42,928 nucleotides of DNA from the NCBI GenBank assembly GCA_026645775.1, contig JAPKMS010000154.1, positions 1-42,928 of the forward strand, written 5' to 3'. Positions within the stretch are counted from its first letter, which is position 1, and each line of letters starts with the position of its first letter. Under the pieces are notes generated by a model. It saw only the letters and a list, made by a program, of their open reading frames with translations, was not told the origin of the DNA and did no database searches. Shown piece after piece: positions 1-42,928 of this stretch. A program made the translations under genes and the position numbers. The stretch is from Anaerolineae bacterium. Its GTDB lineage: Bacteria > Chloroflexota > Anaerolineae > CG2-30-64-16.

Positions 1-243
1 CGCAAAACTGGGTTGCGTCGTCGTCAAAAACCCGACAGCCGAGGCACTCGCCGGAAGTTTCTAAGCAGCGGGTTGTCAACTCAACGCCAGTCACGGCAAA
101 ACCCTAGCGAAGGATCTCGTCCGTGCTGCTAGAGATGCTTCGGCCTGATCACTTTTGCCGGTCGCTATCGGTCAGGGATTCGGCCTCACGGCAATGCCAT
201 GACAGAATTCAGCTTAACAGAGCACTGAAGCGGGTCCCGAAAC

Positions 244-1188
244 TTACGCGCGCGGCGCCTGTGCCTTATCGGCCTGTTGCGCCAGGGCAATCATGCCGCT
301 CAGCGCCCCAAGGTTCATGCTGTCCACGGCGCTCGACGGCACGATCACCATGGCGCCGCGCTCCTTCAGGCCCTCAAAGAGCATGTTCATGGCCCGCAGA
401 TGCAGTGCGGTCGGGTTGTTGATGTACGCTTCGGCCGCTTCCGCAAAGCTGGACGCGATCTGCTTCTCGGATTCGCCCAGGATCACGCGCGCCTGGCGCT
501 CGCGTTCGGCCTGCGCCTGGCGGCTCATCGCGTTTTCCAGATCCGGCGGGATCACCACGTCGCGGATTTCGACGGACTGCACGGTGACGCCCCACGGCGT
601 GGTCCGCTCGTCGATGATTTTCTGCAGTTGGGCGTCGATGGTCGCGCGGCCCACCAGGATGTCGGCCAGGCTCATCTGGCCGATCACCTCGCGCAGCGCG
701 GTCTGCGCGGCCCAGGCGACTGCGGCCCGATAGTCCGCAACCTCCAGCGCCGCCTTCTGCGCGTCCCACACCATCCAGAAAAGCACCGCATCCACATCGG
801 TCGGCACCGTATCCTTGGTGAGGGTCTTCTCAGCGTTGAAGGGCGTCACCATCACCCGATGATCGATCCACGAAGAGACCGTATCCACGATCGGGATGAC
901 CCAGAACAAGCCCGGCCCGCGTAACCCGCGAAACTTGCCCATCCGCAGGACAACGGCCTTCTCCCACTGGCGGGCAATTTGCAGAGCAAACAGGAAGTAC
1001 AGCCCAATCAGGCTCAGCACAATGATGGCGGCGCCGATGATGCCATCGCCGACGTCACGGCTGTCCAACCACGCGGTCAGCCCCACGGCCGCGACAATGA
1101 ACAAGATGAAGATCGTCAGCGCGACGGCGTTCGGCCCGCGCTCCACCGACCGCCGCTCCGGGTTCTGCTTTTGCCATTTGGTTGCCAT
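244..1188 (-). CDS. SPFH/Band 7 (slipin-like) membrane protein
   Basis: 314-aa ORF; N-terminal TM segments then VVLRMGKFRGLRGPGLFWVIPIVDTV...TVPTDVDAVLFWMVWDAQKAALEV...RQAQAERERQARVILGESEKQIA typical of slipins. Confidence 0.9.
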   Translation of the reverse strand: MATKWQKQNPERRSVERGPNAVALTIFILFIVAAVGLTAWLDSRDVGDGIIGAAIIVLSLIGLYFLFALQIARQWEKAVVLRMGKFRGLRGPGLFWVIPIVDTVSSWIDHRVMVTPFNAEKTLTKDTVPTDVDAVLFWMVWDAQKAALEVADYRAAVAWAAQTALREVIGQMSLADILVGRATIDAQLQKIIDERTTPWGVTVQSVEIRDVVIPPDLENAMSRQAQAERERQARVILGESEKQIASSFAEAAEAYINNPTALHLRAMNMLFEGLKERGAMVIVPSSAVDSMNLGALSGMIALAQQADKAQAPRA

Positions 1189-1299
1189 CGAAATCTCTCC
1201 TTATGTTTTGCGTCTCTTTGCACCTTTGCGGCTTCGCCTGAGCATTTCAAATGTTTGAATACACCCATTTCAAATGATCTCTGCCCCCGCGTCCCCGCG

Positions 1300-1689
1300 T
1301 CACAACCTCCGCGTCCACTCCCCGAAGGCTTCCATCCAGGCCGCAGCCACCTCGTCGGGCCGGTAGCCCAACCGCTCGGCCTCGGCCAGCCAGTCTGCCA
1401 CCAGTTGCGCCAACCGCGCGCCATGCGGCGTCCGAGCCTCGCCGGGCGGCGGCATCTCCAACACAAAGGTGCCGCGACCCTGCTGCGTCGAGATGATCCG
1501 CTCCTCGTGCAGCAGCCGATAGGCCCGCGCCACCGTGTTGAAGTTGATTCGCAGCTCAGCAGCCACCTCGCGCACCGTGGGCAACTGGTCGCCCGGCCGC
1601 AAGACGCCCGCCGCGACCGAGGCCTTCACCTGGTCAACGATCTGGGTGTAGATCGGGACTTTGCTCTGGAAGTCAAGGCTGAGTTGCAT
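1300..1689 (-). CDS. GntR-family (YtrA-like) transcriptional regulator
   Basis: MQLSLDFQSKVPIYTQIVDQVKASVAAGVLRPGDQLPTVREVAAELRINFNTVARAYRLLHEERII: GntR winged helix with short C-terminus. Confidence 0.92.
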   Translation of the reverse strand: MQLSLDFQSKVPIYTQIVDQVKASVAAGVLRPGDQLPTVREVAAELRINFNTVARAYRLLHEERIISTQQGRGTFVLEMPPPGEARTPHGARLAQLVADWLAEAERLGYRPDEVAAAWMEAFGEWTRRL

Positions 1690-1706
1690 GGTCCGTGCTC
1701 ATGTCT

Positions 1707-1761
1707 AATGAACTAAATGTATCAATGAACTAAATGTACACCAACTGACAGGATTTGTCAA
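1707..1761 (-). promoter_or_regulatory. Sigma70-like promoter with tandem operator upstream of gntR
   Basis: Minus strand TTGACA (1756-1761), 17-bp spacer, TACATT (1733-1738); direct repeat aatgaactaaatgta at 1707-1721 and 1724-1738 (17-bp period) overlapping the -10. Confidence 0.7.
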
Positions 1762-1818
1762 GAGGCAATTTGGGTAGATTGGGAGATTGGTGGGTCGGGA
1801 AATTGGGAGGCTGGGAGG

Positions 1819-2337
1819 TTAGATGCGGAGGATTTCGGCGGCCACAAAGCGCTCGCCGTCGAAAGAGAGGCGCACGCCCTCGCAGTAGCTGCAGTGGCCG
1901 CCCCAGGCGGCGTGATCGGCATCCGGCAGGCAGGCGACGGCCGCGGCCTCGACGATGCCGCCGTGGCTGATGATCAACGCGGCGCCGCCCTCGGGCAGGC
2001 TCGCAGCGACATCGTGCAGCAACCGGGCCAGCCGCCCGCCGAACGCCGCGGCCGCGCCGCCGCGGCGCATGGCGGCCGCGATCTCGCCGAACGGCGCGGG
2101 CCAGCAGATCTCGGCGTCCACGGCGTCGTCCATCAGCGAGAACGCACCCGAGACCTCATCCACCGCGAAGCCCATCGCGAGGGCAGTCTCATACGCCCGC
2201 GGCACGGAGGAGGTGAGGACGCGGTCGAACGGCCCGATCGTCTCGCCGACGCGGCGCGCGAGCGTCACGCCGGCCTGGGTCAGGTGCTGGCCCGGCTTGG
2301 CGCGCAGCGTGTGGCGGCGGAGTTCGAGGGTGCGCAT
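1819..2337 (-). CDS. Histidine phosphatase family protein
   Basis: MRTLELRRHTLRAKPGQHLTQAGVTLARRVGETIGPFDRVLTSSVPRAYETA...LIISHGGIVEAA; internal start chosen because the N-terminal extension of the 261-aa ORF overlaps the CHAT gene. Confidence 0.8.
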   Translation of the reverse strand: MRTLELRRHTLRAKPGQHLTQAGVTLARRVGETIGPFDRVLTSSVPRAYETALAMGFAVDEVSGAFSLMDDAVDAEICWPAPFGEIAAAMRRGGAAAAFGGRLARLLHDVAASLPEGGAALIISHGGIVEAAAVACLPDADHAAWGGHCSYCEGVRLSFDGERFVAAEILRI

Positions 2338-2371
2338 GAGACTCCTTTCACCGATTCTTCCGGTCGGCACG

Positions 2372-3607
2372 CTACGCGCCGGTCTTGTAGTCACGCCCCA
2401 CGAAGATGCCGCCCCGGTTGTCCAGATCGCGTCCAATGATAGAGCCTTCAGTGTGTGCCACCGGACGCTCATCGGGATCACCGGGTTGCTGATGGTCAGG
2501 CGTGCCTGCCGGGCCCGCAACCCCGGGCATCTCGAAAAGGCGGCCATCTGGGCTGCGCATAAACAGCAACAGATTGCCCCAGGCCATGCTGCCCATGCGC
2601 GCATAGACCGCCTTACGCGCTTCAGTCACGGCCGCGTCCACCGGCAGGCCATCGGCCAGCGCACCGTAAAGCTCAACGGCGCAGATCAGTGCTGTCTGAT
2701 CCGTCATAGCGGCCTGAAAGGCGATCACAGCCGGTATGCCGGCCTGCACCAGCGCCTGCGCCGTGCCGCCGAACGGATCGCCCGGCGAGCTGCCAGCGCC
2801 CGCGCAGGCGTTGAGCACGACCAGCCGCGGCGTTTCGCGGGCATCACGCAGGAGTGTCGCCAGGATGGCCGCCGGCACGGCGTGTCCCCGGCCGCCCTCA
2901 TCCTCCCACACGGTCACACCGCCCCCTGTTGCAGCGTCCACGCCGCCATGTCCGACGAAGTGCAGGATATGGCAGGCCTGGCGCCGCAAGTGCCGCTGCA
3001 GCGCGGAGAGCGTGGGCGGCAGCAAGCGCGCCACGGTAAGCTGCTCGCCCAGAGGCGCGAGCATGGCCTGCAGCTCTCGCCACTCCGCTTCCACATCCAA
3101 CGGCACGTAGCCGGCCGGCTGCGCCAGGGCGACCAACATGCCCAACGGCGGCGCCGCAGCCACGGCGGGCGCCGCGGCCGGCAGGTTCAGATAGCGCACC
3201 ACCGGCGTGCGCGCGGACAGCGCCGTAAATTCGCGCGTGGCAGCTTCGAAGAGATACTCCCACGGCCAGGCCGCCGTTTCCGGCGCGGCCGCCAGGCGCA
3301 GGCGCAGCCGCAACCCTGAGCCGGCGCCCTGGGCTGCTTGCAAGCTGCGCTGCCACAGATCGCGCACCGGGCCGGCGAACACGGCGGTATGCAGCCGGCC
3401 ACCCAGATCGTACGCCGCGGCCAACGGGGGCGCAGCCAACGGGAAGCCCGCCAACTCGCCGTCCGTGAACGGCGCAGCGAAATCCGCCTCCCCTTCCCCG
3501 GCCGGCGATCCGATCACGCGCACCCGATAGCCCGCCGCGGCCGGCTCGATCAACAGATCGAAGTTGTGATAGACAAAGTTTTTCATGTCAGCATGACCGC
3601 CCATCAT
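2372..3607 (-). CDS. CHAT-domain (caspase-like) protease with C-terminal 19-residue GxxxGxxxDNRGGxxxGRD motif
   Basis: HILHFVGHGG...LVVLNACAGAGSSPGDPFGGTAQALVQAGIPAVIAFQ (CHAT His/Cys blocks); C-terminus GSIIGRDLDNRGGIFVGRDYKTGA. Start may be the internal ATG ending at 3586 (MKNFVYHNF). Confidence 0.88.
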   Translation of the reverse strand: MMGGHADMKNFVYHNFDLLIEPAAAGYRVRVIGSPAGEGEADFAAPFTDGELAGFPLAAPPLAAAYDLGGRLHTAVFAGPVRDLWQRSLQAAQGAGSGLRLRLRLAAAPETAAWPWEYLFEAATREFTALSARTPVVRYLNLPAAAPAVAAAPPLGMLVALAQPAGYVPLDVEAEWRELQAMLAPLGEQLTVARLLPPTLSALQRHLRRQACHILHFVGHGGVDAATGGGVTVWEDEGGRGHAVPAAILATLLRDARETPRLVVLNACAGAGSSPGDPFGGTAQALVQAGIPAVIAFQAAMTDQTALICAVELYGALADGLPVDAAVTEARKAVYARMGSMAWGNLLLFMRSPDGRLFEMPGVAGPAGTPDHQQPGDPDERPVAHTEGSIIGRDLDNRGGIFVGRDYKTGA

Positions 3608-3640
3608 TCCGTCCCATCCGTTTATCCGTACCCTATCCGT

Positions 3641-3748
3641 TGCCGCGCGTCTGGGGAAGGGGCTACGCCCCTTCCCCAGACCCCATCCCCCAGAACGCCA
3701 GCAGTCAGAAGTACGCAGAAATCAGAAATACAGCAATCAGAACGATAG
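3641..3748. repeat. VR1 3' flank, near-identical to the VR2 flank at 8844-8951; contains a 29-nt perfect hairpin (3651-3679)
   Basis: 108 bp aligned by eye with one mismatch to 8844-8951; ctggggaaggggc-tac-gccccttccccag. Confidence 0.9.
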
Positions 3749-6589
3749 GGACAACACCACCCGAAACCCGAAGTTCGTGTCGAAGCTGCCAGGTCCGAAG
3801 TCGAGGCGGTAGGCGCAGCGGGCGTACCACTGAAGATCGTACCACGACCCGCCCCGCACCACCCGGCGGCCTGCGGCTTCCAACTCGTTCCGGCCGTCAT
3901 CGTCCCGATACGGGTAGGGCTGATAGAGGCTGCGCGTCCACTCCCGGACGTTGCCTGCCAAATCATGGATACCTGACGGCGTGGCGCCATCGGGATACGC
4001 GCCGGCCGGGCTGGGGCACAGGACGTGCCCTTCCCAGGTGTTGGCGCAGCCGACATCCCAGCGATTGCCCCACGGATAACTGCGTCCACGCGCCCCACGC
4101 GCGGCAACCTCCCATTCGGCCTCGGTGGGCAGGCGCACCCCGTAGCCGTCCGGTACGCCGGCAACAGGATTGCCCGGCAGCGGGATCGGCTCACCGCCGC
4201 GCAGCCGCTCGTCCAGCCAGGCGCAGTACGCGTTGGCCTCGAACCAGTTGACCCCCACCACGGGCTGCAAAGGGCCGTTAAATCGTGCGTCGCGCCAGAA
4301 GGCCGGCCGGTCGTGCGGCCGATCGGCGTATTGCTTTTGCAGCCCTGCGCGCACCTCGTCTTCCGGCATGCGGAGCAGCTGCTCCCAGACCGCAATCGAC
4401 TGGGGACTCCAGCCCAACCTGCGCATCCGGCTCACCGGATCGGCCTCGGCGCGCAACGTCCGCCAGGCCGCCATGATGCCCTCGACGGCCCCGGTATCGG
4501 CCAGCTCGCCGGCCAGCCAGGCGCGGGCGGCCTCCGTGCGCCAGCACCCCTCCCCCTGGTAGCCGCCCGCGTCGATGAAACACGCGTACTCGGCGTTGGT
4601 CACCGGATACTGCCCGATCCAGAACGCCGGCAGTGCCACGCGGCGCCGCGGCTGCTCGTCTTCTGCCCACGTGACGCCGCGGCGCGCCAACAGCCAGACG
4701 TCCCAGCGGCTGGAGCCCATCGGAAACGCACCCGCCGGCACATGCACCAACGGCGGGACCAGGACGCGCGGGCCGGCGGCCGCGATCTCGCGGAAGCGCG
4801 GGTCGCCCAGCCGGCCCAGCGCATCGCCCGCGGCCAGCCGCGCGCGCAAGTGGACGCCGGGGTTGCCCAGGTCAGCCAGCAGGTCATTCTGTACGCCGCG
4901 CACCAGATCCTTGGGCCGATCGATCCCCGCTTCCACCAAGCAGCGCGCCGCCAGGACCGGATTGACCCTGCGCACGGCGTCGACGAACGCGGCCGGGTCG
5001 GCCGCCAGGCCTGCAGCCAGGATCGTCGGCTCCTCCCAGCGGGTGGACGGGGGCGGGGGCAGCGGCTCGTCGTCGGCCAGCGGGCCGGGATCCGGCATCT
5101 CGGCCGCCAGGCGGGGCTGGCGCCAGCGCTCCACCAGGTCTTCGCCCGCCGCGAAGCGCCCGACCATGGCCCGCGCTGCGAAATACTCCTGGAGCAGGTG
5201 GTGGTAAAAGCGCACCTTCTCGACCTCCGGCAGGCCTTCGCGCTCCAACAGGGTGGCGGCGTGCCCCAAGCGCAGCACAGCCTGGGGCGAGACGACCGTT
5301 TTGCCATCGGGGCCATCCACCTCGGCCGGGATGTGCGCCAGCATCTCGTGCCGCGGCAGCCGGGTGCCTGCGCCCAGCGGCTGGATGTGCTCCGCCAGGC
5401 CGGACAGGGCGTTGGCGAGCAGCGGCGCATCGATCCAGTCGGGGTGGCCGCGGCGTCCCTCGCGCCCCAGCAGCAGCTTAACGAAATCGCCGAACATCTG
5501 GGCCGGGTTGGCCGGCCACGCGCCCCCGCGTTCGATGATGAAGGCCAGGATGTTGAGGTAATAGGGGTTGCGCACCAGCGCCAGCAGCGGCGTGCCGTCC
5601 AGGCGCCGCCAGGCGTCGGCCGCGGCCTGGGGCGCCAGGTATTTGCCCAGGAACTCCTGCACGCGCGGGTCGTCCAGCGGCTCGATGGTCACCTGGGGCA
5701 GGCCCAACGGCTCGCTGTAGTCGCGCGTGCGACAGGTGAAGATGATCTGGTTGCCCGGCCACTCGCCCGCGAAGCGTGCCCACGCGCCCGCGCGCTGCCG
5801 GTAGTCGCGCGCATCGCGGAACGGCATCTCGTTCAGCGCGTCGCACAGCAAGCACACCTCTCCGCGCCGCAAGCGACCTGCCAGGTCATCACGGCCCAGG
5901 TGTTGCGCCCAGGCCGCCTCGATGAACGCGTAGGGCGAGGGATCATCCCGGTAGTCGGCCAGGGAGACCAGCAGCGGGATCGGCCCGGCGCCCGTACCCA
6001 GCCGCCGCCGCGCCGCGTCCAGCGCCACCTTGTAGAGGGTCGTGCTCTTGCCTGCGCCCGGCTCGCCCAACAGCGCCAGCGCCGGGTAGCGGGCCGTGGC
6101 CTCGGTGATGTCCTCCACCCGGACGGGGCGGAGCTGACGACTGGCGCCCTCGCCGTGAGGTTCCCACAACATGAACTCCGGCGGCACGTCACGGCCGCCC
6201 GGCGGTTGTTCGGCCGGGAGCGAGCCGGCCAGCGGCACGAACTGGCTGCCCCAACGGAGGGTATCCGGGTGAACCGCCAGGGCGGCCAGGTAGCCGCGCA
6301 CATCCCCGCGGCGGTCGGCGTGCGCCAGCAAGGCGCGTGCCGCCTCGGCCGAAAGGATGTTGGGCGGCCCACCCGGCGGGGTGATGGTCAGCCGCTCCCC
6401 CCGTAGGTCGGCGCACAGGTCGGGCTTGCCGGCCGCCAGCATCTCGATCAGCCGCGACAGCACCTCCTCTAACTGCTCGCCGGTGAAGATGTTGAACACG
6501 CTGAACTGGTCGCGGCCGATGAAGGCGCCGCCGCGGTTGTCCAGGTCGCCGCCGATGGCGGAGCCGTCGATGTGGGTGGGATCGGGCAT
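3737..6589 (-). CDS. NACHT/STAND NTPase with N-terminal shared motif and C-terminal FGE-sulfatase (C-type lectin fold) domain; DGR target 1
   Basis: GSAIGGDLDNRGGAFIGRD near N-terminus; Walker A LALLGEPGAGKSTTL; Walker B-like VCLLCDALNEMP; FGE blocks [48 protein letters not shown]...GFRVVLS. Confidence 0.93.
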   Translation of the reverse strand: MPDPTHIDGSAIGGDLDNRGGAFIGRDQFSVFNIFTGEQLEEVLSRLIEMLAAGKPDLCADLRGERLTITPPGGPPNILSAEAARALLAHADRRGDVRGYLAALAVHPDTLRWGSQFVPLAGSLPAEQPPGGRDVPPEFMLWEPHGEGASRQLRPVRVEDITEATARYPALALLGEPGAGKSTTLYKVALDAARRRLGTGAGPIPLLVSLADYRDDPSPYAFIEAAWAQHLGRDDLAGRLRRGEVCLLCDALNEMPFRDARDYRQRAGAWARFAGEWPGNQIIFTCRTRDYSEPLGLPQVTIEPLDDPRVQEFLGKYLAPQAAADAWRRLDGTPLLALVRNPYYLNILAFIIERGGAWPANPAQMFGDFVKLLLGREGRRGHPDWIDAPLLANALSGLAEHIQPLGAGTRLPRHEMLAHIPAEVDGPDGKTVVSPQAVLRLGHAATLLEREGLPEVEKVRFYHHLLQEYFAARAMVGRFAAGEDLVERWRQPRLAAEMPDPGPLADDEPLPPPPSTRWEEPTILAAGLAADPAAFVDAVRRVNPVLAARCLVEAGIDRPKDLVRGVQNDLLADLGNPGVHLRARLAAGDALGRLGDPRFREIAAAGPRVLVPPLVHVPAGAFPMGSSRWDVWLLARRGVTWAEDEQPRRRVALPAFWIGQYPVTNAEYACFIDAGGYQGEGCWRTEAARAWLAGELADTGAVEGIMAAWRTLRAEADPVSRMRRLGWSPQSIAVWEQLLRMPEDEVRAGLQKQYADRPHDRPAFWRDARFNGPLQPVVGVNWFEANAYCAWLDERLRGGEPIPLPGNPVAGVPDGYGVRLPTEAEWEVAARGARGRSYPWGNRWDVGCANTWEGHVLCPSPAGAYPDGATPSGIHDLAGNVREWTRSLYQPYPYRDDDGRNELEAAGRRVVRGGSWYDLQWYARCAYRLDFGPGSFDTNFGFRVVLSLSF
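3749..3869 (-). other. DGR variable repeat VR1
   Basis: 121 bp, ungapped match to TR 6985-7105; 14 differences, all at template adenines. Confidence 0.96.
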
Positions 6590-6640
6590 GGTTCGTTCTC
6601 ACAACCGGATAAAACAGCGGTTCAAAAGTACTTCTTTGCT

Positions 6641-6773
6641 GTCATGCTGAGCGGCTCTATGGCTCAAGGTCGGTTACGGCGAATGACCAGCGAAGCATCT
6701 CCACCGACGCACAAGACCCTTCGCTGGTTTCTGTTCGCAACGCGCTTCACGGGGCCAACCTGCTCAGGGTGAC
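6641..6773. mobile_element. Short MITE-like element with imperfect terminal inverted repeats, containing a full copy of a 61-bp dispersed repeat (6641-6701)
   Basis: gtcatgctgagcg (6641-6653) vs tgctcagggtgac (6761-6773; reverse complement gtcaccctgagca); 61-bp core shares its ends with 9386-9446 and 18609-18669. Confidence 0.6.
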
Positions 6774-6788
6774 ATAAGCTCGGCTGTA

Positions 6789-6827
6789 CCCCTGCGCCGC
6801 GCCGATGAGACGGACAGGGCGCAGGGG
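6789..6827. repeat. Inverted repeat (10-bp stem) between TR and NACHT gene 1
   Basis: cccctgcgcc (6789-6798) / ggcgcagggg (6818-6827). Confidence 0.7.
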
Positions 6828-6851
6828 CGTCCTGATATTTGGCCGGCGTTC

Positions 6852-6884
6852 AGAAACCCGGTTTCTCGCAGAAACCGGGTTTCT
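6852..6884. repeat. Perfect 15-bp-stem palindrome downstream of TR
   Basis: agaaacccggtttct-cgc-agaaaccgggtttct. Confidence 0.85.
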
Positions 6885-6984
6885 CACCCGCGCGACCGGG
6901 GCCGGACTGGGCTATCTTCTTCTCTTGGGGCGCCGTCCCGCACCCGTAGGTGACGGGAGTTACCGGCCGCTGAGAAGGGGTTAT

Positions 6985-7105
6985 GGACAACACCACCCGA
7001 AACCCGATGTTCGTGTTGAAGTTGTCAGGTTCGTTGTCGTTGCGGTAGGCGCAGCGGGCGTTCCTCTGATGATTGTTCCACGACCCGCCCCGCACCACCC
7101 GGCGG
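6985..7105 (-). other. DGR template repeat (TR)
   Basis: 121 bp non-target copy of VR1/VR2, 34 bp downstream of avd; rich in AAC codons on the minus strand (26 adenines), as in DGR templates. Confidence 0.95.
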
Positions 7106-7138
7106 TGCCAGCCCAGCCCTGAGAACGCAGCCTCACGG

Positions 7139-7486
7139 CTACGGTTTCTCCGAAGACGAAATCTTGTTTTGCCACCCGCCCAGCAGGCGCCCCACCTCCG
7201 TGACCATGCGAGCGCTGTGGCCGTACTGGCCCAGGCTGAGCAGTTCCAGGTCACGGCACAGCCGCAGGTAGAAGCGCAGCTTGGCCAGGGTCACGTCGGC
7301 CCGCTTCAACATGGGCAGCGGGTCGTCAGCGTAAGCGGCTTCGATCAGCCGCTCGTGGAAGTTCAGGGCCGTGCGCTGCACCCGCTCGGCCAGCACGAAG
7401 CGCTGCTGACGTGGGAACTTAACTGTAACCGGAATCAGCCAGCGGAGCAAGTCGTAAGTGCGCGAGAAGATGGGGGATTGTTTCAT
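7139..7486 (-). CDS. avd: DGR accessory variability determinant (Avd)-like four-helix bundle protein
   Basis: [55 protein letters not shown]...[37 protein letters not shown]: 23S-IVP/Avd-like family; adjacent to DGR RT and TR. Start trimmed from the longer track ORF 7139-7981. Confidence 0.9.
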
Positions 7487-7489
7487 TTT

Positions 7490-7567
7490 GCACCACTCGT
7501 CGGGCAATTGAAATCGCACCACTTGCCGGGCGATTGAAATCGCACCACTTGCCGGGCGATTGAAATC
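7490..7567. repeat. Three tandem copies of a 26-bp repeat between RT and avd
   Basis: gcaccactYgYcgggcRattgaaatc at 7490-7515, 7516-7541, 7542-7567; copies 2 and 3 identical. Confidence 0.95.
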
Positions 7568-7599
7568 GCTGCAACCAGCGCAAAGTCGCCCTTCGGCGA

Positions 7600-8724
7600 C
7601 TACCCACAGCCGACGCCGGTCGGCTTCGCGGCGGTTGCTGCGACTTCCAGTCGCACGGCGTCGGTCTGCGACTGTGTTGAACACAACAGCGCCCGGCGCA
7701 GGCCCCAGGTGTTCCCGTGCGCCGCGTGCGCCACCCAGCCCTGCACGCGCAGGCTGAGCTCGGCCGGCGACAACTCGCCGCGGGCGATCTGCCGGCGCCA
7801 CAGCCGCAGCCGCCGGGCGAACGCGACCCCGTTGCGGCGCTTCAGCCGCCGGTGATCGGAATAGACGCGGAACCCCAGGAATGGGATGCCGGTCGAGACC
7901 GGGTAAACCGTGCTTTCGCGCGCGTGGATGGTCAGCCGCAGGCCGGCCAGGAAGCCCTGGATGGCGTCCTTCCAGGCCCACAGCGCCCGTTTCTCGTCGG
8001 CAAAGAGCAGGAAATCATCCACGTAACGCAGATAGGCGGGGCAGCGTAACTCCCGCTTGACGAACTGGTCCAGCTCATTCAGATAGACGTTGGCCCAGAA
8101 CTGGCTGGTCAGGTTCCCGATGGGGAGGCCGCGCGGGCGCTCCACGGCGAACAGATCGTCGCCGGGGAAGTAGACCATCTCGTACTCATGCGCCAGCACG
8201 CCCGCACCGCCGGCCAGGATCTGATCGACCAGCCACAACGCCTGCGGGTCGGCGATCTTGCGTGCCAGGATGCCGCGGAGGAGGGTCAGATCGATGCTCG
8301 GAAAGAACTGCTCGACATCGCACTGCAAGACGTAAGGGTAACGCCGGCTGAACGCCTGGGCGCGATCCAGCGCGGCATGCGTGCCCTTGCCGACACGGTT
8401 GGCGTAGGAATCGCCGATGAAGGTCCGCTCGAAGAGCGGCTCGATGACGTTGCACAGCGCGTGGTGCACCACCCGGTCGCGAAACGGCGCGGCCGAGATC
8501 AGCCGGTGTTTGGGATCGCGGATGTAGAACGACGTGTACGGGCCCGGCCGGTAAGTCTGCGCGACCAGCTCATCCTGCAACCGGCACAGGGCCGCCTCCA
8601 CGTCAAACTCGAATGTGGCCACCGGCGCCTGCCCGCGTTTGCCCCTGGCCGCCTTGCGATAGGCGACGTACAGGTTTTCGAAGCTGGTCACTTCATCATA
8701 CAGATGGTTGAAACGTTTCGGCAT
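7600..8724 (-). CDS. DGR-type reverse transcriptase
   Basis: RT blocks: LISAAPFRDRVVHHALCNVIEPLFERTFIGDSYANRVGKGTHAALDRAQ, YVLQCDVEQFFPSID, LPIGNLTSQFWANVYLNELDQFVK, CPAYLRYVDDFLLFA; associated Avd/TR/VR. Confidence 0.96.
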   Translation of the reverse strand: MPKRFNHLYDEVTSFENLYVAYRKAARGKRGQAPVATFEFDVEAALCRLQDELVAQTYRPGPYTSFYIRDPKHRLISAAPFRDRVVHHALCNVIEPLFERTFIGDSYANRVGKGTHAALDRAQAFSRRYPYVLQCDVEQFFPSIDLTLLRGILARKIADPQALWLVDQILAGGAGVLAHEYEMVYFPGDDLFAVERPRGLPIGNLTSQFWANVYLNELDQFVKRELRCPAYLRYVDDFLLFADEKRALWAWKDAIQGFLAGLRLTIHARESTVYPVSTGIPFLGFRVYSDHRRLKRRNGVAFARRLRLWRRQIARGELSPAELSLRVQGWVAHAAHGNTWGLRRALLCSTQSQTDAVRLEVAATAAKPTGVGCG

Positions 8725-8843
8725 CGTCGGTCAAAAAAGCTAAATGACGAAGATCTCGAAGACGCTCGCCGCGGCGACTCCCTTCGTGGTCTTCGCGCTT
8801 CGTGAACTTCGCGGTGCTTGGCGCCTTCGTGGTCCAAACACCC

Positions 8844-8951
8844 TGCCGCGCGTCTGGGGAAGGGGCTACGCCCCTTCCCCAGACCCCATCCCCCAGAACG
8901 CCAGCAGACAGAAGTACGCAGAAATCAGAAATACAGCAATCAGAACGATAG
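8844..8951. repeat. VR2 3' flank duplicate of 3641-3748 with the same 29-nt hairpin (8854-8882)
   Basis: One mismatch over 108 bp versus the VR1 flank. Confidence 0.9.
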
Positions 8952-11900
8952 GGACAACACCACCCGAAACCCGATGATCGTGTTGAAGAGGTCAGGTCCG
9001 TCGTCGATGCGGTAGGCGCAGCGGGCGTTCCTCTGATGATTGTTCCACGACCCGCCCCGCACCACCCGGCGGCCTGCGGCTTCCAACTCGTTCCGGCCGT
9101 CATCGTCCCGATACGGATAATCCTGGAACAGGCCCAAAGTCCACTCCCAGACGTTGCCGGTCAGGTCGTGCAGCCCCGCCGCGTCCTGGGCTGTGGCGCC
9201 GCGCGGGTACATGCCGGCCGGCGAAGCATGGGCGATGCGCCCTTCGATGTTGGCCCGCTCATCGTCCCAAGGCTCGTTCCCCCAGGCGTAGACCCGCCCG
9301 TCCTGCCCGCGCGCCGCGCGCTCCCATTCGGCCTCGGTGGGCAGGCGCACCTCGTAGCCGGCCGGGAGCAGGTTGCCCGCACCCGGAGATGCTTCGCTGG
9401 ACTCTCGCCGCGATGCACCTTGAGCCACGGACCCGCTCAGCATGACAGCAGGCAGAATGCTAGCGTTCAGCCAGCGGCAGTAGGCCACCGCCTCGAACCA
9501 CGAAACCCCCATCACCGGCCGATTGGGATGGAGCCGCTGCTCGTCCCACCCCATCGGCTCCCCACGGCGTTCCGGCGAACGCGTCTTCAGCCAGTCGCGG
9601 CCGGCGGCGGTCCACCAGGGTGCGTCCTCGGCGTAGCCGCCGGCGGCCACGAACGCCGCCATCTGCGCCACCGTGGTCGGGTAGCGCGCGATCCAGTACC
9701 GGTAGGGGATCTGTACCTGCGGTGGGTTGCCAAGCTCGTCAGAGTACGCATCTTTGTCGCCTTTCCGGCTGCCCATCACGAACGGCCCGGCCGGGATCTC
9801 TACGAAGCCGTGCAGCGGCTCCGGTTGGCCCCGGTAACGGCACGGCAGAGCGTAGAAATCCGGGTCAAAGCGCGGGTCGCCCAGTTGGGCCAGGATGTCG
9901 CCGGCCGCGGCGCGCTCGGCCGCGGGCAGGCGTCCTTCCTCCACCAGGCGCTCCAGCCAGCGCCGGGTGCGGTCGACGATGGCCTGGCAATGCGGCTGGG
10001 TGCAGGCTTCGGCGGGCAGCTTGAGCTCCAGAGCAGCCTGGCCGGCCAGCGCAGCCGCACGCCAATGCGCATCCGTGATGCGGGCGACCCGCTCCGGCTC
10101 CTGCGGCAGCAGCGTGTTGATCACGTTGACCGCATCTCCCAGCCCGCCCTGGCGCTTCTTGCCCACTCCCAGCAGGAAGACCTCACGCCACCAGGCCGCG
10201 TCCTCGGTCACCAGGTCGCGCAGCCGGGCCGCGAACTCAGCCTCGGTGCGCGCCAGGTGGCAGGCCGCCAGGTACTCCTGGAAGGAACGATGGGGGAAGG
10301 CGTAGATCCCCTCGCGGCGCGCCACCAGCAGGCCGGTACGATTCTTGAGGTAACGCAGGAGTTCATCAGGGTCCAGGCTGCCCAGCAGCGGCTTGAAGGC
10401 CACCAGCACGTCCCCCTCGGCCACGTCGGCCGGGCCGTCGTCCCGCTCCGGCCCCTGCCGCTGCCGGTCATGCGCCGCGAAGGCCAGCGCCTCCAGCGCC
10501 GCGCGGATGCGCTCCTCGCCCGCGCCCAGCGCCTGCGTGATGCCGGGCTCCATCACCGGCTCGCCGTCGGGGCTCTTGGTCTCGCTCAACCGTTGCCAGC
10601 GGCCCAACAGCAGCTTCACCGTCTCCTCGTACAGCCCCGCGCGGTCTTCGGGCAGTTGGCCCCAACTGGAGTGCAGCGTGGCCATTAACGTCAACAGCAG
10701 CGGCCGCGAGGCCAGGTCGGCCAGGTAGGCGCGCTCGTTCAGCGCGGCCTGCAACCGGCGCCCCTTGTCGCGCGCCAGATCGGACCCCCATCCCATGAAG
10801 GGCCGCACCGCGTCGTACCAGCGATCCACGAACCGGCCGATCTGCGCCTCGTTGAACGGCGCCAGCGCCAGGGTGGTGAAACGGGGCAGCCGCCACTGCC
10901 GGTCGGCGTAGGCGTAGGGCCGGGCCGTCACCAGGATGCGCGACGGGGTCTTGCCCAGCACGTCAGCCAGCTCGCGCACCGCGGCCAGCAGCACTGCGCG
11001 GCGGCGCCGCGCCTCGGGCACCTCATCCAGCCCATCCAGCAGGATGAAACCGCCCTCCCGCAGCAGCCGGTCGCGCAGGTAGGGCAGGAGCTTGTCCGCG
11101 GCATCAGCTCCCAGCCGCGCCGCGATGTCGCCGTGCAGCGCGGCCCACAACATCTGCGCCGTGCCCGCCGTCACCTCGGCCGGGATATGGCGCGCGGCCA
11201 CGTCGCGCAGCACCAGGCGCACCGGCAAGAGGCCGCGCCAACCCTCAGGCAGCGCCGGGCTGCCCCCGCACAGCAAATAAGCCAGGTAGTTCACGAACGT
11301 CGTCTTGCCGGAACCCGGATCGCCCAGGAGCACTGTCCGGGCCGCGGCCGGCGCGGCCAGCGCCTTCAGCAGCGACGCCCGGTCGCCGCCTTCCCCGCGC
11401 ATCAGCCGCAGCGCCCAGGTGCGCTCAGCCCGGGCCGACTTCTCAGGTTTGTCGGTGCTGCCGGGCCTCTCCTCCGCCGCGGTCACCACGTCCAGGTCCA
11501 CGTAGATGTCGGGCAGCGGGATCGGCTGCACCCCGCTCGTGCGCACATACTCGACGTCGATCACGCCCAGCGGCAGCCGGCAGCATTCGGCGGCCAGCGA
11601 CGTGTAGTAAGCCTGCATCAAGTCCAGCGGCGGCGCTTCCGGCGTGACGTTCACCGTCAGGTCGCGGCCGGCCAAGAGACCGCCCCGGTTATCCACCTTC
11701 CCACCGAAGAAGCTGCCGCCGATGTGTGCCGTCCCGGCCGCCACCTCCTCCAGGAGGTCGATGATGGCCGGCAGGTCGGAGCGGGGCACGCTGTGTTCTC
11801 TGTATCGGCGGATCAGCTCATCCCCGACCGCCTCGGCGACCCTGGCAGCCAGCTCCTCCGCGTCCCGGTACGTCGCATACTTCACCCCCAGCGATTGTGC

Positions 11901-12209
11901 GTACCGCACCACATCCGGCGGCGCGGCCGCATGCACGAAGACCAGGCGCGGCTTGTCCGCAGCTTTGGCCGTCCTGGCCTCCTCCTTCACCGGATCGGTG
12001 ACCGCCTGGCCCAACAGCAGCACAAAAATGTCGCAGGCGCGCACTTTGCTCAGGTACGACTCGGCCAGCGGCAGTGCGGACGCGCTGGTGAGCTCAAATA
12101 GCCAGGGCCGCGTCAGCGGGATCGCCCGGATCGCGGCCTGCACGGCCCCCCGCTCGGCCGCCATGCCGCCGATGACGGAGCTGATGAAGACGAGGAGTGA
12201 GTTTTCCAT
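8940..12209 (-). CDS. DUF4062 (TIR-like)-NACHT-FGE-sulfatase STAND protein; DGR target 2
   Basis: N-term MENSLLVFISSVIGGMAAERGAVQAAIRAIP...ACDIFVLLLG (DUF4062-like); motif GSFFGGKVDNRGGLLAGRD; Walker A TVLLGDPGSGKTTFVNYLAYLL; Walker B FILLDGLDEVPEARRR; SRILVTARPYAY; FGE blocks FVEIPAGPFVMGS, RLPTEAEWERAARG, HDLTGNVWEWTLG. Start 33 nt inside the track ORF. Confidence 0.92.
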   Translation of the reverse strand: MENSLLVFISSVIGGMAAERGAVQAAIRAIPLTRPWLFELTSASALPLAESYLSKVRACDIFVLLLGQAVTDPVKEEARTAKAADKPRLVFVHAAAPPDVVRYAQSLGVKYATYRDAEELAARVAEAVGDELIRRYREHSVPRSDLPAIIDLLEEVAAGTAHIGGSFFGGKVDNRGGLLAGRDLTVNVTPEAPPLDLMQAYYTSLAAECCRLPLGVIDVEYVRTSGVQPIPLPDIYVDLDVVTAAEERPGSTDKPEKSARAERTWALRLMRGEGGDRASLLKALAAPAAARTVLLGDPGSGKTTFVNYLAYLLCGGSPALPEGWRGLLPVRLVLRDVAARHIPAEVTAGTAQMLWAALHGDIAARLGADAADKLLPYLRDRLLREGGFILLDGLDEVPEARRRRAVLLAAVRELADVLGKTPSRILVTARPYAYADRQWRLPRFTTLALAPFNEAQIGRFVDRWYDAVRPFMGWGSDLARDKGRRLQAALNERAYLADLASRPLLLTLMATLHSSWGQLPEDRAGLYEETVKLLLGRWQRLSETKSPDGEPVMEPGITQALGAGEERIRAALEALAFAAHDRQRQGPERDDGPADVAEGDVLVAFKPLLGSLDPDELLRYLKNRTGLLVARREGIYAFPHRSFQEYLAACHLARTEAEFAARLRDLVTEDAAWWREVFLLGVGKKRQGGLGDAVNVINTLLPQEPERVARITDAHWRAAALAGQAALELKLPAEACTQPHCQAIVDRTRRWLERLVEEGRLPAAERAAAGDILAQLGDPRFDPDFYALPCRYRGQPEPLHGFVEIPAGPFVMGSRKGDKDAYSDELGNPPQVQIPYRYWIARYPTTVAQMAAFVAAGGYAEDAPWWTAAGRDWLKTRSPERRGEPMGWDEQRLHPNRPVMGVSWFEAVAYCRWLNASILPAVMLSGSVAQGASRRESSEASPGAGNLLPAGYEVRLPTEAEWERAARGQDGRVYAWGNEPWDDERANIEGRIAHASPAGMYPRGATAQDAAGLHDLTGNVWEWTLGLFQDYPYRDDDGRNELEAAGRRVVRGGSWNNHQRNARCAYRIDDGPDLFNTIIGFRVVLSLSF
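8952..9072 (-). other. DGR variable repeat VR2
   Basis: 121 bp, ungapped match to TR; 6 differences, all at template adenines. Confidence 0.95.
9386..9446 (-). repeat. 61-bp dispersed repeat, copy inside the FGE domain of DGR target 2
   Basis: Reverse complement gtcatgctgagcgggtccgtggctcaaggtgcatcgcggcgagagtccagcgaagcatctc; same length and ends as 6641-6701. Confidence 0.85.
11646..11720 (-). other. Third copy of the shared 19-residue motif, between DUF4062 and NACHT
   Basis: GGSFFGGKVDNRGGLLAGRDLTVNV. Confidence 0.85.
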
Positions 12210-12358
12210 CGGTGAGACCTCACAATCTGCATCGAAAGGCAAGGGTAAGAAGCGTCGCGGTACAGTATACCCGAAAAGAGCACGTCGGCCACGCGGGGAG
12301 AGCCGGTGCGATGCGGGGCCCAGGCGCTTAACCCCAAATTCGACAACTCAGCGCAATC

Positions 12359-12408
12359 AAAAACGGCCCTCGGTTTCCGCCTTTGGCGAGAAACCGGGGG
12401 CCGTTTTT
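12359..12408 (-). terminator. Rho-independent terminator-like hairpin (possibly bidirectional)
   Basis: aaaaacggccctcggttt...aaaccgggggccgttttt between the GNAT gene and the NACHT gene. Confidence 0.8.
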
Positions 12409-12441
12409 AAAGCGATCCGGAAACCCTGCCTGTCCGCAGTC

Positions 12442-12987
12442 TTAGCCTGCCCACTCCCGTCGCAACAGGCCGTACAACACCATATCATACCGCTGCCCAT
12501 CCCGGTGCAGCGCCTCCCGATAGACGCCTTCGCGCACGAAGCCCAGCTTCTCGTACAGCGCGATGGCCCGCTCGTTGTAGGCAAACACGGTGAGCTGCAC
12601 CCGGTGCAGATTCAGCTCGCCGAACGCGAAGTTGAGGGCCAGCCGCAGCGCCCCGCCGCCGATGCCCTGGCCCCAGTGTCCCCGGTCGCCGATGCCGATG
12701 CCCAGCCACGCGACGCCCTGGTTCCACAGGATGCCGTCCAGCTCGATCCAGCCCAACAGGTCGTCAAGCTCCGGCGGCCGGATGGCGAACAGGTAGCCGT
12801 TTGGGCTGCGCTGCGCGTCATCCAGCCACTTGCCCAGCTCATCGGCCGTCTGCGGCTTGGCGGCACGCGCGTCGAGCAGCCGCAGGAAGCCCGCATCGTT
12901 GTGCCACCGGGCCAGGGTCGGGAGGTCCTCTTTGGTGATCGCGGTCAGCCGAACGCGGTCGCCCACAAACAAGTTATCAGCGATCAC
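12442..12987 (-). CDS. GNAT N-acetyltransferase (RimJ/RimL-like)
   Basis: VRLTAITKEDLPTLARWHNDAGF...LGIGIGDRGHWGQGIGGGALRLALNFAFGELNLHRVQLTVFAYNERAIALYEKLGFVREGVYREALHRDGQRYDMVLYGLL. Confidence 0.93.
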   Translation of the reverse strand: MIADNLFVGDRVRLTAITKEDLPTLARWHNDAGFLRLLDARAAKPQTADELGKWLDDAQRSPNGYLFAIRPPELDDLLGWIELDGILWNQGVAWLGIGIGDRGHWGQGIGGGALRLALNFAFGELNLHRVQLTVFAYNERAIALYEKLGFVREGVYREALHRDGQRYDMVLYGLLRREWAG

Positions 12988-12995
12988 GACGTCCT

Positions 12996-13925
12996 TCAGC
13001 TTGCCCCGCCGACCGCCCGGAAGTCAGGGGCCGCCTCGGATTCATCGTTCAGCACTTTCTGCCACAGCTCGTCGCCGTAGCCGATCAGATCCGGGATCTT
13101 GTCCGCCCGGTCCATGCCGATGTTCTCGCGCAGATCCACCTGGAAGCGCCGGAAGTCGATCCCCTCGAACATCGTGGCGACCAGGTGCACCTGCTGGGTG
13201 TCGGACGACTGCCCGAACGCGCCGAGCACCGGGTCGAGCCATTCCCAGGGCCACAGCTTGTTGGCCTGGCCCGGCTTGAGCCCGTTGGGAAAGTGCCCGG
13301 TGCCGAAGCTGATCAGCGTCGTCTCGGCCGGGTCCCAGTGCTGGCAGAACTTCGCCTCGTACGCGGCAAGATAACACGGGTTGGCGTAGGAGCCGACGCC
13401 GCCATCCACGTAGCGCTCATCGACTGCGGGGAAGAAGGTGGGCACGGACGAGGATGCCAGCACGGCCTTGACCACCGACCAATCGGCATACTCGGCCTTC
13501 CACGGCTTGACAAAGCGCGACCGGTTTTCCACCAGATCGAAGACGGGGATGACGATATCGATCGGCGGTGTGGCCGTCCAGAAATCGCCCATCTTGATGT
13601 CGCCGAGGTGCTTCCGCAAGGCCTCTGCCAGCGGTTCGTGCGGGTAGCGGTACTTGAGGATCAGCCACAGTTTGCTGCGGAGCGTCTTCTGGAAGATGAC
13701 GTCGCCGAGGGAGATATACAACGCGTGCAATTGCTTGGCGGTCAGCCCCGCGCCGATGGCCGCGGAGATGATCGAGCCGGTCGAGGTGCCGGCTGCCAAC
13801 TGGAAGATCTGGCGCACAGGCTTGCCGAGGTGATCTTCCAGCTTGCTCAGGGCTTGTGTGATCACCACACCGCGGATGCCGCCACCGTCGATGGCGATCG
13901 CTACGTTTTTGCGAAACGGCTTCAT
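12996..13925 (-). CDS. Patatin-like phospholipase
   Basis: AIDGGGIRGVVITQAL, AAGTSTGSIISAAI (GxSxG variant), ERYVDGGVGSYANP (DGG). Start trimmed to MKPFRKNV. Confidence 0.93.
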   Translation of the reverse strand: MKPFRKNVAIAIDGGGIRGVVITQALSKLEDHLGKPVRQIFQLAAGTSTGSIISAAIGAGLTAKQLHALYISLGDVIFQKTLRSKLWLILKYRYPHEPLAEALRKHLGDIKMGDFWTATPPIDIVIPVFDLVENRSRFVKPWKAEYADWSVVKAVLASSSVPTFFPAVDERYVDGGVGSYANPCYLAAYEAKFCQHWDPAETTLISFGTGHFPNGLKPGQANKLWPWEWLDPVLGAFGQSSDTQQVHLVATMFEGIDFRRFQVDLRENIGMDRADKIPDLIGYGDELWQKVLNDESEAAPDFRAVGGAS

Positions 13926-14051
13926 GACTCGGGCCTCCCTTCTGAAACACAAAGGCGGACACACCGAAAACCGGATAAGTCCGGGTTTAGTGTTTTTATT
14001 GTACGATGTAAGAGAGGTCTTGTCAAGCGTTTTTTTGGGTTGGGTGCCAGC

Positions 14052-15446
14052 CTACGGGTTCAACCGTAGGTCGCCGCCCCATGCATTCAGCAGGCGCCCG
14101 TCGGCAGCATGGCGCCAGGCATAGGTGCGCCGATAGCCGTAGTCGGTGCTGAAACTCGAGAAGAGCTTGCTCGGCATGTTGGTGGGCGTATGCCGGCCCA
14201 ATGCGCGCGCGCCGCGCAGCGCCATCTGCGCGGGGCTGTAGGCCGTGCGGCAGAACCAATCATAGGCGCGTTCAAGCTCGGCCACGGTCATTGACTTCGG
14301 CTGGAAGGTGACGTGCGCGGTGTCATAGTAGCGCCACGCCCGGTCCAGCAGACGATTTTCGCTGACCAACTGGTCGCGGAACGGGGTGCCGGGATACGGC
14401 GTGAGCACCGTCATGCTGACGCTGTCCAGGCCGCTTTCGCGCACGAACTCCCAGGTATCCACCAGGGTTTGCGGGGTGTCATGGTCGAAGCCGAAGACAA
14501 ACAGCCCGACGACGCCGATACCTTGCGCCTGGATCGCCTTGATGGCCTCGCGATATTGTGCGATCTGGCCCTTGCTCTTGCCGCCCAGCTCGCGGCGGTT
14601 GGCGGGGTTGACCGACTCGAAACCGAGGAATAACTTGTCCAGGTGCGCCAGTTTGGCCAGGCGCAACAGATCCGGGTATTGGCTCACCATCATCTCGGCC
14701 TGGGCGGTCCAACTGCGCAGCGGCAAGGGCGCCAACGCCTTCAAGAGCGCCTCGATGTACGCCGGATCGGTGCGAAACGCCAGACCGAAGTTATCGTCGG
14801 TCAGGAAGAAGCGCTTGATGCCGCGGCGGCCGATCTCGTCTACCACTTCGTCGATCGGGCGCAGCCGCATGCGCTGGCCGCTGACCCGGATCGCCGTGCA
14901 GAAGGAGCAGTTGCGCGGACAGCCGCGGGTGATCTCCATCATCGGGGTCCAATACCGGCGGTTCTCATCCATCATCCGGATCACACGGTCGGTGATGGGC
15001 GCCACGCCGGCCAGGTCGGCCCAGGTGCTGTCGTGATAGCGCGGCTGCAGGCGGTCGTGGATGAAATCCTGGATCAGTTGCGGCCAGGTATGATAGGCCT
15101 CCCCGGTCACCACGACATCGGCCCAACCCGCCACATCTTCCGACGCCAGCGTAACATGCGCGCCGCCCACCACCACCGTCCGCACCCCGGCCCGGTGCGC
15201 GATGCCGGCCATCCGCTCGGCCGATTCGATAGCCAGCGTCTTGCTGGTGATGCCCACCAGGTCGTTGGGGCCGAGCTGCTGCAGCCGGCCATCCAGGCAC
15301 TCCAGATTCTCATCCCAGATTTCGACCGGGATCTCCGCGGGCACCAGCGCCGCCAGGCGCATCAACGTGTAGGGCGCGCCCGTGCCGCGTCCCAAAATGC
15401 GGCCTTCCCGCCCCGGGTGAATCAATACCACTCGCCGAATATCCAA
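14052..15446 (-). CDS. B12-binding-domain radical SAM protein
   Basis: N-terminal cobalamin-binding-like region (VVVGGAHVTL); ITRGCPRNCSFCTAIRVSG (CxxxCxxC); LFLGFESVNPANRREL. Confidence 0.93.
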   Translation of the reverse strand: MDIRRVVLIHPGREGRILGRGTGAPYTLMRLAALVPAEIPVEIWDENLECLDGRLQQLGPNDLVGITSKTLAIESAERMAGIAHRAGVRTVVVGGAHVTLASEDVAGWADVVVTGEAYHTWPQLIQDFIHDRLQPRYHDSTWADLAGVAPITDRVIRMMDENRRYWTPMMEITRGCPRNCSFCTAIRVSGQRMRLRPIDEVVDEIGRRGIKRFFLTDDNFGLAFRTDPAYIEALLKALAPLPLRSWTAQAEMMVSQYPDLLRLAKLAHLDKLFLGFESVNPANRRELGGKSKGQIAQYREAIKAIQAQGIGVVGLFVFGFDHDTPQTLVDTWEFVRESGLDSVSMTVLTPYPGTPFRDQLVSENRLLDRAWRYYDTAHVTFQPKSMTVAELERAYDWFCRTAYSPAQMALRGARALGRHTPTNMPSKLFSSFSTDYGYRRTYAWRHAADGRLLNAWGGDLRLNP

Positions 15447-15473
15447 AACACTCTCCTTCTAACTTGCTCTCTA

Positions 15474-15547
15474 TCCGAAAATCCGCTCTGGCCGGTCTCC
15501 GACCGAGCCCGGGCACGGTCAGAGACCGGCCCTGAGCAGTTTTCGGA
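15474..15547. repeat. Long imperfect inverted repeat (about 32-nt arms)
   Basis: tccgaaaatccgctctggccggtctccgaccg ... cggtcagagaccggccctgagcagttttcgga between two minus-strand genes. Confidence 0.75.
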
Positions 15548-15557
15548 TGGGTTTTCG

Positions 15558-17546
15558 CTACAGTAACCTTCGCCTGCGCCTCCATAGGCCGCGCGCGATC
15601 CATCCCAGGACCAGCGTGATCAACGTTCCCAGCGTAACCCACTTGGCCGCGGCGCGCAAGGGCGTGTCCTCGAACCGCAGCAGGATGTAACCCTCACCGG
15701 CCGGCACGGGCGCGACGACGCGCGCCAACGGGCCCGCCTCGCGTTCAAGCGCAAGGCGGCGCACAGGTCGGCCGTCTTTGCCCTCCAGCAGGTAGGCGGT
15801 CCAGCCCGGATACCAGAACCGATTGAAGACGATGCGCTGGCCGGCCTCCCTGGCATAATAATAGATCTGCTCGTGGGCGCTGCCTGCCCCTTCCGAATTG
15901 ACGGCCAACGTCTCGTTCTGCGGCACGCGACTGTAATCCACCCGCGTGGTGACTTCGCCCCCCTTGGCCCACAGCTCCGCCATATCCGACCAGCGCGGGC
16001 GCTGCTGAGGATCAACCCACGCTGTGACCCCGGTCATCTCGTCGCTGGTGCGCTGGAAAGCCATCAGCGCCGCGTAGGACACCGGGCCTTGTTCGGGCGT
16101 CGGTTCACGCATCTGCACGCGCACGTAGGGGGCGCTGCTCAACAGCAATACCGCCGCGAGGATAAACGCGGGCCAGGCCGCAAGGCGCTGATCGCCGTCA
16201 TCTGCCGGCTGCCCCGCCCCGGCGGCCACCAGTGTCGCCGGCAAAATGCTCAACGGGAGGATCGCCAGCATGAGATAGCGCCAGGGGAACTGCGCAAAGG
16301 GCACGATGGGCACGTGGCGCCACACCCAGATCGAGCCATTCAGCGTCAAGAAGGTGCTGACCAGGGCCCAGGCGCCCCAAAAGCGCACCTCGCGCCGTGC
16401 GGCCGGCCACAGCCGACCTGCAAGCGCCAGCGCGAACAGCGAAAACAGCGTGGCAGCCGCGCCGAGCTGGAAGCTCATCCCGCCCTGCGCCGCCTCCACG
16501 GGGCCGGGTTTGCTGATGCCGAAGCCCCAGGCCGGGCTGAAGAGCTGGTGGAAGAAGACGAAATGCTGGGCCGGGTCGTAATACTCGCCGAACCACTGGG
16601 TCTGATTGATGTACTTCAGCACCGACCCTTCAATGACCGCCGGCACAAAGAACGCCGCGCTCAGGCCCAGGCCAAGCATGGCCGCCAGGGCAGGCGCCAG
16701 CAGCAGGCGGACGAAAGACGGAAGATGAGCGAGGGCAGAGGGGCGTCGGTCGGCAGCAAGTGACCCGTCCGTCGTCTTTCGTCTCCCATCTCGCCACTGC
16801 CACCACGTCAACGCGAGGACGTACACCGCCAACGCCGGCGTAAACACCAGCGCCACCAGGTTGCTGGTCCACATGATCGCGGCGAACGCAGCAGCCGCGC
16901 CCAGGATCGCGGCCCAGCGCGGCCGGATCACCGCCTCGCGGAAGCCCCACAACGCCAGCGGTAGGAAAGCCAGCGCCAGCGACTCGGCCATCGCCGCACG
17001 CACATAGACGTCCACCAGGTGATAGGGGATGACCATGTAGGCAACTGCGGCGACCCACCCTGCTCCGCTCGCTGTGGCACGCGACGCGCCGCGACCCAGC
17101 CACGAGCGGACAAAACCGTACATCGCCAGCCCCGAGAGGATGATCGACAAGGCCAACACAGCTTTAACGCTGTTCTCGAAACCCAGTCCAAGGAAGTGAT
17201 GGAACAGCTCGCCGACCAAGGTCGCCAGTGGGCCGTAAACGATAAAGAACGGGTAGCCGTAGCCGAAGGTCCAATCCGGCGACCAGCGCGGGAACCAGAT
17301 GCCATCTTGCACCGACTTGTCATACTGGAAAATGAAGTAGACGTCGTGTCGCGCGTCGTGCGCGCCCCAAAAATAGCCGGGCTGAAGCAGCGGCGAGATG
17401 ACGATCAGCGCAGAGAGCAAGACCAGCACAAGGTATGGAGCGGACGCTGGAGGATGGAAGATGGCCTTGTTCCGGCTTTTCCTCTTTGACCCATCCTCTA
17501 TCGCCCTTCGTCCTTCGTCCATCGTCCTTCGTCCTTCGTCCATCAT
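15558..17546 (-). CDS. Large polytopic membrane protein (PTPS-related/YfhO-like)
   Basis: PYLVLVLLSALIVISPLLQPGYFWGAHDARHDVYFIFQYDKSVQDGIWFPRWSPDWTFGYGYPFFIVYGPLATL and many TM segments; ATG overlaps the upstream gene stop (ATGA). Confidence 0.75.
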   Translation of the reverse strand: MMDEGRRTMDEGRRAIEDGSKRKSRNKAIFHPPASAPYLVLVLLSALIVISPLLQPGYFWGAHDARHDVYFIFQYDKSVQDGIWFPRWSPDWTFGYGYPFFIVYGPLATLVGELFHHFLGLGFENSVKAVLALSIILSGLAMYGFVRSWLGRGASRATASGAGWVAAVAYMVIPYHLVDVYVRAAMAESLALAFLPLALWGFREAVIRPRWAAILGAAAAFAAIMWTSNLVALVFTPALAVYVLALTWWQWRDGRRKTTDGSLAADRRPSALAHLPSFVRLLLAPALAAMLGLGLSAAFFVPAVIEGSVLKYINQTQWFGEYYDPAQHFVFFHQLFSPAWGFGISKPGPVEAAQGGMSFQLGAAATLFSLFALALAGRLWPAARREVRFWGAWALVSTFLTLNGSIWVWRHVPIVPFAQFPWRYLMLAILPLSILPATLVAAGAGQPADDGDQRLAAWPAFILAAVLLLSSAPYVRVQMREPTPEQGPVSYAALMAFQRTSDEMTGVTAWVDPQQRPRWSDMAELWAKGGEVTTRVDYSRVPQNETLAVNSEGAGSAHEQIYYYAREAGQRIVFNRFWYPGWTAYLLEGKDGRPVRRLALEREAGPLARVVAPVPAGEGYILLRFEDTPLRAAAKWVTLGTLITLVLGWIARGLWRRRRRLL
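17500..17541 (-). repeat. Heptanucleotide tandem repeat (GGACGAA-type, 6 units) at the 5' end of the 15558-17546 gene
   Basis: Minus strand GGACGAA GGACGAA GGACGAT GGACGAA GGACGAA GGGCGAT. Confidence 0.9.
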
Positions 17547-19333
17547 GGCGTCAACGTCACCTTGTCGTCTGCGCCCGCCGTCAGACGCTCGCCGGTCTGC
17601 AAGAGGTAGAAACCGAGCAGATAGCGATAATCGCCGCCGATAGGCGCATCGGACGCCAGCACGAGATCGTACACATCCCCCACCACCTGGCCCGGCCGCC
17701 ACCCGCTGGTGGGGGAGCTGTTGCCTTGCGGCATGGTGTCCAACTGGCCGTAACGCACACCATCCGGCCCGATCGCGTGGACGAAAACCGTGTAGTCTTG
17801 CGTCAAGGGCCGCAGCGCCTCCCACCGCACCCGGAGTGTCACCCGGCCGCCCGGGCCGGGCGCACCCTCCGGCGTCGCGCTCACCAGCGCGATCTCATCC
17901 CGACCGAAAATCGCGAGCGGCGCGTCGGGGGGCGCGTCCGCGGTGACCGGATTGAGGGGCTGGCCGGCGTCAGCAGCCGCCGCCCGTGCGGCCTCCGCAT
18001 CGGGGGATAGGGCCGGCCCCAGCGGTGCGGGCGCGCCGTGGACGCCCAGCACGACCAGCGCGATCAACGCGGCGCACAGCACCGCGGCGCTGCGCTCCCG
18101 CTGCTCCGCCGGCCACAGATCCAGTACGACCCGGCTGCCGGCGCCGCCCAGCCACGCCAGCCACGGTCCCGCCAAGAGCAGGAGCTGCCAGGGATAGGTC
18201 AGCGTGCGGCCCAGGAACGGCAGCAGTCGCCAAAGCGGCGCCGCCAAAACCGTGCTCAACGCCATCAGGGCCAACGCGATCCCACCGGCGCGGCGTTGGG
18301 AGAGGCGCAGCGCACGACCCTCCGCCCTCAGCGCATCCGCCGGGCTGCCCAGGCTGAAGCACGAAACCACAGCCAGCACAAACACCATGATCCCGACGCT
18401 GAACGTCAACGCGTCGTCCGGTCCCGCCACGCTGACGCCGTTGCCTCCGCCGGCCCACAGCAGTTGGTTAAGGTAGACGAAGTGATCGGTAAAGTTGACG
18501 TAAGTCGAGCCGCCCCATCCGTGTCGCAGGATCACAGGCAGCAGCCCCAGGGCGCCGAGCGCCAGCCCGCCGGCCCAGCCGGCCAACGGCCCCAAGCGTC
18601 CTGTCAAGGAGATGCTTCGCTGGCGATGTGCCGAATCCAACGGTGAGCTCTTAACCCGCGCAGCATGACGGATAGGCTGCCCGCGCAGCGCGGCCGAATC
18701 CCCTGTCCGACGAGCCAGCGCGTACCCCAGGACGATCACCGCCAGCCACAGCGCCAGCCCCATCTGCGTCCACAGCGCCGCGGCGACCCCCAGCGCCAGG
18801 CCGACCGCACCACGGCGGCTCCCGTCGGCTGCGGCATCGGCGGCCCACAGCACGAACGGCAGCAGCCCCAGCAGCGCAGCCTCGGCAAATGCGCCGCGCA
18901 CATACACCGTCGCCAGCCCCATCGGCCAATAGACGTACACCGCCGCGGCGACCAACGCGGGCCAGCTACCCAATCGCCGCCGCGCCCAGCCAACCATACC
19001 CAGCGCGCCCGCCAGCAGGCTCAGCCCGAACACGAGCTTCACCGCGGCAACAGAAGATGCGCCCAAGAGCCGCAGCGCCGCGGCCAGGAGATAGGGCAGT
19101 ACGCGCTCCCCGCGCAGCAGATCGTACGGTTGCCCCACGGTCGGCGCCCACCCCAGGTCAGTCAGCCGCTGCATCAGATCCGTAAGGTTGAAGATCGGCA
19201 GGGAGCCCGAGTGGAACTCGAAGTAGCCCGGATACGCCAGCGGCGCCCAGGCGAACACCGGCAGCAGCCAGGCCAAGAGGGTCGTGGCGGCGGGCCAGGC
19301 GAATTGGACGGACCTCCTGATGGACAGCTTCAT
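17543..19333 (-). CDS. Polytopic membrane protein with C-terminal extracytoplasmic domain
   Basis: MKLSIRRSVQFAWPAATTLLAWLLPVFAWAPLAYPGYFEFHSG...; repeated TM helices; C-terminal beta-rich VTLRVRWEALRPLTQDYTVFVHAIGPDGVRYGQLDTMPQ. Confidence 0.75.
   Translation of the reverse strand: MKLSIRRSVQFAWPAATTLLAWLLPVFAWAPLAYPGYFEFHSGSLPIFNLTDLMQRLTDLGWAPTVGQPYDLLRGERVLPYLLAAALRLLGASSVAAVKLVFGLSLLAGALGMVGWARRRLGSWPALVAAAVYVYWPMGLATVYVRGAFAEAALLGLLPFVLWAADAAADGSRRGAVGLALGVAAALWTQMGLALWLAVIVLGYALARRTGDSAALRGQPIRHAARVKSSPLDSAHRQRSISLTGRLGPLAGWAGGLALGALGLLPVILRHGWGGSTYVNFTDHFVYLNQLLWAGGGNGVSVAGPDDALTFSVGIMVFVLAVVSCFSLGSPADALRAEGRALRLSQRRAGGIALALMALSTVLAAPLWRLLPFLGRTLTYPWQLLLLAGPWLAWLGGAGSRVVLDLWPAEQRERSAAVLCAALIALVVLGVHGAPAPLGPALSPDAEAARAAAADAGQPLNPVTADAPPDAPLAIFGRDEIALVSATPEGAPGPGGRVTLRVRWEALRPLTQDYTVFVHAIGPDGVRYGQLDTMPQGNSSPTSGWRPGQVVGDVYDLVLASDAPIGGDYRYLLGFYLLQTGERLTAGADDKVTLTP
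18609..18669 (-). repeat. 61-bp dispersed repeat, copy inside the membrane-protein CDS
   Basis: Reverse complement gtcatgctgcgcgggttaagagctcaccgttggattcggcacatcgccagcgaagcatctc; conserved ends, same 61-bp length. Confidence 0.75.
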
Positions 19334-19348
19334 CGTCGGATAACGCCC

Positions 19349-20614
19349 TTAAACCAACTCCCGGAGGCAGGCCAGGCAGTAATCCACTTCCTCGGCCGTG
19401 TTGTAGTGCGCCAGGCCGGCGCGCACGACGCCGCCCGAAGCCTCCAGCCCCAGCCGCTCGGTCCCTGCGATCGCATAGAAATTGCCGGCCCACACATAGA
19501 CGCCGCGCCGCGCCAGGTGTTCCGCGACGGCCGCGGGCGTGTGGCCCGCCAAACGAAACGCGGCTGTCGGCGTCCGCTGGTCAAACTGGGTGAAGTCGCG
19601 GATGCCATAGAAGGTCAGGCCCGGGATCGCCAACAAGCCGGCCACAAAACGCTCAAACAGCGGCCGCTCGTAGGCCTGGATGGCGGCCATCGCCTGCTTC
19701 ACTGCGCGCCGCCGGCCCGAAAGCCCAGGGAACCGGTCAGCCAGATGCGCGCCGAACTCTTCGCCGAGCTCGGCCAGGTATTCCACCGCCGCCAACACGC
19801 CTGCCTGCGCCTCATGACTCTGGGTGCCGGTCTCGAATTTATCGGGCGACTGGTCTCCGGCGGGCCGCACCTTGTACGCGCGCAGCCGTTCCAACAGCTC
19901 GTGCCGCCCCCAAACCGTGCCTGAGTGCGGCCCGAAGAACTTGTAGGGCGAGCAGACGAGAAAGTCGCAATCCAGCGCCTGCACATCGATGGGGCCGTGC
20001 GGCGCATAGTGCACTGCGTCCACCCACAGCCACGCGCCCGCGGCGTGCGCCATCTCGGCGATGCGGGCGATCGGGTTGATCGTGCCCACCAGGTTGGAGG
20101 CGTAACCGACGGCCACCACACGGGTGCGCGGGCTCAGGTTCGCGGCCAGGTCATCCAGATCCAGGGTGCAGTCTTCGGGGCGGAAATCCACCTCGCGGAC
20201 GACAATGCCCTGCTCGGCCAACGCCAGCCAGGGCGCGCGGTTGGCATCGTGATCCAGCCGAGTGATGAGGATCTCATCGCCCGGCGCCAGTTCGCGTCCA
20301 ATCGCCCGGCTGAAGGCGAACGTCAGCGTGGTCGTGTTGGCGCCGAAGACGATCTCCCGAGCCGAGGGGGCGTTGAGCAGGTCGGCCATGGCTTCGTGCG
20401 CAGCGACCAACCCCGCATCGCTCTCGCGGCTGGTGCGGAACGGTCCACCGTGGTTGGCATTGCAGTGGATCAGATAGTGGCTCATGGCGTCGATGACGCG
20501 CTGGGGCACCTGTGTGCCGCCGGGCCCATCGAAGTAGACGGCAGGACGCCCCGCATCGTGTAGGGCCAAGGCCGGGAACTGGCTGCGCAGGGGCGAGAGA
20601 TCGATCACGGACAT
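19349..20614 (-). CDS. Cysteine desulfurase-like protein (class V PLP aminotransferase)
   Basis: VYFDGPGGTQVPQRVIDAMSHYLIHCNANHGGPFRTSRESD...WLWVDAVHYAPHGPIDVQALDCDFLVCSPYKFFGPHSG. Confidence 0.93.
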   Translation of the reverse strand: MSVIDLSPLRSQFPALALHDAGRPAVYFDGPGGTQVPQRVIDAMSHYLIHCNANHGGPFRTSRESDAGLVAAHEAMADLLNAPSAREIVFGANTTTLTFAFSRAIGRELAPGDEILITRLDHDANRAPWLALAEQGIVVREVDFRPEDCTLDLDDLAANLSPRTRVVAVGYASNLVGTINPIARIAEMAHAAGAWLWVDAVHYAPHGPIDVQALDCDFLVCSPYKFFGPHSGTVWGRHELLERLRAYKVRPAGDQSPDKFETGTQSHEAQAGVLAAVEYLAELGEEFGAHLADRFPGLSGRRRAVKQAMAAIQAYERPLFERFVAGLLAIPGLTFYGIRDFTQFDQRTPTAAFRLAGHTPAAVAEHLARRGVYVWAGNFYAIAGTERLGLEASGGVVRAGLAHYNTAEEVDYCLACLRELV

Positions 20615-20698
20615 AGATATCATCTCCTATGTGGCTGTGGACACCAGAAATCGAGACAGCATCTTACTACCTTTGGCTCTCACCCGCAAACCGTATGG

Positions 20699-20704
20699 TA
20701 TAAT
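20699..20704 (+). promoter_or_regulatory. Consensus -10 (TATAAT) 7 bp upstream of an ATG: candidate leaderless promoter
   Basis: ggTATAATagggtatATGcc; no good -35 at 17 bp. Confidence 0.5.
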
Positions 20705-20711
20705 AGGGTAT

Positions 20712-20960
20712 ATGCCAACCATATCCAACATTCTGCTCAAATTCCGCTACTACGATACCTTGGGGGATGCACTGCTGGCTCAGGGCAAAGCCGACGAGGC
20801 GCTGGCCGCCTATCGCACGGCCCGCCAACACTGCCTGCCGGAAGATCTCCGCACCATGCGCCAGGATTTGGCCTGGCTGGCAACCGTTTACCCCGCTTTG
20901 CCGTCCGCTGCCCTCCGCCAGGCCCTGGCGATCTTCGCCACGGAGGATGACCGTGGCTAA
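20712..20960 (+). CDS. Small TPR-like protein
   Basis: MPTISNILLKFRYYDTLGDALLAQGKADEALAAYRTARQHC; overlaps the next gene. Confidence 0.65.
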   Translation: MPTISNILLKFRYYDTLGDALLAQGKADEALAAYRTARQHCLPEDLRTMRQDLAWLATVYPALPSAALRQALAIFATEDDRG

Positions 20961-22773
20961 AGACGCACCGTTTCGCGACCCTGCACAGCCGCTCATCCGC
21001 CGGTCTGCCGACCGCCATGCCTGGCTCGCCCTCCTGCTGGTGATCCCCGCGCTGCTCCCGCTGCTGGCGCCCGGCTACTTTTTCCGGGCCCATGACGCCC
21101 ATCACAGCGTTTTTTGGCTGGTGGAGTTCGACCAGGCGTTTCGCGATGGGGCGCTCTGGCCCATCTGGGCGCCCGACCATCTATTGGGCTTCGGCTATCC
21201 GCTGTGGCTGGTCTATGCGCCGCTGGCTTACTTCGCCGCCGAGGCGTTTCACCTGCTGGGGCTGGGATTCGTGACCGCGGTCAAGGCGACCTGGGCGCTG
21301 GGCTTCCTGTTCGGCGCGCTGGGCGTGTATCGGCTGGGCCGGCGGTGGTGGGGGCCGGCCGCGGGGCTGGTGGCGGCGGTCGCCTACACGTACGCGCCCT
21401 ACCACTTCGTACAGATCTATGTGCGGGCCGCGCTGGCCGAGTTTATCGCGCTGGCGATCGCACCGTGGGTGCTGCTGGCCTTCGTGGCGCTGTGGGATGA
21501 TCCGCGGCCGCGCCGGGCAGCCTGGGCCGCGCTCTCGGTCGGCGCCCTGCTGCTGGCCCACAGCGCCGCGTCCATCACCTATCTGCCGGTGCTGGGCGCC
21601 TTCCTGGTGGTCAAAACGCTGATCGTGCTCTGGCCGCGCGCCCGCCAACGCGGGGGAATCCGCCTGGTGCAAGTTCCGGGGCCCAAAATCGTGTGGGCCG
21701 GTGCGGCGCTGATCCTCGGCATCTGCCTGGCTAGCATCTTCTTGATCCCGCTCCTGGTCGAAAAACGCTTCGCGGGCGAGTCGCTCTGGCTGCGCAACAC
21801 CTACGACTATAGCCTGCACTTCGTCTACCCGGCTCAGTTCTTCAGTTCCGGTTGGGGCTTCGGTTTCTCGACGCCGGGTGCAAACGATGGTATGAGCTTC
21901 CAGGTAGGCCTGTTGACATTCATCGCGGCGGCCCTGGGCACGGTGCTCGCGCTGAGCGGCGCAGCGCGGGGCCGGTTGGCACATCGGGCCGAGGCCATCT
22001 TCCTGGCCATCGGCAGCCTGGCCGCGCTGTTCCTGATGACTCCGGCCGCTAAGGTCATCTGGGATACGGTGCCGTTGGTGAGCATGCTGCAATTCCCCTG
22101 GCGTCTGCTGGCCCTGACTGCGCTGACGTTGGCCCTGCTGGCCGGCGCGGCGCTCCACTGGCTGGAACCCAGCCCGCGCCAAACCGTCAGCCCTTACGCT
22201 TATGTGGCCGCGCTCGCGCTGATCGTCGCCAGCTTCGCCTACACCCGGCCCGAGCTGGTTGCCGTCCGCCCGCAAGATGAAAGCCCGCTGGCCGTCATCG
22301 AGTTTGAGATGGCCTATCCGGACATGCGCGGCATAACGTATTGGGCGGAACGCCAACCGGCCAACGAGGACTCACCGCTGCTGGCCGAGTATCTGGCCGG
22401 CCAACCGCTGGTCAAGGCGGCCATCGTCACCGGCTCAGGCGTCATCATCGACCAAAGCCACACCGCCAACTCGGCCCGAGCGCGCGTGCGCGCAGATGAG
22501 ACGGTGCACCTGCGCTTCTACACCGCTTACTTCCCCGGCTGGCGTGCGACCGTCGACGGCCAGCCCGTCGCGATCACGCCGGACGCGCCCAACGGGTTGA
22601 TCGGGCTGGATCTGCCGCCCGGCGAACACGAGGTGCGCATCCGATTCGGCGCAACGCCGGCCCGCCGGATCGGGGTCGGCCTCTCGTTGGCCGCGCTGGC
22701 CGCCCTCGGTGCGTTGGCGCTGATCGACCGGCGGGGCAGTCGGCGACCTGATCCGATAATGGGGCGCACATGA
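20947..22773 (+). CDS. Large polytopic membrane protein, paralogous to 15558-17546
   Basis: LLAPGYFFRAHDAHHSVFWLVEFDQAFRDGALWPIWAPDHLLGFGYPLWLVYAPLAYFAAEAFHLLGLGFVTAVKATWALGF aligns with the 15558-17546 product; many TM segments. Confidence 0.82.
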   Translation: MTVAKDAPFRDPAQPLIRRSADRHAWLALLLVIPALLPLLAPGYFFRAHDAHHSVFWLVEFDQAFRDGALWPIWAPDHLLGFGYPLWLVYAPLAYFAAEAFHLLGLGFVTAVKATWALGFLFGALGVYRLGRRWWGPAAGLVAAVAYTYAPYHFVQIYVRAALAEFIALAIAPWVLLAFVALWDDPRPRRAAWAALSVGALLLAHSAASITYLPVLGAFLVVKTLIVLWPRARQRGGIRLVQVPGPKIVWAGAALILGICLASIFLIPLLVEKRFAGESLWLRNTYDYSLHFVYPAQFFSSGWGFGFSTPGANDGMSFQVGLLTFIAAALGTVLALSGAARGRLAHRAEAIFLAIGSLAALFLMTPAAKVIWDTVPLVSMLQFPWRLLALTALTLALLAGAALHWLEPSPRQTVSPYAYVAALALIVASFAYTRPELVAVRPQDESPLAVIEFEMAYPDMRGITYWAERQPANEDSPLLAEYLAGQPLVKAAIVTGSGVIIDQSHTANSARARVRADETVHLRFYTAYFPGWRATVDGQPVAITPDAPNGLIGLDLPPGEHEVRIRFGATPARRIGVGLSLAALAALGALALIDRRGSRRPDPIMGRT

Positions 22774-22870
22774 TGCGGACGCCGAAGGCGCCTGATTGAC
22801 CTGATCACTGCATTTTCACCGGGATTGTGCCCCAATCGGAGCATGGGCACGCATGTGCGAATCAGAACAT

Positions 22871-22899
22871 TTGCGAAAACGAATCAGGGATGCTAGAAT
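22871..22899 (+). promoter_or_regulatory. Sigma70-like promoter close to start codon
   Basis: TTGCGA-17 bp-TAGAAT, ATG at 22909. Confidence 0.55.
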
Positions 22900-22908
22900 A
22901 GCTGACCT

Positions 22909-24018
22909 ATGAGTCAACCCGCTAGCCCCCAACCGCGCTATGGACGTGAGCGCGTGTGTCCCCACTGTGGGACACGAGTTGCTCAAAAAGCCAAGTCCTG
23001 CTTCTTCTGCGGTTCTCCGCTGGATGGCGAGCCGCGCCAGCGCCTGCGCGTGCCGTGGGCCGATTTTGTCCTGTTCGCCGTCATCGCGGCGGTGTTGGCG
23101 TTGTGGTGGCTGCGAGCCCCTGAAACGCCGGGCGTCCAGCAAATAGCATCCAGCAACCGCCAAGGCGACATCGCGGCCGAGCTGACCGCGGGGTCGCCCA
23201 CCGCCCAGCCGACCGTCATCCCGCCGACACCGACGCCGACGCCGACCGAAACGCCGCAGCCCACACCCACCATCCTGGCAGCCCCGCTCCGTCATGTCGT
23301 GAAATCCGGTGACACGGTAGCGGCGATCGCCCAAAAATACGGCTCCACCATCAAAGACATCATCCAGGCCAACGGCCTGGGTGCAGATGGCCGGCTGAGC
23401 GTCGGTCAGGCACTCATCATACCGTTGGCCGGCCCTACGGGCGGGCTGGGGCCCACGGCGACCCCTAGCGGCGGCTCCCTGGTTTACACCGTGCAATCCG
23501 GCGACACGATCAGCGACATTGCCTTGAAGTACGGCTCGCAGATCGACTGGATTCTGAACGCCAACAAGCTGAAGGCGACCGATTTTTTGCGGATCGGCCA
23601 ATCGCTGACGATCCCGCTTAGCCCCGCCACTCCCACTGTTGCCCCTACACCGGTTGTTGCGCTCGTCACGCCCACGGTTACGCCGACGCCCGAACGCGCC
23701 CTGGCCGCGCCGAGCCTGTTGGCGCCGGCGAGCGCAGCCGTGCTCTCCGGGCAGGCGGTGGTTTTGTTGACCTGGACGTCAGTGGGGACGCTGGAGGAAA
23801 CCGAGTTCTACGTGGTGACGCTGCGCCGCGCCGATCGCGAGCTACCGGTTGCGACGTTCTGGACCAAAGGCACGACCTGGCGTCTGCAGACTCAATACCG
23901 GGGGGACGCGACCGGCATCGAGTATGCCTGGAGCGTGCAGGTGCACGCCGGGTCCGCCGAGCAGCCCGGCAAGACAATGAGCCCGCCGAGCGAAACGCGC
24001 CGTTTCACCTGGAAGTAA
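22909..24018 (+). CDS. Zinc-ribbon/TM/double-LysM surface protein
   Basis: CPHCGTRVAQKAKSCFFCGSPL; TM; PT-rich linker; two LysM (HVVKSGDTVAAIAQKYGSTIKDIIQANGL; YTVQSGDTISDIALKYGSQIDWILNANKL). Confidence 0.93.
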   Translation: MSQPASPQPRYGRERVCPHCGTRVAQKAKSCFFCGSPLDGEPRQRLRVPWADFVLFAVIAAVLALWWLRAPETPGVQQIASSNRQGDIAAELTAGSPTAQPTVIPPTPTPTPTETPQPTPTILAAPLRHVVKSGDTVAAIAQKYGSTIKDIIQANGLGADGRLSVGQALIIPLAGPTGGLGPTATPSGGSLVYTVQSGDTISDIALKYGSQIDWILNANKLKATDFLRIGQSLTIPLSPATPTVAPTPVVALVTPTVTPTPERALAAPSLLAPASAAVLSGQAVVLLTWTSVGTLEETEFYVVTLRRADRELPVATFWTKGTTWRLQTQYRGDATGIEYAWSVQVHAGSAEQPGKTMSPPSETRRFTWK

Positions 24019-24739
24019 ACACCCCATACAGGTTGAGATCCCCTTCGTGCCCATCAGCAACGAACGTGGCTGACGTGACGAGCCCTGCCTCATTTGCCAG
24101 TGCGCCCAACTCCTCCCGGTCGATGGTCGCGCAATAGCGCTTGCCGGCCGCGCCCGCGCCCCAGGAGAGCAAGCAGTCGCCCGGTTCTAGATCGTTCTCG
24201 TCGAACCCGGCTGCCTGCCAGGGCAGCACCCGGCCGCGCAGGCGCAGGGAGCCCATAAACTGCCAGGTGGACAGCACCAACACAGCACCGGCGCCGAGCA
24301 GCGCAGCGCATTGGGCCAGGAAACGCACCCGTTGGTCGCGGCCGGGGATGTGATGCAGCACGGCCAGGCAGGCGATGGCATCAGGCGCGAAACCGGCCGC
24401 TGCCCCGCACCAGTTGGGGCTGAGCAAATCCGCCTCCACGAACGCGGTCGCCGAGACGTCCTCGCGCTCGGCCTGCAGCCGTTCCTGCGCCGCGGCCAAC
24501 AAACCGCGGCTGCTATCCAGGCCCAAGTAGCGGCCCCTCCAGCCCTGCGTCCTCAGAAACGCCAACAGCCGACCGTTGCCGCAGCCCAAGTCCAGCACGT
24601 TGGCTGCCGGGGCAAGATAGGGTAGAATGCGACTGAAGCTGAGGGGCCAGCCGGCGCGCGTGCGATCGAAATCCTCAGCGAAACTGGCATAAAATTCACG
24701 GTTCAGCGCGGCCAGGGCCGCGCAAGTTTCGGTCTTCAT
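24005..24739 (-). CDS. Class I SAM-dependent methyltransferase
   Basis: ANVLDLGCGNGRLLAFLRTQGWRGRYLGLDSSRGLL...DAIACLAVLHHIPG. Confidence 0.9.
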   Translation of the reverse strand: MKTETCAALAALNREFYASFAEDFDRTRAGWPLSFSRILPYLAPAANVLDLGCGNGRLLAFLRTQGWRGRYLGLDSSRGLLAAAQERLQAEREDVSATAFVEADLLSPNWCGAAAGFAPDAIACLAVLHHIPGRDQRVRFLAQCAALLGAGAVLVLSTWQFMGSLRLRGRVLPWQAAGFDENDLEPGDCLLSWGAGAAGKRYCATIDREELGALANEAGLVTSATFVADGHEGDLNLYGVFTSR

Positions 24740-26525
24740 GACAAACGCACACTCTGAACAGGATCGCGGCGCCGCAGGCTCGGCGGTGCGACAGACAACG
24801 CCATCGCCCGACAATCGGCGCACATGGCAGCCGCGCGGGCGGGACTTCGACGCGTTCCGCTATCGCGAGACGCTGCTCGCCATCTTCGCCGCGGTGCAGC
24901 GCGCCCCCCAGTGGGATGACGACGCCCTGCTGCGCATCTTAGCACAGCACCCGCGCGAGGGCAAAGGGTCAACGGCGCAGCCCGAAGGCGGATTCTTTTC
25001 CAAAATCGAGCTGGTGACTGCGTATCAGCAGTTGACGGCAGCAGGCGAGCTGCCCGCCGACCGCACCTTGCTGCGGCGTCTGCAAATGAAGCCCATCCGC
25101 ACATCCTCCGGCGTGGCGCCGGTCACCGTGCTGACCCAGCCGGCGGGATGTCCGGGCCGTTGCATCTTCTGCCCCGACGCCGAGGGAATGCCCAAAAGCT
25201 ACCTCCCCAACGAACCGGGGGCGCGCCGTGCAGCGCAATGCGACTTCGACCCCTATCTGCAGGTGCGCACGCGCCTGGCGGCCTTCGAAGCGATGGGGCA
25301 CACGGCTCACAAGGTTGAGCTGCTGATCTTGGGTGGCACCTGGAGCGCGTACGGGCAGACATACCGGGAGTGGTTCGTGCAACGCTGCCTGGACGCCCTA
25401 AACTGGCAGCCAGAGTCGGGGACGGCCGCAGAGGATGCACCCTCTGCGTCGCTGGAGGAGGCCCAGGCCCGCAACGAAACCGCGCCCTGCCGCAACGTGG
25501 GCCTGGTCGTCGAGACCCGCCCCGATTGGGTGACGCCCGCCGAGATCGTCCACATGCGCCGGCTGGGCGTCACCAAGGTGCAGCTCGGCGTGCAAAGCCT
25601 GGATGACCGCATCCTGGCGTTGAACCAGCGCGGACATGACGTGGCCGCCGTGCGCAGCGCCGTGCAGATGTTGCGGGCGGCCGGCTTCAAGCTGCATCTG
25701 CATTGGATGCCCAACCTGCTCGGCGCGACGCCGGCATCGGATCGGGAAGATTTCGCCCGGTTGTGGTCCGATCCCGCGCTGCGGCCCGATGAGCTGAAGA
25801 TCTACCCGTGCTCCATCATCGAGGGCACCGAGCTCTACCGCCTGTGGCAGGCGGGGCAGTTCCGCCCCTACACCGACGCTGAGCTGATCGCGCTCGTCGC
25901 CGACTGCAAGGCCACCATTCCGCCCTACTGCCGCGTGAACCGGGTCTTCCGGGATATTCCCGCCGATGACATCGTGGCCGGCAGCAAACGCTCCAACCTG
26001 CGGCAGTGTGTGTTGGAATACATGGCGACGCACGGACAACAGTGTCGGTGCATCCGCTGCCGGGAAGTGCGGGAAACGATTGTCCGCGAAGATGCGCTGC
26101 GGTTGACGGCTCATGTTTACGACACGGGGGCAAGCCAGGAGCAGTTCTTGAGCTATGAGACGACCGAGGGGCGGCTTGCCGGCTTCTTGCGGTTGTCACT
26201 GCCCACAATGCGACCGGGGCAGCCAACTTGGGATGCTGGCTCACCTCCAGAACTCACAGCCATCTGGGATAATATCCCCGAGATTGCCGGCGCGGCCATG
26301 ATTCGCGAAGTGCACGTGTATGGCCCGGCACTGGGCATCGGTTCCAGCAATGCCGGCGAGGCGCAGCACCTCGGACTCGGCCGGCGCTTGATCGCAGAGG
26401 CCGGTGTACGGGCCCGCCAGGCAGGCTTTGAACGCATGGCAGTCATTTCAGCCATCGGCACCCGGCGCTACTATGAAAGACTGGGGTTCGAGCGCGGCGC
26501 CCTTTACATGACGATCAAGACTTGA
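24738..26525 (+). CDS. elp3: Elp3-type radical SAM/GNAT tRNA U34 modification enzyme
   Basis: GVAPVTVLTQPAGCPGRCIFCPDAEGMPKSYLPNEPGARRA...VTKVQLGVQSLDDRILALNQRGHD...LHWMPNLLGATPASD...C-terminal GNAT QHLGLGRRLIAEAGVRARQAGF. Confidence 0.93.
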   Translation: MTNAHSEQDRGAAGSAVRQTTPSPDNRRTWQPRGRDFDAFRYRETLLAIFAAVQRAPQWDDDALLRILAQHPREGKGSTAQPEGGFFSKIELVTAYQQLTAAGELPADRTLLRRLQMKPIRTSSGVAPVTVLTQPAGCPGRCIFCPDAEGMPKSYLPNEPGARRAAQCDFDPYLQVRTRLAAFEAMGHTAHKVELLILGGTWSAYGQTYREWFVQRCLDALNWQPESGTAAEDAPSASLEEAQARNETAPCRNVGLVVETRPDWVTPAEIVHMRRLGVTKVQLGVQSLDDRILALNQRGHDVAAVRSAVQMLRAAGFKLHLHWMPNLLGATPASDREDFARLWSDPALRPDELKIYPCSIIEGTELYRLWQAGQFRPYTDAELIALVADCKATIPPYCRVNRVFRDIPADDIVAGSKRSNLRQCVLEYMATHGQQCRCIRCREVRETIVREDALRLTAHVYDTGASQEQFLSYETTEGRLAGFLRLSLPTMRPGQPTWDAGSPPELTAIWDNIPEIAGAAMIREVHVYGPALGIGSSNAGEAQHLGLGRRLIAEAGVRARQAGFERMAVISAIGTRRYYERLGFERGALYMTIKT

Positions 26526-26784
26526 TCGGTGCAAACAACCCCGCGCGCAGGGCGATTTCATTGTGAGCGGCCGTTCCGTGTCCAGCAACAAAGGCCACCC
26601 GGTCGCCCTATGGCGACCACTTCGAGCAGGTGTCAACTGCCGGCCGAGGTCGTTGGCTGCAACATGACTTCGCCCTGACCCCCGCGCCGCGCGCGGCCTT
26701 GTCGGAAGCGCGACTAAGTGCTATACTTGTGACTCATTCTGTACCGGGCCTTGTCCCTTGACAAGGCGTCAAGAAGGAGACAAC

Positions 26785-27009
26785 ATGGGCAAAGTATTCC
26801 GTTTTCTGGGGGGCCTGTTGCTGGGCGCGGTCGCCGGCGCCGGGGCAGTTCTGCTGCTCACACCGCAGTCCGGGGAGGACTTACAGGCCAGTGTGCGCCA
26901 GCACCTGAACGCGGTCATGGAAGATGGCCGCCGCGCTGCGGACGAGCGGCGGGCCGAGCTTGAGGCCCAATTCGCGCAAGCCAAACAGGTCACCAAGACC
27001 GCTCGCTGA
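26785..27009 (+). CDS. YtxH-like small membrane-anchored protein
   Basis: MGKVFRFLGGLLLGAVAGAGAVLLLTPQSGEDL followed by a charged helix; aaggag SD. Confidence 0.7.
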   Translation: MGKVFRFLGGLLLGAVAGAGAVLLLTPQSGEDLQASVRQHLNAVMEDGRRAADERRAELEAQFAQAKQVTKTAR

Positions 27010-27045
27010 TCGGCTACCGGACAACCTTCGGCGGACTGCGGAGGC

Positions 27046-27804
27046 ATGATGCTGACGCCACAACTGGAAAGAGCCCAACAAGCGATCCGCGGCCGCCATG
27101 CGCCGGGGTTCACCTGGATTCTTAACGAGACAGGCCCCTGGACACCGCTGCGAAAACCGTTGGCGCAAACCACTGTGGCGCTTGCCAGCACCTGCGGCCT
27201 ATATCGGGCTGACACGCAGCTCCCCTTTGGTGCTTGGAACGACTGGGGCGATCCTTCCTTCCGCGAAATCCACACCGACACACCGACGGAAAGGCTGCGT
27301 ATCGCCCACACCCATTACGAGCACACGCATGTGGCCGCCGATCCCGGCGTAGCGCTGCCGATCGAACATCTGCATCGGCTGGCGGCTGAGGGTATCATCG
27401 GCCAGCTCCACCCGTGGGCCTACAGCTTCCTGGGGTTTCTGCCCGAGGCCGGACAACTCCTGGCGGAGACCGCACCCCTGGTTGCCGAGCGGCTCCGCAC
27501 AGAGGGGGTGGAAGCCGCACTCCTCACCCCGTGCTGACTGGTGTGCCAGCAGTCCGTTGGACTGATTGCACGGGTGTTTGAGGAGCACGGCCTGACGACA
27601 GTATGCCTGACGATGAACCGGGACATCGCCGAAAACGTCCGGGCGCCGCGGGCCCTGTGGGTGCACTTTCCGTACGGCGCGCCGCTGGGTCCGGCCCATC
27701 AGCCGGAGACGCAGCTCGCCGTCATCCGTGAGGCGTTGGCCCTCCTGGAGAGCGCGACCCAGCCGGGGACCATCGTCGAGGCGGCCACGGATTGGCCCGA
27801 ATGA
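27046..27804 (+). CDS. Glycine/sarcosine/D-proline reductase selenoprotein B-like family; in-frame UGA (27535-27537) read as Sec
   Basis: Track ORFs 27046-27537 and 27541-27804 are in the same frame separated only by TGA: ...ALLTPC[U]LVCQQSVGLIARVFEEHGLTTVCLTMNRDIAENVRAPRALWVHFPYGAPLG; UxxC motif. Confidence 0.85.
27550..27564 (+). promoter_or_regulatory. Putative bacterial SECIS hairpin
   Basis: CAGTCC-GTT-GGACTG, loop begins 19 nt after the UGA, G in first loop position. Confidence 0.7.
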
Positions 27805-27826
27805 CCCTTGCCCAAGAGAGGGAAAG

Positions 27827-28081
27827 ATGAAAATCACCATCGAATTCTGCGTCGCTTGAAACTACACCCCAAGAGCCGCCAGTATGGCGGAGGCATTGGT
27901 TAACACGTTCAAGCCGCTGCTGGGCACACCGCATCCCATCCAGGAGCTCGTGCTCATCCCTTCCAGTGGGGGGCGGTATGAGGTAACCCTTGACGGGGAG
28001 GTGGTCTATTCCAAGGCGGCCACCCATCAACACACAACGAACGAGTATGTTATCGAGCAGGTTCGCAAACGCCTGAAATAG
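27827..28081 (+). CDS. SelW/Rdx-family selenoprotein (CxxU)
   Basis: MKITIEFCVA[U]NYTPRAASMAEALVNTFKPLLGTPHPIQELVLIPSSGGRYEVTLDGEVVYSKAATHQHTTNEYVIEQVRKRLK; TGA at 27857-27859 in frame. Confidence 0.9.
27876..27890 (+). promoter_or_regulatory. Putative bacterial SECIS hairpin
   Basis: CCGCCA-GTA-TGGCGG, loop begins 23 nt after the UGA. Confidence 0.7.
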
Positions 28082-28103
28082 CCGGGGCCAATACGCCAAC
28101 CGT

Positions 28104-29447
28104 ATGGATCTATCGCTGCTTTTCACGATCGCACTCATCTTTCTGGTCACCTTGATCGGCGCTTACGTGCGCTCCAGGGTCAAAGACCGTTGCCTCAAAT
28201 CCTTCGAGCGGCACCACGTCACGCTCGAAAAGACCGGGGGCAAACTGGTGTGGGGCGTCATGCGTCTGGAGCCGACCGGGCTGGAGTTTACCTACCTCGA
28301 CAGCGTACAAGATGAAAACCACATTGAGTCCACGTATCTGCTTTACGCCAGCGAGTACCCCGAAATCCAGGCGATCTATCGTTACGAGGACGGCCTCTCG
28401 GAATGGGGGCGCAAACAGCGAGCCAAAGACATCCAGCGCGCATTCCACCCCGGGCCATTTCGTCGGATGGGGCGCTGGGTTCGCAACTTCCTGATCACAG
28501 CCACTGATTCGCTGAACGAGGTCCTGGGGATGGTGGTAGGCCGCGTGCAGAAGACCGGCGCCCGCTATCTGACCGCTGAGGGCAGTGGCGCGCTCACCAA
28601 GCTGGGCGGCAAAGTGCTGGGGCAGGTGGGCAACATCTACGATCCGCTGCTGGAACGCTATATCGGCCATCGCGTCGTGATCGAGCTGACCGAAGACAAT
28701 GAGACCCACGAACACGTCGGCATCTTCAAGGAATACTCCGCCGATTTCATCGAGGTGCTCGACATCCAGTATCCGCAAGCCAAGGTCGTCCCCCTCAGCG
28801 CCAACACCGGTATTCAATCCCAGCAGTTATCGGCTACGCTGCACGAGGACCGTTTGCGCGTCACCAACCAGGATGCGTGGCCGATCCTCATCCGTTCGGT
28901 GCAAGGCGCTGAGACCGAAGAGTTGATCAACGCAGTTGTGGATACCGGTGAGACCATCGATTTGAATGTGAGGCAGCATGGCTCGGACAGGGTCCGCCTG
29001 AACATCCAAGTGGTGCGCGAGCTGGATCTGATCGTGCCGCGCTCCCGCTGCGTGGTGCGCCATCGGGCTGAGGCCAAGCCGCCTGCCGAACTGGCCGACG
29101 AAATCTTCGATCTCATTTTTGACCTGGGCACGGTGATCCGGGAGGATGAGATGACCCTGGCGCGCGAGAAACGCCTGCGCGAGGAGTTGGCCCGCAATCC
29201 CAAGGATGCCCTCGCTGCTGCGAACCTGGGCGGCCTGCTGCTTCAGCGGGACGCCGCGGTTGAGGCCGAAAAATGGCTCCGCCTCGCCCTGACCATGGAA
29301 TATTCATTGCCGGATGGCGGGCGCCGCGCCCGGATGCAGTTGCGCGAATTAACGCGCCGCACATCGGAGGACGGGGCGCACCGGGTGATCTTGCAAGAGA
29401 CGTCGATCCCCTCAGAACCCGCGGCCGATATCGGCCCGCAGATCTGA
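28104..29447 (+). CDS. Membrane-anchored hypothetical protein with C-terminal TPR-like region
   Basis: N-terminal TM (LLFTIALIFLVTLIGAYV); LREELARNPKDALAAANLGGLLLQRDAAVEAEKWLRLAL. Confidence 0.7.
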   Translation: MDLSLLFTIALIFLVTLIGAYVRSRVKDRCLKSFERHHVTLEKTGGKLVWGVMRLEPTGLEFTYLDSVQDENHIESTYLLYASEYPEIQAIYRYEDGLSEWGRKQRAKDIQRAFHPGPFRRMGRWVRNFLITATDSLNEVLGMVVGRVQKTGARYLTAEGSGALTKLGGKVLGQVGNIYDPLLERYIGHRVVIELTEDNETHEHVGIFKEYSADFIEVLDIQYPQAKVVPLSANTGIQSQQLSATLHEDRLRVTNQDAWPILIRSVQGAETEELINAVVDTGETIDLNVRQHGSDRVRLNIQVVRELDLIVPRSRCVVRHRAEAKPPAELADEIFDLIFDLGTVIREDEMTLAREKRLREELARNPKDALAAANLGGLLLQRDAAVEAEKWLRLALTMEYSLPDGGRRARMQLRELTRRTSEDGAHRVILQETSIPSEPAADIGPQI

Positions 29448-29505
29448 ATGGTTGTTTGACGCGATGATGGGTGTACTTTCCCCATTCACAAAGGAGGGTC
29501 TGTTC

Positions 29506-30438
29506 ATGGCAAACGAAATTTGTTGCGTGTGCAATGCGCCCATCGAGGGCGCCGCCCGGGGAGCGGGCGGTCGTATCTTCTGCGAGCGGCATTACGCCAA
29601 GCTCTCACACAATCGCCAAGGGATGTGGGGCGCGTCCCTCGCGCTGATCGTGGGCCTGGCATTGTTTGTCCTCGCGATCTTCTTGCTGGCCCCTTCCCTG
29701 CGCGACACTTTGCACGGCGCCGGGCTGGTAGCGGCCGGGCTGGTGTTGGCCCTGGTGCCCGCTGCGATCTGGCTGCTCGTTTTCTACCTGCAAGACCGCG
29801 TCGAGCCTGAACCCAAGCAATATCTGATCGGCGTTTTCCTGCTCGGCGGGCTGTTGGCCAGCGGGGTGGGCCAGCCCTTGATCAATAATTTCTTTCGCGT
29901 CAACCAGTGGGCCGGCGACAACCTGATCCTCAAGCTCGTTGCTGGAATCTTCATCATTGGCGCCATTCAGGAGTTCTTGAAGTACGCGGCGGTGCGCCAC
30001 AGCGTGTTCAGCAGCCAGGAGTTCGATGAGCGCGTGGATGGCATCGTCTATGGGGCCGCGGCCGGTCTGGGCTATGCCACGCTGCTGAACCTCACCTACG
30101 TGATCAGCAACGGGGGCGTGGATCTGGGCATGGGCGCCATCCGCATTGCGGTGACGGCGCTCGCACACGCCAGTTTTGCCGGGGTCACCGGCTATTTCCT
30201 GGGCCGTGCAAAGTTCGAGAACCGCGGTCCGCTGTGGCTGCCCCTCGGCGTGTTGATCGCCGCGGTGCTGAACGGCATCGTCTCCACGGCCCTGGGCGAA
30301 ATCTCACGCTCCGGCCTGCGGGTGACGCCGCTCAACGGCTTGATCCTGGCCGCGGCCGTGGCCGCCATCACTTTCATCGTGCTGTTTGTCATCATCCAGC
30401 GCAACAACCGGGCGACGACACCCGCGGCCCAGGCATGA
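29506..30438 (+). CDS. PrsW-family intramembrane metalloprotease with N-terminal Cys-rich (zinc ribbon-like) segment
   Basis: IQEFLKYAAVR, FDERVDGIVYGAAAGLGYA, AHASFAGVTGYFLG; SD aaggaggg. Confidence 0.88.
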   Translation: MANEICCVCNAPIEGAARGAGGRIFCERHYAKLSHNRQGMWGASLALIVGLALFVLAIFLLAPSLRDTLHGAGLVAAGLVLALVPAAIWLLVFYLQDRVEPEPKQYLIGVFLLGGLLASGVGQPLINNFFRVNQWAGDNLILKLVAGIFIIGAIQEFLKYAAVRHSVFSSQEFDERVDGIVYGAAAGLGYATLLNLTYVISNGGVDLGMGAIRIAVTALAHASFAGVTGYFLGRAKFENRGPLWLPLGVLIAAVLNGIVSTALGEISRSGLRVTPLNGLILAAAVAAITFIVLFVIIQRNNRATTPAAQA

Positions 30439-30472
30439 TGCCCGTCGCAGTCTTCGAGAAGGAGAACACTCC

Positions 30473-31090
30473 ATGAGCACCTTGGATACGACTGTGAACA
30501 CCGTGAAACGGCGCCTGCTGCGTGCCGAAGAACCCGAATGGATCGTGTGGCTGATGATCATCGCCATGCTGGCGATCGGACTGCTGACACGCGGCCTGGT
30601 CGAAAGCCGCACCGATCGCTTCAACGCTGACAACATCACGCTGCGCTATCCCGCGGCGTGGAGCAATCTGGGCATCGATAGCCCGTACGCGGTGCTGAAC
30701 GTAGGCGAGGGCCTGGAGGGCGGCCTGTTCCCCACCCGGGTGCGCGTGCTGAAAATGCCGGTGACCGACTTGAGCACCTCGGCCCAGACCCTGGGCGACC
30801 TGGCGCTGAAATGGAGCGACAAACAGGTTGAAGAGTTGGTCGCATATCGAGTGCTGAGCGTCCGGGCCGCTACGATCGGCAAACAGGATGCCATCAAGGT
30901 TGCCTACGCCTACGTCGCCGACCCGATCCTCGCGACCTCCAACAGCGTGCCCGTCGTGGCGCAGGCCGAGGATGTATTGATCCGCCAGGGCAGCGATGTA
31001 GTCATTGTCTCCTTTGCGGCTGACGCGACGGCCTATGAGCAGGCAACGCCCACCTGGACCCAGGTGCTGTCCACCTTGGATGTGAAGTAG
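30473..31090 (+). CDS. Hypothetical membrane-anchored protein
   Basis: MSTLDTTVNTVKRRLLRAEEPEWIVWLMIIAMLAIGLLTRGLVESRTDRF; SD gaaggag; start trimmed. Confidence 0.7.
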   Translation: MSTLDTTVNTVKRRLLRAEEPEWIVWLMIIAMLAIGLLTRGLVESRTDRFNADNITLRYPAAWSNLGIDSPYAVLNVGEGLEGGLFPTRVRVLKMPVTDLSTSAQTLGDLALKWSDKQVEELVAYRVLSVRAATIGKQDAIKVAYAYVADPILATSNSVPVVAQAEDVLIRQGSDVVIVSFAADATAYEQATPTWTQVLSTLDVK

Positions 31091-31100
31091 GGAGTGGGAG

Positions 31101-32660
31101 ATGAGATCACAAATCACAAAAATCGTCACAGCAACTGTGCTGGTGGCCCTGGTGCTGGGTCTGCTGGGCAGCGCACTGCCGGCGCAAGCGCTGGAAAAGA
31201 CCACCAAAGCCAACATGCTCCGCGCTTCAGTGAAGCTGTCGACCCCCTTTGACGCCGATTCGCAGTCCGGCAGCCTTTGTTCCGGCACCATGCTGAACCA
31301 ACAGGGATACATCCTGTCGAACTTCCACTGCGTCGGCTACGTGAAAGATGGCCAGCGCGACTCGACGCTCGAGTCGATGGGGCTTGACCCGGGCGATCTC
31401 TACAACAAAAAGGGCCTGTCCGTGGTCGCGATCACCGATGACCCGCGGCAGTTGCCCGTGCCCACCTACATCGCACAAGTCATCGCTGCCGATGCCGTCC
31501 TTGACGTTTCGGTGTTGAAGATCATCTCCTACTACAACAGCAAGCAGAAGCTGCCGGCGACCCTGCCGGTAGTCAGCATGCCCCTGGCCGACTCCGACAC
31601 CGTGGATACACTGGACGAGGTGTTTGTCATCGGCTATCCCGGCATCGCGGGGGACTCGGTGACCGCCACCGAGGGCAAGATCTCCGGCTTCCTGGACGAG
31701 GATGAAGACAAGCAGTTCGATTGGTTTAAGACCGACGTGCTGGTGAACCAGGGCAACAGCGGCGGCTCGGCCGTCAACGACAACGGTGAGCTGATCGGCA
31801 TTCCCACTGCCCGCCTGCAAGATAAATCCGGCAACGTGATTTACCTGGTCCGCCCCGTCAACCTCACTGTGCCGATCATCCAGAAGGCGTTGAAGGCCGG
31901 CGGCAGCTCGGCCAATGTCGAGCCGGCGGCCACGACCCCCGCGGCCGTGCCCAGCGGCAAGAACTTCGGAACGATCACGTTTGGCACCGGCTTTGACAGC
32001 AGCAAGGGTGTCACCGGGGCCGCGGCCACCTTCGCCAGCAGCATAGCCGAGGTGCATGCCGGCGTTCCGTATGATAACCTGCGCAACGGCACCGCCTGGG
32101 GCTATCAATGGCAGCTCGATGGCCAAGACGTGACCGGCCAGGATAACCTGAAGTGGACTTTTGGCACCAACGGCGTACTTGACCTGTATCTCAAGGGCAA
32201 AAGCGGCCTAACAGACGGCACCTACAATCTTCAGGTCTTCCTCAAAGGCGCCCTGGCGCAGGAGGGCCAATTCGTCGTTGGCGCCGCCAACGGGGTCGTG
32301 ACGCCGCAGAAGCCGGCAGCCAATGAAAGCGCGGGGGTCACCGTCACCGGGACGATCATCGCCCACAGCACGCAGCGACCGATCCAGGGAGCGATCATCG
32401 TCTTCCTGTATCCCGGCATGACAGTGGATGACTTCGATAACGATGATAGCGACGGCAAGACGGACACCGTGCTGTCCTACGGCGTGACGAATTCGCAAGG
32501 GCAGTTCACGACCAATACGCCCCTGCCGCGCGGCGAGGTATACACGGCAATCGTCGGCGCCAAGGGCTATCAACGCATCGCGGAAGATGATGCGCTGGAA
32601 ATCGCAGAAGACGATCCTGACGTGATCGAGCTCGACACGCTGGAGTTGGATCGCCAGTAG
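31101..32660 (+). CDS. Trypsin-like (S1C/DegP-like) secreted serine protease with C-terminal carboxypeptidase-regulatory-like domain
   Basis: Signal peptide; GYILSNFHCVG (His), VLDVSVLKI (Asp), NQGNSGGSAVNDNGELIGI (Ser); C-term VTVTGTIIAHSTQRPIQGAIIVFLYPG. Confidence 0.88.
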   Translation: MRSQITKIVTATVLVALVLGLLGSALPAQALEKTTKANMLRASVKLSTPFDADSQSGSLCSGTMLNQQGYILSNFHCVGYVKDGQRDSTLESMGLDPGDLYNKKGLSVVAITDDPRQLPVPTYIAQVIAADAVLDVSVLKIISYYNSKQKLPATLPVVSMPLADSDTVDTLDEVFVIGYPGIAGDSVTATEGKISGFLDEDEDKQFDWFKTDVLVNQGNSGGSAVNDNGELIGIPTARLQDKSGNVIYLVRPVNLTVPIIQKALKAGGSSANVEPAATTPAAVPSGKNFGTITFGTGFDSSKGVTGAAATFASSIAEVHAGVPYDNLRNGTAWGYQWQLDGQDVTGQDNLKWTFGTNGVLDLYLKGKSGLTDGTYNLQVFLKGALAQEGQFVVGAANGVVTPQKPAANESAGVTVTGTIIAHSTQRPIQGAIIVFLYPGMTVDDFDNDDSDGKTDTVLSYGVTNSQGQFTTNTPLPRGEVYTAIVGAKGYQRIAEDDALEIAEDDPDVIELDTLELDRQ

Positions 32661-32704
32661 CAGCACAGACCGTGGGGGAAAAACCCGCGGCGCATTTCAG
32701 CACA

Positions 32705-32748
32705 AAACGTGCCGCGTATCCGTTGAAGACGGAGTACGCGGCACGTTT
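32705..32748. terminator. Bidirectional terminator-like hairpin between convergent genes
   Basis: aaacgtgccgcgta...tacgcggcacgttt then tctatttt. Confidence 0.82.
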
Positions 32749-32767
32749 CTATTTTCAACCCGGCCGT

Positions 32768-33868
32768 TCAAGCCTCGTTTTGCGGCGTGCCCTTCAGATC
32801 GATGATAAACACGTCTGGCTGGCACCACAACCGCACCGGCGGCTCGGCCGAGCCCACGCCGGCCGTCACGAACAGGTGCGTGCCGTGGACGACAAAATGA
32901 CCGTGGTCAAAGCGCCGTCCGTACTTCGACGGCACCACCAGCGCGCCCAACAGCGGAAGGCGTATTTGCCCCGCATGGTAGTGCCCGGCGAACACGGCGG
33001 CCAGACCGCGCCCGCTGAGCCGGTAGATGTTATCGGGCGTGTGGGTCAGCATCAACGCTAACTGGCCGGGCGCTGCCGCGCAGGCGGATGGTTGCCAACG
33101 CGTGCGCGTCCACGGCTCCTCGCAGCCGCAGACCAACACCTGCGCGCCGTTGCCGGTAGGCACGACCACAGACGCGTTGCCCAACAGCGTCACCCCGCCC
33201 GCGGCCACCGCCTCGGCCACGCCACGCCGGCCTGCCCAATCATCGTGGTTGCCCAGCACGCCGAATGTGCCCAGCCGCCCACGCGCCTGCGCCAGCAGCC
33301 CCGGCAGCAGATGCTTGTACCGTGGATCCGTGATGAAATCGCCGGTGTAGAAGATCAGATCCGGCTCGGCTGCGGCGACGCGGCGCACCGCGGCCTCAAA
33401 ATACGCCAGGGGCAGGTGGCTGTTGACGTGGAAATCGCTCAGGTGCGCGATGCGCAGATCGGGACCGCACCAACCCGGCACCGATAGCGCATACCGGGCG
33501 ATCGCCAGATCGGTGGTGACGATGGGCTTCGCCAGCGCAGTCATCCGGTTCTCGATAGTCACCGGTGGAGCGCCGCGCCACCGCCAGCGCTCCCACCACC
33601 GCCGCCCCTCACCCAGCGCGGCCGCGACCAGGATCGCGGCCGGACCCAGCATCCACGCCGATCCGGCCGCCAGGAAGCCAAAGACGCCGCCAAGGATCAC
33701 GCTCAACACCCCGCCCACCCGGACGAACCAGCTCTTATGGCGGCTATCTCGGATTTGGATCAGGCGCCGGTTGAGCAAGTAGAGGTAGACGCACGAGGCC
33801 GCGGCAACGGTGAGCGCCATGGAAATCAGATACATGCCCATCCCACTCCCGAAATCTTCCGTCGTCAT
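32768..33868 (-). CDS. Membrane-associated metallophosphoesterase (YkuE-like)
   Basis: LRIAHLSDFHVNSH, DLIFYTGDFIT, GVLGNHDDWAG, LMLTHTPDN, VFAGHYHAGQIRLP; start trimmed to MTTEDFG. Confidence 0.9.
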   Translation of the reverse strand: MTTEDFGSGMGMYLISMALTVAAASCVYLYLLNRRLIQIRDSRHKSWFVRVGGVLSVILGGVFGFLAAGSAWMLGPAAILVAAALGEGRRWWERWRWRGAPPVTIENRMTALAKPIVTTDLAIARYALSVPGWCGPDLRIAHLSDFHVNSHLPLAYFEAAVRRVAAAEPDLIFYTGDFITDPRYKHLLPGLLAQARGRLGTFGVLGNHDDWAGRRGVAEAVAAGGVTLLGNASVVVPTGNGAQVLVCGCEEPWTRTRWQPSACAAAPGQLALMLTHTPDNIYRLSGRGLAAVFAGHYHAGQIRLPLLGALVVPSKYGRRFDHGHFVVHGTHLFVTAGVGSAEPPVRLWCQPDVFIIDLKGTPQNEA

Positions 33869-33941
33869 TGCCCCAAACCGGTCGCGATCTTCACCGTCTG
33901 GAGTTGAATCTCCACGGCAGCCTGGAGATGCCAAAAGATCT

Positions 33942-34772
33942 TCATCCGGCGTTCTGGCTCTGGCAGCACGGGCAGAAATGCGTGCTGCGCTGGGTGACGC
34001 GGATACGCTCGACGGGCGTACCGCAGCGCGGACAGGGCTTGCCCGGCTGGCCGTAGACGCGCAACTCGTTGCGGTAGGCGCCGTCCACACCGTAGGGGGT
34101 GCGATAATCGCGCAGCAGGGTGCCGCGCTTGTCGATGGACTCGTTCAGCACCTGCCGAATGGCGTCGCGCAGGCGCGCCACCTCGGCATCGGTCAGGCTG
34201 GCGCCCGTCCGCAGCGGATGGATCCCCGCCAGGAACAGCGCCTCGTCGGCATAGATGTTGCCCAGGCCGGCCACCACAGTTTGATCCAACAGCAGCGCCT
34301 TCATTGCCGTCCGACGGCCGCGCAGGCGGTCGGCTAGAACCTCAGGGGTGAAGGTCCAATCCAGCGGCTCGGGGCCGAGCTTGCCCACCACCTCCTGCAC
34401 GTCATCCACCAGCCAAATGCGCCCAAATTTCCGCATGTCGGTAAAGACCAACAGCGCGCCATCGGCCAGGGGGAAGCAGGCGCGCAGATGTCTGTCCGCC
34501 AGAAGCGCGGCCCCAGCGGGCGCCACGGCGAGCTGTCCCGTCATGCGCAGGTGGATGATCAGCATCGCGCCGGAATCCAGCGCAATCAGCAGATACTTGC
34601 CACGGCGGCCGACGTGGACCACCTCGCGACCCGCAAGGCGCTCGGCCAGGCTTGCGGCATCGGGCTGGGCCAGGGTGCGCGGCCACACAATTTCAGCCCC
34701 GGTAAAGCGCCGACCGACCAACTGATCCCGCAGGTCGGCGGCAACGGTTTCAACTTCAGGCAGTTCGGGCAT
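33942..34772 (-). CDS. mutM: Formamidopyrimidine-DNA glycosylase
   Basis: MPELPEVETVAADLRDQLVGR...VAGLGNIYADEALFLAGIHP...YGQPGKPCPRCGTPVERIRVTQRSTHFCPCCQ. Confidence 0.96.
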   Translation of the reverse strand: MPELPEVETVAADLRDQLVGRRFTGAEIVWPRTLAQPDAASLAERLAGREVVHVGRRGKYLLIALDSGAMLIIHLRMTGQLAVAPAGAALLADRHLRACFPLADGALLVFTDMRKFGRIWLVDDVQEVVGKLGPEPLDWTFTPEVLADRLRGRRTAMKALLLDQTVVAGLGNIYADEALFLAGIHPLRTGASLTDAEVARLRDAIRQVLNESIDKRGTLLRDYRTPYGVDGAYRNELRVYGQPGKPCPRCGTPVERIRVTQRSTHFCPCCQSQNAG

Positions 34773-34793
34773 TGCGAGAGCATCCTCCGGCCA

Positions 34794-34840
34794 AAAAAAC
34801 AAAAACGCCGGTGGAGCACGTCCTGCCGCACTCCACCGGC
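34794..34840 (-). terminator. Rho-independent terminator downstream of the anti-sigma gene
   Basis: Minus strand GCCGGTGGAG...CTCCACCGGC then GTTTTTGTTTTTTT. Confidence 0.88.
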
Positions 34841-34856
34841 ACTACATTCACACGCC

Positions 34857-36746
34857 TTACTGATGTGCGACGTCGAGCATGGCTTCCTTGGGCAACGTCA
34901 TCAGGCTGAAAGCCGCACCATCCGTTCCGCGTAAGGTCAACACCCACTCTGTGCCGGTGTCGTGCAGGCTGACAAACTGTGTGTCCGACACCCAGGCCGG
35001 GTTGACAAAGCTGACCGCCGTGCCCAACCGTTGCGGCGTTTGTCCCGGCGCACCGAGATAGGTCTGGTAGCCGTCCTGGTACAGGAAGTGGGTCCCATCC
35101 GGCGCCCAGCCCAGGAAGGCGCCATTCTTCAAGGCGGTGTAGAGCTGCGCCGACGTGCCGTCGCCGTTCGCCAGGAACAGCTCCCCATCAACCATGTCAT
35201 CCGAGTCGATCCGCGTGAACGCCAGCCGGGAGCCATCGGGCGACCACGCCACCTGGTGAGCATCGACCTTGCCGATCACCTGGGCACTGCCCCCGATCGA
35301 TACGCGATAGAGGGTCGTCCCATTGAAGCGCCCGGGTTCGATCGAATCAGCGTCTGGAAGTGCCAGCAGCAGTGCGCTGCTATCGGGAAGCCAGGCCAAC
35401 TGAGCATCGTAGCTCAACTTGCTCGGGCTTGCCGGGAATTGCAGCGCAATACGTCGGTTGCTGCCATCGGCGCCGGTCAATGTCAGACGGCCCTGGGCAT
35501 CGGTGTCGGCGCCGTATTGCAGGGTGGCGAACCGCGCACCGTCCGGTGAATAGACCGGCCGGTAGGCCTGTTCCAGATCCGTGACGTACCGCAGCGCGCC
35601 CGTCGCCAGATCCAGCTTCCACAGCTCCAGCTTGGGCAGCGCGGTGGGGGCGGATGGCGAAGTGACGGCGACCAGGTTGAGCGCCAGCTCCAGCTTGCCC
35701 GGCACCCACCGCACGTCGTTGATGCGTCGCTCGGTGTGATCGGCGTCCAGGCCCTCTTTCGGCAACGTGCGCTCAGTGAGCAGCAGCCGAGGTGCGCCGC
35801 CATCCCAGCGGACCGCCCAAAGCTCGGTATAGTCCTGCTGCAAAACCCGATACACGGCCCAGCTTCGATCAGAGGAAAGCAGCGGCATATTCAGCCCCTC
35901 GGCTGCAGCCAGTTGGCGCAGGCCCGACGCCCGGTCGAGGGCCCAAAGCCCCTTCAGATCGGCATAGACCAATCTCGCACCGGCCGGCAGGACCGCGCTT
36001 GCCGGCGCGGCAGCCGGGAGCGGTTCCGGCGTCAAGACCTCAGCCGGCAGCTCGGCGGCTGCACCCGCGCCGCCCCCGCGCCCCAGCATCCCGACTTCCA
36101 CCGTGCTCTGCGGCGCCAGGGCCAGCACGCCAGGCTCCGCCGTAGGCTCAGCCGGCGCCATCTTCGCGGCGGGCGCGGCCGCGTCCGCCGTCGCAGGAGC
36201 CGCCGCAAGCTGCGCGTCCGCCGGGGCGGCCGGCGTATCGGTCGCGTTCACAGCCTGTTCCACCGCCACGGTCATCACCGCCCCAGGCTGCGGAGCCGCC
36301 GGTGCGGCCGTGTCCACCGGCGCGGCAGATCGCGCCGCGGCAACCGGGGCCGCTGTCGGATTCCGTGCGATCGCCTGGCCCGGGAGCCAGGAGGCGCCGC
36401 GCAGCGCCGTAGTTGCCACCAACGCCACCAAGGCCAGGGCAGTCACCGCGCCCATGCCGCGCAGCAGCCCGCCGTACCAGGCCGGCCGCCCCGCCGGCTG
36501 ACGGACGCCCAACTTCGCTTCCGAGAGTGTGAACGCGCGGGGCACGGCGACACGCGGCAACGCCTGCACCAGGGCCACGGTGTTGCGCAAGCTTACCAGC
36601 TCGCTGCGACACGCGGCACAAGTTTGCAGGTGCGCATCAACCTGTGTCCGCTCGGTCGCTGTGATCTGCCCATCCACATAAGCGGACAGCAGTTCCACAT
36701 CAACGTGGCGGCGCTCAGGTTTTCCAAAAGATAGTCTCATCGGCAC
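34857..36746 (-). CDS. Anti-sigma factor (zf-HC2-like) with extracytoplasmic TolB/PD40-like beta-propeller
   Basis: VELLSAYVDGQITATERTQVDAHLQTCAACRSEL; TM; A/P-rich linker; repeats such as YRPVYSPDGARFATL, HQVAWSPDGSRLAFTR, LGWAPDGTHFLYQ. Confidence 0.88.
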   Translation of the reverse strand: MPMRLSFGKPERRHVDVELLSAYVDGQITATERTQVDAHLQTCAACRSELVSLRNTVALVQALPRVAVPRAFTLSEAKLGVRQPAGRPAWYGGLLRGMGAVTALALVALVATTALRGASWLPGQAIARNPTAAPVAAARSAAPVDTAAPAAPQPGAVMTVAVEQAVNATDTPAAPADAQLAAAPATADAAAPAAKMAPAEPTAEPGVLALAPQSTVEVGMLGRGGGAGAAAELPAEVLTPEPLPAAAPASAVLPAGARLVYADLKGLWALDRASGLRQLAAAEGLNMPLLSSDRSWAVYRVLQQDYTELWAVRWDGGAPRLLLTERTLPKEGLDADHTERRINDVRWVPGKLELALNLVAVTSPSAPTALPKLELWKLDLATGALRYVTDLEQAYRPVYSPDGARFATLQYGADTDAQGRLTLTGADGSNRRIALQFPASPSKLSYDAQLAWLPDSSALLLALPDADSIEPGRFNGTTLYRVSIGGSAQVIGKVDAHQVAWSPDGSRLAFTRIDSDDMVDGELFLANGDGTSAQLYTALKNGAFLGWAPDGTHFLYQDGYQTYLGAPGQTPQRLGTAVSFVNPAWVSDTQFVSLHDTGTEWVLTLRGTDGAAFSLMTLPKEAMLDVAHQ

Positions 36747-36776
36747 ACTTCATCATTCATAAAATTGCTACAGCAG

Positions 36777-37556
36777 TTAGCTGTCACTGAGACGGTACCG
36801 GGCGGGCAAAAGTTCCTGTTGGGCCATCAGGATATCGCGCAACCGGGCACGAGCGCGGCTCAAACGGGATTTCACCGTGCCCAACGCGGCGCCGGTGGCA
36901 TCCGCGATCTCCTGGTAGTCCAAGCCCTCGATGTCTGCCAGCACCAGCGTGGCGCGCTGATCGGCCGGGAGCTGCCCGATGGCCGCCTGAATGACGCTCG
37001 CCAGCTCCTGGCGGATCACATACGCATCGGGGCGCTCGGCGCTATCGATCAGGCGCGGGTCGTAGTCGGGATCGCTCTCCGTGTCCTCGTCGTCGTGTTC
37101 CAGCGTGCTGGTGGGCCGCCGCTTCCGGGCGCGCAGCACATCGTAGCAGGTGTTGGTGACGATGCGCAGCAACCAGGATTTGAACGATCCGCCCCGGTAT
37201 TGGTCCAAGCGCTGAAATGCCTTCACGAACGCATCCTGGGTCGCGTCGGCGGCGGAATCCTGGTCGCCAACGATGCGGTAAGCCACGTTGTAGGCCAGGC
37301 CCTGATAATGGAGGACCAATTGATTGAACGCGGGCAGGTCGCCGCGCTGCGCCGCCGTGATCAACGCTTGCTCGTCAAACTCCGGACGATGCGGCGACGT
37401 GGGCCGAGTCGAGCGCTCGCCCCAACTATCGCGCGTCGAAACCGCGCGCAGCAAAAGGTCGTACGGCAGCCAACTGCCCCCGGCCGACAGCCCACTCACC
37501 GCGGGCCACAAGCGCCGGTCCAGCCCAGCCAACCAGTTTTTTAGATGTATCAGCAA
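36777..37556 (-). CDS. ECF-type RNA polymerase sigma factor
   Basis: EQALITAAQRGDLPAFNQLVLHYQGLAYNVAYRIVGDQDSAADATQDAFVKAFQRLDQYRGGSFKSWLLRIVTNTCYDVLR...DYQEIADATGAALGTVKSRLSRARARLRD. Start uncertain; track ORF to 37781 reads through an antisense tRNA. Confidence 0.88.
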   Translation of the reverse strand: MLIHLKNWLAGLDRRLWPAVSGLSAGGSWLPYDLLLRAVSTRDSWGERSTRPTSPHRPEFDEQALITAAQRGDLPAFNQLVLHYQGLAYNVAYRIVGDQDSAADATQDAFVKAFQRLDQYRGGSFKSWLLRIVTNTCYDVLRARKRRPTSTLEHDDEDTESDPDYDPRLIDSAERPDAYVIRQELASVIQAAIGQLPADQRATLVLADIEGLDYQEIADATGAALGTVKSRLSRARARLRDILMAQQELLPARYRLSDS

Positions 37557-37597
37557 CTGTGACCTCGGCTCCCCGATTGTCTGTAATGGAACAAGAT

Positions 37598-37626
37598 TTG
37601 ACGAGCCACCGATCTTCGGGTATACT
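37598..37626 (+). promoter_or_regulatory. Promoter of tRNA-Leu
   Basis: TTGACG-17 bp-TATACT, 13 bp before the mature tRNA 5' end. Confidence 0.75.
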
Positions 37627-37639
37627 CGTTGCTTGCTAA

Positions 37640-37722
37640 GCCGAAGTGGCGGAAAGGTAGACGCGGCGGTCTCAAACACCGCTGGGGGTTGCCCCATGTG
37701 GGTTCGATTCCCACCTTCGGCA
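37640..37722 (+). tRNA. tRNA-Leu (anticodon CAA), CCA not encoded
   Basis: gccgaag...cttcggc acceptor pairing, gcggt-ctCAAac-accgc anticodon arm, long variable arm, gtgggttcgattcccac T arm. Confidence 0.94.
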
Positions 37723-37946
37723 TCTTTGACAGAACACACAGGCTCGTCGTTCATCTCTTGTCTCGAGCCGGTGCGGCCCATGTGGAGGCATTATAGCAGT
37801 TCTTCCGTTCCTGCCAAAGACTGCGATCGAAGCCCATGGGAACAGACTCAGATAGTCACAACGACGGGGACAAGATTGCTTACACGGGTAAGCGCGGCTA
37901 GAATTCGGGCCATCTTGCCCCCGGCTTGTTTCTTGCGAAGTACCAA

Positions 37947-39224
37947 ATGCACATAACAACTCAACACCCTGGTCGCCCTGCTTCCACGGGCCGCCGGCTT
38001 GCTTGGTCTGGCATCATCACCCTATTCATTCTGGTGGCGGTCGGTTTAGGCAGCGCGGGGTGTGGAAAATCAACAACCCTATCTGCCCCCACAGGCGCCG
38101 CACGCGACGCAGCCCTGCGCCAGATCGCAGTCGACTATGCGCGTGGCGGTGACTTGGCGCAGGCCGAAGCCGCGTTAAGCGAGCTGGCGCTTGCCAATCC
38201 CGCCCAACTCATCGTTGCCCTGGCCGAATCCGATATCAACGATGGCCGCTCCGCGGCGGATGTTGCCGCCTTGGCGCAGCTTGCCGAGGCGTTAGGCGTG
38301 CGTAGTCCTAAGTTGGTGGCCTACCTGCAGCCGACCCCGGAGCCGACTGTGGCCACCGCCACGGCGTTGCCCAGCCCGACCCCGGAGCCGACGGCAACGC
38401 CGGCCGAACCGACTGCTACGCCGTTGCCGACCGAGACGCCGACGCCCACCGCGACCGCTGTGCCCCAAACGCCGCGCGTCGCTGCAGACAGCGCCATTAA
38501 CTTGCGCAGCGGGCCGGGCCGGGCATATCCGGTCATCGGGCGGATGCAGGCGGGGCAAGAGATCGACATCATCGGCCGCAACGCCAGCGGCGACTGGTGG
38601 CAGCTCGCCTGGCAGGGCGCCGGACAGGCCTGGGTGGCCGGCACCGTGGTGCGTGTGCTGGGCCCAATCGACACCGTCGCGGTCGCCAAAGTGATCCCGA
38701 CGCCGCCGCCCGCACCGACCGCAGCGCCGAAGCCAACCGCAGCGCCGAAGCCAACCGCTGCGCCTGCAACCGCGCAGCCGCAAGCCGGCCCGAATTTCCG
38801 GGTCGTCAACATCCGGCTTTGGACAGTGCAGGAAAACGGCGGGTTCTTCGATGGACCCTCCGTGCACTGTGGCGAAAAGCGCCAGCTCCGGGTGACGGTG
38901 GTCGATGCAGGTGGAAACCCGCTCAATGGCGTGACAATCCGATCGGCCTTCACCGGTGAAGAGCAAGTGACAGGCAGCAAAGGGCCTGGCATCGCCGAAT
39001 ATATCCTTGGCACGGGACAGGACGTATATGTTGTACGCGATGCCGATGGGCGTGAAGTCACCAGTGATTACGCTCGCGGCATGAGCACTCAACCTGAGGG
39101 TATCTCCCAGGATCAACTCATAGCGGCCGGCTACTGCAAGGACGCTGCGTCCTGCGCTTATCACGTGACGCAAAGCTGTCGCGGCCACTATTCCTGGGAT
39201 GTGACCTTCCGCCGGGCGTACTAA
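37947..39224 (+). CDS. Lipoprotein-like surface protein with SH3b domain and C-terminal beta-sandwich-like domain
   Basis: N-terminal hydrophobic segment then AGCG; TP-rich stalks; DSAINLRSGPGRAYPVIGRMQAGQEIDIIGRNASGDWWQLAW. Confidence 0.82.
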   Translation: MHITTQHPGRPASTGRRLAWSGIITLFILVAVGLGSAGCGKSTTLSAPTGAARDAALRQIAVDYARGGDLAQAEAALSELALANPAQLIVALAESDINDGRSAADVAALAQLAEALGVRSPKLVAYLQPTPEPTVATATALPSPTPEPTATPAEPTATPLPTETPTPTATAVPQTPRVAADSAINLRSGPGRAYPVIGRMQAGQEIDIIGRNASGDWWQLAWQGAGQAWVAGTVVRVLGPIDTVAVAKVIPTPPPAPTAAPKPTAAPKPTAAPATAQPQAGPNFRVVNIRLWTVQENGGFFDGPSVHCGEKRQLRVTVVDAGGNPLNGVTIRSAFTGEEQVTGSKGPGIAEYILGTGQDVYVVRDADGREVTSDYARGMSTQPEGISQDQLIAAGYCKDAASCAYHVTQSCRGHYSWDVTFRRAY

Positions 39225-39254
39225 ACCCGCGGTCGTAGCGAGGGAGAATCCGTA

Positions 39255-40988
39255 GTGAAAGAAACCATGATGGAAAACACGCCGCTGTTTTCGGTGTTGA
39301 CCGAAGAGCAGCGCGCGCTAATTGCCGAGCGCATGGTGCAAGAAACGCGCCGCGCAGGGGACACGATCTACCTGCACAGCCGGCCGGCAACGGCCATGTA
39401 CCTCATCAAGTCCGGTTGGGCGCGCCTGGTCACCGAGCAGTACGCGGTGTTGGCCAACCTCAACGCGGGCAGCCTGCTGGGCGATGCCGATGTCATCTCC
39501 GGCCGCAATTACGCGATGTCGGCCGAGGCAGCCAGCGACGTCACCTTGTGGGCGCTGAGCGCTGCGGACATCAAAGACCTGATGACGACGCAGCCCGAGA
39601 TCGGACGCCGGCTGAAGAGTGCCCTGGGCCTCAACGAGGAACAGGCGCTGGAGCGCCATCTGCGCCGGCTCGACCTGATGGCCGGCCTCAGCTCCGACCA
39701 GTTGCGCGAGATCGCGAGCCATCTGCGCAGCGAGCGGTTCTCCGCCAAGCAGCCGATCTACCGCCGCGGCCAGGAGGGCGACGCGCTCTACCTGATCGAC
39801 GAAGGCCAGGTGCAGGTGACCGGCGAGAACGGCCCTCTGGGGACGCTGCGAGCGGGCGACAGCTTCGGTGAAGGTGCGTTCCTCACGGGCGAATCGCACA
39901 GCACGGATGCGACGGCGGCCACTGAGGTCACGGCGTGGTCACTGAATCGAGCCGATTTCGAATCGCTGGCGTTGCGCTTCCCGGCCCTGGCGCTCAACTT
40001 GAGCCACATGCTGGGCAGACGACTGCGCGAACGTAATCTACGGGCGGCGGCCACCGTGCAGGTGGTGCAAGCGCCTCAGTCGGCCCCGGCCCCGTCTGCG
40101 CCTGTCGCGGCGGTTAGCGGTGCGCTGACCGAGATCAATCGCGCGGCGGACAACGCCACTTCGTGGTGGGGCCGCAGCACGATGGGCGCCAAACTGCGCC
40201 TGGTTGCCGTGGCCTTGCTGCTGATCTACTTATTGGGGGTTGCGGCGCCGTCGCTCATCATTTCCCTGCTCTCGCGCAACAACAGCGGTGTCAACGTCTC
40301 CAATTCGCTGGCCCGGGCCAGTTTCCAGGATCGCGCCGTGCTGGTGGCGCTGGCGGCTGACCTGCCGACAGACACCACCCCCACGTACACGCCCTGGCCC
40401 ACTGAGACGCCGATCCCGACGGCCACCTTCACGCCGACGGCCACACCTACCGAGACGCCGATCCCGACGGCCACCTTCACGCCGGTCCCGCCAACCAACA
40501 CACCCATCCCGCCGACCCGCGTCCCTGCACGCACGGTGGCCCGTGTAGCGGCCCCGCTGGCTGCGGCTGCGGCTGCACCTGCGCCTGCGGCAGCGCCTGC
40601 GCCCTCCGTGCAGTTCAAACTGATCGAGATGCGCCGTTTGAGCGCATGCGAAAACCGGGGCAACCACCATATCTTCGTCAAGGTGGTGGATGCGGCCGGC
40701 AACCCGCTTGATGGCGTGACCCTGGTGCAGAGCCCCAGCGGTCAGCCCGGCAACGTGGTGGACAAGACGGTTTCAGGCACCAAGGGCCCCGGACTGGCTG
40801 AGTTCATCATGTGGAAGGGCGCCCAATACAGCGTTTACGTCACCAATGATGGCGTCAATCCGGCCAGCACCGATATCGCCCAGCCGCTGCATCCCAACTT
40901 CACCGACGAGGAGAACTGCTCGGACGGTGGCGGCGGGAACACGTTGTTCCACAACTCCTTCAAAGTGGTCTTCCAGAAGACCTCCTGA
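39255..40988 (+). CDS. Protein with two cyclic-nucleotide-binding domains, one TM, TP-rich stalk and C-terminal extracytoplasmic domain
   Basis: FSVLTEEQRALIAERMVQETRRAGDTIYLHSRPATAMYLIKSGWARLV and MAGLSSDQLREIASHLRSERFSAKQPIYRRGQEGDALYLIDEGQVQV...GDSFGEGAFLTGE; TM LRLVAVALLLIYLLGVAAPSLII. Confidence 0.87.
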   Translation: MKETMMENTPLFSVLTEEQRALIAERMVQETRRAGDTIYLHSRPATAMYLIKSGWARLVTEQYAVLANLNAGSLLGDADVISGRNYAMSAEAASDVTLWALSAADIKDLMTTQPEIGRRLKSALGLNEEQALERHLRRLDLMAGLSSDQLREIASHLRSERFSAKQPIYRRGQEGDALYLIDEGQVQVTGENGPLGTLRAGDSFGEGAFLTGESHSTDATAATEVTAWSLNRADFESLALRFPALALNLSHMLGRRLRERNLRAAATVQVVQAPQSAPAPSAPVAAVSGALTEINRAADNATSWWGRSTMGAKLRLVAVALLLIYLLGVAAPSLIISLLSRNNSGVNVSNSLARASFQDRAVLVALAADLPTDTTPTYTPWPTETPIPTATFTPTATPTETPIPTATFTPVPPTNTPIPPTRVPARTVARVAAPLAAAAAAPAPAAAPAPSVQFKLIEMRRLSACENRGNHHIFVKVVDAAGNPLDGVTLVQSPSGQPGNVVDKTVSGTKGPGLAEFIMWKGAQYSVYVTNDGVNPASTDIAQPLHPNFTDEENCSDGGGGNTLFHNSFKVVFQKTS

Positions 40989-41010
40989 AGACCCGCAATC
41001 GGATAGCAGC

Positions 41011-41040
41011 GCCCCCGGGTCCACGGCCCGGGGGCTTTTC
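41011..41040 (+). terminator. Rho-independent terminator
   Basis: gcccccggg-tccacgg-cccgggggc then tttt. Confidence 0.85.
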
Positions 41041-41144
41041 TTTGCCCGAATCCGAGCCGAAAGGTCAACTGCCGGCTGTTAAACACAAACGGCAGCGGGG
41101 CAATTGCTGCGTCCGCTGTCGCTTGCTGAATCAGCGATTCGGTT

Positions 41145-42905
41145 CTACGGTGCGACAAACAGGTCGATGAACAGGTTCTGTGCGGGCTGACCGATCAGCC
41201 GGACGTTCTTGTGAATCCACACCGTCCGGCCGTACAGGGCGCCCACCAGCTTGGAGTCGGCCAGGAGCGTGATCTCGCCCTGGGGCGCCAGGAAAGTGCC
41301 CAGGTAGACGCCGCCTGCTCCCAGGTTAACATGGCCTCCCACCCGAAACAACACCTGCTCTGGCCCGCCCCCGCCGACAATCGTCGTCACCAAGGTATTG
41401 ACCACATTGACGTTGCCAGCCACATCCACCACGATCGGGCCACCCGCCAGATCCAGCTTGAGCGCGACCTGCCGGCCGATCAGAATCTGATCGAAAGCGT
41501 AGACGCCGGCGCTCAGGATCAAGGTCGCCCTGTCCTTGACCTGCAGCTTGCCATAGATGCCCGGCGGGAGGTTCAAGGTCTGTTGGGGGGCCACATCCAC
41601 ATCGTCGCCACCTGCTGTCGGCGACACCGTCACCCAGGTCACGGCCGGGCTCGACGGCGCCGGCACGCCCTGGTTAATGGCGCCGCCCACCGACGCATCG
41701 CGCTCCAGAACCACCATCCCGGCCGCCGTGACATCGCCCAGCACCTGGGCCGCCTGCCGCAACCGCACGTTCGCACCCGAGACGACATCGCCGCCAACCC
41801 TGGCTCTCCGCTGCAGGTCGGCGTTAAGAGCAGCAAAAACGTCTCCCTGGACCGCAGCCGCCTCGCCCAAAGTCACTCCGCCGACGACGCTGACGGCATT
41901 GCCCTCCACAACGCTCATCTGCTGCAAATCCAGCCGGCCGTTGCTGCCCAGGCTGCATTGTGCCCTGGCGCCCTGCCCAAGATTCAAGCCGTCAACCGCG
42001 CGCATCGCAAAGCCGCAATAGCGCAGAAAACCGTGAACAACGGTGACAACCAACGCCTCCGCACCAGCCGCCCTATCGTCATCGGTTACGGTGATCACTA
42101 CCTGGTACCGGCCGGGCTGGCTGTAGATATGGCTGCCGGAGACTGTGCGCACAACCGGATCAACGACGCCCGCCTCCACCGTACCATCGCCCCAGTCAAG
42201 CATCGCTGTGTGGGTGTCGGGCACGCCCGGGTCGCTGAAGATGGCAGGGGCCAGATTCACGGCGGCGTCTTCATAAACGACTTGATCGGGACCGGCGTCC
42301 ACCACCGGTGCGATGTTGTCAATCGCGATCTCCGCTCCATCCTCATCGGTCAGCCCGCCGCCGTCGGTCACGCGCAGCGCCACCGTCCAGGCGCTCGGCC
42401 CATCCAGGCCGGCCGCGGAGAAAGTCGGCGTGGCCCCCGTCTCATCGCCGCGCGCGGCATCGGGGCCGGTTTCGCCATAGATGGCGTCGCCGTCCAGGTC
42501 CCAGGCATAGGTCAGCGTGTCGCCGGGGTCAGGATCGGAGCTGGCTGTCCCATCGAGCAGCAGCGAGCCGCCCTCGGCCACAACATAGGGCCCGAAGCCG
42601 TCCGCCTCGGCGACGGGCGGCAGATTGAACCCCTCCAGAAGGCGATCGGAGAAGTCGGTCTTGGCGTAGTCCCACACCTTGATATTGTCCATGTAAAGGG
42701 TGGGCTGGTTGTAGCGGCTGTAAGCATGGTGGCCCAGCAGCTTCACCACGCCATCATCTGGCATGATGCTGGCGATCGTATCGGTATTCGCGCTGACCAG
42801 CACGCCATCCCGGTAGATGCGCATCACATCAGCGCTGCCGTCGATGCCGTGCAAATCCCAGACAAAAGCGACGTGTCGCCATTCGTACATCGGCACAACA
42901 TTCAC
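41145..42905 (-). CDS. PKD-domain surface protein with LamG-like N-terminal part; probably 5'-truncated by the window end
   Basis: YEWRHVAFVWDLHGIDGSADVMRIYRDGVLV (LamG-like); PKD-like VDAGPDQVVYEDAAVNLAPAIFSDPG...YSQPGRYQVVITVTDDD; ORF start is 23 bp from the window edge. Confidence 0.75.
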   Translation of the reverse strand: MNVVPMYEWRHVAFVWDLHGIDGSADVMRIYRDGVLVSANTDTIASIMPDDGVVKLLGHHAYSRYNQPTLYMDNIKVWDYAKTDFSDRLLEGFNLPPVAEADGFGPYVVAEGGSLLLDGTASSDPDPGDTLTYAWDLDGDAIYGETGPDAARGDETGATPTFSAAGLDGPSAWTVALRVTDGGGLTDEDGAEIAIDNIAPVVDAGPDQVVYEDAAVNLAPAIFSDPGVPDTHTAMLDWGDGTVEAGVVDPVVRTVSGSHIYSQPGRYQVVITVTDDDRAAGAEALVVTVVHGFLRYCGFAMRAVDGLNLGQGARAQCSLGSNGRLDLQQMSVVEGNAVSVVGGVTLGEAAAVQGDVFAALNADLQRRARVGGDVVSGANVRLRQAAQVLGDVTAAGMVVLERDASVGGAINQGVPAPSSPAVTWVTVSPTAGGDDVDVAPQQTLNLPPGIYGKLQVKDRATLILSAGVYAFDQILIGRQVALKLDLAGGPIVVDVAGNVNVVNTLVTTIVGGGGPEQVLFRVGGHVNLGAGGVYLGTFLAPQGEITLLADSKLVGALYGRTVWIHKNVRLIGQPAQNLFIDLFVAP

Positions 42906-42928
42906 ATCATTCCAGCCGTTATCCTGAG

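Follow-up and report, generated by a model that had tools for sequence, protein, structure and literature searches.

The window analysed here, i.e., the whole stretch of 42,928 nucleotides, contains two adjacent genes on the same strand, 22 nt apart, each of which has a single UGA within its frame (Table 1). In the PrdB/GrdB-like gene, the UGA lies in the codon series ACC CCG TGC TGA CTG GTG TGC (TPC-U-LVC), and in the SelW/Rdx-family gene it lies in the series TTC TGC GTC GCT TGA AAC TAC (FCVA-U-NY, with CVAU as the CxxU motif). An earlier note on this DNA had placed the interrupting triplets at exactly these positions and had proposed that both frames run on past them; indeed, both are open up to their own stops, and standard gene calling would, as was also foreseen, split or truncate both genes at the internal stop.

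Table 1. Predicted features of the selenoprotein locus (positions refer to the window)
Feature	Position	Strand	Remarks
PrdB/GrdB-like gene, predicted selenoprotein	27046..27804	+	252 aa; Sec164 in UxxC; stop TGA 27802-27804
Predicted Sec-encoding in-frame UGA, U164 (PrdB-like)	27535..27537	+	TGA in 31 distinct class homologues; Cys in 4 alphaproteobacterial homologues
SECIS-like hairpin 1 (PrdB-like), CAGTCC-GTT-GGACTG	27550..27564	+	first loop nt +19 from UGA
SelW/Rdx-family gene, predicted selenoprotein	27827..28081	+	84 aa; Sec11 in CxxU; stop TAG 28079-28081
Predicted Sec-encoding in-frame UGA, U11 (Rdx)	27857..27859	+	TGA in 30 distinct homologues; Cys, same column, in six UGA-less loci
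SECIS-like hairpin 2 (Rdx), CCGCCA-GTA-TGGCGG	27876..27890	+	first loop nt +23 from UGA
447-aa ORF	28104..29447	+	no Pfam match; start 22 nt past Rdx stop

Both family assignments of the earlier note held up in profile searches. The Rdx protein exceeds the cut-offs of Pfam Rdx (PF10262; 67.8 bits, cut-off 22.6) and of TIGR02174 (51.2 bits, cut-off 34.2), is related to SelW-like proteins of solved structure, and would be a small thioredoxin-fold redox protein with a CxxU centre. The PrdB-like protein matches Pfam GRDB above the cut-off (32.5 bits, cut-off 22), and its closest NCBIfam model is TIGR04483 (PrdB), to which it aligns over profile positions 20-228 of 238 with 136.7 bits, missing the equivalog cut-off of 300. 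A PrdA/GrdE-type pyruvoyl subunit (PF09338) had no match in the window's own genome, in a search in which no control genome had a match either. Given this TIGR04483 score, far short of the equivalog level, and the lack of a match to the PrdA/GrdE-type subunit, the gene is best regarded as PrdB-like rather than as a D-proline reductase gene, and its product would act as a stand-alone selenol/thiol oxidoreductase and not as a subunit of D-proline reductase. Neither a PDB sequence search nor Foldseek retrieved a significant structural relative of this protein. Its AlphaFold2 model (mean pLDDT 93, pTM 0.92) has the UxxC motif at the start of a helix that follows a beta strand, a predicted placement that would be expected of a redox centre.

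In another part of the window (3641-9143), the minus strand carries a reverse transcriptase ORF (7600-8724; RVT_1, 60.5 bits), the ORFs around it have a common VVRGGSW-type tail, and three 124-nt repeats that are 88-100% alike lie at 3746, 6982 and 8949. This region looks like a putative diversity-generating retroelement.

A PrdB-like gene was detected in 65 and an Rdx gene in 178 of 396 class genomes; at the level of the phylum, 102 of 400 sampled genomes had a PrdB-like gene. Nearly all full-length PrdB-like matches at the class level have one in-frame TGA, as do most of the Rdx matches listed; the UGA is conserved in the 31 and 30 distinct class genes, respectively, and TGA occupies the motif position in all 30 PrdB-like loci that were read following the phylum search. 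Cys is encoded at this position in four alphaproteobacterial PrdB-like homologues, three of them from Bradyrhizobium, which were retrieved by a contig scan with a Cys-codon pattern and served as Cys controls, and the UGA-less Rdx loci have Cys at the UGA column (CxxC) in six of six cases read. The earlier note had called for an alignment with Cys homologues and had regarded homologues devoid of Cys and Sec at both UGA positions as contrary evidence; the homologues have Sec or Cys at both. Some PrdB-like homologues in the phylum (families f76, f94 and f68) are free of an internal stop and are probably Cys forms; several come from genomes that measure 8-14 Mb. The identity of the PrdB-like protein to its four nearest homologues is 59-65% upstream of the UGA and 64-68% downstream.

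Each UGA is followed by a perfect 6-bp stem with a GUN triloop at the distance that had been claimed, and both genes thus have what characterizes bacterial selenoprotein genes, a hairpin shortly 3' of the UGA with a G in its small apical loop. Among the 1072 TGA triplets on the two strands of the window, only seven (0.65%) are followed by a stem of this strict 6-bp type with a G-first triloop, and therefore two adjacent hairpins of this kind at family-typical active sites are unlikely to have arisen by chance. Taken singly, the two window hairpins are unremarkable in comparison with synonymous-codon shuffles (p about 0.37 for hairpin 1 and 0.11 for hairpin 2), and it is the comparative evidence, not the window sequence alone, that makes them convincing. 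The mean best stem is 7.5 bp in the PrdB-like family versus 4.7 bp in synonymous-codon shuffles, and 6.0 bp versus 4.1 bp in the Rdx family, each exceeding all 200 shuffled sets. In alignments chosen for a common register, which somewhat flatters the paired percentage, 99.3% of the cells are paired in 23 PrdB-like genes and 97.5% in 27 Rdx genes, with two-sided changes at three and four pairs, respectively. The covariation scores of 0.389 (hairpin 1) and 0.260 (hairpin 2) were matched by none of 500 shuffles, and slid registers gave a pairing of only 15-54% in the two hairpin alignments. Most pairs still hold when all 31 PrdB-like and 30 Rdx genes are included without register selection, and the long stem is lost in the four Cys homologues of PrdB. 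In a subgroup of PrdB-like loci (L071, L072, L075, L077, L079, L082 and L083), which have the motif UPxCxxNVPVLAR or a similar one, the loop of the best stem is located at about +21 to +24 and not at +19.

The machinery for Sec decoding was searched for in the genome to which the window belongs, a 98% complete assembly of 4.38 Mb in 478 contigs. It encodes selA (579 bits, cut-off 268), selB (334 bits together with its in-frame neighbour, cut-off 242) and selD (375 bits, cut-off 125; contig C270, 2017-2952, loci L017 and L022). The selD gene has an in-frame TGA of its own, from which it is probably a third selenoprotein gene. Nothing in the assembly reached the Rfam RF01852 cut-off for tRNA-Sec; all matches to this model (at most 44.9 bits) were assigned by ARAGORN to tRNA-Leu, tRNA-Ser and other tRNAs. 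A search of the assembly with the anticodon arm conserved in the selC genes of relatives also yielded no tRNA-Sec, its matches in contigs C101, C275 and C312 not being tRNAs. In most of 20 relatives, tRNA-Sec was found at 66-78 bits, and ARAGORN confirmed it in nine of nine loci checked. One relative, G003, has a radical-SAM gene with selC immediately upstream, and the orthologue of this gene in the window's genome (77% identical) is located at positions 156-1172 of contig C11. The stretch in front of it (C11:1-155, L131) opens with the ten bases TCATACACGA, which in G003 begin 8 nt past the selC end. As C11 begins about 8 nt from the expected end of selC, the synteny with G003 suggests that its absence is likely due to an assembly gap. 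Thus, of the four sel genes to be checked according to the earlier note, selA, selB and selD are present and selC is absent from the assembly, its syntenic place being a contig start; of the lack of selB and tRNA-Sec, which the note had named as an argument against Sec, the assembly shows only that of tRNA-Sec.

The best explanation of the locus, and in all probability the correct one, is that it comprises two real and probably co-transcribed selenoprotein genes in which UGA is read as Sec. At the sequence level, this reading is based on frames that are open through one UGA each, on conserved Sec/Cys sites, and on covarying hairpins at 19 and 23 nt; with the presence of selA, selB and selD and the equal conservation of the regions flanking the UGA, Sec decoding at both positions is supported. 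According to the established bacterial pathway, SelD would make selenophosphate, SelA would turn Ser-tRNA-Sec into Sec-tRNA-Sec, and hairpin-bound SelB would bring the latter to the UGA.

Alternatively, both genes could be decaying, with UGAs that go back to nonsense mutation or sequencing error, and this would be in line with the fragmented assembly and with the splitting of both genes by ORF callers. However, the same UGA is retained across many genera, the protein identity is equal on either side of it, and the hairpins covary, so that pseudogenes are scarcely conceivable. It is also very improbable that a reassigned tRNA or a suppressor tRNA reads the UGA as Trp or Cys: the assembly of the window's genome indeed lacks tRNA-Sec, but UGA also terminates the PrdB-like gene, selA, selB and selD are present, relatives have a typical tRNA-Sec, the expected place of selC is a contig start, and the SECIS-like hairpins are conserved. 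Both alternatives were rejected in view of the conservation of UGA and hairpins, the Sec machinery, and the use of UGA as a genuine stop.

From the clustering of the two genes, the earlier note had also proposed a shared redox function, and this was the weakest part of its claims. The genes are adjacent in four genera of one family (G000, which is the window's own genome, G001, G004 and G005), which speaks for the proposal, but sister genera can have one of them next to no copy of the other. G007 has the downstream gene immediately after its PrdB-like gene, and no Rdx gene was found there; in G002, Rdx is flanked by Elp3 and the downstream gene, with no PrdB-like gene; and the Rdx orthologue of G003 has no PrdB-like neighbour. 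No Rdx gene was present near the other PrdB-like loci fetched, within the stretch examined (mostly about 1.5 kb per side). Since the pair was seen only in these four genera and sister genera can have either gene alone, the pairing is a lineage-specific and easily disrupted arrangement, and as such is weak evidence for a joint function. The 447-aa ORF is probably co-transcribed with the pair. It has a homologue directly 3' of Rdx or PrdB-like also in G001, G002, G004 and G007, and with five genera, including its own, it is more constant at the locus than the pair itself.

The two proteins might work as a two-component redox module, the small CxxU protein handing electrons or a substrate on to the PrdB-like UxxC protein in the way that GrdA serves GrdB. 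The 22-nt gap, the common strand and the retention of the pair in four genera would fit, and the motifs correspond to those that a 2026 review (PMC13188914) gives for GrdA (CxxU) and GrdB (UxxC). Nevertheless, this is rather unlikely given the single genes of G007, G002 and G003, the PrdB-like loci devoid of a nearby Rdx gene, and the failure to find a PF09338 subunit in the window's genome in a search without a positive control. The two proteins might exchange electrons or substrate directly; that they constitute a new two-selenoprotein module, in which a stand-alone UxxC PrdB-like protein and a CxxU Rdx protein would exchange electrons or bound substrate like GrdB and GrdA, but without a pyruvoyl subunit, is doubtful and a shade less likely still.

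With this locus, the lineage gains well-supported selenoproteins, both of which automatic annotation would cut short. The locus also documents a PrdB-like/Rdx gene pair that is specific to the lineage, and it draws attention to a subfamily of PrdB-like selenoproteins that is widespread (102 of 400 phylum genomes), resembles the PrdB of D-proline reductase and probably has another role. Papers of 2005 and 2008 (PMC1088965, PMC2398784) had already reported both families as abundant selenoproteins of bacteria. The window Rdx has the CxxU motif, the length, the profile matches and the SECIS-like hairpin of bacterial SelW-like/Rdx proteins (PF10262, TIGR02174; PMC1088965, PMC2398784), and nothing sets it apart from them; compared with many class homologues, it carries some six additional residues around the HPI region, which are common to its close relatives. 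With the PrdB-type proline reductase selenoproteins, of which 235 Sec forms were reported from the GOS marine metagenomes (PMC2398784), and with D-proline reductase PrdB (TIGR04483), the PrdB-like protein shares the UxxC motif and homology over most of the profile, but it differs in its score (136.7 bits versus the equivalog cut-off of 300), in that no PrdA/GrdE-type subunit was found, and in adjoining Rdx. The PrdB-like/Rdx combination is not among the pairs in the operon section of the 2026 review, and no mention of it was found in the open-licence literature. Thus, neither protein family is new; the only thing that appears to be undescribed is the juxtaposition of the two genes in this bacterial family. 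In having two neighbouring selenoprotein genes with redox motifs, it resembles the known pairs and operons given in that section, i.e., grdA-grdB, prdB-prdC, and Prx with a SELENOW-like gene (PMC13188914).
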